Origin: Ruminococcus sp.
GTDB lineage: Bacteria > Bacillota > Clostridia > Oscillospirales > Ruminococcaceae
Direction of reading: 5' to 3'
Length of the DNA stretch: 64,000 nucleotides
Assembly (NCBI GenBank): GCA_017519145.1
Contig: JAFWTA010000038.1
Location: forward strand, 1-64,000
Shown here: positions 1-64,000 of the stretch, piece after piece
How the letters are laid out: every line of letters starts with the position of its first letter
How positions within the stretch are numbered: position 1 is the stretch's first letter
The notes under the pieces: model-generated
Seen by the model: the letters and a program-made list of their open reading frames with translations, nothing else
The model's database searches: none
What the model was told of the DNA's origin: nothing
Made by a program: the position numbers and the translations under genes

Positions 1-209
1 GGTGCACCAGTTGTCATGCCAATGGCACAGCTGGGCAGCTAAGTGCGGAACGGATAAACGCTGAAGGCATCTAAGCGTGAAGCCGACCTTAAGATAAGAT
101 ATCCCTTCGTAAGAGTAAGACCTCTCATAGACTATGAGTTTGATAGGCTCAAAGTGTAAGCGTGGTGACACGTTCAGCTTGCGAGTACTAATCGGTCGAG
201 GGCTTTTCC
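1..209 (+). rRNA. 23S rRNA, 3' end (partial)
   Basis: This is the last part of a large-subunit rRNA gene whose body lies before the window. The sequence carries the conserved 3' domain text (ctgaaggcatctaagcgtga, then cgagtactaatcggtcgagg), which is the usual end of bacterial 23S rRNA. It is followed by a short AT-rich spacer and the 5S gene, the normal rrn order. The exact processed end is uncertain by a few bases. Confidence 0.95.
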
Positions 210-277
210 TTTTTACTTCATTCTGTGTTCAGGCCTCGCATTACGCTTTATTCCTTCAAAACTTCAATAATATTTAG

Positions 278-394
<117 letters not shown>

Positions 395-404
395 TATATA
401 GATA

Positions 405-428
405 ATCGGAAGCTAAAAAGCTTCCGAT
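405..428 (+). terminator. Hairpin between 5S and tRNA
   Basis: A perfect 9-bp stem (ATCGGAAGC / GCTTCCGAT) with a taaaaa loop. There is no proper U-run after it, so it may be a processing stem in the rrn transcript rather than a terminator. Confidence 0.5.
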
Positions 429-439
429 ATCTCTTATAA

Positions 440-513
440 GGGCCATTAGCTCAGTTGGTTAGAGCATCCGGCTCATAACCGGACGGTCTGGGGTTCGAGT
501 CCCTAATGGCCCA
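440..513 (+). tRNA. tRNA with CAT anticodon, probably tRNA-Ile2
   Basis: A complete cloverleaf: acceptor stem GGGCCAT/ATGGCCC, D-arm tagctcagttggtt, anticodon stem TCCGG/CCGGA with loop CTCATAA, and T-arm ggttcgagtcc. The discriminator is A513, and CCA is not encoded. A CAT anticodon may mean initiator Met, elongator Met or the lysidine-modified Ile2. A paired first base argues against initiator. C4-G69 and C5-G68 are the acceptor pairs described for recognition by TilS, so Ile2 is favoured over elongator Met. Confidence 0.9.
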
Positions 514-520
514 CTGAAAA

Positions 521-552
521 GCCTCACTGTTTACACAGTGAGGCTTTGTTTT
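521..552 (+). terminator. Terminator of the rRNA/tRNA transcript
   Basis: A 10-bp perfect stem (GCCTCACTGT / ACAGTGAGGC, loop ttac) followed by tttgtttt. It is a good rho-independent terminator and ends the rrn-tRNA unit. Confidence 0.85.
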
Positions 553-598
553 ATTATGTGTTTTTTTCGTCGGGGCATAAGATCAACAGCCCCGATCG

Positions 599-1363
599 TT
601 AATCAATCGTGACATATTCGAGTATGTCATTTACATCATTTCTGCTGATACCCTCTACGAGAAGAAGTTCATAGACGTTATGAAAGTCTCCGTTTTCCTC
701 TCTGAAGGAAATAATATTCTGCGCCTTGTCCTCATCGATGTGGGGAAGCAGTATCAGAGTTGCTACATCTGCACTGTTGATATTTATTGGCGCAGCTTCC
801 TCAAGAGTAAGAGTCGGCTCATCATGCTCATTTTCAATTTCAGGCTCATCGTAATAGTCATCAACAGTAACTGCTTCCTCAGTATCATAGACCGGATCAA
901 TGACATAAATGTTATCTCTGATATCAGCGAATATGCTCTCACCGATTCCCTTGACATTCATGATCTCCTCGATATTTCGGAAACCGCCGTGTTCATTACG
1001 GTACCTGATTATTTCATCGGCGAGAACGTCGCCGATGCCTTTAAGTTTTGCAAGATCATCTGCTCCTGCGGAGTTTATGTCGAGATATACATACTCGGCT
1101 GTAGTCTCCGCAGTATTTGTTTCAGAAGCTTTTGATGCTTTGGTGGTAGTAGTTTTAGGAGTGCGTGTTTTCTTTAATGTTGTTTTTATAGTTTGTATTT
1201 CACTGACCTCAGTTGTGAGGACGTCATTATGGCTTTCTATTATTACTGTGGTTGTGTTTTTCTTAGAATCACTGATATGGAAATAGAACGTGGCTGCAAG
1301 AACAGCTGCCGCTGAACAAACAGTGTAGAGCAGATATTTTGATACGGATTTTTTGCTTTTCAA
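599..1363 (-). CDS. ComEA-like membrane-anchored helix-hairpin-helix protein
   Basis: A 254-residue protein. ComEA proteins bind DNA non-specifically outside the membrane during DNA uptake. Seen here: one N-terminal membrane segment (residues about 8-25), a Thr-rich linker, then two separate ComEA-type helix-hairpin-helix units. The first begins near DINSAGADDL with GIG hairpins; the second near NINSADVATL. Most ComEA proteins have only one such unit. The start is taken as TTG at 1363 because AGAGGTGA lies just upstream; the in-frame ATG further out (1423) has no ribosome site. The gene stands alone behind the rrn operon. Whether the cell is competent is unknown from this window. Confidence 0.8.
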   Translation of the reverse strand: MKSKKSVSKYLLYTVCSAAAVLAATFYFHISDSKKNTTTVIIESHNDVLTTEVSEIQTIKTTLKKTRTPKTTTTKASKASETNTAETTAEYVYLDINSAGADDLAKLKGIGDVLADEIIRYRNEHGGFRNIEEIMNVKGIGESIFADIRDNIYVIDPVYDTEEAVTVDDYYDEPEIENEHDEPTLTLEEAAPININSADVATLILLPHIDEDKAQNIISFREENGDFHNVYELLLVEGISRNDVNDILEYVTID

Positions 1364-1440
1364 AATATCACCTCTGCTTTTATCATAGCATATCACACGA
1401 CAAAAATCAACAAAATCCGACAATATAAACTTTTAAGAAA

Positions 1441-1466
1441 GGCTGACCTCCTTGTGGAAGTCAGCC
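1441..1466. terminator. Terminator after the alpha-galactosidase operon
   Basis: A 7-bp stem (GGCTGAC / GTCAGCC) with flanking A and T runs. It lies 3' of the minus-strand operon and could stop transcription in either direction. Confidence 0.65.
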
Positions 1467-1471
1467 TTTTA

Positions 1472-3100
1472 TTACATGGAGTACCTTTTTATATATTTCT
1501 TACCGCTGACGATAAAACGCAGAGTAAGTGTATCATCGTTCAGATCTGCCGAGACAATTTCAGCGTCCTTTATCTTCATGATTCTGGAAAGCTCTTTTAT
1601 CTCTTTCTCAGTGTAGTCGTAAAAATTATCTGAGGTGAACAGCACACTTCCCATCATTGCATTGACCTCTGCAAGGCAGTATTTCTGCTCGTCCGAAAGA
1701 GAATTATTGCATGGGCGCAGCAGGAATACATCGGGGTCACTGAGAAATGCTCTCTTGTTCAGCTGTCTGCGGAACACCGTATTCAGAATTGAGTTTCTTG
1801 TACTTATCCTCTCACGGTGCATAAGTCTCATGTGAGGCTTGTCATTCCAGTCAAGGCTGACATCGCAGCCTATTCGGCAGTAGTCCGCCTTGCCGAATGC
1901 AGATGCAAGGGGAACACCGCAGGCAAGTATAAGAGCATCGCCTGCACATTCTCTCAGCAGATCCATTGCGTCAGCCATTATCTGTCCTCTTGTTTTATCG
2001 GGACGGGGAACGATACAGGCTGCATACAGAAAGTCCAGTTTGAGAAGCTTATATCCCCATTCGTTTACGATAGTATCTATGACGAACCGTATGTACTCCT
2101 GAACCTCAGAGTTGTAGATATCCAGTGCATAGAATCCGCTCCAGTTTGAGCCGCCTTTTACATAGCCGTTATCACTGTCGAGGACCAGCCATTCCTTATT
2201 GTTCCTGAACAGCTCTGAGTCCTCCTCGCAGACAAAGGGGGCGAGCCATATACCGGGAGTAAGTCCTGCTGCTTTTATATCATCGGCAGTTTTTTTCATG
2301 AGCTTGGGAAACTTTTCTTTGTCCACCGACAGCCAGTCTCCGACAGCGGTCTGCCAGCCGTCATCTATCTGGAAAACATCTGCTTTCAGAGTCAGAGCAT
2401 TGAGACCGATAAGGTCATTATTGATGGTGTCCTCGTCGATGTTCTGATAGTGGTCATACCAGCTTGTATATCCGAAAACAGGCTTATCGGTTCGCGGCTT
2501 GATGTCAAGTGCGGAGAAGTAGCCGTCAAAGACCTCTTTCTCGGTTCCATCGGCGATATAGAGCTTCAGAGCCTGCCATTTGCCGTTTATGGTAAGTCCC
2601 TCGCAGTCCTTCTGAGCGCAGATGAAGTCCTTGTCGGTCTGGGTGATGAACTGCGTAAAGCCGCTGTTCTCGGCAAGAGAGCCGAAGAAGCAGTACCTGT
2701 CGTCCTGTCTGATATAGCCGTAGGACCAGCCGTGCATATCGTCACCGTAGCTGCTGAAATTATAGTCGCCGTACTGTGAAAAGGCATACCTATTACGGAT
2801 AGCAGAGGGAATGTGGCTGATACCGTGCATTTTGTCGCAGACACCGTGTTCCACCGAGTCCGTCCACGTCTGGTAACCGTTGAGAAATATTTTATCATTC
2901 TCCGAGAATTCATACTCAAAAAGAGCCAGAATTTTCATTATGGTTATTTCTTTGTTGGAGCTGACAGTGACGGAAAAAACATCGTCATCTGTGGTGATAT
3001 CCAGTTCCATACGGTCGTTCCTGAGTGAACTGGAGGTCATCGCCATGAAGTCGTCATCGCCGTCTTTGTAGAGAAATTGCAGGGATTTGAATTTAAGCAT
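1472..3100 (-). CDS. GH36-family alpha-galactosidase
   Basis: A 542-residue cytoplasmic enzyme (no signal peptide) that would remove alpha-1,6-galactose from raffinose-type or galactomannan oligosaccharides. The GH36 (clan GH-D) barrel is clear: FQIDDGWQ, then LLKLDFLYAA with the nucleophile Asp near residue 356, and CRIGCDVS with the acid/base Asp near 413. It is shorter than the roughly 720-residue GH36 enzymes and lacks much of their N-terminal sandwich. The start is ATG 3100, with GAGGAGGA upstream. This ATG overlaps the end of the transporter gene by 8 bp, so the two are probably translationally coupled. Substrate is inferred from family; an oligosaccharide transferase role cannot be excluded. 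Confidence 0.85.
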   Translation of the reverse strand: MLKFKSLQFLYKDGDDDFMAMTSSSLRNDRMELDITTDDDVFSVTVSSNKEITIMKILALFEYEFSENDKIFLNGYQTWTDSVEHGVCDKMHGISHIPSAIRNRYAFSQYGDYNFSSYGDDMHGWSYGYIRQDDRYCFFGSLAENSGFTQFITQTDKDFICAQKDCEGLTINGKWQALKLYIADGTEKEVFDGYFSALDIKPRTDKPVFGYTSWYDHYQNIDEDTINNDLIGLNALTLKADVFQIDDGWQTAVGDWLSVDKEKFPKLMKKTADDIKAAGLTPGIWLAPFVCEEDSELFRNNKEWLVLDSDNGYVKGGSNWSGFYALDIYNSEVQEYIRFVIDTIVNEWGYKLLKLDFLYAACIVPRPDKTRGQIMADAMDLLRECAGDALILACGVPLASAFGKADYCRIGCDVSLDWNDKPHMRLMHRERISTRNSILNTVFRRQLNKRAFLSDPDVFLLRPCNNSLSDEQKYCLAEVNAMMGSVLFTSDNFYDYTEKEIKELSRIMKIKDAEIVSADLNDDTLTLRFIVSGKKYIKRYSM

Positions 3101-4481
3101 TTTTGCTGTCCTCCTCGATGTGGGTGATAACTTTCTTTTCGTCATACTTCAGGAATACCAGTCCGCCGAGCAGACAGAGCACAGCAGCAAGTACAGCTGT
3201 GAGCCTGTAGCCCAGACCGTAGCCGCTGCTGCCTTTCTGGACGTCGCTGTTTATGAGAGCGATACTCGTGAACATCAGCATTGCAAGGGACTGTCCCAGC
3301 TTAAAGGCGAATGTCCTTGCCGCATAGAACATACCCTGACGGCTCTCGCCTGTGTCAAGCTTGTCCGCCTCGGAGATGTCAGCTACAACAGCCTGAGGAA
3401 GTATACCCAGTATCGCCATGGGAACAGCTGCAAGAACAGCGATTATCACTCCGTAGACCATAGCCGGGATACCGATGAGACCTGCGGCAGAAGTTACAAG
3501 AAATGCAAATGAGAAGAACAGGAATGCAAAAGCAATGAGCTTCTTCTTGCCCATCTTCTTTGAGAAGATATTGACCAGCGGATAGAACGCCAGAGAGACT
3601 ACTGTCATTATGGCGAACAGTGGGAAGGTCATGCCGGAGCCAAGTCCCAGAAGTACAGTGATGTAGAATGACAGACCTGTCTGGAAAAGGGTCAGACCTA
3701 TCCAGTAGAGTATATCAGAGCACACGAAAACGCGGAAGTCCTTGTTCCTGAACGTAGCAAGGAGAGACTTGAAAGCTGTGCTCTTGCTGGGAGTCGTGTC
3801 CGCGTACAGGTTCTCATCAATGAGAAAAGCAGGAACCAGCATACATATCACCGCGATTGCTGCCAGTATAGCGATAGTCACTCTGAAGCTTGCGGCATAG
3901 CCGAGACTGTTCATGAAGATACCTGCAATATTCGGCACAAGATAGGCGATAGCCGTTCCGAAGAAATAGGTAACGGAAATGAATGTGGAGAGATTGATCC
4001 TTGTGTTCTGAGTGCTGCCCAGCTCGGGGATAAGAGCGTTATACGGCGTGCAGTAGCAGGTCATGCAGAAATAGAACAGCATGGCAAAAACAAAGAGAAA
4101 TACTGCATTGCCCATGCTCTTTTCACCGAAAGGAGATACGAACATAAGAACAGTGACTACTCCGAATGGGATAGCTGCAAAGCGCATAAAGGGTATACGT
4201 CTGCCGAGCCTGTGCTTCAGCGAGTCGGACTTTCCTGCGATATATGGGTCGGTAACTGCATCGAAGATACGTCCGAATGCGGTTATGATACCGATAGCAG
4301 TGAGACCGATGAATGTCCCCTTGGGTATGAACAGGAGCTGACCCTTGTCCAACTCCTCGCTGCTGGGCTGATAGAAGAATACCAGCCAGTTGGCGATAAT
4401 ACCAGAGAGCAGTGACCAGCCAAGCTGACCGACCGCAAATATCCATAATACTTTGTTTGTCGCAGTCTTTCTTGTCTGCAT
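3093..4481 (-). CDS. MFS sugar transporter, GPH (MelB-like) family
   Basis: A 462-residue protein with about 12 hydrophobic segments and the GPH-family start (GQLGWSLLSG, then FYQPSS), the DPYIAGKSD cytoplasmic-loop text and RRIPFMRF. GPH carriers import glycosides such as melibiose with a cation. It lies between a TetR regulator (9 bp upstream) and the alpha-galactosidase (8-bp overlap), which suggests import of alpha-galactosides that the enzyme then cuts inside the cell. The substrate is inferred from the neighbours. Confidence 0.85.
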   Translation of the reverse strand: MQTRKTATNKVLWIFAVGQLGWSLLSGIIANWLVFFYQPSSEELDKGQLLFIPKGTFIGLTAIGIITAFGRIFDAVTDPYIAGKSDSLKHRLGRRIPFMRFAAIPFGVVTVLMFVSPFGEKSMGNAVFLFVFAMLFYFCMTCYCTPYNALIPELGSTQNTRINLSTFISVTYFFGTAIAYLVPNIAGIFMNSLGYAASFRVTIAILAAIAVICMLVPAFLIDENLYADTTPSKSTAFKSLLATFRNKDFRVFVCSDILYWIGLTLFQTGLSFYITVLLGLGSGMTFPLFAIMTVVSLAFYPLVNIFSKKMGKKKLIAFAFLFFSFAFLVTSAAGLIGIPAMVYGVIIAVLAAVPMAILGILPQAVVADISEADKLDTGESRQGMFYAARTFAFKLGQSLAMLMFTSIALINSDVQKGSSGYGLGYRLTAVLAAVLCLLGGLVFLKYDEKKVITHIEEDSKNA

Positions 4482-4490
4482 AAAGACACC

Positions 4491-5138
4491 TCATTCCTTT
4501 CTGAGAAAGAAAACGGCAGCCTCGATTATCATGCTCAGTTCGTCCTCAGCGTGTGAGAAGTCATCATTGGGGAGAAGCTCTCCCTGAATGAGTTTTTTGC
4601 TGAGTTCCATGAGCGTATGTGCGAATGAAAGATAGAACATTCTGATATCGGGTATCTCGCGGACAGTTCCGTCAGCTATACCCATCATATATGAATTTTC
4701 AAATACGGGATAGAAGTTGATGATGGATTTCTCGTATTCTTTAAGATCCTTCTTAGGGATATCCTCGGAGATGAGCAGGAGGTCAAATTCGGACAGAAGC
4801 CGCATGAAGCCGGGGTGAGCTTCATAGAGGACAATGAACATTCTCATCAGGTCGCTGAGCTGCTTTATGCCTGACTGTGAAAGAAATACCTCTGACTCGA
4901 ATATGCCGCTGAACATCTTATTAAGTTCATTCCACATATAGGTCATTGCTGCGATGGTGATGCCGTTTTTTGTTCCGAACCAGCGATAGAGAGTAGCAAC
5001 GCCGATACCGCACTCGTCGGCGATGTCGGTCATTTTAACAGAGTCGATGCCGTTTTTGAGAAAGAGCTGAGCGCTGACCTCTACCGCTTTCTCATACCGC
5101 TTATTTTTCAAGCTATCGTGAGAAATTTCATTTTCCAC
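4491..5138 (-). CDS. TetR-family transcriptional regulator
   Basis: A 215-residue regulator. The N-terminal 60 residues are the TetR helix-turn-helix (SAQLFLKNGIDSVKMTDIAD, then GVATLYRWFGTKNG). The remainder is a helical ligand domain. The start is GTG 5138, with AGGAGG 8 bases upstream. It is the first gene of the transporter/alpha-galactosidase operon, so it probably regulates its own operon. The promoter upstream is covered by two matching palindromes, so it is very likely autorepressed. The inducer is unknown. Confidence 0.9.
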   Translation of the reverse strand: MENEISHDSLKNKRYEKAVEVSAQLFLKNGIDSVKMTDIADECGIGVATLYRWFGTKNGITIAAMTYMWNELNKMFSGIFESEVFLSQSGIKQLSDLMRMFIVLYEAHPGFMRLLSEFDLLLISEDIPKKDLKEYEKSIINFYPVFENSYMMGIADGTVREIPDIRMFYLSFAHTLMELSKKLIQGELLPNDDFSHAEDELSMIIEAAVFFLRKE

Positions 5139-5158
5139 TTGACAAACCTCCTTTTTTG

Positions 5159-5195
5159 TGATAGACTATATATCAAATGATAGACAATCTATCAA
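5159..5195. promoter_or_regulatory. TetR operator pair overlapping the TetR promoter
   Basis: Two adjacent 17-bp palindromes. 5178-5194 is TGATAGACAATCTATCA, a perfect 7-bp inverted repeat with a 3-bp centre. 5159-5175 is TGATAGACTATATATCA, with one mismatch. Centres are 19 bp apart. On the minus strand a promoter (TTGATA, 17 bp, TATATA; 5195 to 5167) lies wholly inside them and drives the TetR gene. Binding here would block that promoter and could also affect the divergent gene at 5254. Confidence 0.8.
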
Positions 5196-5253
5196 TCTTT
5201 TGAATAATTTTAACATATTTCACGAACTTTGTCAAGAGTCTGGAGGCGATTTT

Positions 5254-6708
5254 ATGGACAGATCCAAATTTATTTTTGAAAATGAGATATCTGAGCGTGC
5301 CTACAAGAAGGCTGTGAAGAACAAGGCTAAGTTTATCCGCAAGTACGGAGATGACACAGATGCTGTCTATCATCTCGCCCCGAAGGCAGCTCCTGCTATC
5401 GGAAAAGCTCTCGGAGTCCGTCAGCTTGTGCTGTCGGACAGCAGCGAGTGCAGATTTGACGGGAAAAGTCTCATTATAGGAAATATCCGCATGGGCTTCG
5501 GACACTATCGCATTTCCATGGCGATAGCTTCTGCGGCACATTCCATGGGCTATGAGCCCTATTGGTTCGACCTCCATTCGTTCAAGGACGCAGCCTGCGG
5601 AAAGATAATAGCAGAGCAGAATGACCTCTATTCTCTGGGGTCACGGCTGTCACAGCGGTTCGGACTTTTCAACAAGCTTGTCTGGGAGCCGCTCAACAGT
5701 GAGGGCTTTCGGAAGCTGACATATAACAGCTCCGATCAGAAGACGGCAGAGCTTATGACGGCGGTATTCTGCGATCTGCCTAAGGATATACCATTTGTGG
5801 CAACTCATGTATGGCCCTCACAGGCAGCGGTTCACGCAGGCCTTACCAACGTAGTCAATGCCATTCCCGATAACTGGCCTATGGGACTTCATCTCTCAGA
5901 GGGAGCTATACACACGGTGCAGACTCCGTCCTCATATCTCGGCTACCGCGCTCTGAGGGGAATGGACAAAAAGCGTCAGCTGAAGCCCATGCCCAAGGAT
6001 GCCATAGTTTATACGGGGCATTATATCGACCACGAGCTTGTTTCTAACATCGAAAGGGACTGCATAAAGCGCGTGTACAGGGCGGCAGGCGGCAAGTCCA
6101 AGCGCTGGCTCATGTCAGTAGGCGGTGCAGGCGCACAGAAGGAGATATTTGCGGCGGTCATCAGAAAGCTTCTTCCGGAGATAAAGGCGGGCAGAGCGTC
6201 ACTGTTTATAAATGTGGGGGACCATGCTGCGGTCTGGCGCGACCTGCTTACTGAGATCCCTCAGATGAAACCGTTCCTCCACGAGCACTTTGACGACTTC
6301 AAGGAGACACAGCGCTTCTGCTCAGAGGTGTATGAAAGGGAAGTGAGCGGTATTCACGCATTCTGCCATTCGGATATATTTGCGGCGGTGTACTCCACCA
6401 ATCTGCTCTTGAGGTGCAGTGATATTCTCATAACAAAGCCCAGTGAGCTGGCATTCTATCCCATCCCGAAGCTGATGATAAAGCGCGTAGGCGGTCATGA
6501 GGCGTGGGGAGCTATCCGATCAGCGGAGATCGGCGACGGTACATATGAGTGCTCAACTCCTGCGGAGACTATCGCAATGATAGACATGATACAGAACGGC
6601 GGCGATATCATCGAGAAAATGTGCAAGCATATCATTACCGCAAAGAAGGCAGGTATATATGACGGTGCCTACCATGCCGTAGAGCTTGCAGTAGGATCTG
6701 ATAAGTGA
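5254..6708 (+). CDS. Uncharacterised GT-B-like protein
   Basis: A 484-residue soluble protein that I cannot assign with certainty. Near residue 70 it has a strand followed by GNIRMGFGHYRISMAIASAA, like the glycine-rich N-terminal loop of MGDG-synthase/MurG-type glycosyltransferases. Near residue 395 it has CSDILITKPSELAFYPIPK, like the C-terminal sugar-nucleotide half of those enzymes. A GT-B fold is therefore inferred; the substrate is unknown. The start is ATG 5254, with TGGAGGCGAT upstream; a longer reading frame runs back through the operators but is unlikely. It is divergent from the TetR gene and shares its operator region, so it may be a target of TetR. Confidence 0.6.
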   Translation: MDRSKFIFENEISERAYKKAVKNKAKFIRKYGDDTDAVYHLAPKAAPAIGKALGVRQLVLSDSSECRFDGKSLIIGNIRMGFGHYRISMAIASAAHSMGYEPYWFDLHSFKDAACGKIIAEQNDLYSLGSRLSQRFGLFNKLVWEPLNSEGFRKLTYNSSDQKTAELMTAVFCDLPKDIPFVATHVWPSQAAVHAGLTNVVNAIPDNWPMGLHLSEGAIHTVQTPSSYLGYRALRGMDKKRQLKPMPKDAIVYTGHYIDHELVSNIERDCIKRVYRAAGGKSKRWLMSVGGAGAQKEIFAAVIRKLLPEIKAGRASLFINVGDHAAVWRDLLTEIPQMKPFLHEHFDDFKETQRFCSEVYEREVSGIHAFCHSDIFAAVYSTNLLLRCSDILITKPSELAFYPIPKLMIKRVGGHEAWGAIRSAEIGDGTYECSTPAETIAMIDMIQNGGDIIEKMCKHIITAKKAGIYDGAYHAVELAVGSDK

Positions 6709-6838
6709 TATTATTGTGCTTAAAGCTAAAATGTAAGAATAGTGCTATTAATACGGCATATATGCTGTAACACCGTTATATAAATTGCAATTCAGCAATT
6801 TTTGGTCAGAAATCCGCAATTATTGACATCACTTTGCG

Positions 6839-6883
6839 AAGCTCGCAGATTTGCCTGTTTTAGGGCGTTTCTGCGAGCTTTTT
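6839..6883 (+). terminator. Terminator of the GT-B-like gene
   Basis: An 11-bp perfect stem (AAGCTCGCAGA / TCTGCGAGCTT) with a 20-nt loop, ending in a T-run. It lies about 130 bp past the stop codon; nothing gene-like lies between. Confidence 0.7.
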
Positions 6884-6920
6884 CAGCACAAAAATGTCAT
6901 TTGAACGGCAGCATTGTTTC

Positions 6921-6949
6921 TTGACTTTTTATTGGAAATAAGTTATAAT
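6921..6949 (+). promoter_or_regulatory. Distal promoter (P1) of the xylanase region
   Basis: TTGACT, 17 bp, TATAAT. Transcription would begin near 6956, giving a leader of about 230 nt before the xylanase start. The region 6709-7185 is otherwise non-coding. Confidence 0.65.
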
Positions 6950-7023
6950 TAATTCAAGTTTTAATGTGCATTTGTGTGCATATTCATTAAATTATGCTGA
7001 TGCGTTAATTTAATTTACTCATT

Positions 7024-7076
7024 GGCGCTTTCGCACAAATCCGGAAGCCTGAAGCTGTGCGAATTGCCGATTTTTT
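7024..7076 (+). promoter_or_regulatory. Attenuator-like hairpin in the xylanase leader
   Basis: TTCGCACA (7030-7037) pairs with TGTGCGAA (7056-7063). Outside a small internal loop, GGC (7024-7026) pairs with GCC (7066-7068). GA and six T follow directly. This looks like an intrinsic terminator placed between two promoters. It could attenuate P1 transcripts or end a short RNA of roughly 120 nt. Confidence 0.5.
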
Positions 7077-7116
7077 GCGTATCGTCGGATTGTCCACCCG
7101 ATATGTAAAAAGTAGG

Positions 7117-7145
7117 TTGTTTTATTTTTACCTGCACGGTATAAT
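7117..7145 (+). promoter_or_regulatory. Proximal promoter (P2) of the xylanase gene
   Basis: TTGTTT, 17 bp, TATAAT, ending 40 bp before the start codon. It lies after the hairpin, so transcripts from it escape any attenuation. Confidence 0.65.
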
Positions 7146-7185
7146 AAAAATGGAGAAATTTTGATAATTATAAGGAGTGATGCAA

Positions 7186-10100
7186 ATGAAAACAACAAAC
7201 ATCTTCGGAAAAATGCTGTCTGCTGTTACGGCTGCGGCAATACTGCTCTCAGGCACAGCAGTATTTTCCGAGACTGCACCTCTTGAAGCAGCGGCTGCCG
7301 GTGCGGCGGTAATCGATACCACCGACATCCATCAGACCATCCGAGGCTTCGGAGGTATCAATCTTCCCGAGTGGGCAGGTTCCGATATGACCGACGCACA
7401 GGTGCAGAAGGCATTCGGAAACGGGGAGGACGAGCTTGGTCTCACTATTCTGCGTGTTTATATCAGCGATGATTCAAATGCGTGGAAAAATGCTGTTCCT
7501 ACAGCTAAGAAGGCACAGGAGCTTGGAGCTACGGTATTCGCATCTCCGTGGTATCCCCCTGCAAGCATGAGAAGTGCAGGCTCCAGCAGCCGATATGTAC
7601 TCAATAAGAACCAGTATGGCGACTATGCAAAACATCTCAACAGCTATATCAAGTACATGGAGGGTCAGGGCATTGACCTCTATTCCGTTTCGGTGCAGAA
7701 TGAGCCAGACTACGCTCAGGACTGGACTGCATGGAGCACAAGCGATCTTGTAAGCTTCATCGCCAACTACGGAAAGCAGGTAACGGCAGGCACCAATGCA
7801 AAGCTCATGTCACCTGAGAGCTTCCAGTACAGAAAGGATATCTATAACGGTATCCTCGGAAACCAGCAGGCTTTCGCGAATACCGATCTTTTCGGCACTC
7901 ATTTTTACGGTACCAGCCGCAATGATATGGATTTCCCCGCACTTGAGAACTGCGGCAAGGATGTCTGGATGACAGAGGTATATGTACCTGATTCATCCTC
8001 TGACGCCGATCTTTATCCTCAGGCTCTTCAGGTATCGGAGAATATCCACAACGGTCTTGTTGTTGGCAATATGAACGCCTATGTATGGTGGTTCATCAGA
8101 AGAAAATACAGTCCCATGAAGGAAGACGGCAATATCAGTAAGCGCGGCTACTGCATGGCTCAGTATTCAAAGTGGGTGCGTCCCGGCGCTGTTCGTATCG
8201 GCGCTACTGAGCAGCCCAACAGCAACGTCCTTGTTTCTGCATACAAGAATACAGACGGAACTATCGCTGTTGTTGCTATCAACAAGAATAAGAGCAACGT
8301 AAATCAGGAATTCCAGATGGGCAGCGGTGAGACTCTCACCTATGTTGACAGCTATACCACATCTGCTTCCGGAAACCTTAAAAAGAATGAGCTCTCAGCA
8401 AGCGGAACAAGCTTCTCGGCTACACTTCCTTCAGAGAGCGTTACCACATTCGTTCTCTCAGGCGAGGGCGGCGGACAGGATCCATCAAAGGTCCTTGACG
8501 ATGACGGATACTTCTTCCACGACACCTTCGACAGCTCCACAAACAGCTGGACAGGCAGAGCAAGCGAAACGGTTGAGACTGCTTCCGGCAAGGGCATGGA
8601 TGGCACAGGTGCTCTCAGCATTTCAGACAGAACAGCTACATGGAACGGCGCTGCAAAGTCTCTCAGCTCGAGAACATTTGCCGCAGGCAGCGAGTTCAGC
8701 TTCGCTGCAAATGTCAAGTATGACAGTGGTCCTGCCGAGCAGGGCTTCCAGCTCTCACTCCAGTATTCCGACGGCACTGACACAAAGTACGCTCAGATAG
8801 CCGCAGGAAAGGCTGTAAAGGGCGAGTGGATGCAGCTTGCAAATACCAATTATACTATCCCCGCAGGCGCTACAGATCTGAAGCTCTACGTTGAGACAGA
8901 CGAGACCGATTCGGACTATATCAGTTTCTATGTAGACGAGGCTGTAGGCGCTCCCGCAGGTACAGTCATCAAGGGCGCAGAGCCTCCCAAGCAGGTCATC
9001 CTCGGCGATGTGAACTTCGACGGAGCTGTTGACTCTCTCGACATGATCGCTGCAAGAAAGGGCATCATCGCAGGAAACCTCACAGGCTCAACTCTCAAGG
9101 CTGCCGACGTTGACCAGAACGGCAAGTTCGAGGTGGCAGACCTTGTAAATATCCAGAAGTTCATTCTCAAGAAGATCACAGAATGGCCCGAGCCTGAGAT
9201 CATTATCCCTCCCGAGCCGGTATATGACTCAAAGTGGGATACATATCAGGAGACAGCTTCTTCACAGTATCTTGAATTCTACAAGAACTCCATCAAGCAC
9301 ATGGGCAACACATACAGACTTGACAAGAAGCTCGCAGGCGCTGAAAACGGCGATCCTCTTACAATAGCTTACCTCGGCGGCTCTATCACCGAGGGCAAGA
9401 ACTACACAACACCTTTCTCTAATTATGTAAGGAACACCTTTGCAAAGGGCAGCTTCAAGGAAGTCAATGCAGGTCTTTCGGGTACTTCATCAGTTGTAGG
9501 TCTCGTTAGAAGCGAGCAGGAGATAGTTGCACAGAATCCCGACATCATCTTCCTCGAGTTCTCGGTAAACGACCACGAGGATATCATGTACAAGAAGTGC
9601 TTCGAGAGCTGTATCAAGAAGTTCCTCGACCTTCCCAACGAGCCTGCTGTTATCGTACTTATCACAAGGGCACAGGGCGGCTTCTCCAGCCAGAACCAGA
9701 TGTATCCCATCGGTAAGAACTTCGACATCCCTGTTATCAGTATGGACGACGCTCTGACAAAGGCATTCAACAGCGGATTCCTCAAGGCAAGCGACTACTA
9801 CACTGACGAGTATCATCCTCATCAGAAGGGCGGACAGCTCATCGCAGACTGCCTCGGATACTTCTTCCGTCAGGCTATGAAGACCGAAAACCGTTCAAGC
9901 TCATATACTCTGCCCTCCAAGGCAGTTTACGGCTTCGAGTACGCTGACTGCGTAAACATCAATCCCAAGAACATGACAGGCTTCAATGCAGGTTCATGGA
10001 CATCGGGCATGGGCTATAACAGCAGTCCTTCACTGAACTACTCATACACCCTCAACGGCGGAAGTCCTATGACCTTCAAGGCACAGGGCAAGGGCCTTAT

Positions 10101-10308
10101 CATCGTATTCAAGGCTAACAGCTCAGGTATGGGCAGCATCAATGTTACTGTAAACGGCAAGACCACAAAGGTCAACGGCAGCAAGCAGTACACATGGGGC
10201 GGTCCTGACGCAGAGCTTGGCTACTATCAGGATACTTCGGGCGAGCTTGATGTTTCCATCACAGGAAGCGGACAGTTCACCATCTGGGGCATGGGTCTCA
10301 TCAAGTAA
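7186..10308 (+). CDS. Secreted GH30 glucuronoxylanase - CBM22 - dockerin - SGNH esterase
   Basis: A 1040-residue, cellulosome-type modular enzyme. Order: signal peptide (1 to about 38); GH30 subfamily-8-like barrel (about 40-425) with acid/base in VQNEPDY (E173), nucleophile in WMTEVY (E264), and the WWFIRRKYSPMKEDG stretch typical of xylanases that read glucuronic-acid side groups; CBM22-like xylan-binding module (about 440-590); type I dockerin (about 605-665) with DVNFDG and DVDQNG calcium loops; SGNH esterase (about 690-895) with GGSITEG (S733), SVND (N795) and DEYH (D874, H877); and a C-terminal beta-rich domain. Together it would cut glucuronoxylan and probably remove acetyl groups. The esterase substrate is inferred. 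ATG 7186 is chosen, with AAGGAG 8 bases upstream. Confidence 0.92.
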   Translation: MKTTNIFGKMLSAVTAAAILLSGTAVFSETAPLEAAAAGAAVIDTTDIHQTIRGFGGINLPEWAGSDMTDAQVQKAFGNGEDELGLTILRVYISDDSNAWKNAVPTAKKAQELGATVFASPWYPPASMRSAGSSSRYVLNKNQYGDYAKHLNSYIKYMEGQGIDLYSVSVQNEPDYAQDWTAWSTSDLVSFIANYGKQVTAGTNAKLMSPESFQYRKDIYNGILGNQQAFANTDLFGTHFYGTSRNDMDFPALENCGKDVWMTEVYVPDSSSDADLYPQALQVSENIHNGLVVGNMNAYVWWFIRRKYSPMKEDGNISKRGYCMAQYSKWVRPGAVRIGATEQPNSNVLVSAYKNTDGTIAVVAINKNKSNVNQEFQMGSGETLTYVDSYTTSASGNLKKNELSASGTSFSATLPSESVTTFVLSGEGGGQDPSKVLDDDGYFFHDTFDSSTNSWTGRASETVETASGKGMDGTGALSISDRTATWNGAAKSLSSRTFAAGSEFSFAANVKYDSGPAEQGFQLSLQYSDGTDTKYAQIAAGKAVKGEWMQLANTNYTIPAGATDLKLYVETDETDSDYISFYVDEAVGAPAGTVIKGAEPPKQVILGDVNFDGAVDSLDMIAARKGIIAGNLTGSTLKAADVDQNGKFEVADLVNIQKFILKKITEWPEPEIIIPPEPVYDSKWDTYQETASSQYLEFYKNSIKHMGNTYRLDKKLAGAENGDPLTIAYLGGSITEGKNYTTPFSNYVRNTFAKGSFKEVNAGLSGTSSVVGLVRSEQEIVAQNPDIIFLEFSVNDHEDIMYKKCFESCIKKFLDLPNEPAVIVLITRAQGGFSSQNQMYPIGKNFDIPVISMDDALTKAFNSGFLKASDYYTDEYHPHQKGGQLIADCLGYFFRQAMKTENRSSSYTLPSKAVYGFEYADCVNINPKNMTGFNAGSWTSGMGYNSSPSLNYSYTLNGGSPMTFKAQGKGLIIVFKANSSGMGSINVTVNGKTTKVNGSKQYTWGGPDAELGYYQDTSGELDVSITGSGQFTIWGMGLIK

Positions 10309-10321
10309 AACATATGTAAAA

Positions 10322-10349
10322 AGCTCCGACTTTACGTCGGAGCTTTTTT
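10322..10349 (+). terminator. Terminator of the xylanase gene
   Basis: A 9-bp stem (AGCTCCGAC / GTCGGAGCT, loop tttac) followed by a T-run. It is a strong rho-independent terminator 13 bp after the stop codon. Confidence 0.9.
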
Positions 10350-10505
10350 CTGCCAAATGATATGAAAAAGCACAAAAAACTATTGATTTTTTGGAGAAAA
10401 TAAGATAAAATGAGCTTAGAGGAAGATCATTATTTATCCTGAAAGCTGTCTTTTGAGATCTACTGACTGAAGTATAAATAATTTTCGTGAAAAGAGGTTT
10501 TTAAA

Positions 10506-13400
10506 ATGAACAGACTGAAAAGAGTGCTTGCAGCTGCAAGCACGGCAGCACTGGTCGCTGCTGCCTGTCCGCCTGTGCAGTCCTTTGCTGTGGTGTCCGC
10601 CGACTACGCTGACAGCTTCGGTGAGGTCATAAGCGGCGGTGACTATACCATCATGGTGCGTCTCAGCGGAAAGTACATAACTGCTGCAAGTGACGGCAAT
10701 GTCCACCAGTGGGAGAAACTGGGGGACAATTCTCAGGTCTGGCATATCGAGAGTGCAGGTGACGGAAAATGCTGCATTTTCTCAGGTGCAGACAGGAGAA
10801 TGGCTCTGACTGTCGAGAATGGCGACTCCACCAACGGAAATAACATCTATCTCTCGGAATACAGGGATACAGCGGCTCAGCACTTCATTCTCCACAGGAC
10901 AGATGATGCATACTATATCACAGGCGAGTGCTCGGGAAATGCTGCCCTTGATGTATACGACATAAGCCACGAGAATGGCGCCAATATCGACCAGTGGGAC
11001 TACTGGGCAGGCGAGGGACAGAAGTTCTATATCCGTCCCGTGGGAGGCGATTACAGCTTTATCCGCGGCGATCTTAACTTTGACGGCTCTGTGGACATTT
11101 TCGACAGGACAGTCATGCAGCGCGGCATTATCGCAGGCTTTGACGAGACTATGGCTGCCATAGCCGATATGGACGGCAGCGGAACGGTAAATACTGCCGA
11201 TCTGGTGCTTCTCTCTCAGTTTCTGCTGGGAAATGATGCGGATATCGAGACTTACAGCACCATTTCAACGGAAAAGCCCGATGTTGCTTACCTTTTCGCA
11301 TACTTCCTCGGCAATTCTCCGGAGCAGGAGCGCCTTTCCTATGCGGTGAGCACCGACGGCTACAACTTCAAGGCGCTCAACGGCGGCAGAGCTGTATGGC
11401 AGTCAAGCGTGGGTACCGAGTGTCTCCGTGACCCATATATCTTCAAGGGCGAGGACGGACTGTACTACCTGCTTGCTACGGATATGAAGTCCTCACTTGG
11501 CTGGAACAGCAACAGAAATCTGCTCAGCGCAAAATCTACCGACCTTGTACACTGGTTTGATGAGACCAGTATTGAAATAGCCAACAAGTATCCTCTCATG
11601 CAGGGAGCAGACCGTGCATGGGCTCCTCAGGCGATATATGATCCCGAGAAGGAGTCCTATATGCTATACTTTGCAGCGAGAGTACCGAACCGCGATAACC
11701 GAACGATAATGTACTATGCCTACAGCAAGGACATGAAGAAGCTGGACACCGATCCGCAGCTGCTCTTTGCTCCGAAGAACGGCAATGATGCCATAGATTC
11801 GGATATAATCTTTGTGAACGGAAAGTACTATATGTACTACAAGAATGAGACAAACAAGCGCATTTATCTTGCAACAGCCGACCACGCCAGCGGTCCCTAC
11901 ACAGAGATAAAACAGGTTTCGGAGGGCAATCTGGGCGTTGAGGGTCCCAACATCTACAAGCTTATAGGTCAGGACAAGTGGCTCATGATGTCCGATGCAT
12001 ATGGTGACGGTTACTATGTTATGCAGGAGACCCGTGATCTTACCAACTTCACCACACTCAGCCGAAGCAGTTACAGCTTCAACTTTACACCTCGCCACGG
12101 TTATGTCATACCTATTAACGCCGACCAGTACACGGCGCTGATAAATGCCTATCCCTCGGCAGGTCTCACTACCCTTAACACAGGTTTCAGATCAACTGCT
12201 ATTAATGTGGGACTGGGGGAGAATATGTCCGCTGTCCCGAGGGTGCTCACTGCGGAGTACTCCGACGGCGGCTCCTGCGATATGAGCTTTGACTGGGCGG
12301 GGCTTTCATATATGGTGGATACCTCAAAGCCGGGCGTTTACGATGCACAGGCAAAGGTCAAGTCAAGCTCGGAGCTTTACGCAAATCCTTTTATAAACGA
12401 AAGGGCTGACCCCTACATCGTGGACGGCGAGGACGGATATTACTACTTTACGGCTTCATATCCTGCTTACGGAAGCGTTGACAAGGGCTATGACCGTATT
12501 ATCCTCAGGCGCAGCAATACCGTGGGCGGACTTGCCTCTGCTGAGGAAAAGACCATCTGGAAGGCGCATTCAAGCGGCATACTTTCAAAGCACATCTGGG
12601 CTCCCGAGATGCATAAGATAGGCGGAGCATGGTATATGTTCTTTGCGGCAGGTGCCAGCGACAACATCTGGGCTATACGTCCCTATGTGCTCAAGTGTGA
12701 CGGTGATCCCTATAACGGGAACTGGACGGAGTGCGGACAGATGCAGGCTTCCTCCGGCGACACGGAGTCATTCAGGAGCTTTTCTCTGGATATGACCTAC
12801 TTTGAGAATAATGGCAGGCACTATGTGATATGGGCTGAAATAAAGGGAGACTCATCACTGTTTATGGCTGAGATAGACCCCTCAGAGCCGTGGAAGCTCA
12901 TTTCCAAGCCAATTATGCTCACCAAGCCCGAGTACAGCTGGGAGCTTGTCAACAACCGTGTAAACGAGGGGGCGGCAGTTCTCAAGACAGATAAGAAGGT
13001 ATATGTGTTCTTCTCGGCTTCGGGCACAGGCTCGGAGTACTGCGTTGGCAGAATGGAAGCGGATATAAACTCCGACCTTATGAATATAAACAGCTGGAAG
13101 AAGCTTAACTCTCCTGTGCTCCAGACCGCTGATCTCAGCGGACAGTCGGGACCCGGACATAACAGCTTTGTAAGGGACGAAAAAGGCAATCTTCTTATTG
13201 TTTATCACGCCCGTCCATCCTCACATTCCGAGCAGAAATGCGGCACCTACAACAAAGATCCGCTATACGATCCGTGCAGGCACACCCGTATAAAGCGTGT
13301 TGCTTTTGACGGAAACGGTGACCCCGTGATCAACCTCAGCGATGAGGCGGAGCTGGCTCCGCAAAACAAGGACATAACTGTCAGGATAGTTGTGGGCTGA
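10506..13400 (+). CDS. Secreted CBM13-like - dockerin - double GH43 enzyme
   Basis: A 964-residue secreted protein. Order: signal peptide (about 1-32), ricin-type beta-trefoil module (about 42-178), dockerin (about 187-245, GDLNFDGSVD and DMDGSGTVN loops), a first GH43-type five-blade propeller (about 255-555, base Asp in CLRDPYIF, D309), a small linker domain, and a second GH43 propeller (about 625-950, base Asp in ERADPYIV, D635; later VNEGAAVL and SGPGHNSF). GH43 enzymes remove arabinose or xylose from hemicellulose, so this is probably an arabinoxylan debranching enzyme, but which activity each unit has is open. The dockerin sits between the binding module and the catalytic units rather than at the end. 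The ribosome site (AGAGG) is modest. Confidence 0.88.
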   Translation: MNRLKRVLAAASTAALVAAACPPVQSFAVVSADYADSFGEVISGGDYTIMVRLSGKYITAASDGNVHQWEKLGDNSQVWHIESAGDGKCCIFSGADRRMALTVENGDSTNGNNIYLSEYRDTAAQHFILHRTDDAYYITGECSGNAALDVYDISHENGANIDQWDYWAGEGQKFYIRPVGGDYSFIRGDLNFDGSVDIFDRTVMQRGIIAGFDETMAAIADMDGSGTVNTADLVLLSQFLLGNDADIETYSTISTEKPDVAYLFAYFLGNSPEQERLSYAVSTDGYNFKALNGGRAVWQSSVGTECLRDPYIFKGEDGLYYLLATDMKSSLGWNSNRNLLSAKSTDLVHWFDETSIEIANKYPLMQGADRAWAPQAIYDPEKESYMLYFAARVPNRDNRTIMYYAYSKDMKKLDTDPQLLFAPKNGNDAIDSDIIFVNGKYYMYYKNETNKRIYLATADHASGPYTEIKQVSEGNLGVEGPNIYKLIGQDKWLMMSDAYGDGYYVMQETRDLTNFTTLSRSSYSFNFTPRHGYVIPINADQYTALINAYPSAGLTTLNTGFRSTAINVGLGENMSAVPRVLTAEYSDGGSCDMSFDWAGLSYMVDTSKPGVYDAQAKVKSSSELYANPFINERADPYIVDGEDGYYYFTASYPAYGSVDKGYDRIILRRSNTVGGLASAEEKTIWKAHSSGILSKHIWAPEMHKIGGAWYMFFAAGASDNIWAIRPYVLKCDGDPYNGNWTECGQMQASSGDTESFRSFSLDMTYFENNGRHYVIWAEIKGDSSLFMAEIDPSEPWKLISKPIMLTKPEYSWELVNNRVNEGAAVLKTDKKVYVFFSASGTGSEYCVGRMEADINSDLMNINSWKKLNSPVLQTADLSGQSGPGHNSFVRDEKGNLLIVYHARPSSHSEQKCGTYNKDPLYDPCRHTRIKRVAFDGNGDPVINLSDEAELAPQNKDITVRIVVG

Positions 13401-13422
13401 GCTTTCAGCTCCGAAAAATAAT

Positions 13423-13466
13423 AAAAAAGACCTGCTTCACTTTACAGTGGAGCAGGTCCGTTTTTT
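13423..13466. terminator. Shared bidirectional terminator
   Basis: A 12-bp stem (GACCTGCTTCAC / GTGGAGCAGGTC, one G-T pair) between an A-run and a T-run. It separates two convergent dockerin genes and can end both; it touches the stop codon of the GH5 gene. Confidence 0.85.
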
Positions 13467-14832
13467 AGTGGTTTAAAATCAGCATTTTCCTCAGAAGAAT
13501 GATGTCATAGATGTCAATAACACCGTCGTTCAGCAGGTCTGCGCCTTCCCAGTCGGTGAGCTCGGAGTTGCCGAGGAGGAACTGCTGCACCATGATAAGA
13601 TCGGCAACATTGACCGCACCGTCCTTGTTGGCATCGCCCATGAGCTTTGACGGAGCAGGCCCCTTTGTGACATACTTCTCTTTCAGTGCAAGAAGGTTAG
13701 TGTGGAGCTCAGTGTCCTTCATTTTATATGTCTTTCTGTCGTAGTGAAGATCGGTAACATCCCACATAACAGGGCAGATTCCGCCTCTTGAAAGAGCTGC
13801 CTCGCACACTGAGGTTAGGTAGCGGCGGACAGACTCAGGCTCCTTGTTGTCCTTGGTAGCGCCGTATTCGCCGATGATAACCGGTATGCCTTTGTCAACA
13901 AAGGTGGACTTTACAAGGTCCATCTGCTGCTTCAGCTCTGCAAGCTCCTCATCGCTTCCCCATGTGTAGGCGGATTTGCCCCAGTCAGCGTCCTCGGTGA
14001 GGATGGTGAATGTGGACGGAGTGTAGTAATGTACCGATACAGCGCAGCGGTTTGCGGGATCGGCAGGCATTTTGAACAGGGGATCGCAGGTGAGGTCGAT
14101 GGAGGTATTGTAGCCCGAAATGAGCAGGTGACGCTGAGCGTTATTGCCGCCCGAATTTCTCACGATATCCACAAAGCTCTGGTTCACCTCATTGACATAG
14201 CCGAAGCTCTCAGCCTTGCCGTTGGTACTGCCGCTCCACTGGTTCCAGACGTCGTTCCAGCCCAGCTCCTCGTTCTGGGACTCAAAAATGAGCTTGTCGC
14301 CGTAGTCCTTGAACTCGTCGCTTACCTGAGTCCAGATGGCGTTGTATTTTTTCATTACGTTGTCGTGGTCGGTGGGGAGCTTTTCCAGCCAGCCGCCGTC
14401 CCAGTGGAGGTTCACGATAACGTAGAGATCAGCGTCCAGCGCCCAGTCCGTGACCTGTTTAACTCTTGCCATATACTTGTCCGAGATGGTATAGCTGCCG
14501 TCCTTGGACATCATATTCGACCACGCAACGGGAATACGCAGGGAGTCAAAACCTGCGGCGGCATAGCCCTTGATGAGGTCCTCGGTGACAGTGGGGCTTC
14601 CCCATGCAGTTTCGTACGCATTAGGCGTACCGTCGCCCCACTGCTCGATCCAGTCTCCCGAGGATTCAAAGGTATTTCCGAGGTTGATGCCTATTCCCAT
14701 GTCGCTGACTATTTCCATAGTTGTCATATCGCGCATTGCAGGTGCAGCGCTGATATCTGCCGCGGAAGCGCTCCCGATGAGAGAAGCTGCAAATGCGGCG
14801 GAGAGAGAGGTGCTGATGATCCTTTTGAACAT
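13465..14832 (-). CDS. Secreted GH5 endoglucanase with C-terminal dockerin
   Basis: A 455-residue cellulosomal enzyme: signal peptide (1 to about 24), GH5 barrel resembling subfamily 4 (about 40-390), then a dockerin (397-455, GDANKDGAVN and DLLNDGVID loops). GINLGNTFE and the WGSP segment match the family. The acid/base is E188 in FESQNEELGW and the nucleophile E322 in IIGEYGA. The usual NEP motif reads NEE here. Subfamily 4 members cut cellulose, xyloglucan or mixed-linkage glucan; which applies cannot be told. CGGAGGA precedes the ATG. Confidence 0.9.
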   Translation of the reverse strand: MFKRIISTSLSAAFAASLIGSASAADISAAPAMRDMTTMEIVSDMGIGINLGNTFESSGDWIEQWGDGTPNAYETAWGSPTVTEDLIKGYAAAGFDSLRIPVAWSNMMSKDGSYTISDKYMARVKQVTDWALDADLYVIVNLHWDGGWLEKLPTDHDNVMKKYNAIWTQVSDEFKDYGDKLIFESQNEELGWNDVWNQWSGSTNGKAESFGYVNEVNQSFVDIVRNSGGNNAQRHLLISGYNTSIDLTCDPLFKMPADPANRCAVSVHYYTPSTFTILTEDADWGKSAYTWGSDEELAELKQQMDLVKSTFVDKGIPVIIGEYGATKDNKEPESVRRYLTSVCEAALSRGGICPVMWDVTDLHYDRKTYKMKDTELHTNLLALKEKYVTKGPAPSKLMGDANKDGAVNVADLIMVQQFLLGNSELTDWEGADLLNDGVIDIYDIILLRKMLILNH

Positions 14833-14886
14833 AAAAATTCCTCCGTTTTCTAATATCCCTGTAAACGAACTATGTTACCCAAGAAC

Positions 14887-14915
14887 ATTATAGCACTTCC
14901 AGCACGAAAATGCAA
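14887..14915 (-). promoter_or_regulatory. Promoter of the GH5 gene
   Basis: On the minus strand: TTGCAT, 17 bp, TATAAT, about 55 bp before the GH5 start codon. Confidence 0.7.
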
Positions 14916-15007
14916 CACAATTTTTATATTTTTATGCATAAAAGGGTACGAATTTTGCTGTAACCGTATATTATTAATCATATATTGAACTAATGGTGGA
15001 TAAAAAG

Positions 15008-15031
15008 AAGGTGCAGCGTATGCTGCACCTT
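15008..15031 (-). terminator. Terminator of the DUF4832 gene
   Basis: A 10-bp perfect stem (AAGGTGCAGC / GCTGCACCTT) followed on the minus strand by CTTTTTAT. Confidence 0.85.
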
Positions 15032-15035
15032 GCAG

Positions 15036-17570
15036 TCATTTTGCAAAATCAGTTATCAGTCCGAGAAGCTTTCTCTGTATCTCCAGAGCGTCATTGGAGG
15101 TAAGTCCGTTCTTTCCGCCTTCAACGTCACCGTTGATGCGTCCCTGTTCGGTGAGGTGGTTGGGATCGCTGCCCTCTATGCCGTACTTATTTGGATTTGC
15201 AAGAGCCTGCATGATAAGAATAGCGTCGCTGAGCTCAACTGTGCCGTCACAGTTGGTATCTCCGGGTACATCGGAGCCTTGCGGCGGTACCTCGGGGACA
15301 GCTCCTACGACTTTGACGATATTTACTATATTGGTTGTGGTCTCGATCCCGCTTACATTGGTAAGCTTCACGGAGTAGCTTCCCTCATCGGAGGCGGAAG
15401 GTTTGGGAATGGTGTAGGTCATTTTTGTGGCACCTTCAATAGCTTTTCCGTTATGGTACCACTGGCAGCTGAGGTCTTCGTTTGCTGTCTCGGCAAAGAG
15501 CGTAAACGCTTTATCGGTATTGATACGGATATCATGCTCCGCAGTATAGACAGTTATCTTTGACGGTATATCCACATTTTTTGCGGTCAGATCGCCGAGC
15601 TCCTTCCAGTCGTTGGCGCTGTCCTGCAGGAAAAGTCTTATGGAGTCCACAGGAGTTCCCGGGGTGAGTCCCATAACTTCAAATGGTATCTTAAACTCTA
15701 CCATGCCGTTTTTCCACTTGCACTGGCAGCCTGCATATGAGTCGTGGTCAAAGTAGATGTAGCCGTCAGATGCGTAGTACAGCCAGTAGCGTTCACCGCC
15801 GCTGTGTACTTCAAGATTGTATACGGGAGCGGAAGCCGCGTTGGACATCTTTCCCATGACATATATGGCTTCCTCGTCAGCTCTCAGGGACATGGACTGC
15901 TCCTCAGCCGATTTTATAATATCCGCTTCCTTCCACTCACGGGGATTGGACATCTCTCCGTCAACAACGGTGATATCGTCATAGGTTACGGGAGCTGAAT
16001 ACTGTACGAGTCCGACGATGGCACCGTTCTGCACCATGTAGTTGTCCGTTCCGACAGTGTCGGACTTGGTGATGTTTACCTTGCCCATGTAGTTTGCGCC
16101 CAGCTGTGCGTTCCAGATTCCGTCGTTGGCAAATCTGATTCCGTATTTGGGCGTATGACCTATATTGCTCACTGCAGGGGTTATCCTGAGATAGATGTTC
16201 CATTCACCCGGGGCTATACTGTCGGGGAGCTTTATGGAAAGGTCGTTTGAGATATTTCTGACGGTATCCCATTCGGCGCCGCCGTTAAAGCTGACGTTGG
16301 TGCTGTATATAACACCGTCCTTTTCAAGCATTACCTTTTGCCTTGTGGGGAATACCACCTCTCCGAAGCCTGTGTTTTCAAGGTCAAACTTCATCCGAAC
16401 ATCTCCGCCCTGAGCGGTCTGTGCTGTGTTCTCAGCCTTTCTGACCACAAAGCGGTAGCCGATATGGTCACGGATGAATTGAAATACGCTCTGTCCGTAG
16501 TATGCGGAGTTGTCAATGCCCTCAACGGAGTACTCCTCACCGAAAGTGTAGTCCTTGTAAAGCTGGAAGATATTGCCGTTTATGTAGCTCAGACGGGTCT
16601 TGTACATCTCTGGTATAGCGTTTTCGGGGAGATAGGTGTTAAACTGCTTGGCATAGTCGATATCGCCTGAGAATTCGCCGCCAAAGTAGGTGTTGTGAGT
16701 AACGCGGCTCAGCCATTCAGTCTCGATCTCACGGTCTGCGTAGGTGCCCAGATCAGAGTCGCTGCCCATATAGCCGTCGTCATAGAGACCAACACGTTCA
16801 AAGTCGAGTATACAGGGAAAAGGGTCAACAACAACGTCAGGGTCAGAGAAGCTGTATCTTTTATAATACTTGTCATCTGCAAGATCTGCGCGGCTCAGAC
16901 CGATAAGATTTGCAAAGGTATCGGGAGTTCTTACGGTTACGGGAATCGGTTCGGGAACAGCGTTCAGCATAGCACTCAGCAGCCTTGTCTTGTAGTCCAC
17001 AGTGGTGTACTTGCCGCCGTGCTGTTCGCCCCATTTTCCCACGAATCCGCTTTCAACATAGGCGAGAATGTCCTCGTTGTCCGAGAGGATCTTGCTGTCC
17101 TTTATCTGCTTTATGTGAGCCAGCACCTTGTCAAATGAAGCAGGCTCGGGGTTCTCTTTGCCGACAGCGTCATAGCGGAAGCGCACAGCTATCATACAGC
17201 CGTTTTTGCGGCAGTTGTCAAAAGTCTGCCGCCACGAATCAAAAAAAGTCTGGTCAAGGTCGTAATCCTTACCGGGGACATAGTTTCCATCTGCATCGGT
17301 AGTGCCGTTGACTCCCGAGGAGAAGGCTCCGATGTCGATAAAGAACAGAACGAGGCTTCCTGTGGGACTGTATACGGGAGTTTTGCCCGGTTTGCAGACC
17401 GCCCATACAGTGGAGGTGTAACCTGCGCCCGGGTTCTGTATTGTCTCAACGGATTCGGTGTAGCTGATACCGCTGTCTGCAAGTCCGTTGTCAGCGCTTG
17501 CAGCGGGTATCTGCGGCAGAGCGGAGACGATAAAAGCGGCAGACAGCAGAGAAGTTATTAGTTTTTTCAT
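15036..17570 (-). CDS. Secreted DUF4874/DUF4832 protein with Ig-like and dockerin modules
   Basis: An 844-residue secreted protein with a signal peptide (about 1-26). The first 380 residues resemble the DUF4874/DUF4832 pair (early text IQNPGAGYTST; later YVESGFVGKWGEQHG), a predicted glycoside-hydrolase-like barrel with no activity I can name. A beta-rich middle, an Ig-like domain (LSCQWYHNGKAIEG, about 690-760) and an atypical dockerin (about 770-842; DTNCDGTVELSD, with a longer insert before the second repeat) follow. The dockerin ties it to the cellulosome and suggests a polysaccharide substrate. A ribosome site (AAAGGAGA) precedes the ATG. No promoter is visible in the 58 bp upstream. Confidence 0.78.
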   Translation of the reverse strand: MKKLITSLLSAAFIVSALPQIPAASADNGLADSGISYTESVETIQNPGAGYTSTVWAVCKPGKTPVYSPTGSLVLFFIDIGAFSSGVNGTTDADGNYVPGKDYDLDQTFFDSWRQTFDNCRKNGCMIAVRFRYDAVGKENPEPASFDKVLAHIKQIKDSKILSDNEDILAYVESGFVGKWGEQHGGKYTTVDYKTRLLSAMLNAVPEPIPVTVRTPDTFANLIGLSRADLADDKYYKRYSFSDPDVVVDPFPCILDFERVGLYDDGYMGSDSDLGTYADREIETEWLSRVTHNTYFGGEFSGDIDYAKQFNTYLPENAIPEMYKTRLSYINGNIFQLYKDYTFGEEYSVEGIDNSAYYGQSVFQFIRDHIGYRFVVRKAENTAQTAQGGDVRMKFDLENTGFGEVVFPTRQKVMLEKDGVIYSTNVSFNGGAEWDTVRNISNDLSIKLPDSIAPGEWNIYLRITPAVSNIGHTPKYGIRFANDGIWNAQLGANYMGKVNITKSDTVGTDNYMVQNGAIVGLVQYSAPVTYDDITVVDGEMSNPREWKEADIIKSAEEQSMSLRADEEAIYVMGKMSNAASAPVYNLEVHSGGERYWLYYASDGYIYFDHDSYAGCQCKWKNGMVEFKIPFEVMGLTPGTPVDSIRLFLQDSANDWKELGDLTAKNVDIPSKITVYTAEHDIRINTDKAFTLFAETANEDLSCQWYHNGKAIEGATKMTYTIPKPSASDEGSYSVKLTNVSGIETTTNIVNIVKVVGAVPEVPPQGSDVPGDTNCDGTVELSDAILIMQALANPNKYGIEGSDPNHLTEQGRINGDVEGGKNGLTSNDALEIQRKLLGLITDFAK

Positions 17571-17596
17571 GTGTTATCTCCTTTCGGTAAAAAATT

Positions 17597-17621
17597 GGCG
17601 CTTTCTCAATGGGAAAGCGCC
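17597..17621 (-). terminator. Terminator of the EAL protein gene
   Basis: A 9-bp perfect stem (GGCGCTTTC / GAAAGCGCC) followed on the minus strand by AATTTTTT. Confidence 0.85.
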
Positions 17622-17628
17622 TTATGTG

Positions 17629-19581
17629 TCAAGCACTTAATTCGGGGGATATTTTCAGTTCGCCCGCGGATATTTTTTCCCTTAGCTTTTCGATGGGAAC
17701 AGGCTTGCTGAACAGGTAACCCTGTGCGCGGTCACAGCCAATAGCCTCAAGGAAGCGGAACTGTTCGGCAGTCTCAACACCTTCGGTAAGGGAGAGCATT
17801 TTCAGCTGCTTGGTGAGGCTTACGATATTTTCCAGAATAGGTCTGGTCTTTTCGTTATCCTTGAAGCCTGAGAGGAACTTCATGTCTATTTTAAGAACAT
17901 CGAACTGGTAGTCCTTCAAAACATTCAGCGATGAGTAGCCGCTTCCGAAATCGTCCAGCCATACCTTGTAGCCGAAGCTGCGCAGGTTCTTTATTGCACT
18001 GGGGAGAAAGTCCTGCTGATCCGTAAGGGCACTTTCGGTTATCTCGATATCGATGAAGTTTTTCGGTACGCCGTACTTCTCAACAGTATCGCAGAGATAT
18101 CCGACTATGTCACAAAGCTCAAAGTCAAGGCGCGAGAAGTTGAGGGAAACAGGAGCAAAAGGCTTCTTGTTGTCAGCAGCATCGCGGTAGTCCCTGCATA
18201 CAGCGTCGATTATGTACCGGTCGAGCTTGTAGATCTGGCGGTACTCCTCAAGGATCTCGATGAATGCTCCGGGGGAAAGCAGACCGTAGTTGGGATCCTC
18301 CCATCTGGCGAGAGCTTCAAGACCGCAGATACAGCCGTTCCTTGTAGATACCACTGGCTGGTAGTAGACCTTGATATAGCCGTTTGCAATAGCATTGTCT
18401 ATGTTATTTACGATGTAATGCTTCAGCTGGAACTTGTCCTCAAGGGACTTGTCGTATATACGCAGAGTCCTGTCGTAGTGCTTCTTGATACTGTTGCAGG
18501 CAAATCTTGCGCGGTCGCAGGCAAGGCTTACGTCTGCCTCGTCGCCTACGGGCTTGTATGCTCCGCATTTCAGTTCAAGATGGACTTCTCGCTGCAGCTT
18601 CTTTATCTCGCCCGAAAGCTGTCCGATGATATTTTTTGCACCGTCTATCCTTGTGAGGACTACGAAATGATCGTCGGAAAAACGTGATACAAGCGAGCCC
18701 TTGAATGAGTCCTCGATCATGTGAGCCACCTTTATGAGCAGTTCATTTCCCTCATGAAAGCCATACTTTTCGTTGTAGGATTTGAAGTTCTCGATATCAA
18801 AGAACAGAAAGATGACGTTCTCCTTGTCGGTAGTGACATAGCCGAGGACCTTTTCAGCCTCATTCCTGAAATACACCATATTATGTATTCCCGTAAGCTC
18901 GTCCTCGACGGATATCTTGGAGAGGTAGGTATTTATCTTTTCAAGATTTTCGTCCTTCAGCGCCTGAACTCTTGTGTTGTTGTAATTGGCTACGCAGACC
19001 ATCATAGTGGATATCCACATGATAAAGAAGTTTATCTGTGTGGCAACAGTGGTTCCGACCTCTCCCGTGTTCACAGCAACCATCTCATTCATGCGATAAT
19101 AGAAGTACAGATATGAGACTGAGGCGATAATAAAGGCGATATAGGGTTTCCATGTAAGCAGGCAGAGCGAGAAAAGCTCCATGGTAAGAAAGGTGAGTAT
19201 CTGCTCACCTTTGGAATAGTCATTCAGAGAGATCTTTATGCCGAAATAGATGCACACCAGAGTGAATACCCATTTGACAGTGGTACAAAGATACCGTTTG
19301 TCTTTTTTTCCCATCATGAACCTTACGGAGAAAAACAGCATTATAATTCCCGTAAACATGAGTATGAAGTAGTTGATGTAGTACTTCTCTATATAGTGCA
19401 TCATGTTGCTCTGGAGGTTTTCGCGGAAGATTGTCAGCGTCATGCGCATTATCATCCATATCTCAAGAACTATGACAACAATGGACATATATATACTTGC
19501 ACGCATATTTGTGGTGAAGAAGTAGTCGCGGACATATTTACTCTGTTTTTCGAATCCGAGTCCGTTGAGTATTGATCTCAT
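17629..19581 (-). CDS. Membrane c-di-GMP phosphodiesterase with degenerate GGDEF domain
   Basis: A 650-residue protein: about six membrane helices (residues 28-200), GGDEF domain (about 220-380) and EAL domain (about 390-640). The GGDEF signature is replaced by SDDHF near 302-306, so it should not make c-di-GMP. The EAL domain looks complete: GLEALARW (E422), NFSRLDF, IEITES, LDDFGSGYSS, LKID, EGVET and QGYLFSKPV. It is therefore expected to break c-di-GMP to pGpG, with the dead GGDEF perhaps binding GTP as a regulator. The membrane part probably senses an external or lipid signal. It is a single-gene unit with a consensus promoter and its own terminator. Confidence 0.88.
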   Translation of the reverse strand: MRSILNGLGFEKQSKYVRDYFFTTNMRASIYMSIVVIVLEIWMIMRMTLTIFRENLQSNMMHYIEKYYINYFILMFTGIIMLFFSVRFMMGKKDKRYLCTTVKWVFTLVCIYFGIKISLNDYSKGEQILTFLTMELFSLCLLTWKPYIAFIIASVSYLYFYYRMNEMVAVNTGEVGTTVATQINFFIMWISTMMVCVANYNNTRVQALKDENLEKINTYLSKISVEDELTGIHNMVYFRNEAEKVLGYVTTDKENVIFLFFDIENFKSYNEKYGFHEGNELLIKVAHMIEDSFKGSLVSRFSDDHFVVLTRIDGAKNIIGQLSGEIKKLQREVHLELKCGAYKPVGDEADVSLACDRARFACNSIKKHYDRTLRIYDKSLEDKFQLKHYIVNNIDNAIANGYIKVYYQPVVSTRNGCICGLEALARWEDPNYGLLSPGAFIEILEEYRQIYKLDRYIIDAVCRDYRDAADNKKPFAPVSLNFSRLDFELCDIVGYLCDTVEKYGVPKNFIDIEITESALTDQQDFLPSAIKNLRSFGYKVWLDDFGSGYSSLNVLKDYQFDVLKIDMKFLSGFKDNEKTRPILENIVSLTKQLKMLSLTEGVETAEQFRFLEAIGCDRAQGYLFSKPVPIEKLREKISAGELKISPELSA

Positions 19582-19622
19582 ATTTCCGCCCCCTAATGAA
19601 AAAATGAAATATTTGTCATTTT

Positions 19623-19651
19623 ATTATAACATATTGACGGTAAATTGTCAA
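19623..19651 (-). promoter_or_regulatory. Promoter of the EAL protein gene
   Basis: On the minus strand: TTGACA, 17 bp, TATAAT, a full consensus match, about 42 bp before the start codon. Confidence 0.8.
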
Positions 19652-19780
19652 TAGAACGCGAAAAATATGTTAGATTTCAACATAAAGTCATATGCGAGCA
19701 GTAAATTACAGTATGTCAATTTATTTTGTTAGTTTATTATTGGTCACAGTTTTGCGGAATGCTGTTTCAGGCTGTGCCTC

Positions 19781-19809
19781 TTGCCTTTTTTCTGCGCATA
19801 TGATATAAT
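19781..19809 (+). promoter_or_regulatory. Promoter of the PglX-like methylase
   Basis: TTGCCT, 17 bp, TATAAT, ending 31 bp before the start codon. Confidence 0.7.
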
Positions 19810-19840
19810 ATTATCTGAAATAACAAAAAGGAGGGAGCCG

Positions 19841-21910
19841 ATGAAAAGGTCGTCACTGAAAAAAGCAGCACTTTCTGTACGCGAAAAGACAGATATATTC
19901 CTCGGGGAAAAGGCGGAGCCTTTCGGCTTTGAAGCTTTTTTTCGCAGTGCAGCAGGACTGTATATGGCTGAAAACAGCCTTATCTCACGGGACGATCTGT
20001 TCAGGCTCAGTGAGCTCCTTCCGAGTATTTTTCCGCAATGCGGAGATAATGAGGAGCTTGTAAGAGCTGCTTCCGCAAGAGCCTGCGATGTTCTTGGTGA
20101 ATTGACCGAGGAAGTGTGGAAGGGCGGCGTCGAGACAGTCGGTCAGCTTTACCAGTACTTTATCAGCGGTGACAGGGACAGCGCTGAGCAGGGCATGAAA
20201 AAAAATCACAAGGTCTCTGCGGAGTGTTTGCCTGCCGCAACACAGATATTCACTCCCCGGTGGATCGCACGTTATCTTACCGAGAATACTCTCGGCCGTG
20301 TTTTTTCGGGAAGCTGCGGATTTGACACCTCGGGACTGTCCTATTATGTTGAGCGTGAGACTTCTCTCCGCAGACGTTCGCCAGAGGAGATAACTCTCCT
20401 TGACCCATGTGTGGGAAGCGGAAATATCCTTGTCTGTGCCTTTGATATGTTTATGGAGCTCTACCGCTCTCTTGGCTATGACAGCAGCACCGCGGCAAAA
20501 ACTATACTCGAACGTAATTTGTTCGGACTGGACATCGACTGCCGCGTTTGCAGGATAGCCCGATTTGCTCTCATCATAAGAGCTGCGGAGCAGGACAGAG
20601 AGCTGCTGTTCAGCGGCATTTCTCCGAGGATATATGACCTGAGCGAGTCTGAGACAGCAGAGCAGTTTTCGGGAAGTGAGGTCTTCGGCAGTCTTATAAG
20701 ACCTGTTTCCCTGCGCAGTGACGTTAGCGGCAGCGCAAAAGCTCTCCGTGAAATCCTCACAGGCAGATTTACCTGTGTGGTGACAAATCCGCCATATCTT
20801 TCAAGTGCCCGCATGAACAGGGAGCTTCTCAGCTTTCTTAAAGAGGAATACACCGATTTTTCAGCAGACCTGTTTGCGGCGTTCATAGTACGGTGCTGTC
20901 AGCTCGCCGAGGATGACGGCTACACAGGCTTTCTGACGCCTTATGTGTGGATGTTCATCAAGAGCTACGAAAAGCTGAGGAGAATGATGTTCACGGAGAA
21001 AACACCCGAGACCCTTGTACAGTTTGAGTACTCCGCATTCGGTGAGGCGACTGTGCCTGTCTGCGGCTTTACTCTCAGGAACTGTCGGACAGATGTTAAG
21101 GGAGTATATTTCCGTCTGACAGAGTTCAAGGGAGGACTTGAAGTCCAGCACGACAGGTTCCTCGAGGCTGTGAGAAACAGAGACTGCGGCTATGTATATG
21201 AGACTGCGGCATCGGATTTCGGCAGGCTGCCAGAGTCGCCTGCGGCATACTGGGTGAGCAGCAGAGTGAGAGAGCTCTATGAGAAATATCCCTCCCTCGG
21301 CAGCATATCAGCTCCGAGAAAGGGCAATTCCACCTCTGATAACAGCAGATTTCTCCGTTACTGGTACGAGGTGGACTACAGCACGATAAATTTACACAGC
21401 AGTTCCATCAACAGGGCAGAGACCCGAAAAAAACGCTGGTTTCCCTATAATAAGGGGGGCGGCTTCCGGAAGTGGTACGGTTTTAAGGAGTACATAATCG
21501 ACTGGTATGACGATGCGGCAGAGATAAGAGCGGTGCCTACTGCGGTCATTGCCAATTATCAGTACTTCATGAAGGAGGGGCTTACATGGTCCACCCTTAC
21601 CAGCGGCAAGTTCAGCATAAGGCAGTTTGGCAGCGGCTATATTTTCGATAACGGGGGCTGCTGTATATTTGAGCTAGGTGACAGAAAAAACTTCATCTGC
21701 GGGCTGCTCAACTCCAAGGTCTTTGCCTATATATTCGGTCAGCTCAACCCGACCCTGAACTTCCAGTCGGGTGAGGTGGCTAAGTTCCCTGTGATATGCA
21801 AGCCGTCTGTGGAAGCGGACAGGCTTGTGGAGGAATGTGTGGAGATATCAAAGTCCGAATACGATTCATTTGAAACAAGCCGCGGTTTTATGCGGCACCC
21901 ACTTATATGA
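19841..21910 (+). CDS. Orphan BREX-type PglX-like adenine DNA methyltransferase, C-terminally short
   Basis: A 689-residue protein. PglX methylates adenine in BREX phage-defence systems. Matches to that family: PAATQIFTPRWIARYLTENT (about 131-150); SAM motif LDPCVGSGNI (about 187-196) with GLDID; catalytic NPPY (about 316-319); RWFPYNKGGGFRKWYG; LNPTLNFQSG; and the segment DSFETSRGFMRHPLI, which forms the last residues. In full-length PglX (about 1200 residues) several hundred more residues follow that motif, so this one ends there and lacks the C-terminal part. No other BREX gene is in the window. Start ATG 19841 has AAGGAGGGAG upstream. It may be a lone methylase or a remnant. The next gene follows after 12 bp. 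Confidence 0.82.
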   Translation: MKRSSLKKAALSVREKTDIFLGEKAEPFGFEAFFRSAAGLYMAENSLISRDDLFRLSELLPSIFPQCGDNEELVRAASARACDVLGELTEEVWKGGVETVGQLYQYFISGDRDSAEQGMKKNHKVSAECLPAATQIFTPRWIARYLTENTLGRVFSGSCGFDTSGLSYYVERETSLRRRSPEEITLLDPCVGSGNILVCAFDMFMELYRSLGYDSSTAAKTILERNLFGLDIDCRVCRIARFALIIRAAEQDRELLFSGISPRIYDLSESETAEQFSGSEVFGSLIRPVSLRSDVSGSAKALREILTGRFTCVVTNPPYLSSARMNRELLSFLKEEYTDFSADLFAAFIVRCCQLAEDDGYTGFLTPYVWMFIKSYEKLRRMMFTEKTPETLVQFEYSAFGEATVPVCGFTLRNCRTDVKGVYFRLTEFKGGLEVQHDRFLEAVRNRDCGYVYETAASDFGRLPESPAAYWVSSRVRELYEKYPSLGSISAPRKGNSTSDNSRFLRYWYEVDYSTINLHSSSINRAETRKKRWFPYNKGGGFRKWYGFKEYIIDWYDDAAEIRAVPTAVIANYQYFMKEGLTWSTLTSGKFSIRQFGSGYIFDNGGCCIFELGDRKNFICGLLNSKVFAYIFGQLNPTLNFQSGEVAKFPVICKPSVEADRLVEECVEISKSEYDSFETSRGFMRHPLI

Positions 21911-21922
21911 AAGGGGGAAAAG

Positions 21923-23191
21923 ATGTCAGATAATCCAAAGCTTTTTATTAGAAGGGCATTTCCTGTCGTACTCGTTGCCGCAGCAGTTGTATGCTGCGCT
22001 GTGCTGGCAGTAAAGATAAGCAAGGGCAAGAATACTGTAAGCAGGATAAGTGCTGTTCCTGTTGAGGAGAAGAGCACTGCTGCGGATGAGACTACTGTGA
22101 CTACGGTTCCCGTTACTACTGCGGAGCCTACTACCGAACCTCCCGATGATGTAACTGTCAGAATAGGGGAGATGTCCCTGCACGAAAAGGTCTGTCAGCT
22201 CTTTGTGGTGACTCCGGAAAGCCTTACAAACGGAGAGAATTATTCCGTTGCAGGAGAGATGACAAGAGCTGCACTGAAGGACTATCCCGTGGGCGGACTT
22301 GTGTACTTTGCAAAGAATATAGACTCTGCGGAAGCTATCTCGCAGATGATAGCCAATACGAAGCAATATGCCTCGGAGCAGAGCATGGTTCCGCTGTTTT
22401 ACTCGGTTGATGAAGAGGGCGGTACAGTGGCAAGATGTGCTCAGAAGGCAGGTACAACGTGGTTTTCGTCCATGTATTACTACAAAGAAGGCGGAAAGGA
22501 TACTGCTTTTGCCAATGCCGAGACCATAGGCTCGGATATTGCTGGTCTTGGCTTTGATCTTGACTTTGCTCCTGTTGCGGATACATGGTCAAATCCGTAC
22601 AATACCGTCATCGGCGCCCGTGCATACAGCGATGATTTTCATCAGTCCGCAGACCTTGTGGCTTCAGCGGTGGAGGGATTTCACAGCGGCGGAGTTTATT
22701 GTACCCTGAAGCATTTCCCGGGACACGGTGACACAGCAGGCGACTCACACTACGGAGCGGTCTACACCGATAAGAGCGTTGCCGAACTCACACAGGGGGA
22801 GTACCTTGCCTTTGAGAGCGGTATCGCCTCGGGAGCCGATATGGTCATGGTGGGGCATATAACCATGAACGGCGTAGACGGTCTGCCTGCAACTCTCTCC
22901 CATACTATGGTGACGGACGAGCTGCGCGGAAGGCTTGGCTTTGGCGGCGTCGTCATAACGGATTCCCTGTCAATGGGAGCAGTTGCCGATATGTACGGCA
23001 GCGGAGAGCTTGCGGTCAGGGTCATAGAGGCAGGCGGAGATATGCTGCTCATGCCTCGTGACCTCGGAGAAGCTGTCAGGGGAGTGGAAGCTGCTGTCAA
23101 TGATGGACGTATCGCCGAGGAGCGCATCGACGAGAGCCTTGACAGGATATTGCGTCTGAAATCTGAAAGATCGGATATAAAAAAGAGCTGA
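21923..23191 (+). CDS. GH3 beta-N-acetylhexosaminidase (NagZ-like), membrane-anchored
   Basis: A 422-residue protein with one N-terminal membrane segment (about 12-31), a Thr/Glu-rich spacer and a GH3 barrel (about 75-415). The NagZ signature KHFPGHGDT is at 263-271, with the Asp-His acid/base pair D274/H276, and the nucleophile is D347 in VITDSLSM. It should remove N-acetylglucosamine from muropeptides or chitin-type sugars outside the membrane. AAGGGGG lies upstream of the ATG. It is probably co-transcribed with the PglX-like gene but unrelated in function. Confidence 0.88.
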   Translation: MSDNPKLFIRRAFPVVLVAAAVVCCAVLAVKISKGKNTVSRISAVPVEEKSTAADETTVTTVPVTTAEPTTEPPDDVTVRIGEMSLHEKVCQLFVVTPESLTNGENYSVAGEMTRAALKDYPVGGLVYFAKNIDSAEAISQMIANTKQYASEQSMVPLFYSVDEEGGTVARCAQKAGTTWFSSMYYYKEGGKDTAFANAETIGSDIAGLGFDLDFAPVADTWSNPYNTVIGARAYSDDFHQSADLVASAVEGFHSGGVYCTLKHFPGHGDTAGDSHYGAVYTDKSVAELTQGEYLAFESGIASGADMVMVGHITMNGVDGLPATLSHTMVTDELRGRLGFGGVVITDSLSMGAVADMYGSGELAVRVIEAGGDMLLMPRDLGEAVRGVEAAVNDGRIAEERIDESLDRILRLKSERSDIKKS

Positions 23192-23209
23192 ACAGTGTTC
23201 AGCTCTTTT
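23185..23209. terminator. Shared bidirectional terminator
   Basis: An 8-bp stem (GAGCTGAA / TTCAGCTC) flanked by A and T runs between two convergent genes. It overlaps both stop codons. Confidence 0.85.
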
Positions 23210-24104
23210 TATTATCGGTTATATCGTCATCTGAGTCCCTTTCAAGCTCTACCGTTTTCCTGCGCCAGTCGTTTGCTGCAAGCTCGTATGCGGTATTGAA
23301 GTATCGCTCGGACTCGTTCATATCTCCCATGCGCTTCAGACATCTGGCCTTATCGAGAGATATGCCGAAGGCTATTGACTTCACATCGTCGTACTTTTTC
23401 AGCAGCTTCATTGCATTCTCATACTGCTCATGCACCATAAGTGACTCAAAGTATGCAGTGTCTATGAAATAGTCCACCCATTCATTTCTGCCGCGCATCC
23501 GTGAGAAGTACTTTTCACCGTGCTTCAGCCAGTATTCGGTGCGCTCAGTGTCTTTTCGTGCGGAGCTGAGCTGTATAAGCAGGACATGGTACATTATCAT
23601 GTTCTGCTGAGCGTTGATATCAGCGTGGTTTTGGGCAGCTTTTTCCATATAGTCCATATCGGCAAGGTCCAGCTTTTCCTCGGCATCGTCGAAGCGATGC
23701 AGCGAAAGATAGGCTTCACCGAGAAACATGGCGTACTGTGAGATATAGAGCTTGTTGTTCTCTCTGTCACTGAGACAGACGCGAAGCTGCTCCTCCATCT
23801 CGTTTATCAGCGGCTCTGCGTAGCCTTCATCAGCAATGCGCATAACAAGGCGGCGAAAAGTCTTGTACTGCTTGTTCATACGGGGAGCTATAAAAACAGC
23901 GGTCAGTATATTCACAATAACAGAGGCGACAGCGGCAAAGACAAGTCTGAAAAACACCGAGCCCGAGGTCTTGCTGCCTGCAAGAGCGCTGACAGCGTCA
24001 ACTCCCGTTATAAGTGCGAATACGATCACAAATATCAGCGCCCACCGTTTGAATACTCTTATGAAGAAGTGGGCAGAGCTGTTTGCTTTTGACGAATTAT
24101 CCAT
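23199..24104 (-). CDS. Membrane protein with TPR-like helical repeats
   Basis: A 301-residue protein of unknown function. Two N-terminal membrane helices (about 20-40 and 50-75) are followed by about 200 residues of helical pairs that look like tetratricopeptide repeats (for example AMFLGEAYLSLHRFDDAEEKL and YFNTAYELA). Such domains bind proteins. It lies 3 bp downstream of the FNT channel gene and shares its promoter. Whether the two proteins act together is not known. Confidence 0.6.
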   Translation of the reverse strand: MDNSSKANSSAHFFIRVFKRWALIFVIVFALITGVDAVSALAGSKTSGSVFFRLVFAAVASVIVNILTAVFIAPRMNKQYKTFRRLVMRIADEGYAEPLINEMEEQLRVCLSDRENNKLYISQYAMFLGEAYLSLHRFDDAEEKLDLADMDYMEKAAQNHADINAQQNMIMYHVLLIQLSSARKDTERTEYWLKHGEKYFSRMRGRNEWVDYFIDTAYFESLMVHEQYENAMKLLKKYDDVKSIAFGISLDKARCLKRMGDMNESERYFNTAYELAANDWRRKTVELERDSDDDITDNKKS

Positions 24105-24107
24105 AGT

Positions 24108-24740
24108 TTATAACGCTTCATTCTTTATGAAGCCCTTTCTTAGTATGGGGATAAGGATACCGCCCGCAGAGTTTCCGAGAGTCATTATCATAAGCCACAG
24201 AATAGCCTTTCCGCTCCAGACCTGCGCAAGTGTGAAGTAGAACATATTGGCGACGCAGTGTTCAAATCCGCTGAGTATAAAGACTACCACAGGCAGAAAT
24301 ACGGCAAGTATCTTACCCACATTGTTTGTGATGGTCTTGTAGCCGTCGGCGGCGATGAACATAAGCAGTCCGCAGAACACTGCAAGTATGAATATGCTCA
24401 AGGGGGAATCTGTTAGCTTTGTATCGCACATAGCGGAGGCTTTATCGGCAATGCAGCAGATACGGGTATTCAGCACAAGGAATGCGGAAAGGGCAGTACC
24501 TGCAAGGTTGCCGAGCCAGATGACTATAAGGTTCAGTATGTATGACGGTTTATTTTCAACAGCGTATCCTACCTTGCCTGTGAACAGATTGAAGCCAAAG
24601 CTTAGTATCACGAACAGCCCTGTACCGAACAGGAAGGCTCCGAGATATCTGTTCTCGCAGGAGAGGTAAGCAATACCGCCGATGGCGATAGCGATACCTG
24701 TTGCAAAAGCTCTGAGGAATGTATCGGTTATTATTTTCAT
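24108..24740 (-). CDS. Formate/nitrite transporter (FNT) family channel
   Basis: A 210-residue membrane channel with six hydrophobic segments. The family signature GFEHCVANMFY is present near 157-167, and the central His in it is the conserved pore residue. FNT channels move formate, nitrite or hydrosulfide. Formate export is the natural guess in a mixed-acid fermenter of this type, though the neighbours do not prove it. It is slightly shorter than most FocA proteins (about 250-285). It is the first gene of a two-gene unit. Confidence 0.85.
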   Translation of the reverse strand: MKIITDTFLRAFATGIAIAIGGIAYLSCENRYLGAFLFGTGLFVILSFGFNLFTGKVGYAVENKPSYILNLIVIWLGNLAGTALSAFLVLNTRICCIADKASAMCDTKLTDSPLSIFILAVFCGLLMFIAADGYKTITNNVGKILAVFLPVVVFILSGFEHCVANMFYFTLAQVWSGKAILWLMIMTLGNSAGGILIPILRKGFIKNEAL

Positions 24741-24795
24741 TGACAGACTTCTTTCATGCTAAAATAGGTTATGTGCAGCTAACCGCAGCTAAACT

Positions 24796-24824
24796 ATTAT
24801 ATCATGTTGTTAGTCTTTTGTCAA
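24796..24824 (-). promoter_or_regulatory. Promoter of the FNT operon
   Basis: On the minus strand: TTGACA, 17 bp, TATAAT. The short leader contains TTAGCTGC twice, 11 bp apart. Confidence 0.8.
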
Positions 24825-24840
24825 AGTCTGTGTACATCGG

Positions 24841-24867
24841 AAAGGCTCCGAAGATGTCGGAGCCTTT
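24841..24867 (-). terminator. Terminator of the transglutaminase-like gene
   Basis: An 11-bp stem (AAAGGCTCCGA / TCGGAGCCTTT, loop agatg) 5 bp past the stop codon. The T-run is short. Confidence 0.65.
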
Positions 24868-24871
24868 GATG

Positions 24872-26353
24872 TCAGGTCTGGTCAGGCTTCAGCTTTATGA
24901 GGATATTTCTCAGTTCAACAAGGTCAAAAACATCCTCTGTGCCGTCGTCATTAAGGTCGCAGGAACGGCTTATCTTCACCTTTCCATGCAGGTAGAGGTG
25001 GTAGAATACAAGGTCAGCAACATTAACTTCTCCGTCATTATTGAGGTCACCTCTGAGAGGTGTTGGCGGTGCAGTTGTTGTTGTGGTAGTCGTGGTTAAC
25101 GAAGTTGTTGATGTTGAAGTTGATGTAGTGGTTGTGGAAGTAGTGGTCGTACTGGTGGTTGTGGTACTGGTTGACGTAGTAGTGGTTGTAGTCGTAGTAG
25201 TGGTTGTGGAAGGAGTAGTAGTAGTTGTTGTAGTTGTTGTTGTGCTTGTAGTTGTAGTGCTGACAGGTGTGGTCAGTACATAATTATCCTCCGATATCTC
25301 GGGATAGGTGAGGATAGTGATATTGAAGTCGGACTCGGGAGTATGATTTGTGAAGAAGCTCTTTGAGCCCTTGAGAAAATAGTCATACTTGACCTCTCTG
25401 CCGTCTGTGCCGTCGGTATCGTCCCATGTGACGTCCATGGCGTACCACTTATCGTCCTCCATTTTTACATAGTTCCACATATGACCTGTGTTGTTCTCGG
25501 CATTGAGATTGCCGAAAACACAGATACACGGGATATCCAGTTTGTCACATATAAGCTTGAAGGCTTCGGAGTATCCCTCACAGACAACTCCGGGTTCTGC
25601 AAGAGCACCCAGAGCTGAGCTGCTGAATCTTGCACCTGTGTCATAATATGTGAATTTTGCTATGTAGTCGTGGATGTTCTTCAGAGTGGCATATCTTGTG
25701 TCTCCCGAAACGGGGACAAGCTCTATGCCTGCTGCAAGTTTTTCACCGTATTCCTTAGCTTCATCAAGGGACTCAAAGCCTTTGAGATAGGCGGGGGTTA
25801 TGACAAGTGAGCGTACCTTTACTGTGTATGTGCCTGTCCAGAAGTTTGATGAGCTTGTTGTGTCATTGCCGAGAGCTATGTTTATTCCCGAAGGCTCTAT
25901 CCAGTAAAGCTCGGGCTTGTCCAGCATAACTGCGTCAATACCCGGCTTACAGTTCCCGAAAATGGCAAGCTGATAAGTCTCGTCGTCCTCCTCGGTAAAC
26001 CGTGAGGAATTTGGCAGTGCTGAGAGCTTTATTGATACTGTCTCGGGAAGCTTTATGGTAATAGGTGAGACAGACGGCTCATTCAGCTCTGCAAGGGCGT
26101 TGTAAACTGCCAGATTATTTGCGTCGAGCTGATCCTTATAGTTGAATGATCCGCTTTTATAGTTGGACTCAACAGCAGGATACTCAGGCAGTTTAAGGCT
26201 TGTGTCAAGATCGCCCAGAAGCAGCTCGGTCTCCGAAAATGCAGGATCAATATACTCCTCCGTATTCTCGGCAGCCATAGCTCCGAACCCTGCGCACATA
26301 AGAAGTGCGGCTGATGTGATGAATGAAATTGTCGATGAGATTAATTTTTTCAT
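24872..26353 (-). CDS. Secreted transglutaminase-like protein with Thr linker and dockerin
   Basis: A 493-residue secreted protein: signal peptide (about 1-28), an N-terminal region of unknown role, a transglutaminase/protease-like core (about 215-345), a linker of almost pure Thr with some Ser (about 361-427), and a dockerin (about 434-490; DLNNDGEVN and DLNDDGTED loops). The core has the Cys-His-Asp triad: C258 in VVCEGYSEA, H291 in TGHMWNYV, D307 in AMDVTWDD. It may crosslink or cut protein on the cellulosome or cell surface; the activity is not known. Start ATG 26353 has TAGGAGG upstream. Confidence 0.8.
   Translation of the reverse strand: MKKLISSTISFITSAALLMCAGFGAMAAENTEEYIDPAFSETELLLGDLDTSLKLPEYPAVESNYKSGSFNYKDQLDANNLAVYNALAELNEPSVSPITIKLPETVSIKLSALPNSSRFTEEDDETYQLAIFGNCKPGIDAVMLDKPELYWIEPSGINIALGNDTTSSSNFWTGTYTVKVRSLVITPAYLKGFESLDEAKEYGEKLAAGIELVPVSGDTRYATLKNIHDYIAKFTYYDTGARFSSSALGALAEPGVVCEGYSEAFKLICDKLDIPCICVFGNLNAENNTGHMWNYVKMEDDKWYAMDVTWDDTDGTDGREVKYDYFLKGSKSFFTNHTPESDFNITILTYPEISEDNYVLTTPVSTTTTSTTTTTTTTTTPSTTTTTTTTTTTSTSTTTTSTTTTSTTTTSTSTSTTSLTTTTTTTTAPPTPLRGDLNNDGEVNVADLVFYHLYLHGKVKISRSCDLNDDGTEDVFDLVELRNILIKLKPDQT
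25073..25273 (-). repeat. Threonine-codon tandem repeat tract
   Basis: A low-complexity run of ACN codons inside the transglutaminase-like gene, encoding its Thr/Ser linker. Such triplet tracts can gain or lose units without shifting the frame. On the other strand it reads as a Val-rich frame, which is an artefact. Confidence 0.9.
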
Positions 26354-26415
26354 ACAGATACCTCCTAATTGAAGCAATTAATTCCCATCCCCTGAAATTA
26401 TTTCTGTATACTTCT

Positions 26416-26444
26416 ATTATATACAAAATATCTATAAAAGTCAA
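26416..26444 (-). promoter_or_regulatory. Promoter of the transglutaminase-like gene
   Basis: On the minus strand: TTGACT, 17 bp, TATAAT, about 62 bp before the start codon. Confidence 0.75.
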
Positions 26445-26592
26445 TGATTTATTGCACTTTTCATATAATATTCACACTGACGATAGGTTCAATTGTGCTA
26501 TTCCAAACAGGAATATCGCTATATATAGCCGAATAGTGCCGAAAGCCACAAAAAAACGAGTTTTCCTTTATTATAATTTGTTATATTGTCTC

Positions 26593-26621
26593 TTGAAAAT
26601 ACAATTATGCTGTGATATACT
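26593..26621 (+). promoter_or_regulatory. Promoter of the aminotransferase gene
   Basis: TTGAAA, 17 bp, TATACT, about 63 bp before the start codon. Confidence 0.7.
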
Positions 26622-26684
26622 GTTATGTGGAGATTTTGTGCGATTTACTGCACTTAAAATATTTGAAAGGTGAGATTACCGATA

Positions 26685-27956
26685 ATGAATTTATCACAGA
26701 TGACAAAGGAACAGCTTCTCTCGTTCAAGAGCGAGAACGAAAAGCTCTATAATGATTTCAAGGGTCAGGGGCTCTGCCTCAATATGTCAAGAGGAAATCC
26801 CTGCAAGGAGCAGCTTGAACTGAGCGTTGATATGCTCAGATCCTTTGATGACGGAAACTTTATGAGCGAGTGCGGCACAGATGTCCGCAATTACGGTGTA
26901 CTTGACGGTATCCCCGAGGCAAAGAAGCTCTTTTCCGATATGATAGGCGTTCCTCAGGATCAGGTCATCATCTTCGGTAATTCAAGCCTTAACGCGATGT
27001 TCTTCACAGTACAGTGTGCTTTTAACAAGGGTATCCTCGGCAGCAAGCCTTGGTCACAGTGCGGAAAGATCAAGTTCCTCTGTCCTGTTCCCGGATATGA
27101 CAGACACTTCAAGGTTACCGAGTTCTTCGGCGTTGAGATGATAAATATACCCATGACTCCCACAGGTCCCGATATGGACATGATCGAGGAGCTTGTAAAG
27201 GACGAGTCCGTAAAGGGAATCTGGTGCGTACCTCAGTATTCCAACCCTGACGGCATCTCATACAGCGACGAGACAGTAAAGCGTTTTGCAGCTCTCAAGC
27301 CTGCCGCCAAGGACTTCCGTATCTTCTGGGATAACGCTTACTGCATCCACCACCTTACAGATAAGCCCAAGTACATTCTCAATATCCTTGACGAGGCAAA
27401 GAAGGCAGGCAACGAAAATATCGTTTACATTTTCGGTTCGACCTCAAAGATCACTTTCCCCGGTGCCGGTGTAGCAGTTATGGGCGCAAGCAAGGAAAAT
27501 GTTGAGGATCTGAAGAAGTATCTCGGTATCAGCATTATCAGCTACGATAAGATGAATCAGCTCCGTCATGTGAAGTTCTTCGGCACATTCGAGAATATGC
27601 TTGAGCACATGAAGAAGCACATGGCTATCATCGCTCCCAAGTTCAGACTTGTATGCGATGTTCTTGACAAGGAGATTGCTCCTCTGGGAATAGGTGAGTG
27701 GACTACTCCCGAGGGCGGATACTTCATTTCTTTCAATGCTCCCGAGGGCTGTGCAAAGAAGATCGTTAAGCTCTGTGCAGAGGCAGGAGTTACACTCACA
27801 GGTGCAGGAGCAACATTCCCTTACGGCGTTGATCCTGAGGACAAGAATATCCGTCTTGCTCCTACATATCCCACTATCGATGATCTTGCGAAGGCTATGG
27901 AGCTGTTCGTTATCTGTGTAAAGATCGCAGCAGCAGAGAAGCTTCTTGCTGAATGA
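26685..27956 (+). CDS. Class I aminotransferase (aspartate aminotransferase subgroup Ic type)
   Basis: A 423-residue PLP enzyme of the MocR-type aminotransferase family described as type Ic aspartate aminotransferases. Seen: NMSRGNPCKEQL, NSSLNAM (phosphate binding), QYSNPDGISY, FWDNAYCIHH and the PLP lysine in STSKITFPGAG. It should move the amino group between aspartate and 2-oxoglutarate in the cytoplasm. The in-frame GTG at 26670 is a possible start, but GAAAGGTGAG fits ATG 26685 better. It is a single-gene unit with its own promoter and terminator. Codon use is of the highly expressed kind (many GTT, AAG and CTC codons). Confidence 0.85.
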   Translation: MNLSQMTKEQLLSFKSENEKLYNDFKGQGLCLNMSRGNPCKEQLELSVDMLRSFDDGNFMSECGTDVRNYGVLDGIPEAKKLFSDMIGVPQDQVIIFGNSSLNAMFFTVQCAFNKGILGSKPWSQCGKIKFLCPVPGYDRHFKVTEFFGVEMINIPMTPTGPDMDMIEELVKDESVKGIWCVPQYSNPDGISYSDETVKRFAALKPAAKDFRIFWDNAYCIHHLTDKPKYILNILDEAKKAGNENIVYIFGSTSKITFPGAGVAVMGASKENVEDLKKYLGISIISYDKMNQLRHVKFFGTFENMLEHMKKHMAIIAPKFRLVCDVLDKEIAPLGIGEWTTPEGGYFISFNAPEGCAKKIVKLCAEAGVTLTGAGATFPYGVDPEDKNIRLAPTYPTIDDLAKAMELFVICVKIAAAEKLLAE

Positions 27957-27996
27957 TTGAAAACTAAAAGCTACAATATCATAATACAGAAGTTTT

Positions 27997-28030
27997 GCCC
28001 CTGAGAGTCTTTTAGCACTCAGGGGCTTTG
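27997..28030 (+). terminator. Terminator of the aminotransferase gene
   Basis: A 9-bp stem (GCCCCTGAG / CTCAGGGGC) followed by TTTGTGTTT. Confidence 0.8.
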
Positions 28031-28054
28031 TGTTTATTCGTATGCTCAGATAAA

Positions 28055-28201
28055 TCAGAATTTAACACCGCAGGTGTTAAATTCTGAGTGAGTAGCGAGT
28101 AGTAAGTAGAGAGTAGTATTATTCAGTGTATCGGCTTCTACTCACTACTTTCTACTTACTACTTACTCAAATCAAAATTTAGCAAAGCTAAATTTTGATT
28201 T
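28055..28201. repeat. Compound three-hairpin palindromic element
   Basis: Two outer palindromes each have a 15-bp perfect stem and a 3-nt loop: 28055-28087 (TCAGAATTTAACACC...) and 28169-28201 (AAATCAAAATTTAGC...). Between them is a long imperfect inverted repeat of TAGTAAGTAG-type text (about 28085-28115 against 28137-28168). No gene is inside. It looks like a small mobile or REP-like element; only one copy is seen in the window. Confidence 0.75.
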
Positions 28202-28208
28202 ATGTTAG

Positions 28209-28237
28209 TTGACAGGCTGAGCTACACATTGTATAAT
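28209..28237 (+). promoter_or_regulatory. Consensus promoter of the YhfC-like gene
   Basis: TTGACA, 17 bp, TATAAT, a perfect match, starting 8 bp after the three-hairpin element. The first in-frame ATG is only 17 bp past the -10 box. Confidence 0.8.
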
Positions 28238-28253
28238 TGAATTATTCTTACAA

Positions 28254-29072
28254 ATGGGGAGGGATATTACGGATACGGCAGATATAATCTTTACAGGCAG
28301 TACCATGGCAGGGTACTGGCTTACTGCGATCGTTTATATGGCTGTGCCTGTGGTCGCTTTTTTTATAATGCGCGGCTGCGGAGCTGCAAAATGGCTGCCG
28401 ATCATTGCAGGAGTAATAATGTATTTCATCTCCACAAGGCTCTGCGATCTGACAGTGTGGGCAACACTTTTCTCTGCGCCTTTTGCTGTGAAGCAGGCGG
28501 CGGCAGTTGAGCTGATCTGTATTTTTGAAGAGACAGGGCGTTGGCTTGCTATGAAGTATCCGCTTTTCAACATAAAGTCCTCAGGCTCGGCAGTCTGCTA
28601 CGGTATAGGTCACGCAGGTCTGGAGTGCTGGATGAGAGGCTTCAGTACATTCGGGCTGATAAGTACGGGAAGCAGACTGAACAGAGAGGGTATAAGTTCA
28701 TTTATTGAGGAAAAGACACCGGAAGCTGCTGAGGCTGCTGTAAAAGAGCTCCAAAGGCTGGCAGATAACGGAATAATAAACGGCATAGCTGATTCGGCGG
28801 AGGTAATAACGAATTTCGGCTTCCATATTGCACTCTCACTGCTCATATTCAAAAAGATGGGTGAGCCAAAGTTCAAAAGGCGCTGGCTGCTGCTTGCCAT
28901 AGGTCTTCATTATGCGCTGAACTTCATGTCGTGGCTGACATCATTAAGCGGAAGTCCTCTTATCAGCAGCATTGTGGGTATATTAACAGGTACTGCCATA
29001 ATTGCTCTGGTGTACCGGCTTATAGACGGAAGAAGTATCATCGGAGAGATACTTTACCCTATGGATGGTTAA
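28254..29072 (+). CDS. YhfC-family membrane protein, possible intramembrane protease
   Basis: A 272-residue protein with about six or seven membrane helices. Motifs fit the YhfC family, distantly related to CPBP glutamic proteases: FEETGRWL near 90-97 and GIGHAGLECWMRG near 117-129, with further His residues in later helices (NFGFHIALS, GLHYALNF). The substrate is unknown. The start is uncertain. ATG 28254 has no ribosome site before it and would lie only about 10 nt from the expected RNA start, while a strong GGGGAGGG lies inside the first codons. Translation may be near-leaderless or begin at a non-ATG codon a little downstream. Confidence 0.7.
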   Translation: MGRDITDTADIIFTGSTMAGYWLTAIVYMAVPVVAFFIMRGCGAAKWLPIIAGVIMYFISTRLCDLTVWATLFSAPFAVKQAAAVELICIFEETGRWLAMKYPLFNIKSSGSAVCYGIGHAGLECWMRGFSTFGLISTGSRLNREGISSFIEEKTPEAAEAAVKELQRLADNGIINGIADSAEVITNFGFHIALSLLIFKKMGEPKFKRRWLLLAIGLHYALNFMSWLTSLSGSPLISSIVGILTGTAIIALVYRLIDGRSIIGEILYPMDG

Positions 29073-29081
29073 CTGCAAAAA

Positions 29082-29105
29082 GCCCCGAGGCAGATGCCTC
29101 GGGGC
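29082..29105. terminator. Shared bidirectional terminator
   Basis: A 10-bp perfect stem (GCCCCGAGGC / GCCTCGGGGC, loop agat) between convergent genes, with T-rich text on either strand. Confidence 0.85.
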
Positions 29106-29111
29106 TTAGTT

Positions 29112-30557
29112 TTATTTTGACTCTGCAAAGACTTCGTTATCGATGACCTGACGGTTTCTGTCAATATCATCTATCCAGAGTACATTTCCTACATCAACAT
29201 CTTCACCGTGGAATGTGCCGTCGGCAGGTATCTGTATCTGCTTGATCGAATACCGCGCACAGAAAGGCATTCTCAGTGAGAGCAGGTACATATTCATGCC
29301 CGACATATTTGTGGATACATCAGGGATGACATCTGATGCGAGATTTTTGAACATTGAGGGCTTGAAGCTCTTTACTTTCGCGAAGATGAGGGACATTACC
29401 CGACGCTGGCGCTCTGTACGCTCAAAGTCGCTGTTGCCCACCTTTCTGATACGGGAGTAGGAGAGAGCCTGCTTGCCGTTTAAGTGGAGCTTTCCGCCGC
29501 CGTTCAGAAGGTCTGACATCCTGTCGTCGCCTACGAGCTCGTTTACCTCGGATATGAGGATAACATTTATCTCCTCGGCTTCTGCGTCCGAGACCTCAAG
29601 GTCTATGCCGCCAACAGCATCTACCATGGATACGAAGGAGACAAAGTCCACTGAAACATAGTCGTCGATGCGGACGTCGAAGTTGTATTCTATGGTATCC
29701 ATGAGCAGCTCGGGACCGCCGAATGCATAGGCTGCATTTAGCTTGTTCCAGCCGTTATCCGGGATCTCCACATAGCTGTCACGCATGAAAGAGGTCATGA
29801 TTATCTCGTTGGTCTTTCTGTTGAGTGACACCAGTATCATTGAGTCTGAGCGGCCGCGGTCATCGGAGGTCCTGCCGTCAGTACCTATGACAAGGACATT
29901 GCGGACATGACCTTTTCCTACACTGTCAGCGTAATGATTGCGGTGACCTGTGGGTTCCTGATTTACCTGTCTGATAAGGCAAACTGATGTACATGAGTAT
30001 ATTCCGAAAAGCAGCAGGAAAAGTATGAGGATAATATGTATTATCCTGCGGATTATTCTTCCCACAAGGGACTTGTGTCTGCGCTTTTTCTTCTTTTTCT
30101 TAGGAGCCTCCTCCTCATGACGGGGAGCTGTGGGCTTTTTACCGCCTGTGGGCTGAGGTCTCGGGGACTGAGGCGCCATTGGCGGAGGCGGTGCGTATCC
30201 GCCTCCGCCGGAGGTATTGCCTCCGTATTCCTTAGGAGCCTGTCTCTCATAGTCATAGTAGCGGCGGTCGCTGTAGTCGAACTGCTGCTGAGGCTGAGGG
30301 GGTGGTGTGGACTGAGGAAAGCGGGGTGGCTGTCCTGTTTTCGGAAACTGAGGAGGTGTATCATTGCTGCTGTACTGTGGTGACTGAGGCTTGACGCTCT
30401 GCTGCGGAGCCTGTGACGAAGCTCTGCGATTGACCTTTCTCAGGGGAGGAAGATCGGACTTTGGCGCGCCGTAGCCCTCAAGATCATTGGGCAGGAGCAC
30501 GGTATCCTCATTATCGGTGTTCTGGATGTTGTCGTTATCATTATATCTGTTTGACAT
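29112..30557 (-). CDS. LytR-CpsA-Psr (LCP) family wall-polymer ligase
   Basis: A 481-residue type II membrane protein. A long Pro/Gln-rich cytoplasmic tail (1 to about 150) leads to a Lys/Arg cluster (APKKKKKKRRHK), one membrane helix (about 168-188) and the extracellular LCP domain (about 215-440). Conserved text: VLVIGTDGRTSDDRGRSDSM, IMTSFMRDSYVEIP and NKLNAAYAFGG. LCP enzymes transfer lipid-linked wall polymers to peptidoglycan. The tail is unusually long and may be a place for kinase or scaffold control; this is inferred. It is separated from the gene upstream by a terminator. Confidence 0.88.
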   Translation of the reverse strand: MSNRYNDNDNIQNTDNEDTVLLPNDLEGYGAPKSDLPPLRKVNRRASSQAPQQSVKPQSPQYSSNDTPPQFPKTGQPPRFPQSTPPPQPQQQFDYSDRRYYDYERQAPKEYGGNTSGGGGYAPPPPMAPQSPRPQPTGGKKPTAPRHEEEAPKKKKKKRRHKSLVGRIIRRIIHIILILFLLLFGIYSCTSVCLIRQVNQEPTGHRNHYADSVGKGHVRNVLVIGTDGRTSDDRGRSDSMILVSLNRKTNEIIMTSFMRDSYVEIPDNGWNKLNAAYAFGGPELLMDTIEYNFDVRIDDYVSVDFVSFVSMVDAVGGIDLEVSDAEAEEINVILISEVNELVGDDRMSDLLNGGGKLHLNGKQALSYSRIRKVGNSDFERTERQRRVMSLIFAKVKSFKPSMFKNLASDVIPDVSTNMSGMNMYLLSLRMPFCARYSIKQIQIPADGTFHGEDVDVGNVLWIDDIDRNRQVIDNEVFAESK

Positions 30558-30585
30558 GATAATCCCTTTCTCTTTTATGCTGTAA

Positions 30586-30620
30586 GAACCTGTATCAGGC
30601 GTGAATGCCGATACAGGTTC
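30586..30620 (-). terminator. Terminator after the P-type-ATPase-like gene
   Basis: An 11-bp perfect stem (GAACCTGTATC / GATACAGGTTC) with a 13-nt loop, 3' of the minus-strand gene. The following T-run is weak. Confidence 0.6.
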
Positions 30621-30630
30621 CTTCGTTTTG

Positions 30631-33162
30631 TTATGTTTTTTTCAGGCTCACCGCTATGTATGTCAGTGCAGTCCATGCGATGTTGTAGACTGTCACGGCT
30701 GTAGCCGACATATACACGAAATTGGACTGGAACGCCTTTGAGAGTATCAGCAGCATACACAGTACAAATCCCAGAAGTATGGAAGCGGATTGCAGTATCA
30801 GTCCTATTATCGCGGACGAATGGACTACCTTTGTTCCGATTATAAGCTCTGCAAGTGAAGCAAATTTACCGGTAGTTGCCATCGAAGCACTCAGACGAAC
30901 TGCCTTTTTGGTCTCCTCATAGAAGTCCTCATGGAGCTTCTTGGGGAGTATCCTTGCCATCTCCTCGGGTATACCAAAAAGAGTGTTGAGCTTTTTCAGT
31001 GTTATACAGGGGTCGATGCTCTTGATGAACATACATATCTTCTGCTTTGCAAGCTTCTTTGCCCATTTCTTCACATATCTGTCAGCAACGATATCAACGA
31101 CGAAAAGTGCCGCGAGATTTCCTGATATAGAAAGATAAAGTGCATCCTTCCTGCCGTCCACGAACTCAGCTTCCTGAGTTTTTGTGGGAACGCCTTCAAT
31201 GTTGTGGCTGGTCATGAGTTCGCGGTTTCCGAAGAGTACGCGCTTGTTGTTTATCCAGCCGCACATTCCCATTCCCTCCTCGTAGGAGTAGTTCTCAATG
31301 GGATAGAGGGCACCGTTCCTGCCGGCGATAACATCTGTGAAGAGCTGTGACATTATGCTTCCTGCGGTAGCTGTAAGGCTTGCCGCTTCGAGGAGAGCCT
31401 CGTCAAGCTTTGTATTGGAGAAGACCTTGATACCGTCGAGTCTGACTGTACCCTCGGGGAAGAGAGTGCTTGCGTCGATGAGAATGGAGTTGGTATCATA
31501 GAAGTCGTCAACGCTCTGATAGCCAAGCATTATACCCTTGTTTCTGATAGCGCTGTTTGAGACGTTCTCAAGAGGGATATTGACTACAAATGGCATTGCT
31601 ATGCAGGATGTGGCACATATTATCATACTGAATATGGAGAAGCCGAATGCAGCAGACTCCATGGTAGCAAATGTACCCTTGCAGAAGAATGTGAGGAAGA
31701 GCGAGACTAAGATGGAAGCTATGAGACACAGCGGCGAAGCCTTGCGGCAGAAGTCGTCGGTCATATCCGAGGAATATGTGTATCTCAGGAAGTCGGTCAG
31801 GAAGTCGGTCTTTCTCATTGAAGCGAGGATAGGGAAGTCGCCAAGAGTTCCGCGGGTAATGCGTTCGGCTCTGTCCTCGTCGGTCACATAGGTAACGCCG
31901 TGCCTGTCAAAGTTTTTGGACACGAACTTGAAGTTTCGCGCCGCTCGTCTGATGATAAGCAGCTTGCCGATGGCATTTATCAGCAGCGCCAGAATACCAA
32001 CAGGCATATATATGTGGATATTTTCCGAGCTTACAAGGTCGGGGCGCATGAATGCGGGGATAATTGCGATGAGGCAGGACAGTGCGGTGACTGCCGTCAT
32101 GGAATCGCTGTCCGCCTTGAAGCTGAGCAGCTTCCGCAGTCCCTTTGTGATGACTGCCATGGAGGAAAGCACCGAAATTGCGCCGAGTACGAGATGTATG
32201 GTCAGGTATGTCTTTATATGGGACATACTGAGAAAATCAAGTATAGGAAGCTCAAACTGATTGGTCACAGTCATGAAAAGACTGAGGAAGGCAGTCATTG
32301 CCAGTATGAACACTCTTACGGAAATAGTGCTCTTCAGCTCATAGATATCTCTGCCCACGTCCTCTACATCACCGTAGTAATTAAAGTCAACGATGCGCTT
32401 TGTGCGCTTTGACTTTGAGTGGAGGGACATGAACTCGTCCGCCTCCTGAGTGATGTGAACATCCAGCTGACCTGCATTTATATCAGCTTTTTCGCTGAGG
32501 TTGATGCTGGTGAGCTCTGCTCTGGGAGCCGGCTCAACGGGCTTTGCAGCTTCCACAGCGGCAGGTGAGGGGACGATATCCGTTATCTGCTTCTTGCCCT
32601 CCGGACTTTCAGCTGCCTGTATTATCTGTATCCTGCTTCGTTTTTTCTTCTTGAATTCGGGGGGAGTATACATATACTCACCCTCGGGAGTCTCCCTTGC
32701 GTAGGTGTAATCGTTGTCCTTGCCGCGTCTTTTCTTGCTGCGCTTTTTAGCGCTCTGGACCTCTTTTGCTCTGGTGGACTCGCTCATTCTCCTTATCTTC
32801 GGAGCTTCGTCGGGAGTCATCTGTACCGGGGTGATAGTGCCTGAGGGGATGACCTTTCTCTGGGGATTGGTGCGTATCTCGCTCATGGCGTCAGAGCTTA
32901 CAACGGCTATTTTATGCCGTGAGAGATCGGCGGGCTTTACGTCGTCCGCAGGAGTATCGCTTCTGAGAGCGTTATCGAAAAGTGCTGATTTTTCGTGTGA
33001 GACAGGAGGTCTCGACTTAGCTTTTTCAACGATGTCGGGAGATTCTACGGTAGAGTTTATTATCTTCTGGGCATCGACTCTGCCCACTCTCGTCTTGGGT
33101 TCTTCGTTATCGGGAGAGTACTCGTCAAGAATAGCCTCCAGCGACGGTTTCTGTTCCGACAT
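30631..33162 (-). CDS. Degenerate P-type-ATPase-like membrane protein
   Basis: An 843-residue protein. The first 280 residues are a charged cytoplasmic tail with Lys/Arg clusters. Membrane helices and a body follow in the P1B-type-ATPase order, but with the key residues lost: the CPC-type helix reads ATSCIAMP (about 517-524), SAIRNKGIMLG matches the usual linker, the phosphorylation motif DKTGTLT reads DASTLFPEG (D563 onward), VLFGNREL matches the nucleotide-domain text, and the TGD and GDGxND hinge motifs are not found. Two helices end the protein. It is probably a pseudo-pump or regulatory membrane protein. The start is ATG 33162, with AAGGAG upstream, 10 bp after rlmB. Function unknown. 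Confidence 0.7.
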   Translation of the reverse strand: MSEQKPSLEAILDEYSPDNEEPKTRVGRVDAQKIINSTVESPDIVEKAKSRPPVSHEKSALFDNALRSDTPADDVKPADLSRHKIAVVSSDAMSEIRTNPQRKVIPSGTITPVQMTPDEAPKIRRMSESTRAKEVQSAKKRSKKRRGKDNDYTYARETPEGEYMYTPPEFKKKKRSRIQIIQAAESPEGKKQITDIVPSPAAVEAAKPVEPAPRAELTSINLSEKADINAGQLDVHITQEADEFMSLHSKSKRTKRIVDFNYYGDVEDVGRDIYELKSTISVRVFILAMTAFLSLFMTVTNQFELPILDFLSMSHIKTYLTIHLVLGAISVLSSMAVITKGLRKLLSFKADSDSMTAVTALSCLIAIIPAFMRPDLVSSENIHIYMPVGILALLINAIGKLLIIRRAARNFKFVSKNFDRHGVTYVTDEDRAERITRGTLGDFPILASMRKTDFLTDFLRYTYSSDMTDDFCRKASPLCLIASILVSLFLTFFCKGTFATMESAAFGFSIFSMIICATSCIAMPFVVNIPLENVSNSAIRNKGIMLGYQSVDDFYDTNSILIDASTLFPEGTVRLDGIKVFSNTKLDEALLEAASLTATAGSIMSQLFTDVIAGRNGALYPIENYSYEEGMGMCGWINNKRVLFGNRELMTSHNIEGVPTKTQEAEFVDGRKDALYLSISGNLAALFVVDIVADRYVKKWAKKLAKQKICMFIKSIDPCITLKKLNTLFGIPEEMARILPKKLHEDFYEETKKAVRLSASMATTGKFASLAELIIGTKVVHSSAIIGLILQSASILLGFVLCMLLILSKAFQSNFVYMSATAVTVYNIAWTALTYIAVSLKKT

Positions 33163-33172
33163 AATTATCTCC

Positions 33173-33934
33173 TTATTTGCTTCCTCTGCGCTGGCGGAGC
33201 ACTTCATACATGAAGATACCTGCCGCAACGGAAGCATTGAGTGAATTTATCCTTCCCAGCATGGGAAGCTTTATCATGAAGTCGCATTTTTTCGCGATGA
33301 GCTTGCTTATACCGAAGCCCTCCGAGCCTATTACAAGACCGACCCCGCCTGTGAGATCTGTCTCGGAGTAATCTGAGCCCGAGGCGTCTGTGCCGTATAT
33401 CCACACGCCGTTATCCTTGAGGGTGTCGATACAGGCGGCAAGGTTGGACACTCTTGCTACGGGGACGTAGCTTGCCGCGCCTGCCGAGGTCTTGAAGACA
33501 GTGGCATTCAGTGAGGCGCTCCTGCGCTTGGGGATAATGACTCCGTCAGCGCCCGAAGTCTCGGCAGTACGGATGATAGCACCGAGATTGTGTGGATCTT
33601 CGATCTCATCGCATATGATGATGAAGGGCTTGGTGCCCTTTTCCTGTGAGACTGCAAGGATATCCTCAACAGTCACATACTCTCCGCAGGCGCCCTCGGC
33701 AACTACACCCTGATGGGAAGCGCCGCCCGAAAGGCGTGAGAGCTTTTTATCGTCGGCGTCCTTTACAACAACGCCCTGTTCCTTTGCCATTTTGCGGATA
33801 AGTCCAAGACTTCCGCCGTTTCCGTCTATGTAGATAGTGTCGAGGTTAGCCCCTGATTTGAGCGCCTCGATGACGGGATTACGTCCGCATATGATATTTT
33901 CGGACATCTCTGCAGTTCTTTTATCTTTTTCCAT
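33173..33934 (-). CDS. rlmB: SpoU/TrmH-family rRNA 2'-O-methyltransferase, RlmB-like
   Basis: A 253-residue SPOUT methylase that would methylate the 2'-OH of a guanosine in 23S rRNA. It has the short RNA-binding N-terminal domain (IICGRNPVIEALKSG) and the SPOUT domain: DEIEDPHNLGAIIRTAE, VIGSEGFGISKL and KLPMLGRINSLNASVAAGI. These are the three standard motifs that form the knotted SAM site. Length is normal. RlmB and TrmH-type tRNA enzymes are hard to separate by eye; the N-terminal domain favours RlmB. It heads a two-gene unit. Confidence 0.88.
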   Translation of the reverse strand: MEKDKRTAEMSENIICGRNPVIEALKSGANLDTIYIDGNGGSLGLIRKMAKEQGVVVKDADDKKLSRLSGGASHQGVVAEGACGEYVTVEDILAVSQEKGTKPFIIICDEIEDPHNLGAIIRTAETSGADGVIIPKRRSASLNATVFKTSAGAASYVPVARVSNLAACIDTLKDNGVWIYGTDASGSDYSETDLTGGVGLVIGSEGFGISKLIAKKCDFMIKLPMLGRINSLNASVAAGIFMYEVLRQRRGSK

Positions 33935-34012
33935 ACCTTACAGCGGGCTCGAAATGCCCATGCTCCTTTTGTTCTGTATAGTCTTATCCCTGAAAAGGGA
34001 AGATCAATTTTT

Positions 34013-34041
34013 ATTATACCATTATTGAGCTGAAATTACAA
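34013..34041 (-). promoter_or_regulatory. Promoter of the rlmB operon
   Basis: On the minus strand: TTGTAA, 17 bp, TATAAT, about 80 bp before the rlmB start. The leader has a small TCCCT/AGGGA stem. Confidence 0.7.
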
Positions 34042-34087
34042 GAGCTTTTTTTATTTTCTGCAAATTACCGCGGAAAAGAGCGGCTGC

Positions 34088-34930
34088 TCATCTGTTTATA
34101 TCGATCACCGAAAGCTCGGGACGGTTGAATATTCTCGGAATGTATATCATTCTCAGAGGTCGGGCAAGTCCTACGCTTATTATATGCACAGTGCCGTCAT
34201 ATTCGTACATTCCCTGCGTATAATCCGGGAAAATTCCCTGATCGGGGGCGTAGAGTCCCTGATCAAGCAGCTTTGGTATCCTCCACTGACCGCCGTGGGC
34301 GTGACCGGAGAGGATAAGGTCAAAGTTTTCCTTATTATTGAGTCCCTCGCCGAGGTATGCATTTATCTGTTCGGGCTGATGGGCGACAAGTATATTGTAA
34401 TAATCGCCGTCAAGAGTATCGAAGCACTCCTCGAGCTGTGTCTTGTGTTTGCCCCATGCAACAGAGTCCTCTGCGCCGTATATCCTGACTTTTTCGCCGT
34501 TTACGACAGTCTCGGAGAAGTCTCCGAGCAGCAGGGGACATATCTCCCTGACCTGCTCATAGAATTCCTCGGTATCCTTGCGCATCTCCTCGTGATTACC
34601 CGGGGAATAGAAGCATGGATACTCGGCAGAAAGCGCCTTCATGAGGGTGAGGGCGTGTTTTGTGCCGCCCCATGCGTCCACAACATCACCGCCGAAGATA
34701 ACTATATCGGGGGCTGCCTTGCGGACCTCGTCTATTATTCCCGACTGGTCGGTACCGCCGTAGAAGCAGTTGTGGAGGTCCGAGATAAAGACTATCCTCA
34801 TACCGTTCTGAAGCTTCGTACTTTTTACCTTGTAGCTGACCGTCCTCATTGTAAATCCCCATGCGGACAGCAGAGCAAGAACCAGCAGTATAATTGCGAT
34901 GATAAGACGCTTTTTAGCCTTTTTCGACAT
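34088..34930 (-). CDS. Membrane-anchored metallophosphoesterase (YkuE/YaeI-like)
   Basis: A 280-residue protein with one N-terminal membrane helix (about 8-27) and a calcineurin-like phosphoesterase domain: ISDLHNCFYGG, GGDVVDAWGG, SPGNHEE, VAHQPEQ and SGHAHGGQWR. These are the two-metal ligands. Family members act on phosphorylated lipids at the membrane, such as UDP-diacylglucosamine or phosphatidylglycerol-like substrates. It is the last gene of the MBOAT/FkbH operon: its ATG overlaps the stop of the ACP gene (TAATG), so it is translated with it. A role in recycling a lipid carrier or donor is inferred from this position. Confidence 0.82.
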   Translation of the reverse strand: MSKKAKKRLIIAIILLVLALLSAWGFTMRTVSYKVKSTKLQNGMRIVFISDLHNCFYGGTDQSGIIDEVRKAAPDIVIFGGDVVDAWGGTKHALTLMKALSAEYPCFYSPGNHEEMRKDTEEFYEQVREICPLLLGDFSETVVNGEKVRIYGAEDSVAWGKHKTQLEECFDTLDGDYYNILVAHQPEQINAYLGEGLNNKENFDLILSGHAHGGQWRIPKLLDQGLYAPDQGIFPDYTQGMYEYDGTVHIISVGLARPLRMIYIPRIFNRPELSVIDINR

Positions 34931-35172
34931 TATTTTCCTCTTTCTGCGATGATGTTAATCATCTCTCCAACGTTCTTCATGCCGGAGACCTCACGCATCT
35001 TGAAGCGCATGCCGAACTCGTCCTCAACAGCAGCGATGAGGTTGATATGTTCGATGCTGTCCCAGTCCTCGATATCATCTGAAGTGGTGGAAGGTGTTAC
35101 GGAAATGGAGGGATCACCGAAAACGTCGCGGAATACCTCGTTAAGTCTTGCTGTTATCTCATTATTGTTCAT
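34930..35172 (-). CDS. Acyl carrier protein (operon-specific)
   Basis: An 80-residue acidic ACP. Ser39 in DWDSIEHINL is the site for the phosphopantetheine arm. It is not a typical fatty-acid AcpP (which reads DSLD) and resembles the stand-alone carriers found next to FkbH-like proteins. Its start overlaps the FkbH gene by 11 bp and its stop overlaps the phosphoesterase start, so it belongs to this operon. It would carry the group that FkbH loads. Confidence 0.9.
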   Translation of the reverse strand: MNNNEITARLNEVFRDVFGDPSISVTPSTTSDDIEDWDSIEHINLIAAVEDEFGMRFKMREVSGMKNVGEMINIIAERGK

Positions 35173-36964
35173 TGTTGTTCTCCTTATCGCGAATTTTTAT
35201 TACTTTGTTCTTGTTTTCGTAGTTTTCGATATCCATATGCCATACAGAATCGCCGTTTTCTGCTGTTCTGTCACAAGTAAAGCCGAAAGTGCCGTAGAGC
35301 TCCGAGACCAGATGGTTCTTGAGGGTCTTATAGTAGAATCCGTTGAGGCGGCTGATGCCCTTTTCCTTAGCAAGGCGCACAAGCTCGTCAAGCATGGCAA
35401 GCTCCATATCTCTTTTCAGTACGCGGCAGCTCATGAGCCAGAGCTCAATATCAAGCTCATTGCCGCGGCACTTGCCGATAATTACGGAAACTATGCCGTT
35501 ATCGCCGAACTTGTCCAGAAGCCTTCCGCAGAGGCATATATGGTCGGGACTGAGACTGATTTCGTGTATCTCATTCTCGGTATATCGCCTTGTAGTCAGG
35601 TTGAACTGGTTGCTCTTGTTGGTGAGCTGAGTGATACGCTGGATATATATTGGCTTGAAGCCGCATATAACAGCGTTCATGTCAAGGCTCAGGAGATAGT
35701 CTTCATAGCTCTCGAATTCCTTGCGCTGTGCAGCTCTCTGAGCATTTGCCTTGTACATCTCAGAGCGGTGCATATCGTCCTCGGAAACTGAGGTGACCTC
35801 GAAGTAGCCGCCTCTTGTAAGCTTGTACATAGCATCGTGGACGTTGCTCAGATTCACGGTCTGTACCATGGGGAGCTGTCCCTCAACGATGGCGCACTCA
35901 GCGGGATTGTCGTCAACGAACACAAAGCTGTCAAGACCGAGACTGAGTTCATCGGCGGCTTCTGCGATATTCCTGTCCTTGGGCTCCCAGTTTGCCTTGA
36001 TGGAGACAAAATCGGAGGGGGAGAGGATGCTACTTGGGTGCTGAAGACCGAGGAGGGCGTTTTCCTTCTCGTTCTTGGAGCATACAGCAAGAAGCACACC
36101 GTAGTCCTTGTAGCCCTTTATGAAGCTCTGAAATTCCTCGTAAGCCTGTCCGACCGCTGTTTCGGGGCCTATTTCGATGCCCTCCTGACCATCATCGCCT
36201 ATGACTCCGCCCCAGAGGGTGTTATCGAGGTCGAGGTCAATGACCTTATGGTTCTTGCCGTAAATGGACTTGATTATACAGGCAAGGCTGTATGCAAGGT
36301 CGGGGATAACAGCTGTGCTCATGGCGTACTTGTAGAGATACCATGCCTCAGCATCATGCCAGCGGGAGAGGCCGCAGACTGCGGAGAGGTAGTTGATATC
36401 ATGGATATAAAGCCCGTGAGCGTTCCTTGCGTAGTCCGAGAACATAACGTTCATACGTTCAATGAATGCGCCGTGACCTGTTACGCTCCAGCCGTCATAG
36501 CTGCCTGTACGTCTGAACAGAGGCTGCTCGAAGTTGTTCTGTATAATAGGGCAGGAATAGCGCTGTATAAGGCTTTCCCAGACCTGTCTGAATATGCCGA
36601 ACTGCTCGTCAAGTCGATGCTGCACTCTTTCGGGCTTTTCAGCCGGACTTTCGGGCAGAAGCGTAAGATTTCTCGAAGTGGTATGGATATAGATGATGTC
36701 GGGTGCGAAGCTGTCCAGCTCGGGATTACCGAAAACTGCGTCCTCATAGAACTTGTTGTACTCCGACTGGTAGAATTCGGGCTCAATGCCGAAATTCAGC
36801 AGAAAAAGTTCCAGTGCGGATACGATGTGGTTAGTCGTTGAGCCCCCCAGCACAGCGACCTTTTTCCTGATGCGGACAGTGCCGTCGGAAAGCAGCGCTT
36901 TTTTCAGCGCCAGCCTTTTGCGTATTATGTCCTTGCCATCAAAGGGAAAGTTGAGTTCTCTCAT
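35162..36964 (-). CDS. FkbH-like HAD-IIIC protein
   Basis: A 600-residue soluble protein. It has an N-terminal SGNH-like region (VAVLGGSTTNHIV near residue 36), a HAD-IIIC domain with the catalytic text DLDLDNTLWGGVIGDDG (D245/D247) and FVDDNPAEC, and a C-terminal GNAT-like domain (FGDNGIVSVIIG, ELYGTFGFT). In polyketide pathways FkbH-type enzymes take the glyceryl group of 1,3-bisphosphoglycerate, remove the phosphate and load it on an ACP. Here the ACP gene follows directly, but no polyketide synthase or dehydrogenase is present. The adjacent MBOAT and DHHW genes suggest that the loaded group goes to the cell surface. Confidence 0.85.
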   Translation of the reverse strand: MRELNFPFDGKDIIRKRLALKKALLSDGTVRIRKKVAVLGGSTTNHIVSALELFLLNFGIEPEFYQSEYNKFYEDAVFGNPELDSFAPDIIYIHTTSRNLTLLPESPAEKPERVQHRLDEQFGIFRQVWESLIQRYSCPIIQNNFEQPLFRRTGSYDGWSVTGHGAFIERMNVMFSDYARNAHGLYIHDINYLSAVCGLSRWHDAEAWYLYKYAMSTAVIPDLAYSLACIIKSIYGKNHKVIDLDLDNTLWGGVIGDDGQEGIEIGPETAVGQAYEEFQSFIKGYKDYGVLLAVCSKNEKENALLGLQHPSSILSPSDFVSIKANWEPKDRNIAEAADELSLGLDSFVFVDDNPAECAIVEGQLPMVQTVNLSNVHDAMYKLTRGGYFEVTSVSEDDMHRSEMYKANAQRAAQRKEFESYEDYLLSLDMNAVICGFKPIYIQRITQLTNKSNQFNLTTRRYTENEIHEISLSPDHICLCGRLLDKFGDNGIVSVIIGKCRGNELDIELWLMSCRVLKRDMELAMLDELVRLAKEKGISRLNGFYYKTLKNHLVSELYGTFGFTCDRTAENGDSVWHMDIENYENKNKVIKIRDKENNNEQ

Positions 36965-36973
36965 TTTATCTCC

Positions 36974-38479
36974 TTATTTGTTAAGATTATTGTGTATGCA
37001 GCTGCGGTTTGCCCCCACAGCTGAGAATGAGCACATGGCAAAAAGCACATCCGTAGCCCCGACGCTGTCTATGAAGTCGATGGCGTTCAGGTCGAAATAA
37101 CGTATATCACAGAGATATATGTTCTCGAAGGAGCTTGTCAGCATGGGCAGCAGAGCGTTGCCGTAGCTGTCCTTGAAGATGACAAGATTTCTGCCGTTCT
37201 TGCACTCTGTATTTACATGGACTATCCTCTCGTCAGAGCCGAATACCATATAATAGCCGGAATTAGGCATGGGAGTCGGGTCAAGGAGAAGGTTGGCTGC
37301 CACAGGATTCTGGAAATGGGTGTCGTACTGTGTGACAGTAACGGGAGTTTTGGGCTTATAGTATACGAAGTCCTCGGGATTATTGAGGAGAGTAGCGCTC
37401 TGGGTGTACATATAGAGCGTACCCACATATCCGGGGAGAGTGACTGTTTCGTATTCTGACAGTTCGGCAAAGGGAACACCTGCCATGAGGGCAAATTCCT
37501 GTGCTGCGTAGTAAGCGCCGAGAGGCTGCCAGTGGTGGTCGGTTCGGGAGTAAATAGCCTCGTTCTTGTGAGCGTTGAGGATATTGTAAGCATCAACGGG
37601 AATGACTCCCTTCAGCGAAGCCTCTATCTTGTCGAAGTCATCCTTCTCGCTGTAAGCAAGATTGCTGTACTGCTCGGGGATGTAGAATGAGCTTGAGGTG
37701 GGGAGCACCATTGAGTAGACGTTTTTGCCGCCGAGAGCCTCTTTGTATTCATTCACAAAGGAAGCGTACTCCTGCTCGGTGCCCCATGCGCCGCCGTAGA
37801 GAGTGACACCGCGCTTGTTTACGATGAGGATATTGTTGGTGAGCTCTCCCTGCGCTTGCTCTTCCTCCTGAGGTGGAGCGGTTGTCTCGGGAACAGCCGT
37901 TGTCTCTGACGTCGGTGCAGGGGACTGAGCTGCAGCAGTGGTGGTCACCTGCGGAGCTGTTGTTATGGCAGCAGCAGGAGGCTTGCGTACAAAGCCGCTG
38001 CCATAGAGCTCGGCTCCGTCTTCGCCGTCGCCGTATTTCCTGCCCTTGAGAGGCGTGATGTTATCGGCGATGAACTGTTTTATGTGAGCGCGGTCGTGGA
38101 CCGTATCATCGAAGTAGTCCGCAATGCCTGCGGTAAATTCGCCGCTTATATAGCTCTTAGGTGAGAACTTCGGTAAGGTTGTGAGCATACGGTTCTCATC
38201 ATCAGCCTTGGTCTCATGGGGGAGAAGGGCAACGTAAACGAAGCCGCCGGCGAAAATGGCTCCCATAAGTATGATATTGGCAAGAGCAATAGAGTTCAGG
38301 ACAGTCTTTCTGCGCTGTTTTTTCAGCTTTTTAGCCTTTATGGGTATATCTATGGCTGTTTTTTCGCGGTCTGAAGCCTCTATGGATATAACGGGCTCGG
38401 GACGTACAGCCTTATCGCTCACATCTGCGGACTTGTTTTTTTCTTTGTCCTTGGATGCGTTTTTGTTATCTTCATTCAT
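36974..38479 (-). CDS. DHHW-family SGNH-like acyltransferase partner (AlgJ/AlgX-like)
   Basis: A 501-residue membrane-anchored extracellular protein. It has a Lys-rich cytoplasmic tail, one membrane helix (about 60-85), a Thr/Pro/Ala-rich linker (about 168-205) and an AlgJ/AlgX-like domain with the defining SRTDHHWQPLG (D314, H315) and a later Ser motif FKDSYGNALLPML. In alginate systems such proteins receive acyl groups moved by an MBOAT protein and place them on the polymer. It lies 9 bp before the FkbH gene and 12 bp after the MBOAT gene. Acceptor polymer unknown. Confidence 0.85.
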   Translation of the reverse strand: MNEDNKNASKDKEKNKSADVSDKAVRPEPVISIEASDREKTAIDIPIKAKKLKKQRRKTVLNSIALANIILMGAIFAGGFVYVALLPHETKADDENRMLTTLPKFSPKSYISGEFTAGIADYFDDTVHDRAHIKQFIADNITPLKGRKYGDGEDGAELYGSGFVRKPPAAAITTAPQVTTTAAAQSPAPTSETTAVPETTAPPQEEEQAQGELTNNILIVNKRGVTLYGGAWGTEQEYASFVNEYKEALGGKNVYSMVLPTSSSFYIPEQYSNLAYSEKDDFDKIEASLKGVIPVDAYNILNAHKNEAIYSRTDHHWQPLGAYYAAQEFALMAGVPFAELSEYETVTLPGYVGTLYMYTQSATLLNNPEDFVYYKPKTPVTVTQYDTHFQNPVAANLLLDPTPMPNSGYYMVFGSDERIVHVNTECKNGRNLVIFKDSYGNALLPMLTSSFENIYLCDIRYFDLNAIDFIDSVGATDVLFAMCSFSAVGANRSCIHNNLNK

Positions 38480-38491
38480 TTGTGTGCCTCT

Positions 38492-39892
38492 TTAAAATCT
38501 GTAATACAGGAATGGGTGAGTAGTTGAGTCAACAAGCATGATGCTTGTTATCACCAGAAGAAGTGCTGCGGCAACAGCAGCTGACGATGATATGACAGCC
38601 TTTGAAGCAAAACGCTTGTCCGATAAGGTTTTTATACCGTTTAAGACAGGGAAGCAGCATATCACCGCGATGATGAGCAGGTACATATTATTGATGAGAG
38701 AGATCCTGTCCTGCACCGCGATGAAACCGTTTTTGCCGAAGCCGAAGGCTGTCTTGAAAAAAGTACCCAGCTTGCCGATATCCTCGAAATAGAATATGCC
38801 GAAGCCTATGAATATTACGAACTTGCTGTATATATGCCTGATAACAACAGGAATCTTCTTCATCTTCTTTTTGCCTATCTTCATTTCGATAAAGACGAAG
38901 ACACCGTAGTAGAGTCCCCAGAAAATGAAGTTCCAGCTTGCTCCGTGCCATATGCCCGTACAGAGCCATACGAGGAAGAGTCCGCCGTACTTCCTGCGCT
39001 TGCCGAAAATCGGGATATACAGTACATAGTCACGGAAGAATGTACTGAGGGAGATATGCCAGCGCTGCCAGAATTCGGTAATGTCCTTGCAGATAAAGGG
39101 ATGATTGAAGTTTTCGTCAAAGTGGAAGCCGAAAACTCGTCCCAGACCGATGGCTATATCGGAATAGCCCGAGAAGTCAAAGTAGATACGCATTCCGTAT
39201 GCGATGACTCCGTACCATGCGCCAAAAGCGGTGCTTCCGCCGATATTGCCGAGAAAACTTTCCGAGATGATGTTGAGCTGGTCAGCAAGAAGGACCTTCT
39301 TAGCCAGTCCTAAAGCGATACGGTTAAATCCGTAGGAAATATCGCGGAGCTCAACAGTACGGTTCACGATCTCTTTTTCGATGGTGCTGTATCTTACAAT
39401 GGGACCTGCCACAAGCTGAGGGAACAGTGTGAGGAAGAGCAGAAAGTTCTTGAAGTTCTTCTGAGGCTTTACCTTTTCCCAGTGGCAGTCTATTATATAG
39501 GATATGGTCTGGAAGGTATAGAAGCTGATACCTATGGGAAGCCGTATATCCGGAACAGGTATAGAGCATGAAAAAAGGGCGTTGATATTTTCTGCGATAA
39601 AGCCGCTGTACTTGAATATGCCCAGCATAAGAAGGTCGTATGCAACAGCCGCAGCAGTCGCAGCCGTATCGCCCCCCTTGCCCTGATATTTCCCGATAAT
39701 GAGACCTGCTGTATAGTTGACAGCAGCAGTCAGCAGCATCAGGAAAATATAAACGGGCTCGCCCCATGCATAGAATAACAGCGAGAAAATGATCAACACC
39801 GTATTTTTTTGTTTGATCCCTCTTGCCGCTGCATATACGAGCAGGCATAAAGGGAGAAATATATATATAAAGAAAAGTCTTGAAAAAACCAT
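38492..39892 (-). CDS. MBOAT family membrane O-acyltransferase (AlgI/DltB-like)
   Basis: A 466-residue protein with about 11 membrane helices. AlgI-type motifs: FYTFQTISYIID, GYSDIAIGLGRVFGF, NFNHPF, ITEFWQRWHISLS (H279) and the catalytic His in CTGIWHGASW (H316). MBOAT proteins pass an acyl group from a cytoplasmic thioester across the membrane. It is the first gene of the five-gene operon. Where AlgI uses acetyl donors and DltB uses D-alanyl carrier protein, this one has its own ACP and FkbH, so the carried group is probably unusual. Confidence 0.9.
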   Translation of the reverse strand: MVFSRLFFIYIFLPLCLLVYAAARGIKQKNTVLIIFSLLFYAWGEPVYIFLMLLTAAVNYTAGLIIGKYQGKGGDTAATAAAVAYDLLMLGIFKYSGFIAENINALFSCSIPVPDIRLPIGISFYTFQTISYIIDCHWEKVKPQKNFKNFLLFLTLFPQLVAGPIVRYSTIEKEIVNRTVELRDISYGFNRIALGLAKKVLLADQLNIISESFLGNIGGSTAFGAWYGVIAYGMRIYFDFSGYSDIAIGLGRVFGFHFDENFNHPFICKDITEFWQRWHISLSTFFRDYVLYIPIFGKRRKYGGLFLVWLCTGIWHGASWNFIFWGLYYGVFVFIEMKIGKKKMKKIPVVIRHIYSKFVIFIGFGIFYFEDIGKLGTFFKTAFGFGKNGFIAVQDRISLINNMYLLIIAVICCFPVLNGIKTLSDKRFASKAVISSSAAVAAALLLVITSIMLVDSTTHPFLYYRF

Positions 39893-40019
39893 TGTTCTAC
39901 CGCCTTGTTGCTTTTGTTCTGTATCTTTTTTTTACCGCGTAAAGGCAGGCGGAACAGTTAAAATCAAATATTTTTCTTTATCTTTTTTCTGCGGAAAACA
40001 TTAATGCTCCGCACACAAT

Positions 40020-40048
40020 ATTATACAACAAATACTGCTGAAATGCAA
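40020..40048 (-). promoter_or_regulatory. Promoter of the MBOAT-FkbH-ACP operon
   Basis: On the minus strand: TTGCAT, 17 bp, TATAAT. The RNA would start near 40013, giving a leader of about 120 nt before the MBOAT start at 39892. Confidence 0.7.
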
Positions 40049-40105
40049 GAGAAAAAGAGCCTGATTTACAAAAATCGGCAGTATTTTTCAAAAATCGTAT
40101 CAAGG

Positions 40106-40141
40106 CACAAAAAAACCGCAGATGTCTGCGGTTTTTTTGTG
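40106..40141. terminator. Symmetric terminator
   Basis: An ACCGCAGA/TCTGCGGT stem with seven A before it and seven T after it, so it works on both strands. It is the second stop after the SPFH operon. Confidence 0.8.
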
Positions 40142-40164
40142 AGGCGGTATTGTTTAGATAAAAA

Positions 40165-40191
40165 ATCCCCTCACCATTTCGGTGAGGGGAT
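40165..40191 (-). terminator. Terminator of the SPFH operon
   Basis: An 11-bp perfect stem (ATCCCCTCACC / GGTGAGGGGAT) followed on the minus strand by TTTTTATC. Confidence 0.9.
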
Positions 40192-40196
40192 ATATG

Positions 40197-41174
40197 TTAC
40201 TGTACGTCGGTATTATCGTTTGAAACGATAGCCTTGAGACCTGTTGCCAGACCTGCAAGACCCTGTATCTCACTTGGGATGATGATCTTTGTAGCCTTGC
40301 CGTCAGCAGCCTTTGCGAAGGACTCAAGTGACTTGAGCTGGATAACTCTGTCGTTAGGATTAGCATTGTTCAGCTTTACGATACTGTCTGCAAGTGCTTC
40401 CTGAACCATCTCGATAGCTCTTGCTTCACCGGTAGCCTCAAGGATCTTCTGCTCTCTTACAGCGTCAGCTCTCAGTACCATTGCCTGCTTTTCAGCCTCT
40501 GCCTCGAGGATCTGAGCTTCCTTCTTAGCCTGTGCGCGGAGGATCTGTGATTCCTTTTCACCTTCTGCAACGAGGATCTGTGACTTCTTGTCACCCTCTG
40601 CCTGAAGGATCTTCTCACGGCGCTCACGCTCAGCCTTCATCTGCTTTTCCATAGCGTCCTGGATCTCACGAGGAGGCAGGATATTCTTGAGCTCAACGCG
40701 GTTTACCTTGATACCCCAGCGGTCAGTAGCCTGATCGAGGATAGCTGTGATCTTTGAGTTTATAACATCTCTTGATGTGAGAGTAGCGTCCAGTTCCATC
40801 TCACCGATGATGTTACGGAGAGTTGTAGCTGAAAGGTTCTCGATAGCTGCGAGAGGTCTTTCAACGCCGTAGATATACTGCTTTGCGTCAGTTACCTGAT
40901 AGAATACGACTGTATCTATCTGCATTGTAACGTTATCCTTTGTGATAACGGGCTGAGGCTTGAAGTCTACTACTTTTTCCTTCAGTGATACCTTGCCTGC
41001 GATCCTGTCGATGAAGGGAACAAGAACGTGGAGTCCTGTCTCCCACTCAGCGTGGAATGAGCCCAGACGCTCGATAACGAACACATGAGCCTGAGGAACG
41101 ATCCTGAAGGATCTGATGATAACGAATAAAAGAGCAACGATTACCAATAATACTATGATTCCGAATACATCCAT
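40197..41174 (-). CDS. SPFH/band-7 (QmcA/stomatin-like) membrane protein
   Basis: A 325-residue protein with one N-terminal membrane segment (about 4-22), an SPFH domain (VPQAHVFVIERLGSFHAEWETG, about 30-190) and a long charged coiled coil (about 190-250, repeats of EAEKQ/AEGEKES type). It is a slipin or QmcA-type protein that oligomerises at the membrane. It pairs with the NfeD gene 39 bp upstream, the usual arrangement; NfeD proteins assist SPFH proteins in membrane quality control. The AATCGGAGGT ribosome site is strong. Confidence 0.9.
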   Translation of the reverse strand: MDVFGIIVLLVIVALLFVIIRSFRIVPQAHVFVIERLGSFHAEWETGLHVLVPFIDRIAGKVSLKEKVVDFKPQPVITKDNVTMQIDTVVFYQVTDAKQYIYGVERPLAAIENLSATTLRNIIGEMELDATLTSRDVINSKITAILDQATDRWGIKVNRVELKNILPPREIQDAMEKQMKAERERREKILQAEGDKKSQILVAEGEKESQILRAQAKKEAQILEAEAEKQAMVLRADAVREQKILEATGEARAIEMVQEALADSIVKLNNANPNDRVIQLKSLESFAKAADGKATKIIIPSEIQGLAGLATGLKAIVSNDNTDVQ

Positions 41175-41213
41175 TTTTGATTACCTCCGATTGATTTTAT
41201 GGACAGTTTAATT

Positions 41214-41645
41214 TTACTCAGGTCTTACGCGCAGCTTCGCGCCCATGACCTTGGTGACGATAACGATAGCTCCCGCGGGAATTATCGCATTTTCGTCCTC
41301 AGGAACGGCACTCCAGTTTACCCCGTTGAGAGTGACGCGGCCTGTACCTTTGTCGACATTTATCTCCTCGATGACCGTGGCGTGTCTGCCGACGTCAAGC
41401 TCGGCATTTGTTGCAACAGCTGCCTTTTTCCTGCGTTTTTTGATAAGCGGTACGCTCAGCAGCAGGAAGACAGACGATGATATAATGAATATACCAAGCT
41501 GTTCAAATGCGGACAGCTCATAGAAATAGCTCAGCAGAAGTGTTACGAATGCACCTGCTGCGAACCAAATGGAAACGAGCTGTACCGTAGCGATCTCCGC
41601 GATCACGAAAGCGACAACTGCGATAGCCCAAAACAGTACACTCAA
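41214..41645 (-). CDS. NfeD-family membrane protein
   Basis: A 143-residue protein: three membrane helices (about 5-70) and a C-terminal OB-fold domain (GRHATVIEEINVDKGTGRVTL, then WSAVPEDE). It is the short NfeD type without a protease domain. The start is TTG 41645, since AAGGGGG lies 7 bases before it. It works with the SPFH protein next door. Confidence 0.87.
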   Translation of the reverse strand: MSVLFWAIAVVAFVIAEIATVQLVSIWFAAGAFVTLLLSYFYELSAFEQLGIFIISSSVFLLLSVPLIKKRRKKAAVATNAELDVGRHATVIEEINVDKGTGRVTLNGVNWSAVPEDENAIIPAGAIVIVTKVMGAKLRVRPE

Positions 41646-41693
41646 GGTGATTTCCCCCTTTCGCAAATATTTGTAGTAATCCCTACAATTCGT

Positions 41694-41722
41694 ATTATAT
41701 CACGAAAGTGTGAACTTTTCAA
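41694..41722 (-). promoter_or_regulatory. Promoter of the NfeD-SPFH operon
   Basis: On the minus strand: TTGAAA, 17 bp, TATAAT, about 50 bp before the NfeD start. Confidence 0.75.
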
Positions 41723-41768
41723 GTATGTTCGTCAAAAATGTGACAAAATTTTTAGCCTTAAAGTATAA

Positions 41769-42890
41769 TTATTGTGTTTTTTTGGTTTCCGTATACACCA
41801 TAATATACGGAGCAATACCCTTTCCGTCGTTTTCGACTACTTTTTCGCTGAGATAGTATTCTGCGGAGCCGTCACGGCCTGCGTCGCCGCCGAGACCTCC
41901 CATAAGGCAGATATTCCTCAGCACGGGAGTCTCACCGCTGTTGTCGATGTACTTTTCGGTGACGGTGTTAAAGGCTTTCTCGCCGGCGCTGCGTATATCC
42001 TCACCGCATATGCCGAGCCTTGCAGCTTTCATGGCTGCATAGGCAAACAGGAGAGTGCCGCTTGTCTCGGGATAGTTGCCTGCAAGCTCTTTTCGCGCAG
42101 GCAGCTGGAGCAGCATACCGTCATCGGTACAGAAGGCGCTCATATCATGAAGAAGTGAAGCAAGCTGCTTTCTCATGGCAGAGCTGTCCGTGACTATCTC
42201 GCAGGTGTCCGCCAGTGCGGCACAGAGCCATCCGTTGGAGCGGAGCCAGAATTCGGGGGAAAGTCCTGTGATACGGTCTGCCCAGCACATGGAGTTTGTG
42301 TCATCGTAGCCGTGGTAGTACAGCCCTGTAACGGGATCGCGCATGATCTTCATCATATCCGTGAACTGCCGCTGAACGTCCTCGGTGACGCCGCGCATAT
42401 GGTGGAGCTTTGCATATTCAGCCATGAAAGGCAGCACCATATAAGCTCCGTCAAGCCAGATCTGATCCTGATATATCGCCTTATGCCAGAAGCTTCCGCA
42501 GGAGAGGCGCGGATGGCGGACGAGCTGCTCATACCAGAGCTTCTCGAATCCCAGACGGTAGCGCTCCTCGCCCGTGAGCTCCCACAGGCGGAACAGGTTT
42601 TTGCCGCCGTTTATATTGTCGAGATTATAGTCGGCGAAGTTCATGGTGGGGATAGAGCCGTCCTCGGAGACATAGGAGTCTATGAACCTTATTGAATAGT
42701 CCGCAAGCCGCTTGTCACCGCTTATATCATAGAGCATCAGCAGGGCGGTTATCATGCAGTTGTCGATATAGTTCCACTTGGGAGACTTGTCGCAGAGAAT
42801 GCTCTCCTTGTTCCATAAAGGGCTCAGAGGCGGTGACGGAAGTATGAATGAGTCTATATATTTTGAAATAATGCTGTCTGCTTTTGTCAT
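41769..42890 (-). CDS. GH105 unsaturated uronyl hydrolase
   Basis: A 373-residue cytoplasmic enzyme of the (alpha/alpha)6 type, related to YteR. It removes the unsaturated galacturonyl end left by pectin (rhamnogalacturonan) lyases. Motifs: FRLWELTGEERY, QDQIWLDGAYMVLPF with the catalytic Asp, DDTNSMCWADRITGLSPEFWLRSNGWL and GNYPETSGTLLFAYA. No signal peptide, so it acts on imported sugars. It is the last gene of the ABC importer operon and overlaps the permease stop by 4 bp (ATGA). This supports import of unsaturated rhamnogalacturonan fragments. Confidence 0.88.
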   Translation of the reverse strand: MTKADSIISKYIDSFILPSPPLSPLWNKESILCDKSPKWNYIDNCMITALLMLYDISGDKRLADYSIRFIDSYVSEDGSIPTMNFADYNLDNINGGKNLFRLWELTGEERYRLGFEKLWYEQLVRHPRLSCGSFWHKAIYQDQIWLDGAYMVLPFMAEYAKLHHMRGVTEDVQRQFTDMMKIMRDPVTGLYYHGYDDTNSMCWADRITGLSPEFWLRSNGWLCAALADTCEIVTDSSAMRKQLASLLHDMSAFCTDDGMLLQLPARKELAGNYPETSGTLLFAYAAMKAARLGICGEDIRSAGEKAFNTVTEKYIDNSGETPVLRNICLMGGLGGDAGRDGSAEYYLSEKVVENDGKGIAPYIMVYTETKKTQ

Positions 42891-43714
42891 CCTGTCAGAC
42901 CTCCTGCGGTTATGCCGCTGACAAATTTTTTCTGTGCGATCGCAAATACAGCCAAGGAGGGGATAAGTCCGATGACGGACATAGCTATGACGGTGCGAAG
43001 CTCATAGCCCTGACCTGTGCTGTCAACGGACAGCCTCAGCGCCAGTGACAGGGGATATTTCTCCACCGACTGTATCATTATAAGGGGACCGAGAAAATCG
43101 TTCATGGTCCAGAGAAAGGTGAATACCGCTATTGAAATTACCGCAGGCTTTATGCACGGCACAAGCACAAGAAACAGTGTTTTCAGCGTGCCGCAGCCGT
43201 CTATCCTTGCAGCTTCGTCAAATTCACGCGGTATGCCCTTGAAAAACTGAATGAGTATGAATACGAACATTCCCTCGCCTGCGAAAAGTGCAGGCAGAGT
43301 GAGGGGGATATATGTGTCCAGCAGACCGAGTCTGCTCCAGAAGCTGTACATCGGCATAACGGTGACTATGGAGGGCATGAGCATTCCGCATATGAGAAGC
43401 CCGTAGAACAGCTTTTTCAGCGGAAAATCAAACCTTGCAAAGCCGTATGCCACCAGAACCGATGACAGCACAGCAAAGGCAGTCTTTGGCACTATTATCA
43501 TGAATGTGTTCAGGAAATAATGCCCCATAGTGTAAGGCGTCACGGTCTGCCATGCTCTTTTATATACTGACAGGTCGAGAACTTTCGGCATGAACCATAC
43601 CGAGGTGAATATCTCGTCATTAGTCTTGAATGAAGCCCCCAGCAGCCAGAGCAGGGGATAGAGCATAAGCAAAGCAGCAGCGGTGAGGAGCAAATAAAGA
43701 AGGAGTTTTTTCAT
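42887..43714 (-). CDS. Sugar ABC transporter permease, MalG/LplC type
   Basis: A 275-residue membrane permease with six helices. The EAA loop for the ATPase contact reads EFDEAARIDGCGTLKTLFLVLVP (first Glu near residue 160). The start is ATG 43714, with GGAGGG upstream; this ATG overlaps the stop of the partner permease (TGATG). It forms the importer with the other permease and the binding protein. Confidence 0.9.
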   Translation of the reverse strand: MKKLLLYLLLTAAALLMLYPLLWLLGASFKTNDEIFTSVWFMPKVLDLSVYKRAWQTVTPYTMGHYFLNTFMIIVPKTAFAVLSSVLVAYGFARFDFPLKKLFYGLLICGMLMPSIVTVMPMYSFWSRLGLLDTYIPLTLPALFAGEGMFVFILIQFFKGIPREFDEAARIDGCGTLKTLFLVLVPCIKPAVISIAVFTFLWTMNDFLGPLIMIQSVEKYPLSLALRLSVDSTGQGYELRTVIAMSVIGLIPSLAVFAIAQKKFVSGITAGGLTG

Positions 43715-44589
43715 CAGCCGTCCCTCCTCAGTGTTCCCGTTACCCTGTACATTATAAATACAATAAGGGCGATAAGCATGAACAGCAGCCATGACAGCGC
43801 ATTTGCCATGCCTGCGTCACCGTAGGTGAACATCTCCTCGTATATGTACATACCGATGGTGCGTGTTTTTCCGAGGGGACCTCCCCCTGTCAGTATGTAC
43901 GGAGCATTGAACTCCTGCATGGCAGCAATGGTCTGGAGAACCAGATTTATGAAGATAACATTCTTTAGCTGGGGCAGGGTAATGGAAAAAAACGCCCTTG
44001 CCCGTCCGCAGCCGTCCACCCTTGCGGCTTCATACAGCTCACGGGGGATATCACGGAGCGCCGCAAGAAAGATTATCATAGTTGAGCCGAACTCCCAGAG
44101 CCTCAGCAGCACTATCATAAAAAGCGCAGCATTTGGGTCACCGTACCAGCTTACGGGCGAAAGACCCACAGTTTCAAGGAGCTGATTGACAAGCCCATCC
44201 GAGGTGAAAAGGTACTGCCACATGATGATGACAGCAAGATTAGCTCCCAGTATAGATGGTATGTAGAACGCTGTGCGGAATATACCGATCCCCCTCAGCT
44301 CCATATTGAGAACAAGTGCAGCAGCCAGCGAGACAATCAGCTTCAGCGGTACAAGTATGAGGGCATACTTCAGCGTGACTGCGGCGGAGCTCCGTATCTG
44401 TCCGTCTGACAGGATATGCTTGTAGTTTTCAAAGCCGACAAAGCTGCTCCCGTCGGTGAGCCCTGTTATAAAGGATGATACGAAGGGATAGACTATCAGC
44501 AGCAGTGCACCTATGATAAAAGGCGATATAAGGAGCAGTCCCGTATATCTGCTGACGCCTGTGGGATTTCGGTAGGTTCTGGTCTTCAT
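43714..44589 (-). CDS. Sugar ABC transporter permease, UgpA/LplB type
   Basis: A 291-residue permease with six helices and the EAA loop text LYEAARVDGCGRARAFFSITLPQ. It is typical of carbohydrate uptake family 1. Its start overlaps the binding-protein gene stop by 4 bp (ATGA). No ATPase gene is in the operon; a shared MsmK-like ATPase elsewhere in the genome is expected. Confidence 0.9.
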   Translation of the reverse strand: MKTRTYRNPTGVSRYTGLLLISPFIIGALLLIVYPFVSSFITGLTDGSSFVGFENYKHILSDGQIRSSAAVTLKYALILVPLKLIVSLAAALVLNMELRGIGIFRTAFYIPSILGANLAVIIMWQYLFTSDGLVNQLLETVGLSPVSWYGDPNAALFMIVLLRLWEFGSTMIIFLAALRDIPRELYEAARVDGCGRARAFFSITLPQLKNVIFINLVLQTIAAMQEFNAPYILTGGGPLGKTRTIGMYIYEEMFTYGDAGMANALSWLLFMLIALIVFIMYRVTGTLRRDG

Positions 44590-45896
44590 TTTTTTATCTT
44601 CTCCAGATATTCATTGATAGAGCGGTACATCTGCTCTGCGGCGGTTTGGGTATCGGCTGTGCCGTAGGAGACAGATCCGATAGCTGCATTGTAAAAGGAC
44701 TTCATGCGCGTCAGCTCCATATAGGGGCTGATGGTTATTGTGTCAGCCTCTGACAGCATATCCTCGCACTCCTTGGAAAGTCCCGTAAGAGAGCCGCTTT
44801 TTTCAAGAGCAGCACGGGCTTTCATTGATGCAGGTATACCTCTTGTAGTACCAAGTATTTCGGCGCATTCTTCGTCGTTGAGGAGAAAGTCCACAAAGGC
44901 AGCAGCCTCATCGGGATGCTTTGTGTGCCCCGAAACTGCATAGAGCAGCGAGGGCTTGATCATCCAGCCGCTGTTGTTTCCGTTATCGTCGGCGAGGAGA
45001 GGTCCCGCTTCGAGGACTCCCTTTGGAAGCACCGCTTCATATTTGCCCACAGCGCTTCCCCATTCCAGAACGCCTGCCACATTTCCGCCGATAAACTCGG
45101 GGGACTGATAGAGCGCAGCATTGCCGTCCTCGTCTGTACGGGCCTTTACCGTCCTGATGACATGGTTGTCCTCAAGGAGCTTGTAGAAGTCAAGAGCATC
45201 GCGGATATCCTCCTCGGTGAAGCCCAGCTCACCGTCAAGGGTTATGAACTGTCTGCCTGTTTTCTGCTGTATGTACACGACTGCAAGATACCACGCAGTG
45301 CCGCCCGACTGTATATCCAGATCCATAGGATATGCGTCTTCACCGCCGAAGCTGTCACCCAGTTCAATGAGATCCGACCATGTCTTTGGATAATCAGCAC
45401 CGATGGAATCATACGCCTGTGAATTGTAGAACAGTCCCCGTCCGCTGAGGGACACAGTAACGGCATTGAGTTTACCGTCTACCCGTCCGAAGGATAGGGT
45501 ATCCTCGTCAAATCCCGAAAGATCGAGAGTACCGCTCAGTGCGTCAAGGTCGTAGAAGCCTTTGCCGTCAGGGGACATTGTTATGAGCCAGTCGTAGTTT
45601 ATCTGCATAATATCGGGCTCTGTACCGCCTTTCATCTGTGCGGTGACCTTTTCCGTCCAGCCGTCCCAGCCTCCGTATTCGGGGGTGACAATGATATCGG
45701 GATGCTTTTTGCTCCACAGATCGATGGCTTTCAGAGTCGCTTCGTGTCTGTCATCGCCGCCCCACCATGAAAAGCGCAGCTCGCACTTGTCAAGGCTCCC
45801 ATCAGGGGGCGTTACAGAAACAGCTTTTTTGCTTGCGCAGGCAGAGAGTGAAAGTGCGCAGCAAAGTGCTGCGGCTTTGATAATAATATTTTTCAT
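44586..45896 (-). CDS. Sugar ABC transporter substrate-binding lipoprotein
   Basis: A 436-residue lipoprotein of the family 1 extracellular solute-binding type. The signal peptide ends in a lipobox (LSACASKK, lipid on Cys 19 or so), and the body has WWGGDDRHEATLKAIDLWSKK and later MQINYDWL. It is the first gene of the importer operon and picks up oligosaccharide for the two permeases. The GH105 enzyme in the same operon suggests unsaturated uronyl oligosaccharides. The start is ATG 45896 from the signal peptide; a longer frame upstream has no ribosome site. Confidence 0.9.
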   Translation of the reverse strand: MKNIIIKAAALCCALSLSACASKKAVSVTPPDGSLDKCELRFSWWGGDDRHEATLKAIDLWSKKHPDIIVTPEYGGWDGWTEKVTAQMKGGTEPDIMQINYDWLITMSPDGKGFYDLDALSGTLDLSGFDEDTLSFGRVDGKLNAVTVSLSGRGLFYNSQAYDSIGADYPKTWSDLIELGDSFGGEDAYPMDLDIQSGGTAWYLAVVYIQQKTGRQFITLDGELGFTEEDIRDALDFYKLLEDNHVIRTVKARTDEDGNAALYQSPEFIGGNVAGVLEWGSAVGKYEAVLPKGVLEAGPLLADDNGNNSGWMIKPSLLYAVSGHTKHPDEAAAFVDFLLNDEECAEILGTTRGIPASMKARAALEKSGSLTGLSKECEDMLSEADTITISPYMELTRMKSFYNAAIGSVSYGTADTQTAAEQMYRSINEYLEKIKK

Positions 45897-45929
45897 ACTC
45901 TCAGATCCCTGATATAATGATATAATGTA

Positions 45930-45958
45930 ATTATACACCATTATAAAAGTAAAATCAA
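45930..45958 (-). promoter_or_regulatory. Promoter of the sugar importer/GH105 operon
   Basis: On the minus strand: TTGATT, 17 bp, TATAAT, about 34 bp before the binding-protein start. Confidence 0.75.
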
Positions 45959-46007
45959 TACAAAAATGGCAAAAACTCACAAAAATGCTTTCTGAGGAGA
46001 GCATAAT

Positions 46008-46781
46008 TCACAGGCTGCTTTTTATGCGCTCAATGGCGCTTTTTTCAAGTCTTGACACCTGTGCCTGAGATATGCCGATCTCTCCCGCCACCTCCATCTG
46101 AGTTTTGCCGCGGAAGAAACGAAGATAGAGGATATTCTGTTCACGCTTGCCGAGTCCTCGGATGGCGTCACGGATAGTAAGTTCGTCCATGCGGCTCTCG
46201 ACATCGTTCATATCACTTATCTGATCCATGATGTAGAGATTGTCCTCGGAATCGGAGTAAACGGGCTCATACAGCGAAACGGGATCGCTTATGCTTTCGA
46301 GGGCTATTACCACATCGGAGCGTTTTTCGCCGATATCCTCGGCTATCTCGTCCATAGTGGGTTCGCGCTGGAGGCCTGCGGTGAGGCGCTCCTTGGACTG
46401 GAGTGCCTTGTATGCAAGGTCACGGAGAGAGCGGCTCACCTTCACATGACTGCTGTCGCGGAGGTACCTTCTCAGCTCGCCGCTTATCATGGGAACGCAG
46501 TATGTGGAGAAGCGCACTTCCTTTGTCAGGTCGAAATTGTCGATAGCCTTCATGAGGCCTATCACACCTATCTGGAACAGGTCATCTATGTCCTCTCCCC
46601 GTCCCGTAAAGCGCTGTATCACGCTGAGTACAAGGCGGAGATTGCCTTTGATGAGCCTGTCTCTTGCGGTTTTGCTGCCTGTTTCGCGTATCTCTTTCAG
46701 CAGCTTTATTTTCTCGTCCTCTTTGAGAACGGTCAGCTCGGAAGTGTTTATCCCTGCGATGACTACTTTATTATATGCCAT
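46008..46781 (-). CDS. sigG: RNA polymerase sporulation sigma factor SigG
   Basis: A 257-residue sigma-70 family factor. The N-terminal text NKVVIAGINTSELTVL is the SigG-specific part that binds its inhibitor. Region 2 (GNLRLVLSVIQRFTGRGEDIDDLFQIGVIGLMKAIDNFDL), region 3 and region 4 (REQNILYLRFFRGKTQMEVAGEIGISQAQVSRLEK) are complete. SigG directs late forespore genes in spore-formers. The length equals that of known SigG (about 260). The start is ATG 46781, with ACGGAGGGAT upstream. SigF-specific text is absent. No spoIIG genes are next to it, unlike in Bacillus. Confidence 0.88.
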   Translation of the reverse strand: MAYNKVVIAGINTSELTVLKEDEKIKLLKEIRETGSKTARDRLIKGNLRLVLSVIQRFTGRGEDIDDLFQIGVIGLMKAIDNFDLTKEVRFSTYCVPMISGELRRYLRDSSHVKVSRSLRDLAYKALQSKERLTAGLQREPTMDEIAEDIGEKRSDVVIALESISDPVSLYEPVYSDSEDNLYIMDQISDMNDVESRMDELTIRDAIRGLGKREQNILYLRFFRGKTQMEVAGEIGISQAQVSRLEKSAIERIKSSL

Positions 46782-46862
46782 TACTATCCCTCCGTAAGGT
46801 ATTACAAGGGTATTATTGCCTGTGTGAGCTGAGCTAATCACAGGGAAATAATGGCACAAAAA

Positions 46863-46886
46863 AAGGAGCAGCGTGAACTGCTCCTT
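46863..46886 (-). terminator. Terminator of the pdxY-linked unit
   Basis: A 9-bp perfect stem (AAGGAGCAG / CTGCTCCTT) followed on the minus strand by a long T-run. It overlaps the stop region of the gene at 46885. Confidence 0.85.
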
Positions 46887-47280
46887 AAACTATCTCCGGC
46901 AACCGAGAGATATGCTTCTTATTGAATTTGCGTATATAAGTCTTATTGAAGGCTGAAACTGCTTTTTTGCCGTTCAGATGTTCCTTATCGGGCAGAGCCT
47001 GAAGCACATCTGCGATATCACCGGCAAATGCCTCGTCTCCGCTTTCGAGGGCTCTGTGCATTTCTCTTGCGGAGAATACCACAAAAGCTGTTGCACCGTT
47101 GGGAACAGGGCTCTTTATCTGAAGCTCACAGCCCAGACAGTCCGAAAGAATGGCAAGAGCTTCATCTGCCGATATCCTGCCGTCTATCATGTCCGCAAGA
47201 GCAGCGGCGGCTTGCCGGCTTTCCGCAGTATCGGTATTTGCTCTTATAAAGACAGCGGTCTTTCTTATGATATCTGTCAT
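46885..47280 (-). CDS. Hypothetical protein linked to pdxY
   Basis: A 131-residue protein that I do not recognise. It is mostly helical, with no signal or membrane segment, and has a basic C-terminus (KTYIRKFNKKHISR). Its ATG overlaps the pdxY stop (TAATG), so it is translated after it. The role is unknown. Confidence 0.55.
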   Translation of the reverse strand: MTDIIRKTAVFIRANTDTAESRQAAAALADMIDGRISADEALAILSDCLGCELQIKSPVPNGATAFVVFSAREMHRALESGDEAFAGDIADVLQALPDKEHLNGKKAVSAFNKTYIRKFNKKHISRLPEIV

Positions 47281-48122
47281 TACTGCTCCTTTACATAGTC
47301 GATGAGCTTGCCGAGGCAGAGCTCAAAGCAGCTTCCGTACCATGTCTCCGCCATGTGTGGGATAGTGGCTTCGATGCAGTCGAGAGTGAACTTCACGGAT
47401 ATATCAAGGCACTGCTGTATGTCCTTGCCAAGTGCGCAGGCTCCCGAGAACACACTGGAGAAAATATCTCCCGTGCCGTGAAAGCGTGAATTAACATTCC
47501 TTCCGAATGAGAAGTAGTACTTGTCGGACTCACTGTCGTAAGCAGCAGCTCCCTGCAGCCTGTCATCGTAGTGAACTCCTGTTATAACGGGAGTCCTGCA
47601 GCCAAGTTCCGCAAGTCTGCGGAGCGCGTCCTTGACATATTCCTCGTCGTAATCCTCGGTGTATGGAATGCCGAGGAGAAAAGCTGTCTCGGTCATGTTG
47701 GGGATTATGAAATCAGCCTTTGCGCAGAGCTTCTTCATTTTTTTCACGAACTCGTCTGTGAAGCCTGCATAAAGCTTGCCTGCGTCGCCGAGTACAGGGT
47801 CTACTATTATATAATTATCATCTGTCCCGAAATCATCAAAAAAGTCCGAAACTATGTCCACCTGTTCCATGGAGCCGAGATATCCCGTATAGAGAGCATC
47901 AAAGCGCAGGTCCATAGTCTTCCAGTGTGAGGCGATGGCAGGGATATCGCTGGTAAGGTCGCGGAATGTGTAGCCGCTGAAGCCCTCGCCTGTATGTGTG
48001 GAAAGCACAGCTGTTGGTATGACTGCTGTCTCAATGCCCATAGCTGAAATAATGGGGAGAGCAACAGTCAGCGAGCACTTTCCGAAGCATGAGATGTCCT
48101 GTATGGATACGATCTTCTTCAT
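47280..48122 (-). CDS. pdxY: Pyridoxamine/pyridoxal kinase, PdxY-like
   Basis: A 280-residue ribokinase-fold enzyme that phosphorylates B6 vitamers to make PLP. N-terminal KKIVSIQDISCFGKCSLTVALPI is typical of PdxY. The anion hole and catalytic Asp are in SRFHGTGDIFSS. YIIVDPVLGD and VLSTHTGEGFSGY also match. Starts ATG 48122 and ATG 48128 are both possible; 48122 aligns better with family N-ends. It is translated ahead of the hypothetical gene. Confidence 0.87.
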   Translation of the reverse strand: MKKIVSIQDISCFGKCSLTVALPIISAMGIETAVIPTAVLSTHTGEGFSGYTFRDLTSDIPAIASHWKTMDLRFDALYTGYLGSMEQVDIVSDFFDDFGTDDNYIIVDPVLGDAGKLYAGFTDEFVKKMKKLCAKADFIIPNMTETAFLLGIPYTEDYDEEYVKDALRRLAELGCRTPVITGVHYDDRLQGAAAYDSESDKYYFSFGRNVNSRFHGTGDIFSSVFSGACALGKDIQQCLDISVKFTLDCIEATIPHMAETWYGSCFELCLGKLIDYVKEQ

Positions 48123-48159
48123 TATCATCTTTCTTTCAAAATAGCATTATCAATTTATG

Positions 48160-48188
48160 ATTATACATCAAAGCTGCTTCTTTGTCAA
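48160..48188 (-). promoter_or_regulatory. Promoter of pdxY
   Basis: On the minus strand: TTGACA, 17 bp, TATAAT, a perfect match, about 38 bp before the start codon. Confidence 0.85.
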
Positions 48189-48301
48189 TATGCCGCGTTA
48201 TACTGATAATATCATGCTGTATATACTGTATCAAATAACTATTCTGCGAAGTATTATGTCATGATTTTGTTTTAAATGACATGATAGTACCATTGCAGGT
48301 T

Positions 48302-48331
48302 TGACACTGTTTCCCCTCATATGATAGAATT
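48302..48331 (+). promoter_or_regulatory. Promoter of the AraC-family gene
   Basis: TTGACA, 18 bp, TAGAAT, about 58 bp before the start codon. Confidence 0.7.
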
Positions 48332-48389
48332 TAGGTGGTGATAAACTCCATATCACTCAGCCAAAAACAGTTATAAAGGGGAATGGTGT

Positions 48390-49193
48390 ATGAGGATCGA
48401 AAGCATAAACCTCGATCATGAAAGAAAGAGAAACTTTGTTGTGGAGCGTCCCATGGGCGCAGGAGTATGGGTGTTTCTTGCACTGAAGGCAAGGGCAGTG
48501 TTCACTATCGGCAGCAGGGAGATACCCTCACCCGATAATTCCTTTATCCTGCTGACTCCCGAGCAGCCTTTCAGCTATCGCTGCGATTCGGACGATTTCA
48601 AGGAAGACAGCGTTTTCTTTACTCCCGATGATGAGGACATGAAGCGTATCACCGATATGAAGATACCGCTCAACAAGGTAATACCTGCAGCTGAGCTCAC
48701 AGGCATAACTTCACTTCTGCGCAGTATGTGCCTTGAGTACTATTCTGCCAACAAGAACAGGCTTGAATCTGTGGATCTCTATTTCCGGCTGCTTCTCAGC
48801 AAGGTCAACGAGAGCGTTCTCAGCATGAAGAAGATAAGCGCTGTTCACGAGGGACTCTACATAGAGAAGCTCATGTGGCTCCGCGAGAGCATTTACCGCT
48901 GGCCCTCAAAGACATGGACCGTGGACGAAATGGCAGCGGACGTATCCCTGAGCCGTTCAAGGCTCCAGCATCTCTACACCGAGACCTTCGGCATAAGCAT
49001 ATCAAAGGATATAATCACCAGCCGTCTGGACAAGGCGACTGAGCTCCTGAAAAAGTCGGAATACTCCATCAACAAGGTAGCGGAGCTGGTAGGCTATCCC
49101 AACGCCTCCTACTTCAACAGACAGTTCAAGAACGGACTGGGCATGACTCCCACCGAATTTCGCAGGGAATATCAGGAACAGGAAGCAATATAA
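48390..49193 (+). CDS. AraC-family transcriptional regulator
   Basis: A 267-residue regulator. The N-terminal cupin-like ligand domain (about 20-95) is followed by a C-terminal AraC DNA-binding domain with two helix-turn-helices (TVDEMAADVSLSRSRLQHLY and SINKVAELVGYPNASYFNRQFK, ending GMTPTEFRREY). It is typical of sugar-responsive activators in this group. It lies divergent from pdxY with its own promoter. Its target is not evident from the neighbours; the sugar importer 2.5 kb away is one possibility. Confidence 0.88.
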   Translation: MRIESINLDHERKRNFVVERPMGAGVWVFLALKARAVFTIGSREIPSPDNSFILLTPEQPFSYRCDSDDFKEDSVFFTPDDEDMKRITDMKIPLNKVIPAAELTGITSLLRSMCLEYYSANKNRLESVDLYFRLLLSKVNESVLSMKKISAVHEGLYIEKLMWLRESIYRWPSKTWTVDEMAADVSLSRSRLQHLYTETFGISISKDIITSRLDKATELLKKSEYSINKVAELVGYPNASYFNRQFKNGLGMTPTEFRREYQEQEAI

Positions 49194-49199
49194 GCAAAA

Positions 49200-49227
49200 G
49201 CTCCGATAAATTCCGATTTATCGGAGC
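49200..49227 (+). terminator. Hairpin after the AraC-family gene
   Basis: A 12-bp perfect stem (GCTCCGATAAAT / ATTTATCGGAGC, loop tccg) directly after the stop codon. The T-run is missing. Confidence 0.6.
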
Positions 49228-49245
49228 AGCCGTATAAAATACAAT

Positions 49246-49275
49246 GCCCCTAAACGCTTTGAAGCGCTTAGGGGC
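49246..49275. terminator. Hairpin between convergent genes
   Basis: A 14-bp stem with one mismatch (GCCCCTAAACGCTT / AAGCGCTTAGGGGC). It lies 3' of the minus-strand gene at 49317 and probably ends transcripts on one or both strands. Confidence 0.6.
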
Positions 49276-49316
49276 AAAACTTATATATGGGGATTTGTCT
49301 GATGCGGAGCTTTTTA

Positions 49317-50912
49317 TTATTCACAGAACCATGGCTTTTTTGAGTTAAGTGTCATTTCCAGATCAAACTGTGTAGCAGTTCCGCTGCCGTCGTAAGGCAG
49401 GGGATTGAGCATTTCAGTGGTTTTTGAAACATCGGCATTATGCAGCATTGCCAGTAAAACAGATCTGCCGCTGCCAAGAACCAGTGTGAGGTATACCTCC
49501 TCGTTTTTAGGGAGCTTCCAGTTTGCGCCGTCTGTTACTCTGTACTTTAAGATATGGCTGCCGTTGAAAGAAAAACCTTCATAGGTATAAGGAGCAAAGT
49601 CCTCGGGAGACAGATCCGGTCCCTTTTCATTGTGGAGCTGTATTACATCGTCCATGTTCAGCGTACCTGCTGCAATAGAAGAAGTTATGGCTTCGTTGAA
49701 GGTCCATTTGTTTACCTCGTCACGAACTGTCTCATACGGAGTTCTTATTATATCTATGCTGTTGCCGCCGATATGATCTGACAGTGTGCAGACGGCAAGT
49801 GCATCAGAGTTTTCGGACTTCTTGACGGTCAGATACCAGTTGCTCTTGTCCATTACGATAAACTTCATGTTCAGTGTGGGATCGAAATAATTGTAATAGT
49901 TGCTGTATTCACGGAAGTCATCTATCCTCAGATCCGAGCCTTTTTTAGCGAGCTTCAGAACATCTTTAAGGTAAATGATACCCTCGTATTCTCTCTCGGG
50001 CTGTGACTCATTGATAAAGCTCTGAACATCGTCATATCTGATGTCTATGAAGTTCTTGGTATCTATGCCCTCCGTGGCAGGATACTCCTTTTTATTGATG
50101 CCGCGAAGAAGCCTGATATAGTTTGGTTTCTCGTTGAGCACTCCGCCTACCAGAACAGTATATCCGCTGCCCTCATTGATCCTGAACTCCCAGATATAAA
50201 GACCTGAGCCGATATCCTGATAGATATATTCAGTAAAATCGGACCATGTGAGGGCGTCTTTCTTCTTGGAAAGCTCAATGACGTCATTAAGTGTAAGATT
50301 TTTTGACATTGGCTTGACCTGAGTCGTGGTTACAGCCGCAGTTGTAGTTGCAGTATCGGTTTTAGCGGTCGATTTTGCTGTGGTTGTTGTAGCCGTTCTG
50401 CGTTCTTCAGTGCGGGGGGCACGGGTAGTCGTGGTTATGTCGATATCGTTCCTGTCTGTGACCACCGCGGCTATACTGCTTGATGAGGGCTGCTGTGAAG
50501 ATCTCTCTGTGGTATCGCTGATGTTGTCGTCAGTGACCACGGCGACAGTATTTGTAGTCTCGGCGGTGCTTTTTTCGATGATGTCAGAGGTAACGGTCGT
50601 ACCTGTTGCGACGATGATAGGAGAATCGTCAACAGGCTTGCGGTCGGGAGCTTTCATTTTCATGATGCCTATGACCGCACCGCAGACTACAAGCAGGCAG
50701 GCAGCCGCAAGGAAAACTCTCTGAATGGCGGGGGAGCGGCGTACTACGTCGATACCTGAGACCGTTTCATTATCAGCCATATCCATTTTTGAAAGGGCCT
50801 TCTGATATATCCGCTCGGAGGTCTTTTTATCGGCAGCCCTATAGCTCTCAGCGATGCGGCGGACAGTGTCATCATCTGCGTTGTGCAGTATATCGCTTAT
50901 GTTCCTTTTCAT
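49317..50912 (-). CDS. Membrane protein with three repeat units, partner of an ECF sigma factor
   Basis: A 531-residue protein that I cannot name. A helical cytoplasmic start (1-60), which could bind sigma, one membrane helix (about 64-84), a Thr-rich linker (100-200) and an extracellular part with three related units of about 105 residues. They begin near LTLNDVIELSKKKDALTWSD (206), IYLKDVLKLAKKGSDLRIDD (314) and LNMDDVIQLHNEKGPDLSPE (417). It lies 12 bp downstream of the ECF sigma gene, the usual place for an anti-sigma factor. A transmembrane sensor/anti-sigma role is inferred; no known anti-sigma motif is clear. Confidence 0.65.
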   Translation of the reverse strand: MKRNISDILHNADDDTVRRIAESYRAADKKTSERIYQKALSKMDMADNETVSGIDVVRRSPAIQRVFLAAACLLVVCGAVIGIMKMKAPDRKPVDDSPIIVATGTTVTSDIIEKSTAETTNTVAVVTDDNISDTTERSSQQPSSSSIAAVVTDRNDIDITTTTRAPRTEERRTATTTTAKSTAKTDTATTTAAVTTTQVKPMSKNLTLNDVIELSKKKDALTWSDFTEYIYQDIGSGLYIWEFRINEGSGYTVLVGGVLNEKPNYIRLLRGINKKEYPATEGIDTKNFIDIRYDDVQSFINESQPEREYEGIIYLKDVLKLAKKGSDLRIDDFREYSNYYNYFDPTLNMKFIVMDKSNWYLTVKKSENSDALAVCTLSDHIGGNSIDIIRTPYETVRDEVNKWTFNEAITSSIAAGTLNMDDVIQLHNEKGPDLSPEDFAPYTYEGFSFNGSHILKYRVTDGANWKLPKNEEVYLTLVLGSGRSVLLAMLHNADVSKTTEMLNPLPYDGSGTATQFDLEMTLNSKKPWFCE

Positions 50913-50924
50913 ATTATCCCTCCT

Positions 50925-51485
50925 TTATAAAGTGATATCCAAATCGGTAAGGGCGGTTTTCAGCTTTTTCAGTGCTCTTCGGAGCCTGCTTCTTACCGTT
51001 ATGGGGTTCATGCCGAGAATACGCGCAGTCTCGGTGGAGTTTCGGTCGTAGAAGTACTTCTGTATTATTATGGAGGAATCGGGTTCACCCAGTTCCTCGA
51101 TCTTATCAAGCAGTATCGCTGAGATCTGGACTCTTTCAGTGTCTGCTTCGACATCGTCTGCCGAGGGAAGTGAAAATTCCGTTTCGGGATCAAGTGGGAT
51201 ATTCAGCGAACTATGGATGTTTATGGAGCGTTTAAAGTCTATGGCTCGTCTTTTTGCCGAGGTGCCGATATAGGCTTTCAGCGAGGTATCGCGCAAAGTA
51301 TCGTACTTCATCATTACGTCACTGAGCACCTCTGCCGTGCAGTCCTCAACGTCATTCCGGCTTGCGGAGTCTCTGAGCACATTGTAGATTATGGTGTAAG
51401 CGTAGCTCCAGTACTCGTCAAACAGTGCTCTGAAGCCTTCATCAGGAGCTTCTCTGAGCTTTTGCTTTATGTCTTTCTCTGTCAT
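50925..51485 (-). CDS. ECF-type sigma-70 family factor
   Basis: A 186-residue sigma factor with region 2 (EGFRALFDEYWSYAYTIIYN, then DVEDCTAEVLSDVMMKY) and region 4 (TETARILGMNPITVRSRLRRALKKLK). Region 3 is missing, as usual for ECF factors. It is co-transcribed with the membrane protein at 49317, which probably holds it inactive until a signal arrives. Its target promoters are not known. Confidence 0.9.
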   Translation of the reverse strand: MTEKDIKQKLREAPDEGFRALFDEYWSYAYTIIYNVLRDSASRNDVEDCTAEVLSDVMMKYDTLRDTSLKAYIGTSAKRRAIDFKRSINIHSSLNIPLDPETEFSLPSADDVEADTERVQISAILLDKIEELGEPDSSIIIQKYFYDRNSTETARILGMNPITVRSRLRRALKKLKTALTDLDITL

Positions 51486-51530
51486 TATCCCACCTCCTCG
51501 TCTGAAAGATCAGCGAATTCGTCTTCTTTC

Positions 51531-51559
51531 ATTATACACATACGGTAAAAAGATGTAAA
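51531..51559 (-). promoter_or_regulatory. Promoter of the ECF sigma operon
   Basis: On the minus strand: TTTACA, 17 bp, TATAAT, about 46 bp before the sigma gene start. It is of sigma-A type. Confidence 0.7.
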
Positions 51560-51615
51560 GTGTTGCAGTGTTATAACTTTTTTATGCCTTTTTTCTGACT
51601 TGTTTTGAAATGGCT

Positions 51616-51758
51616 CAGTTTTTCTCCGTGTCCTTTGCTATTATCAAACTTTTATGTTATAAGCGGGGAGCCCCCCCGCAGGCTGTTTCGCGGCAAAGTA
51701 TCATAAAACGGCAGTTTTTCTCCGCGCATCTTGCTATTTTCGTACTAATATGTTATAA
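51616..51758 (+). repeat. Direct repeat pair carrying promoters
   Basis: Two 47-bp copies, 51616-51662 and 51712-51758, match at 37 of 47 positions by eye. Each starts with CAGTTTTTCTCCG and ends with TATGTTATAA, and each holds TTGCTA, 17 bp, TATAA(G/T). Confidence 0.8.
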
Positions 51759-51776
51759 TAGTAGATATTCTACTAT
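51731..51776 (+). promoter_or_regulatory. Promoter of the DUF3737 gene with operator-like palindrome
   Basis: TTGCTA, 17 bp, TATAAT (51731-51759). A perfect 8-bp inverted repeat with 3-bp centre (ATAGTAGA / TCTACTAT, 51758-51776) overlaps the -10 box and the RNA start, a typical repressor site. Confidence 0.7.
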
Positions 51777-51789
51777 GAGGAGTGAGATT

Positions 51790-52632
51790 ATGAAGGAAAT
51801 ACACAACGAGCACTTTACGGGGGAAAGGGCTCTGTTTCAGTGCAACGAACACAGAATAAGCGGTTCGGTCTTCGATGACGGAGAGTCACCGCTAAAACAC
51901 AGCAGATTTATCGATCTTTCCGACTGTACCTTCGGGTGGAAATATCCCATATGGTACAGTGAAAACATCAGGATGAAGAACTGCAGGATAGGCGAGCACG
52001 GCCGCGCGGGAATATGGTACGTTTCCGATATAAAGGTAGATGATACTGTTATCGAGGCGCCCAAGTGTTTCCGCCATTCAAACAGTATAAGTCTCAATAA
52101 TGTAAGTTTTCCAAGCGGTCCCGAGACTCTGTGGAAGTGTGCAAATATCCGCATAAACAATGTGACCGCCGAAGGTGATTATTTTGCTATGGACTGCGAC
52201 GGCATGGACATCAACGGCCTGAAGCTAACAGGAGGCTACTCCTTTGACGGCGTTAAGAACGTGACCGTGAGAAATTCTGTTATCACGGGCAGAGATGCAT
52301 TCTGGAACAGTGAAAACGTCATCATATATGATTCTGTCATAACAGGCAAGTACTTCTGCTGGAATTCCCGCAATATCACTCTTGTGAACTGCACTGTGGA
52401 GAGCCTTCAGGGAATGTGTTATACGGAGAACCTTATACTCAGGAACTGCAAGCTTCCGAATACTACCCTTGCCTTTGAGTATTCTACGGTAAATGCCGAT
52501 ATAAAGGGCGGCATCGACAGTATCATGAATCCGTCGGGCGGTATTATCAGAGCCGAGTCCATAGGAGAGATCATCATGGACGAGAAGCAGGTAGATGTAT
52601 CAAGGACAAAGATAATACTCGGCGCTCAGTAA
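51790..52632 (+). CDS. DUF3737 family right-handed beta-helix protein
   Basis: A 280-residue cytoplasmic protein of the DUF3737 family. It is built of short coil repeats of the type NVTVRNSVITGRDAFWNSENV, giving a single-stranded beta-helix. Conserved text: SRFIDLSDCTFGWKYPIWYS and YFCWNSRNITLVNCTVESLQG. The function of the family is unknown. The start is ATG 51790, with GAGGAG upstream; longer frames upstream run through the promoters. It is a single-gene unit ending in a terminator. Confidence 0.85.
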   Translation: MKEIHNEHFTGERALFQCNEHRISGSVFDDGESPLKHSRFIDLSDCTFGWKYPIWYSENIRMKNCRIGEHGRAGIWYVSDIKVDDTVIEAPKCFRHSNSISLNNVSFPSGPETLWKCANIRINNVTAEGDYFAMDCDGMDINGLKLTGGYSFDGVKNVTVRNSVITGRDAFWNSENVIIYDSVITGKYFCWNSRNITLVNCTVESLQGMCYTENLILRNCKLPNTTLAFEYSTVNADIKGGIDSIMNPSGGIIRAESIGEIIMDEKQVDVSRTKIILGAQ

Positions 52633-52640
52633 AAAATATA

Positions 52641-52667
52641 GCCCCGAAGCGTTTGACGCTTCGGGGC
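52641..52667 (+). terminator. Terminator of the DUF3737 gene
   Basis: An 11-bp perfect stem (GCCCCGAAGCG / CGCTTCGGGGC, loop tttga) followed by tgttta. Confidence 0.8.
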
Positions 52668-52695
52668 TGTTTATACTTATTTCGCCGCAAAAGAG

Positions 52696-52724
52696 TTGCT
52701 TTATTGCGTGATCTATGCTATAAT
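52696..52724 (+). promoter_or_regulatory. Plus-strand promoter pointing into the ackA 3' end
   Basis: TTGCTT, 17 bp, TATAAT, placed just past the end of the convergent ackA gene. It would make RNA antisense to ackA. No open frame of note follows. Confidence 0.45.
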
Positions 52725-53923
52725 TACTTGGAAATAAGAGCGAGAGTATCTCTTGCGATGAGGAGCTCCTCATTTGTGGGAACGATCCATACCTCGATCT
52801 TTGAGTCAGGTGTGGAGATCTTTGTGAGCTTGCCTCTGATAGAGCGGTTGAGCTCCTTGTCGATCTTGATTCCGAAGTAATCCATATCCTCGCAAACCTG
52901 CTCTCTTACTTCCCATGAGTTCTCGCCGATACCGCCTGTGAAGAGGACAGCGTCGAGACCGTTCATAGCAGCTGCGTAAGAGCCGATGTACTTCTTGATC
53001 TCGTAAGCCAGCATATCCGAAACCAGCTGAGCCTTCTTGTTGCCGTTGTTTGCAGCTTCCTGAATGTCACGATTATCCGAGCCAACGCCTGATACACCGA
53101 GGAAGCCTGACTTCTTGTTCATATATTCGCTCATCTGTGAAGGTGTGAAGCCGTGCTTGTCAGCTACGAATGTTACAGCAGAGGGATCTACTGAACCTGT
53201 TCTTGTACCCATTACAACGCCGTCAAGAGGAGTGAAGCCCATTGAAGTATCTACGGACTTGCCTGCGTCAACAGCTGTGATGGAAGAACCGTTTCCGAGG
53301 TGACATGAAACGATCTTGAGATCCTTGATGTCCTTGCCCATAGCCTCTGCGAGAGCAGCGGATACGAAACGGTGTGATGTGCCGTGGAAGCCGTACTTTC
53401 TTACATGGAGCTTCTCATAATCATCATAGGGAAGACCGAACATGAATGCCTTGGGGGGCATTGTCTGGTGGAAGGCTGTATCAAAAACAACTACCTGAGG
53501 TACGTTTGCGGGGATAACGCTCTTGCAGGCTCTCAGTGCCAGTGCGTGTGCGTGGTTGTGTACGGGAGCAAGCTCGCGGAGCTCGTCGATCTTGTCGATT
53601 ACCTCGTCAGTAACGAGAACGGACTTGTCGAATACATCAGCACCCTGTACTATTCTGTGACCAACAGCGGAGATAGCGTCCATGCTGTCGATGACCTTTG
53701 CATCACCTGATGTAAGGCACTCTACCAGCTTCATGAAAGCCTCTGTATGTGTGGGGAATGAGCAGTCCTCGTCAAGAACTCTGCCGTCAGCAGTCTTGTG
53801 ATTGATATGGCCGTCGATACCGATACGGTCGCAGTTGCCCTTAGCGATAACGCTCTCATCGCTCATGTCGATGAGCTGATACTTCAGTGAGGAGCTTCCT
53901 GCATTTACAACTAAGATGATCAT
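52724..53923 (-). CDS. ackA: Acetate kinase
   Basis: A 399-residue acetate kinase, which turns acetyl phosphate and ADP into acetate and ATP at the end of mixed-acid fermentation. The N-terminal VNAGSSSLKYQLID, the HGTSHRFVS segment, CHLGNGSSITAV, and LFTGGIGENS with the downstream active-site Arg and Glu are all present. Length is normal. It has its own promoter and codons of a highly expressed gene. No pta is adjacent. tmcAL, which itself uses acetate, lies divergently upstream; ackA and tmcAL are linked in many Clostridia. Confidence 0.95.
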   Translation of the reverse strand: MIILVVNAGSSSLKYQLIDMSDESVIAKGNCDRIGIDGHINHKTADGRVLDEDCSFPTHTEAFMKLVECLTSGDAKVIDSMDAISAVGHRIVQGADVFDKSVLVTDEVIDKIDELRELAPVHNHAHALALRACKSVIPANVPQVVVFDTAFHQTMPPKAFMFGLPYDDYEKLHVRKYGFHGTSHRFVSAALAEAMGKDIKDLKIVSCHLGNGSSITAVDAGKSVDTSMGFTPLDGVVMGTRTGSVDPSAVTFVADKHGFTPSQMSEYMNKKSGFLGVSGVGSDNRDIQEAANNGNKKAQLVSDMLAYEIKKYIGSYAAAMNGLDAVLFTGGIGENSWEVREQVCEDMDYFGIKIDKELNRSIRGKLTKISTPDSKIEVWIVPTNEELLIARDTLALISK

Positions 53924-53961
53924 ATATGTAATTTCCTTTCAAAAAATATTTTGCATATATT

Positions 53962-53989
53962 ATTATATACTATTTTTGAAAAATTGCAA
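53962..53989 (-). promoter_or_regulatory. Promoter of ackA
   Basis: On the minus strand: TTGCAA, 16 bp, TATAAT, about 40 bp before the start codon. Confidence 0.7.
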
Positions 53990-54162
53990 GTCCTTTTTTG
54001 AAATTTACGGGGCGCAAGAGGCATTTTTATGCGTGAAAGGGGCGTAAAAGCAGCGGTTTAGTGTTGCAAATCGCCTAAAACCGCATCAAAAACCTGCAAT
54101 AATATGTAAAGTTGAGAAAAATTTACAGAAAATCATTGAAATAAAAGAAAAGAGGTAGTAAA

Positions 54163-55356
54163 ATGAAAGTCAGCGGTATTATCTGTGAGTATAATCCCTT
54201 TCATAACGGACATCTTTACCATATCAGAAAGACCCGCGAGAATGGTGCTACGCATATTGCGGCGGTAATGAGCGGCAACTTCGTGCAGCGCGGCGATACA
54301 GCCATAATGGACAAGCTTGAAAGAGCGCGTCTGGCAGTACGCTCGGGAGCCGATCTTGTAATCGAGCTGCCTGTGCAGTACAGCCTTGCCTCGGCGGAGA
54401 ATTTCGCGTCGGGAGCTGTTCATCTTCTGGACAGTCTCGGTGCTGTGGACGAGCTTTCATTCGGCAGCGAATGCGGCGATACCCGGAAGCTTCTGAAGGC
54501 TATGGAAACAGTTGATCTGGCGGCACTCACACACGCCGACGAGATAAAAAGCATTATGGAAAAGGGATATACTTATCCGAGAGCGCTCAATTCAGTGGTA
54601 AACGGCTATGATCCCGAGGCTGCTGCAATTATTGCAGAGCCCAACAACACCCTTGCAGTGGAGTACCTGAGGGCACTGAAAAGGAGCGGCTCTGCCATGG
54701 AGCCCTTCACGGTCATGCGCGAAAAGGCTGCACACGACGGAACGGAAGCCTCTGACGGCTTTGCCAGCGCATCAATGCTCCGCGAGATGATAGAGAACGG
54801 CGAGAGCATAGACAGTTTCACCACAGAGGAGTGGGCTGCGGCTGTAAGGAGTGCTGTGAAAAACGGCGAGACAGCGTCCATGAGCAGGCTCGAAAGAGTC
54901 ATACTCTACAAGCTGCGCACCTGCTCTGTTGAGGAGATAGCGCAGATATGCGACGTGGGACAGGGACTTGAACACAGGATATACGGAGCGAGGATGGCAG
55001 GCTCACTTGACGAGCTGCTGTTCACGGTAAAGACAAAAAGATACACTATGGCAAGGATAAGGCGTATAATGCTTGCCCTGCTCATAGGCATAACAAAGAC
55101 AGATATGGAGCAGCTGCCGCCATACGGAAGGATACTCGCCTTCAATGAGCGGGGCAGGGAGATACTTGCGAGAGCCAAGGGCTCTGCGATGATCCCATTC
55201 GGCTCCTCTATCGCAAAGCTGTCACAGCTGGGGGATACTGCTGAGCGCTTTGCAGAGCTTGAGATAAGAGCATCGGATATATATGGGCTGGCACTTGACA
55301 CGGTAACGTCCGCCCAGAAGGATTATAGGGCAAAAATAATGATAGATATGGAGTAG
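54163..55356 (+). CDS. tmcAL: tRNA(Met) cytidine acetate ligase
   Basis: A 397-residue enzyme of the YlbM/TmcAL family. It activates acetate with ATP and adds it to C34 of elongator tRNA-Met, forming N4-acetylcytidine, which prevents misreading of isoleucine codons. Family motifs: GIICEYNPFHNGHLYH (nucleotidyltransferase HxGH), VMSGNFVQRGD, DLVIELPVQYSLASAE and LGFGSE-like LSFGSECGD. The length is typical. It starts the co-oriented run that reaches mnmA and is divergent from ackA. RBS AGAGGTAG. Confidence 0.92.
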   Translation: MKVSGIICEYNPFHNGHLYHIRKTRENGATHIAAVMSGNFVQRGDTAIMDKLERARLAVRSGADLVIELPVQYSLASAENFASGAVHLLDSLGAVDELSFGSECGDTRKLLKAMETVDLAALTHADEIKSIMEKGYTYPRALNSVVNGYDPEAAAIIAEPNNTLAVEYLRALKRSGSAMEPFTVMREKAAHDGTEASDGFASASMLREMIENGESIDSFTTEEWAAAVRSAVKNGETASMSRLERVILYKLRTCSVEEIAQICDVGQGLEHRIYGARMAGSLDELLFTVKTKRYTMARIRRIMLALLIGITKTDMEQLPPYGRILAFNERGREILARAKGSAMIPFGSSIAKLSQLGDTAERFAELEIRASDIYGLALDTVTSAQKDYRAKIMIDME

Positions 55357-55361
55357 TGTAA

Positions 55362-56483
55362 ATGATAGCGGACTTTCTTCGTAAAGCAGCCGCAGCGGCT
55401 GCTGCGATGATATCACTGACGTCATGCGGAAAAATGGTAGTGCTCATGGACTCTGATGTAAACGAGCCACACGCTTCAGCAAATGCCTATTCAAAGGTGG
55501 AGGTCACTGAGGCGGCTGAGCCTGCTTCCGAGCCTGTTACGGAACAGTTTACTCTTGACATAAAAATGCCCGAGGGATATGAGATCCCCAAAAGCTATGC
55601 AATAGCTGATTTCAACGCCGTGCTCCAGAAGCCCGAGCTTCCTACGGGCTGTGAGGTGACGGCACTGTGCGAGGTGCTTCAGTATCTCGGCTTTGATATC
55701 GACAAGGTGACGCTTGCCGACGAGTTCATGCCCATGGACAACAACGGTATCACCACCATGAAGACCGCCTATATAGGCGATCCTAAGTCAGATGAGGGCT
55801 TCGGCTGCTTTGCTCCGGTCATAGTGCAGACTGCCGACGATTACTTTGAATCAGTGAACTCTCCCTGCTATGCCGTGGACATCACGGGAAGCTCAATGCA
55901 GGAGATATACTATCAGGTGAGTCAGGGCAGACCCGTAGTTATATGGAGCACCATCAACCAGATAATAACCACTCCCAACCTGCGCTGGGTGACCAATGAG
56001 GGAGAGGAGATGTGGTTCAATGATTTCCAGCACTGCGTTGCCATTTACGGCTACGATCTCGAAGAAAAGGCGGTCCATATCGCGGATCCTCTGGTCGGCA
56101 ATGTAAAGTACGGTATAGAACAGTTTGAAAAGACCTATGAGGTCATGGGCAAGCAGGCTGTGGTCATCTGCGGAGACGCAAAAACTCAGGGAGACTACAA
56201 GGCTCCTGCCGATAAGCCTCAGTCGCCGATACTTAGCCGCAACAAGGCTGAGCGTAAGAAAGCGGAGGAGGAAGAAGCCCGCCGCAAGGCTGAAGAAGAG
56301 GAGCGCAAAAAGGCGGAGGAAGAGCGCAAGAAGGCTGAAGAGGAAGAACGCAAAAGAGCTGAGGAAGAAGAAAAACGCAGAGCAGAGGAGGAAGCAGCCG
56401 GGGCTCAGGAGGAGAATGAGGCTGTTGAAGAGCCTGCCCCTGCAGAGGAACAACATGATGAAGGCGAAGAGGAGCAGGGATAA
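55362..56483 (+). CDS. C39-like cysteine peptidase lipoprotein with charged C-terminal tail
   Basis: A 373-residue lipoprotein: signal peptide with lipobox LTSC (Cys about 22), a spacer, and a C39_2-like papain-fold domain (about 80-270). The likely nucleophile is Cys in LPTGCEVTAL, with His in HCVAIYGYD. From about residue 295 it becomes a tail of Lys/Glu/Arg/Ala repeats (KKAEEE type) expected to form a single long helix. It may process or bind surface proteins or peptides; the substrate is unknown. It begins 5 bp past tmcAL, with GGAG inside the end of that gene. Confidence 0.78.
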   Translation: MIADFLRKAAAAAAAMISLTSCGKMVVLMDSDVNEPHASANAYSKVEVTEAAEPASEPVTEQFTLDIKMPEGYEIPKSYAIADFNAVLQKPELPTGCEVTALCEVLQYLGFDIDKVTLADEFMPMDNNGITTMKTAYIGDPKSDEGFGCFAPVIVQTADDYFESVNSPCYAVDITGSSMQEIYYQVSQGRPVVIWSTINQIITTPNLRWVTNEGEEMWFNDFQHCVAIYGYDLEEKAVHIADPLVGNVKYGIEQFEKTYEVMGKQAVVICGDAKTQGDYKAPADKPQSPILSRNKAERKKAEEEEARRKAEEEERKKAEEERKKAEEEERKRAEEEEKRRAEEEAAGAQEENEAVEEPAPAEEQHDEGEEEQG

Positions 56484-56484
56484 T

Positions 56485-57132
56485 TTGATAAAGGGCGTGA
56501 TTTTTGACCTTGACGGTACGCTGCTGGACTCAATGACAGTGTGGAGCAGCATTGACCGTGAATTTTTAATAGAGAACGGCATCTCCGATCCGCCTCCCGA
56601 GGTCTCGGACGTTGTCAAAAAGATGACTGTGGACGAGTCTTCACAGTACTTCATTGACCGATTCGGACTTCACTGCACCAAGGAGTATGTTATCAAGCGT
56701 ATCGAGGACATGGTTCGTCAGCGCTATGAGGAGCAGATACCCCTGAAGCCCCATGCGGAGGAGGTGCTGGACTTCCTCGACAGCAGGAACGTGCCTTACG
56801 GCATTGCCACTGCCACCTACAAGGGACTGGCTGAGGCGGCACTGAAGCGCTGCGGAGTCTACGACAGGTTCCGCTTTCTGCTGACTGACAGGGAATACCC
56901 CGCAGGCAAGAATTTCCCCGATATCTTCCTCGGAGGAGCAGAGCGTCTCGGCGCGCATCCTGACGAGACCCTTGTCATAGAGGACTCTCTCCACTGCATA
57001 GAGACTGCCAAGTCCGCGGGCTTTACGGTCTGCGGAGTTTATGACTCCGTTGCAGAGGCTGACAGCGGCAGGATAATGGAGCTTTCCGACTTCTATGTGA
57101 AGTCTCTTGATGGGATAATACAAATAATTTAG
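56485..57132 (+). CDS. HAD hydrolase, beta-phosphoglucomutase-like
   Basis: A 215-residue HAD (type IA) phosphatase or mutase: GVIFDLDGTLLDSMTVW (nucleophile Asp), YGIATATYK (motif II Thr), the Lys loop AGKNFPDIFLGGAERLG, and VIEDSLHCIETAKSAG (motif IV). It should remove or move phosphate on a sugar phosphate; the exact substrate is unknown. A TTG start at 56485, 1 bp after the previous stop and behind GGAGCAGGG, gives the usual family N-end. An upstream ATG at 56455 is the alternative. Confidence 0.82.
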   Translation: MIKGVIFDLDGTLLDSMTVWSSIDREFLIENGISDPPPEVSDVVKKMTVDESSQYFIDRFGLHCTKEYVIKRIEDMVRQRYEEQIPLKPHAEEVLDFLDSRNVPYGIATATYKGLAEAALKRCGVYDRFRFLLTDREYPAGKNFPDIFLGGAERLGAHPDETLVIEDSLHCIETAKSAGFTVCGVYDSVAEADSGRIMELSDFYVKSLDGIIQII

Positions 57133-57150
57133 GGCGAACGATGTTCGCCC
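57132..57150 (+). other. Small hairpin before mnmA
   Basis: An 8-bp perfect stem (GGGCGAAC / GTTCGCCC, loop gat) at the stop of the HAD gene. There is no T-run, so it may slow rather than stop transcription. Confidence 0.5.
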
Positions 57151-57175
57151 GTGCTGTTTTCAAAGGAGCATACAG

Positions 57176-58252
57176 ATGAAAAAGGTAATGGTTGGAATGA
57201 GCGGCGGAGTTGACAGCTCCGTAGCGGCAATGCTGCTCCGTGACAGAGGTTATGAAGTCATGGGCGTAACGCTGAAACTCTTTTCCGATGAGGATATATC
57301 CGAGGCACAGAAGGAGGGCAAGACCTGCTGTGCGCTGTCGGACGTGGAGGACGCAAGGAGCGTTGCATACAGGCTCGGCTTCGAGCACCTTGTGTTCAAC
57401 TTTAAGGACAATTTCCGCGAGCACGTTATGAAGCAGTTCGCGGAAAGCTATATAAGCGGCAGAACACCCAATCCATGCATAGAGTGCAACCGCCATGTGA
57501 AGTTCGACAAAATGCTCAGGAGAGCGCAGGAGCTGGGCTATGACTATATAGCTACGGGACACTATGCCGTGAACGAGTACGATGAGGAGAGGGGGCGCTT
57601 TTTGCTGAAACGTCCCAAGGATCGCAGCAAGGATCAGACCTATGTGCTGTATTCTCTCACACAGGAGCAGCTTTCCCACACACTTTTTCCACTTGGTGAG
57701 CTGGAAAAGTCTCAGGTCAGGGAACTTGCGGAGGCGGCAGGTCTGGTGAACTCCAACAAGCCCGACAGTCAGGATATATGCTTTGTACCCGACGGTGACT
57801 ACGCAGGCTTCATACGACGATTTACAGGCTGTGAAACGCCCTGCGGAAGTTTCGTGGATATGGAGGGCAATGTTCTCGGCGAGCACAAGGGCATCATAAA
57901 ATATACCATAGGTCAGCGCAAGGGACTGGGCATAGCTCTGGGACACCCTGCTTATGTGGTGAAGAAGGATATAGCTGCAAATACAGTCACTCTCGGACTT
58001 GAGTCCGACCTGTACACAAAGAGCCTTATCGCCGACGATTTCAATCTTATATCCGTTGAGAAGCTGGAGGCTCCCATGCGTGTGACTGCAAAGACACGTT
58101 ACAGCCAGAAGGAACAGCCTGCGGTGGTGTCATATCTCGGGAATGGCGAGTACATGGTGGAGTTCGACGAGCCGCAAAGAGCCGTTACCAGCGGTCAGGC
58201 GGTAGTCCTCTACGACGGAGATATCGTCGTGGGAGGAGGCACCATAAAATGA
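57176..58252 (+). CDS. mnmA: tRNA-specific 2-thiouridylase MnmA
   Basis: A 358-residue enzyme that adds sulfur to U34 of Lys, Glu and Gln tRNAs. The PP-loop GMSGGVDSSVAAMLL is at the N-end. The two catalytic cysteines are in the PNPCIECNRHVKF region and the later DSQDICFVPDGDY segment. GHYAVN and IGQRKGLGIALG also match. Length is normal. The next gene begins inside its stop (ATGA, 4-bp overlap). Confidence 0.95.
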   Translation: MKKVMVGMSGGVDSSVAAMLLRDRGYEVMGVTLKLFSDEDISEAQKEGKTCCALSDVEDARSVAYRLGFEHLVFNFKDNFREHVMKQFAESYISGRTPNPCIECNRHVKFDKMLRRAQELGYDYIATGHYAVNEYDEERGRFLLKRPKDRSKDQTYVLYSLTQEQLSHTLFPLGELEKSQVRELAEAAGLVNSNKPDSQDICFVPDGDYAGFIRRFTGCETPCGSFVDMEGNVLGEHKGIIKYTIGQRKGLGIALGHPAYVVKKDIAANTVTLGLESDLYTKSLIADDFNLISVEKLEAPMRVTAKTRYSQKEQPAVVSYLGNGEYMVEFDEPQRAVTSGQAVVLYDGDIVVGGGTIK

Positions 58253-59262
58253 GCGAAACCGTTCTGCTTGTGGTAGATGTGCAGAAGCTTATAACCAACG
58301 ACAGACTCTGTTTTTTTGACAGGTTCAGGGAGAACCTGCGCAGTCTCATAGCCGAGGCGAGAAAATGGGGCACGGAGATAGTTTTTATCCGCCACGATGA
58401 CGGCGAGGGGCAGCCTCTGTCAAAGAGGAATGATGGCTACGATATACATGAGGATTTCGCGCCCGAAGCAGGGGAGAGAGTCTTTGACAAGTCTGTGAAC
58501 AGCCCATTCCGCGATACGGGAATGACAGAATACCTGCGCTCAAAGGGCGTAAAAAGGCTCATAGTCACAGGCTTGCAGACCGAATACTGCATAGACGCAA
58601 CGGTGAAGTGCGGCTTCGAGCACGGCTTTGAGATGATAGTTCCCGAATACTGCAATACTACCACCGATAATGAATACATGACCGCGGAGCAGACCTACCG
58701 ATACTATAACGAGTTTATGTGGAAAAACAGGTACGCGCATTGCATTGGTATGGCGAAAGCACTTGATATGATACGGCATAACAACTATGAGCCGGAAAAA
58801 ATCAAGACTGAAAAGGCACATATCATCAGAAGAGCGACAGAAGAAGATGTTTCGAGGATTGCGGAGATACTTGTATTTGCCAAACGAATGAAGTATCGCT
58901 CTATTTTTAATGATGACGCATATTCATTTTGCGAATTGCAAGTATTATCTGTCGCTGAAAAGTACATTGAAAACGGCTTTCTTAACAATATGTTCCTGTA
59001 TGATGACGGAATTATAAAAGGGCTTATCCGCATTGAGAAAGATGAGATCGTTGAATTATATGTGGATCATTTCTTCCAAGGGCAGGGAGTCGGCGCAGAG
59101 CTGATAGAATATGCCAAAGAGAATTATCCTGTCAGTTTTCTATGGACGATTGAAAAGAACACTGATGCAATACGCTTTTATGAAGCACATGGTTTTCATC
59201 TTACGGACATTAAGAAGTTTGAAGAAGGGACCACGGAATATATTGTAAAAATGAAAAGATAA
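58249..59262 (+). CDS. Isochorismatase-like hydrolase fused to a GNAT acetyltransferase
   Basis: A 337-residue two-domain protein. Residues 1 to about 180 are a cysteine hydrolase of the isochorismatase type: LLVVDVQKLI, FDKSVNSPF, the cis-peptide region and nucleophile in LIVTGLQTEYCIDATVK (the Cys). Residues about 187-337 are a GNAT acetyltransferase (IIRRATEEDVSRI, then the acetyl-CoA loop QGQGVGAELIEYAKE and FYEAHGF). The second half is visibly richer in A and T and uses different codons, which suggests that it was joined recently. The substrates of both halves are unknown. Confidence 0.82.
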   Translation: MSETVLLVVDVQKLITNDRLCFFDRFRENLRSLIAEARKWGTEIVFIRHDDGEGQPLSKRNDGYDIHEDFAPEAGERVFDKSVNSPFRDTGMTEYLRSKGVKRLIVTGLQTEYCIDATVKCGFEHGFEMIVPEYCNTTTDNEYMTAEQTYRYYNEFMWKNRYAHCIGMAKALDMIRHNNYEPEKIKTEKAHIIRRATEEDVSRIAEILVFAKRMKYRSIFNDDAYSFCELQVLSVAEKYIENGFLNNMFLYDDGIIKGLIRIEKDEIVELYVDHFFQGQGVGAELIEYAKENYPVSFLWTIEKNTDAIRFYEAHGFHLTDIKKFEEGTTEYIVKMKR

Positions 59263-59284
59263 TATTTACCGAAAAAGGAACATT

Positions 59285-60007
59285 ATGGAATACAAATACG
59301 AAAAGCTAACCGATAAAATATACGTCTGCGCCAGCAGCGACCATCGCTTCGGCACAGACGCTTTTCTGCTGGCGGACTTTTCACAGTACCGCGCCAAGGA
59401 CAAGGTCTGCGACCTTGGTACGGGCTGCGGCATAATACCGCTGATAATGCAGAAGAAGCTGCCTCCTAAGGTCACCTATGCCGTGGATATACAGGAAGGG
59501 GCCATAGAGCAGCTTCGGCTGGGACTTGAAAAGAGTGAGACAACGGGGATAGTTCCTGTCTGTGCAGACCTGAAAGAGCTGTGGGAGGGCGCTCCGCTGG
59601 GACAGCTTGACCTTGTGACCTGCAATCCGCCGTATAAGGTGAACAATGCAGGCTTCCAGAGCGTTATCACTGCCCAGAAAATAGCCAGACATGAGATATT
59701 ATGCACCATTGATGACGTCTGTGCGGCTGCACAGAAGCTGCTGAAATTCGGGGGAAGACTTTGTGTCTGCAACCGTCCCGAAAGGCTCAGCGACGTTATA
59801 TTTGCCATGAAGAGCCACGACATCGAGCCTAAGAGACTTCGCTTCGTATCGAAAAACGCTGAGGAAGCTCCGTGGCTGTTCCTCATCGAAGGCAAAAAGG
59901 GCTCAAAGCCTTTCATGAAAGTGGAGCCGCAGTTGTACATACGCAGCGAGAACGGCTTCTCGGAGGAGCTTCAGAAGATATACGACACAGGAAAGGAGCA
60001 GGTATGA
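59285..60007 (+). CDS. tRNA1(Val) adenine-37 N6-methyltransferase-like protein
   Basis: A 240-residue class I methylase of the YfiC/TrmN6 family. SAM motif I is CDLGTGCGIIPLIM and the catalytic motif is NPPYKVN. In Firmicutes this gene is usually next to rsmI, as here (4-bp overlap). The substrate is expected to be A37 of a tRNA; this is inferred from the family. Confidence 0.85.
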   Translation: MEYKYEKLTDKIYVCASSDHRFGTDAFLLADFSQYRAKDKVCDLGTGCGIIPLIMQKKLPPKVTYAVDIQEGAIEQLRLGLEKSETTGIVPVCADLKELWEGAPLGQLDLVTCNPPYKVNNAGFQSVITAQKIARHEILCTIDDVCAAAQKLLKFGGRLCVCNRPERLSDVIFAMKSHDIEPKRLRFVSKNAEEAPWLFLIEGKKGSKPFMKVEPQLYIRSENGFSEELQKIYDTGKEQV

Positions 60008-60828
60008 GCGGAACATTTTACGTTATAGGCACTCCCATCGGGAACCTTGAGGATATAACTCTACGTCAGCTCGATACACTGGCAGCAGTGGACTTCATCT
60101 GTGCGGAGGATACCCGTGTTACACTGAAGCTGCTGAACCGCTTCGACATAAAAAAGCAGCTCATAAGCTTTCATGAGCACAGCTCAAAAGCAGACGCACA
60201 GCGCATAATCGACAGACTTCTTGCAGGGGAGAGCTGCGGTATCGTTACCGACGCGGGAATGCCCTGTATATCCGACCCGGGAGAGGTGCTTGTGAAGATG
60301 TGTGCCGAGCAGGGCATAGACATAAAGGTGGTCCCCGGTCCAAGCGCCGTAGTTTCGGCTGTTGCGGTGTCGGGGCTGAGCACTCGCAGGTTCACATTCG
60401 AGGGCTTCCTGCCCGTTCCGAAAAAGGAGAGAGCCGAGCGCCTTGAAAAGCTCCGCGGCGAGACCGCAGTCATGGTGTTCTACGAAGCTCCCCATAAACT
60501 GAAGACCACTCTTGCGGACCTTTGCGGTTTCTTCGGCGGTGACCGCAGGATAGCACTCTGCCGCGAGCTTACCAAGATACATGAGGAGGTCATAAGACTT
60601 ACTCTGTCGGAGGCAGTCGAGTACTACAGCATCAATGAACCAAAGGGTGAGTTCGTCCTCGTGCTTGAGGGAGCTTCTGAGGATGCAGAGGACGGTATCA
60701 CCATCGAACAGGCTATGGAGCAGGTGATGAAGCTCATAGATATGGGCGAAAAGCCCACAGAAGCCTGCAAGGCTGTGGCAAAGGAAACAGGCTTCCGTAA
60801 GAGTGAGCTTTATGCGAAGCTTCAGTAA
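60004..60828 (+). CDS. rsmI: 16S rRNA (cytidine-1402) 2'-O-methyltransferase
   Basis: A 274-residue tetrapyrrole-methylase-fold enzyme. Typical text: YVIGTPIGNLEDITLRQLDTL, FICAEDTRVTLKLL, SFHEHSS, IVTDAGMPCISDPG and PGPSAVVSAVAVSGL. It methylates C1402 of 16S rRNA. The start ATG 60004 overlaps the upstream gene (ATGA); a longer frame upstream lies inside that gene. Confidence 0.95.
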   Translation: MSGTFYVIGTPIGNLEDITLRQLDTLAAVDFICAEDTRVTLKLLNRFDIKKQLISFHEHSSKADAQRIIDRLLAGESCGIVTDAGMPCISDPGEVLVKMCAEQGIDIKVVPGPSAVVSAVAVSGLSTRRFTFEGFLPVPKKERAERLEKLRGETAVMVFYEAPHKLKTTLADLCGFFGGDRRIALCRELTKIHEEVIRLTLSEAVEYYSINEPKGEFVLVLEGASEDAEDGITIEQAMEQVMKLIDMGEKPTEACKAVAKETGFRKSELYAKLQ

Positions 60829-60909
60829 AAAAGCCGCGTATGACCGCCGAAGAAGTTTCCTACATTATAATAATATAATGATAGAAAAATGAAAATTAGT
60901 GTAAAAAGC

Positions 60910-60938
60910 TTGAAATTGTAAAGAATTTGTGATATAAT
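60910..60938 (+). promoter_or_regulatory. Promoter of the PHP phosphoesterase unit
   Basis: TTGAAA, 17 bp, TATAAT. The leader of about 115 nt before the gene holds a 7-bp stem (GCCGCAG / CTGCGGC, about 61023-61045). Confidence 0.75.
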
Positions 60939-61060
60939 TATTAGCGTTATTATTACTGTTTCAGTAATATGTGTAACCATGTTCCCAATAAAGCGCTATA
61001 TCAATACAATTATAAATATTCTGCCGCAGATACAAGACCTGCGGCGAAAGAAGGTTCTTT

Positions 61061-61897
61061 ATGATTTGCGATCTGCACTGTCACACCACGCTTTCCGACG
61101 GCTCTCTGGGCATCGAAGACGTTATTGCTCAGGCGAAGCGCATGAATATCGACTGGCTCTCCATTACAGACCATGATACCATGGCTTCATTTTCAAGAGC
61201 TGACGTTCTGGGCGACCGCGCAGGAGTAAAGATACTCCACGGCGTAGAGCTTTCAGCGTGGGATAAGGAAAGAAACAGCAAGGTACACATACTTTGCTAC
61301 GCTCCGTCAAAGCCCAACAGACTTGAGGGGCTTTGCCTCAAATCCTGCGAGATAAGAAAGGAATGCTCCAGAGAAATGATCGAAAAGGTCATGGAGAAGT
61401 TCCCGATCACACAGGAAAGCATACTGAAACGCACAACGGCTTCAAAGAGCATATTCAAGCAGCATATCATGCGCGCCCTTATAGACTACGGCTATGCGCT
61501 GGAGTTCTACGGCGACCTTGACCGAGAGCTTTTCAATCCGGAAAACGGCTCCTGCTACGTTGAGCGTGAATATCCTGACGTAAATTTTGTTATTGACCTG
61601 ATACACACTGCAAAGGGCGTTGCTGTCATGGCTCACCCTGCGCAATACAATAATATCGAGCTTCTTGAGGAGCTTGCCAAGAAAGGAAAGATCGACGGCG
61701 TTGAGGTGGGACACTTCTCAGCCGACGAAAACTGCCGCAGGGAGCTTTCAGCCATTGCACAGAAGTACGGGCTCATTGAGACCGGCGGTTCGGATTTCCA
61801 CGGACTCTATAACAAGGTGCCCACACATCTTGGCAGCGAGACTACCACAAAGGAAAACCTCGACAGGATCCTCAAGCTGGCTGCAAGCATGAAATAA
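61061..61897 (+). CDS. PHP-domain phosphoesterase (RnAM/TrpH-like)
   Basis: A 278-residue PHP metallo-phosphoesterase. Metal-binding motifs are in order: DLHCHTTLSDGSLG, SITDHDTMAS, GVELSAW, MAHPAQY and GSDFHGLY. Related proteins trim the 5' ends of RNA fragments or cut 3',5'-bisnucleotides. AAGAAGGT precedes the ATG. It leads a unit with the DUF218 gene and the small gene behind. Confidence 0.87.
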   Translation: MICDLHCHTTLSDGSLGIEDVIAQAKRMNIDWLSITDHDTMASFSRADVLGDRAGVKILHGVELSAWDKERNSKVHILCYAPSKPNRLEGLCLKSCEIRKECSREMIEKVMEKFPITQESILKRTTASKSIFKQHIMRALIDYGYALEFYGDLDRELFNPENGSCYVEREYPDVNFVIDLIHTAKGVAVMAHPAQYNNIELLEELAKKGKIDGVEVGHFSADENCRRELSAIAQKYGLIETGGSDFHGLYNKVPTHLGSETTTKENLDRILKLAASMK

Positions 61898-61906
61898 GAG
61901 GTAAAA

Positions 61907-62668
61907 ATGAGCTTAAAGATCATACCGTTCATACTGTTTCTGGGACTGTTCCTGCTTTTTGCAGCGCCTGTCGCCATGGGGATAATCAACCTCGGCAACG
62001 GCGTCGGGATGGCGTTATCCGCTGTGATGATTCTGATAGTGCTGTTCTGGGGAAAGTTCACTGGAGCTGTGGGAAAATGCTGGGATAAGCCGCTGGGAAA
62101 GATAGTTCTTTCCCTTCTTGGACTTGCTGCGGCAGCAGCTATAGTTCTGGCTGTGGTCATCAGCGTTTTCATGATACGGGAAGCAAATGATCCGCCCAAG
62201 GACGAGAACACCACGGTCGTGGTGCTTGGCTGCAAGGTAAAGAACGGTGCTCCCAGCCTTATGCTGAAGAGAAGGCTTGATGCCGCTTACGGCTATCTTT
62301 CCGAGCATGAAAGTGTCTGCGCCGTCGTTTCCGGCGGACAGGGAAGTGATGAAGCTGTCAGCGAGGCACAGTGCATGAGAGATTATCTTGTGTCAAGGGG
62401 AATATCTCCCGACAGGATATTCATGGAGGATAAGTCCGTGAACACTGAGGAAAATCTCCGCTTTTCAAAGGCTGTTATCAGCGAGAACGGACTTCCCGGG
62501 AGGATCACTCTTGTTACCGATAATTTCCATCAGTACCGCGCAGAGCTCATAGCCAATTCAAACGGTATAGAGGCATATAACATATCGGGCAAGACCTCGT
62601 GGTATCTGCTTCCTACTTACGGAGTCAGAGAATGGTTCGGTATCGTCTACTATAAGCTTTTCGGTTAG
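61907..62668 (+). CDS. DUF218 (YdcF/ElyC-like) membrane protein
   Basis: A 253-residue protein with two or three N-terminal membrane helices (about 5-85) and an extracellular DUF218 domain: TVVVLGCKVKNGAPSLML, VVSGGQGSDEAVSEAQCM, then NTEENLRFS and LVTDNFHQYRAELI. ElyC-type proteins affect wall synthesis; the chemistry is unknown. It lies 9 bp after the PHP gene. Confidence 0.85.
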   Translation: MSLKIIPFILFLGLFLLFAAPVAMGIINLGNGVGMALSAVMILIVLFWGKFTGAVGKCWDKPLGKIVLSLLGLAAAAAIVLAVVISVFMIREANDPPKDENTTVVVLGCKVKNGAPSLMLKRRLDAAYGYLSEHESVCAVVSGGQGSDEAVSEAQCMRDYLVSRGISPDRIFMEDKSVNTEENLRFSKAVISENGLPGRITLVTDNFHQYRAELIANSNGIEAYNISGKTSWYLLPTYGVREWFGIVYYKLFG

Positions 62669-62679
62669 GAGCTATTGGC

Positions 62680-62859
62680 GTGAAATGGGTCATAATGCGG
62701 ATATCCGATGGTATGTATGCGGTATCATCGCGGTTTTTTGTATTCAATAAGCTGTATGCAAGGCGCTTCAACACAAGGAAGCAGGCAGAGGCTTATATGA
62801 TATCATCAGGTTTTGACAAAAGGGCGTACACCGCCTGTGAGCTTGAAGTTGAGACATAA
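62680..62859 (+). CDS. Small protein of 59 residues, unknown
   Basis: A short frame starting GTG 62680 with AGGAG 8 bases upstream and ending TAA 62857-62859. It reads MKWVIMRISDGMYAVSSRFF and continues basic and aromatic (KLYARRFNTRKQAEAYM), ending CELEVET. The good ribosome site and fit in the gap before the next gene support it as real. I do not recognise a family. Confidence 0.6.
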   Translation: MKWVIMRISDGMYAVSSRFFVFNKLYARRFNTRKQAEAYMISSGFDKRAYTACELEVET

Positions 62860-62924
62860 TCGGCTGAATGCATCAGCCGGACTGCTATTTAATAGTATAA
62901 GTTATTTGTAAAGGAATGGTTATT

Positions 62925-64000
62925 TTGAAGATCGGTTTTTCAACACTTGCTTGTCCTGAATGGTCGTGGACTGATATCTACTCTATGGCTAAGGACTTCA
63001 GATTTGACGGAATTGAGATAAGAGGTCTCGGCAATGAGATATTTTCCGTTAAGGCACAGCCCTTTACAGAGTCTCAGCTACCCAATACAGTTGCAAAGCT
63101 CCGCTCACTCGGACTGGAGATCCCCTGTCTTTCTTCGGGTGCCTGCCTGAAGTTCAAGGACAAGTATCAGGAGGCTGAGGACGAGATCAGGGCTTATGCT
63201 CAGCTGGCTCAGAAGCTCGGTGCTTCTTATATAAGAATACTCGGTGATCTTGAGCCTGCACCCGGAGGCGATGTTGATGATGAGTATATCGTAGAGACAC
63301 TGAAGAAACTTGTTCCAATTGCTGAGGAGTACAATGTTACACTGCTGGTGGAGACCAACGGCGTATACTCCGATACTGCCCGTCTTGCAAAGATCCTCGA
63401 CAGCGTAAAGAGCAGAAAGGTAGCTGCCCTTTGGGATATGCACCACCCCTACCGCTATAACAACGAGTCTCCCGAGACAACTGTTGCAAACCTTGGCGAG
63501 TATATAAAGTACATTCAGGTCAAGGACAGCGTTATGCGCGAGGACGGCACTGTTGAGTACCGCATAATGGGCACAGGTGACATTCCCGTAAAGCAGATGA
63601 TAGAGGCTCTCGATACCATCAACTACAACGGCTATATTTCGCTGGAATGGGTAAAGCGCTGGGCAAGAGATCTCAGCGACGCAGGTATAGTTATACCTCA
63701 GTTCGCAGAGTATATGGCTCCCTACAAGAAGTCACACAAGCATCCTCTCCAGACAAATATGAGAGGGGATGGTCAGTATCCATGGCCCAAGGAGAGGATA
63801 CTCAACTACACATTCCCCGACATACTTGACCGTATCTGTGAGCAGTTCCCCAATCAGTATGCGTTCCGCTATACTGAGCTGGACTACACGAGAACATATC
63901 CCGAGTTCCGCGACGACGTAGACAACTTCGCACGTTCACTCCTTGCAATGGGCGTAAAGAAGGGAGACCACGTTGCTATCTGGGCTACAAATGTACCCCA
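62925..64000 (+). CDS. Sugar isomerase/epimerase-like TIM barrel fused to AMP-dependent ligase (partial)
   Basis: An open frame of 358 codons that runs off the window end. Residues 1 to about 265 are an AP-endonuclease-2/sugar-phosphate-isomerase-type barrel (KIGFSTLACPEWSW, DGIEIRGLGNE, VETNGVYSDT, ALWDMHHPYR, YISLEWVKRW). After a short link, from about residue 285, an AMP-binding (acyl-CoA synthetase) domain begins (PDILDRICEQFPNQYAFRY, then FARSLLAMGVKKGDHVAIWATN). The start is TTG 62925, with AAAGGA 9 bases upstream; ATG 62916 is in frame but too close to it. The two domains in one chain suggest a linked pathway, possibly carbohydrate and acid handling; function unknown. Confidence 0.75.
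   Translation, partial: MKIGFSTLACPEWSWTDIYSMAKDFRFDGIEIRGLGNEIFSVKAQPFTESQLPNTVAKLRSLGLEIPCLSSGACLKFKDKYQEAEDEIRAYAQLAQKLGASYIRILGDLEPAPGGDVDDEYIVETLKKLVPIAEEYNVTLLVETNGVYSDTARLAKILDSVKSRKVAALWDMHHPYRYNNESPETTVANLGEYIKYIQVKDSVMREDGTVEYRIMGTGDIPVKQMIEALDTINYNGYISLEWVKRWARDLSDAGIVIPQFAEYMAPYKKSHKHPLQTNMRGDGQYPWPKERILNYTFPDILDRICEQFPNQYAFRYTELDYTRTYPEFRDDVDNFARSLLAMGVKKGDHVAIWATNVP

Follow-up and report, generated by a model that had tools for sequence, protein, structure and literature searches.

A candidate carrier-protein-fed surface acylation operon in a genome of the Ruminococcus flavefaciens group

Genes and boundaries of the operon

The window analysed here is a stretch of 64,000 nt from the genome of a rumen bacterium that belongs to the Ruminococcus flavefaciens group; in it, five open reading frames, all on the minus strand, occupy positions 34088..39892. 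A preliminary description of this DNA had seen five genes in one direction with gaps or overlaps, and complete motifs for the MBOAT, DHHW, FkbH and ACP proteins. Both observations are borne out: according to the ORF coordinates, the genes are separated by gaps of 12 and 9 bp or overlap by 11 and 1 bp, and all of the motifs are present on reading. The first gene (38492..39892) encodes an MBOAT-family membrane O-acyltransferase of 466 aa (PF03062, 88.1 bits for a cut-off of 27), with the motifs RWH (His279) and IWHGA (His316). It is followed by the gene of a DHHW (SGNH-superfamily) acyltransferase of 501 aa (36974..38479; PF14286, 138.8 bits, cut-off 25). This protein has one hydrophobic stretch (58-88), a T/P-rich linker, recognized by eye, and then the catalytic domain; its motifs are DHHW (314-317), KDSYG (Ser438) and DIRY (458). 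Its nearest solved relative is 4NZK (E 3e-84), and it also passes ALGX (34.8 bits, cut-off 26.5).

The third gene (35162..36964) encodes a 600-aa protein that belongs to the FkbH family, as it scores 276 bits against TIGR01686 (cut-off 146.65) and has the HAD-IIIC motifs. It consists of an FkbH_N domain (PF21211, 37.5 bits, cut-off 27), a HAD-IIIC core and a C-terminal part with SCRV (Cys513), and its motifs are found at positions 245 (DLDNT), 296 (SKN), 351 (DDN), 452 (NQFN) and 512 (SCRV). Then come an acyl carrier protein (ACP) of 80 aa (34930..35172; PP-binding PF00550, 26 bits, cut-off 20.8), whose phosphopantetheine site is Ser39 in DWDSIEH (D38-S39), and a calcineurin-type, YaeI-like phosphoesterase with an N-terminal hydrophobic stretch (34088..34930; Metallophos PF00149, 57.1 bits, cut-off 21.5).

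The promoter that had been placed at 40020, ahead of the MBOAT gene, stands in part: the TATAAT at 40025-40020 is perfect, but the -35 is poor, which is why the site is missing from the consensus scan, and we regard this site (40020..40048, minus strand, by eye) as a plausible candidate. Further upstream, the scan found a terminator-like hairpin of 12 pairs (40191-40165, minus strand) after an SPFH gene, and it probably marks the upstream boundary, separating the SPFH gene from the operon. Downstream, a promoter-like site before rlmB (34013..34041, minus strand, from the scan; 10/12, with TG) is the probable boundary. Given the hairpin before the operon and the promoter-like site that precedes rlmB, the phosphoesterase is probably the last gene of the operon. 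Sites of these kinds are only a little more frequent in the region than expected by chance (12 promoter-like sites for 10.2 expected, 11 terminator-like sites for 8.0). The annotated neighbours are the SPFH gene upstream and, downstream, rlmB, the gene of an 868-aa protein and an LCP gene; there is no glycosyltransferase among them.

Conservation of the MBOAT-DHHW-FkbH-ACP cassette

Conservation of the gene order had been set beforehand as a check, and the order is indeed conserved. In the order sample, 27 of the 31 full-length FkbH loci carry an ACP gene directly downstream of FkbH (gap of -74 to 29 bp), and MBOAT and DHHW genes lie within 5 kb of FkbH on the same strand in 20/31 and 16/31, respectively; three loci have the ACP only, and four have none of the three partners. 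Among 79 full-length named FkbH loci, which share at least 3 contigs with the order sample, 75 have an ACP, 61 an MBOAT and 64 a DHHW gene. Eight short or partial FkbH loci, including L053, in which FkbH is broken, were counted apart, and three of them have an MBOAT. Of the 48 matches, all but eight were taken with wide flanks, these eight being the match in the window itself, four from G102, two from G067 and one from G041. Chance neighbourhood of MBOAT and FkbH can be rejected, as it would be expected at about 1% of loci, an estimate that takes mostly 1-6 MBOAT genes per ~2 Mb of genome, the same strand and a distance of up to 5 kb, against the 20/31 observed. Away from FkbH, none of the 20 control loci with an MBOAT-DHHW pair has an ACP or FkbH match. 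MBOAT-DHHW-FkbH-ACP is thus a conserved cassette, with an order far beyond chance, and the FkbH-ACP pair is also found with MBOAT in several gene orders.

The phosphoesterase, which had been counted in a five-gene unit, does not belong to this core: it is present in 0/31 full-length loci of the order sample and in 32/79 of the full-length named ones, and among the loci read it appears only where FkbH is 65% identical or more. It is a lineage-specific late add-on. At some FkbH-ACP-MBOAT loci, the partner is another SGNH protein, which by eye shows GSS and DxxH, as ordinary SGNH enzymes do, and which has at best weak GDSL matches in Pfam, below the cut-off; as a DHHW protein it was rejected (hhalign probability of 1.4%). 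The genes adjoining MBOAT in three loci (L197, L198 and L200) match no Pfam family above the cut-off.

The FkbH motifs D-x-D, S(K/R)N, DD and SCR(V/I) are common to all 31 FkbH proteins compared, among them those of methoxymalonyl-type (L216, L217) and tetronate-type (L219, L199) clusters, and the operon's FkbH is 24-30% identical to seven polyketide-type FkbH. In the FkbH tree, L071 and L072 have a short FkbH that falls with the polyketide-type proteins (100/100), so linkage to MBOAT occurs in two FkbH types with a deep split between them. The MBOAT label is weakly clustered on this tree (41/500 shuffles are as low); multiple origins of the link are only partly shown, gains being inseparable from losses.

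A distinct MBOAT lineage and its cytosolic loop

At residues 294-300, the operon's MBOAT reads PIFGKRR where PLGG(N/S)R otherwise stands. The LGG(N/S/C)(R/K) loop is found in 67/67 comparison MBOATs, namely 20/20 controls, 40/40 further MBOATs of the order, taken from the top of the score list, and 7/7 plasmid MBOATs, one of them from a record without annotation to show the absence of FkbH, against 0/82 FkbH-linked MBOATs; the alphaproteobacterial FkbH-linked ones follow the same pattern (0/3). According to one study, the carrier protein DltC docks on DltB at the loop that corresponds to the LGG position (PMC11035591), and DltB, aligned with the operon's MBOAT, likewise lacks LGG at this docking place. 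In a tree of 64 MBOATs, the 27 sampled ones from loci with the operon's gene order fall into a single clade (100/99), and the 20 controls and C45:100947 are set apart from all 43 FkbH-linked MBOATs by a branch of 99/92. C45:100947 is the host's own FkbH-unlinked MBOAT, a divergent protein without LGG and also without both His. At one locus (L210), FkbH-ACP has an LGG-type MBOAT ~1.1 kb upstream. The distinct lineage and the absence of the LGG loop at the DltB carrier site agree with the earlier proposal that the FkbH-loaded ACP is the donor for MBOAT, and we infer from these sequences that the absence of LGG may mark a carrier-fed MBOAT.

As an absolute rule, LGG was rejected, the first pattern being absent from 32/82 family members that are not linked to FkbH. 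The comparison of genomes used a looser LGG pattern and required intact catalytic motifs, a filter that was chosen after these 32/82 had been seen. An intact non-LGG MBOAT is present in 12/13 genomes with FkbH against 3/16 others (Fisher p 1e-4), and, when only FkbH genomes that have no linked MBOAT are counted, in 8/9 (p 0.002), both p values being optimistic because the genomes are related. Two of the three FkbH-free exceptions are genuine DltB (414.6 and 408.8 bits, cut-off 375), in genomes that also encode DltD, and G050 is an FkbH-free genome with one non-LGG MBOAT. Conversely, there is no non-LGG MBOAT in the FkbH genome G604, nor among three of the four MBOATs of G189. The four genomes that have FkbH-ACP-DHHW with no MBOAT at the locus all carry a PIFGKRR/TIFGKRR-type MBOAT elsewhere, in a reading that covered 28 MBOAT loci, all of those listed except one in G189 and two proteins in G191.

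A possible route of acylation and its relation to known systems

Taken together, the conserved cassette, the non-LGG loop, the co-occurrence in genomes and the matching MBOATs elsewhere lead us to propose that FkbH-ACP very probably feeds the operon's MBOAT, with a Dlt-like logic that does without Dlt proteins. That the operon is a carrier-protein-fed surface acylation cassette, in which glyceryl would pass via ACP, MBOAT and DHHW, is a reading that we hold to be reasonably likely. From the chemistry of its family, FkbH would take the glyceryl of 1,3-bisphosphoglycerate, with removal of the phosphate, and load it on the ACP that the operon itself encodes, at the phosphopantetheine. As the loop and the co-occurrence suggest, glyceryl-ACP would then dock at the cytosolic loop of MBOAT, which would pass the acyl group to the outer face. 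By analogy with its relatives PatB1 and AlgX, the DHHW protein may finally move the group from MBOAT onto hydroxyls of a cell-surface polymer, perhaps of the wall.

Glyceryl is the likely group as judged from the FkbH sequence, but FkbH identity is insufficient as proof of it, and glyceryl-ACP is open to further conversion. At other loci, FkbH-ACP is accompanied by genes for a methyltransferase, an SDR or a Glyoxalase_4 (VOC) protein, which could act on the carrier-bound acyl, and for polyketide pathways it has been proposed that glyceryl-ACP undergoes further oxidation and methylation (PMC7489565). The operon itself has no modifying enzyme, and the nearest annotated genes besides the phosphoesterase are SPFH and rlmB, so we find it unlikely that the ACP feeds MBOAT-DHHW with lactyl, methylglyceryl or another hydroxyacyl derived from glyceryl-ACP. 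The acceptor might also be a membrane lipid or a protein, the DHHW protein then being no polymer acyltransferase, and the lack of a glycosyltransferase among the annotated neighbours would fit this. The operon's DHHW protein, however, shares with PatB1 the DHHW, DxRY and Ser motifs and passes the ALGX cut-off, and other FkbH genes sit in glycan clusters (annotated or recognized by eye). An LCP gene is also nearby, of a family that attaches wall polymers, and we give a lipid or protein acceptor a small probability. It is very improbable, finally, that MBOAT-DHHW acetylates a wall polymer from acetyl-CoA while FkbH-ACP is a separate pathway, co-transcribed by chance. FkbH-free MBOAT-DHHW pairs are common (20 were read as controls), and the DHHW protein PatB1 is described as an O-acetyltransferase (PMC9487903) and the clostridial CcsH/CcsI as a proposed acetylation pair (PMC7710045). 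Yet the linked MBOATs are a separate clade without the LGG loop, FkbH tracks a non-LGG MBOAT even when the two are unlinked, and the several gene orders in which FkbH-ACP meets MBOAT also speak against coincidence.

A 2023 review states that all MBOATs except DltB use acyl-CoA (PMC10213974), and a second ACP-fed class would widen this rule. The four-gene MBOAT-DHHW-FkbH-ACP pairing was not found in the accessible literature searched, with many subscription papers and all preprints lying outside; the papers in it that mention FkbH together with MBOAT deal with peptide natural products, each of the two serving a separate step there. We put forward tentatively, as somewhat short of an even chance, that there is a second widespread class of carrier-fed surface acylation, using glycolytic glyceryl in gut Clostridia and Alphaproteobacteria, and that a single cytosolic loop reveals the donor type of a bacterial MBOAT (LGG when carrier-independent, no LGG when carrier-fed, DltB included). 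If true, this would put a name to a surface modification so far unrecognised in bacteria of the rumen and gut, and MBOATs could be sorted by donor from the signature of the loop.

The operon resembles the glycerate-utilisation genes of tetronate and methoxymalonyl polyketide pathways in its stand-alone ACP and in its FkbH, whose core motifs are shared; it differs in that no polyketide synthase is among its annotated neighbours and that the acyl would go to a membrane acyltransferase. With AlgI/AlgJ/AlgX it shares an MBOAT with SGNH-superfamily partners, its DHHW protein matching ALGX, but here a carrier protein is part of the operon, and we know of none for alginate O-acetylation. PatA1/PatB1 of Bacillus cereus and CcsH/CcsI of Clostridia are likewise MBOAT and DHHW pairs, with the DHHW/DxRY/Ser motifs; both are proposed for O-acetylation, whereas in the operon an ACP is present and the LGG loop is absent, a contrast in loops that rests on the FkbH-free pairs read here rather than on PatA1 and CcsH themselves. 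The likeness to Dlt, which delivers D-alanine, lies in an MBOAT with a dedicated cytosolic carrier protein and an SGNH-superfamily partner outside, and in the absence of LGG at the carrier docking place of both MBOATs. The proteins themselves differ: the operon's MBOAT reaches 152.6 bits where the DltB model TIGR04091 requires 375, DltD (PF04914) has no match in the host genome (assembly 94% complete; Bacillus subtilis and Lactococcus lactis controls positive), and a profile search of the five operon proteins gave no match to DltA. In the operon, FkbH stands in the place of the ligase DltA, and the DHHW protein in that of DltD.

Gene order of the operon and its recurrence

Sequence comparisons give good support to reading the operon as a carrier-fed MBOAT-DHHW acylation cassette. 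The five ORFs of the operon, which encode an MBOAT, a DHHW protein, an FkbH, an ACP and a calcineurin-type phosphoesterase, lie head to tail on the - strand; successive genes are 12 and 9 bp apart and then overlap by 11 and 1 bp, in agreement with the preliminary description of five same-direction genes spaced by 12 bp or overlapping. The complete motifs that it reported for the first four were found again, all motifs of the operon proteins being complete, and each of the five proteins scores above the curated cut-off of its family, with the smallest margin for the ACP. The FkbH relatives with high identity include R. flavefaciens ND2009 (94%) and SAb67 (96%). The operon is flanked by a terminator-like hairpin past the upstream SPFH gene and by a promoter-like site ahead of rlmB, though the number of such sites exceeds what chance would give by only a little. 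On the + strand, two long open frames, 34184-35791 (535 aa) and 35837-36841 (334 aa), lie opposite the phosphoesterase, ACP and FkbH genes; they are probably a codon-phase effect. Between rlmB and the LCP gene, an 868-aa protein (30631-33237, - strand) has no Pfam match, lacks the DKTGT box and weakly resembles CopA-type P-type ATPases (33.5 bits for a cut-off of 1316; PDB 3rfu, E 6e-7). An alignment covers 23 relatives, and the protein has the look of a pseudo-ATPase belonging to the R. flavefaciens group.

The gene order, which the preliminary description had proposed to look for elsewhere, does recur. FkbH has a match in 38 of the 197 genomes of the order, and 39 loci with wide flanks were taken from the FkbH-bearing ones. 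Among the 31 with a full-length FkbH, the ACP is directly downstream in 27, while an MBOAT is found in 20 and a DHHW gene in 16 (same strand, within 5 kb); 24 have at least one of these two, 3 the ACP alone and 4 none of the three. A second set of 79 full-length named loci, chosen by FkbH similarity, in which several contigs stop inside the cassette and three or more also belong to the first set, has an ACP in 75, an MBOAT in 61, a DHHW gene in 64 and a phosphoesterase in 32. None of 20 control MBOAT-DHHW pairs located away from FkbH has an FkbH or ACP match, so the ACP accompanies FkbH and not MBOAT-DHHW as such.

MBOAT lineage and the loop after RWH

Among 64 MBOATs placed in a tree, those with the operon's gene order (27) form a single clade (100/99), and a branch (99/92) separates all 43 FkbH-linked MBOATs from the 20 controls and the divergent third MBOAT of the operon's own genome; this last sits on a long branch and its placement is unsure. 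This third MBOAT (contig C45, 100947-101531; loci L003 and L056) is without both catalytic-type His (RWQ, FWYT) and is likely inactive, judging from these residues; a DHHW match lies 0.8 kb beyond it.

In the alignment, the loop after RWH reads (Y/F)(I/F)P(L/M)GG(N/S)R in the controls and mostly PIFGKRR or similar in the operon-order clade, and most MBOATs of the FkbH-ACP-MBOAT type carry a longer basic insert. In DltB, which has no LGG at this place, the corresponding stretch binds DltC. The DltC contacts are Met302, Val305, Ile306 and Met309 of helix HC, plus Lys312 and Arg317 (PMC11035591), and Met302 aligns with Tyr292 of the operon MBOAT, just ahead of the loop (counted from His289). The pattern [LIM]GG[NSC][RK] is present in all 20 controls, in each of 40 other MBOATs from the order, drawn from a score-sorted list, and in 7 of 7 plasmid MBOATs; it occurs in 0 of 82 MBOAT ORFs within 5 kb of FkbH and in 0 of 3 alphaproteobacterial linked ones. 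Of the two unlinked MBOATs in the operon's genome, one has the pattern and the other, the one without both His, lacks it. Locus L210 is an exception, with PLGGSK in its MBOAT though FkbH is only 1.1 kb off.

Because the list of 40 was score-sorted, we turned to a broader sample comprising the MBOAT matches of 31 family genomes and FkbH in the same genomes. The raw counts are less clean, the pattern being absent in 32 of 82 unlinked family MBOATs, among which are degenerate or cut ones, some whose LGG precedes a different letter, and intact proteins with other kinds of loop. We then revised the criterion, taking RW(H/N) with a later WH as intact and accepting LGG whatever letter follows. By this measure an intact non-LGG MBOAT is present in 12 of 13 genomes with FkbH above the cut-off versus 3 of the 16 remaining MBOAT-bearing genomes (Fisher p 1e-4); for FkbH genomes without a linked one the figure is 8 of 9 (p 0.002). 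Two of these three exceptions are DltB scoring above the curated cut-off, in genomes that also have DltD, and so belong to the known carrier-fed MBOATs; the third comes from a 55%-complete assembly. It was also predicted that DHHW-FkbH-ACP loci devoid of MBOAT would have a matching one elsewhere, and 4 of 4 genomes do (G108, G136, G159 and G181, all of one genus), with a PIFGKRR or TIFGKRR loop. In five further FkbH genomes, a non-LGG MBOAT was found in four among those read (G189 gave 0 of 3 read), and in four FkbH-free genomes, in one (G050).

Other arrangements of the cassette

The genes also occur as FkbH-ACP-MBOAT followed by an SGNH-like protein, its motifs judged by eye, and as FkbH-ACP-MBOAT-DHHW at L063-L065. 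Another version of the cassette is found at L071 (3425-8056) and L072 (1641-6191), where an MBOAT, a polysaccharide deacetylase (PF01522), an ACP-like protein (PF00550 match under cut-off) and a short FkbH are consecutive; on the FkbH tree this short form joins the polyketide-type enzymes (100/100) and is well removed from the operon's long form. On alphaproteobacterial plasmids (Rhodobacteraceae SC52, Sinorhizobium meliloti, Tistrella), annotated ACP, FkbH and MBOAT genes lie a few kb apart, the Tistrella MBOAT on the strand opposite to ACP and FkbH; two other such plasmids with FkbH and ACP have no MBOAT annotated nearby. At three loci a protein of 442-446 aa occupies the MBOAT's place: L035 (11441-12769), where DUF308 is above cut-off, L042 (9781-11121), where it is barely under, and L046 (10980-12314), assigned from length and place alone. 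Small Glyoxalase_4 (VOC) proteins adjoin FkbH-ACP at L197 (11347-11775), L198 (2793-3260) and L210 (7240-7629) by Pfam match, at L201 by annotation and at L149, L205 and L206 by eye. One idea is that, like methylmalonyl-CoA epimerase, they might work at the alpha carbon, here of the acyl group held on the carrier.

The acyl group and its acceptor

We compared 31 FkbH proteins, including those of methoxymalonyl-type (L216, L217) and tetronate-type (L219, L199) clusters, typed from annotated neighbours. The D-x-D, S(K/R)N, DD pair and SCR(V/I) motifs are kept in all 31, which supports a shared chemistry, but identity to the seven polyketide-type FkbH is only 24-30%. Glyceryl would be the likely acyl group. 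On the tree of these proteins, explaining the MBOAT label takes six or more gains or losses, and its clustering is weak (41 of 500 shuffles as low). In the two Lachnospiraceae loci tested (L130, L146), FkbH-ACP has trmB on one side and a 6-phosphofructokinase gene on the other, and no MBOAT lies within 5 kb; the kinase gene hints loosely at a link with glycolysis.

Concerning the acceptor, a LytR-CpsA-Psr gene (29112-30557) lies past rlmB and one further gene and is thus only suggestive. DltD was not found in the operon's genome. In a Bacillota locus (L203), FkbH-ACP lies in a region resembling flagellar and chemotaxis genes by eye; this context would fit flagellar glycan decoration, and the C. 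jejuni fkbH-domain gene cj1302 belongs to a region compared for flagellar glycans (PMC7099621). Near its N-terminus the DHHW protein carries a single hydrophobic stretch, and it is close to the solved structure 4NZK (E 3e-84), given in an SGNH review as EUBSIR_00411 of Eubacterium siraeum and as not biochemically characterised (PMC9487903). It also keeps the motifs of PatB1, whose target, according to the same review, is a secondary cell wall polymer.
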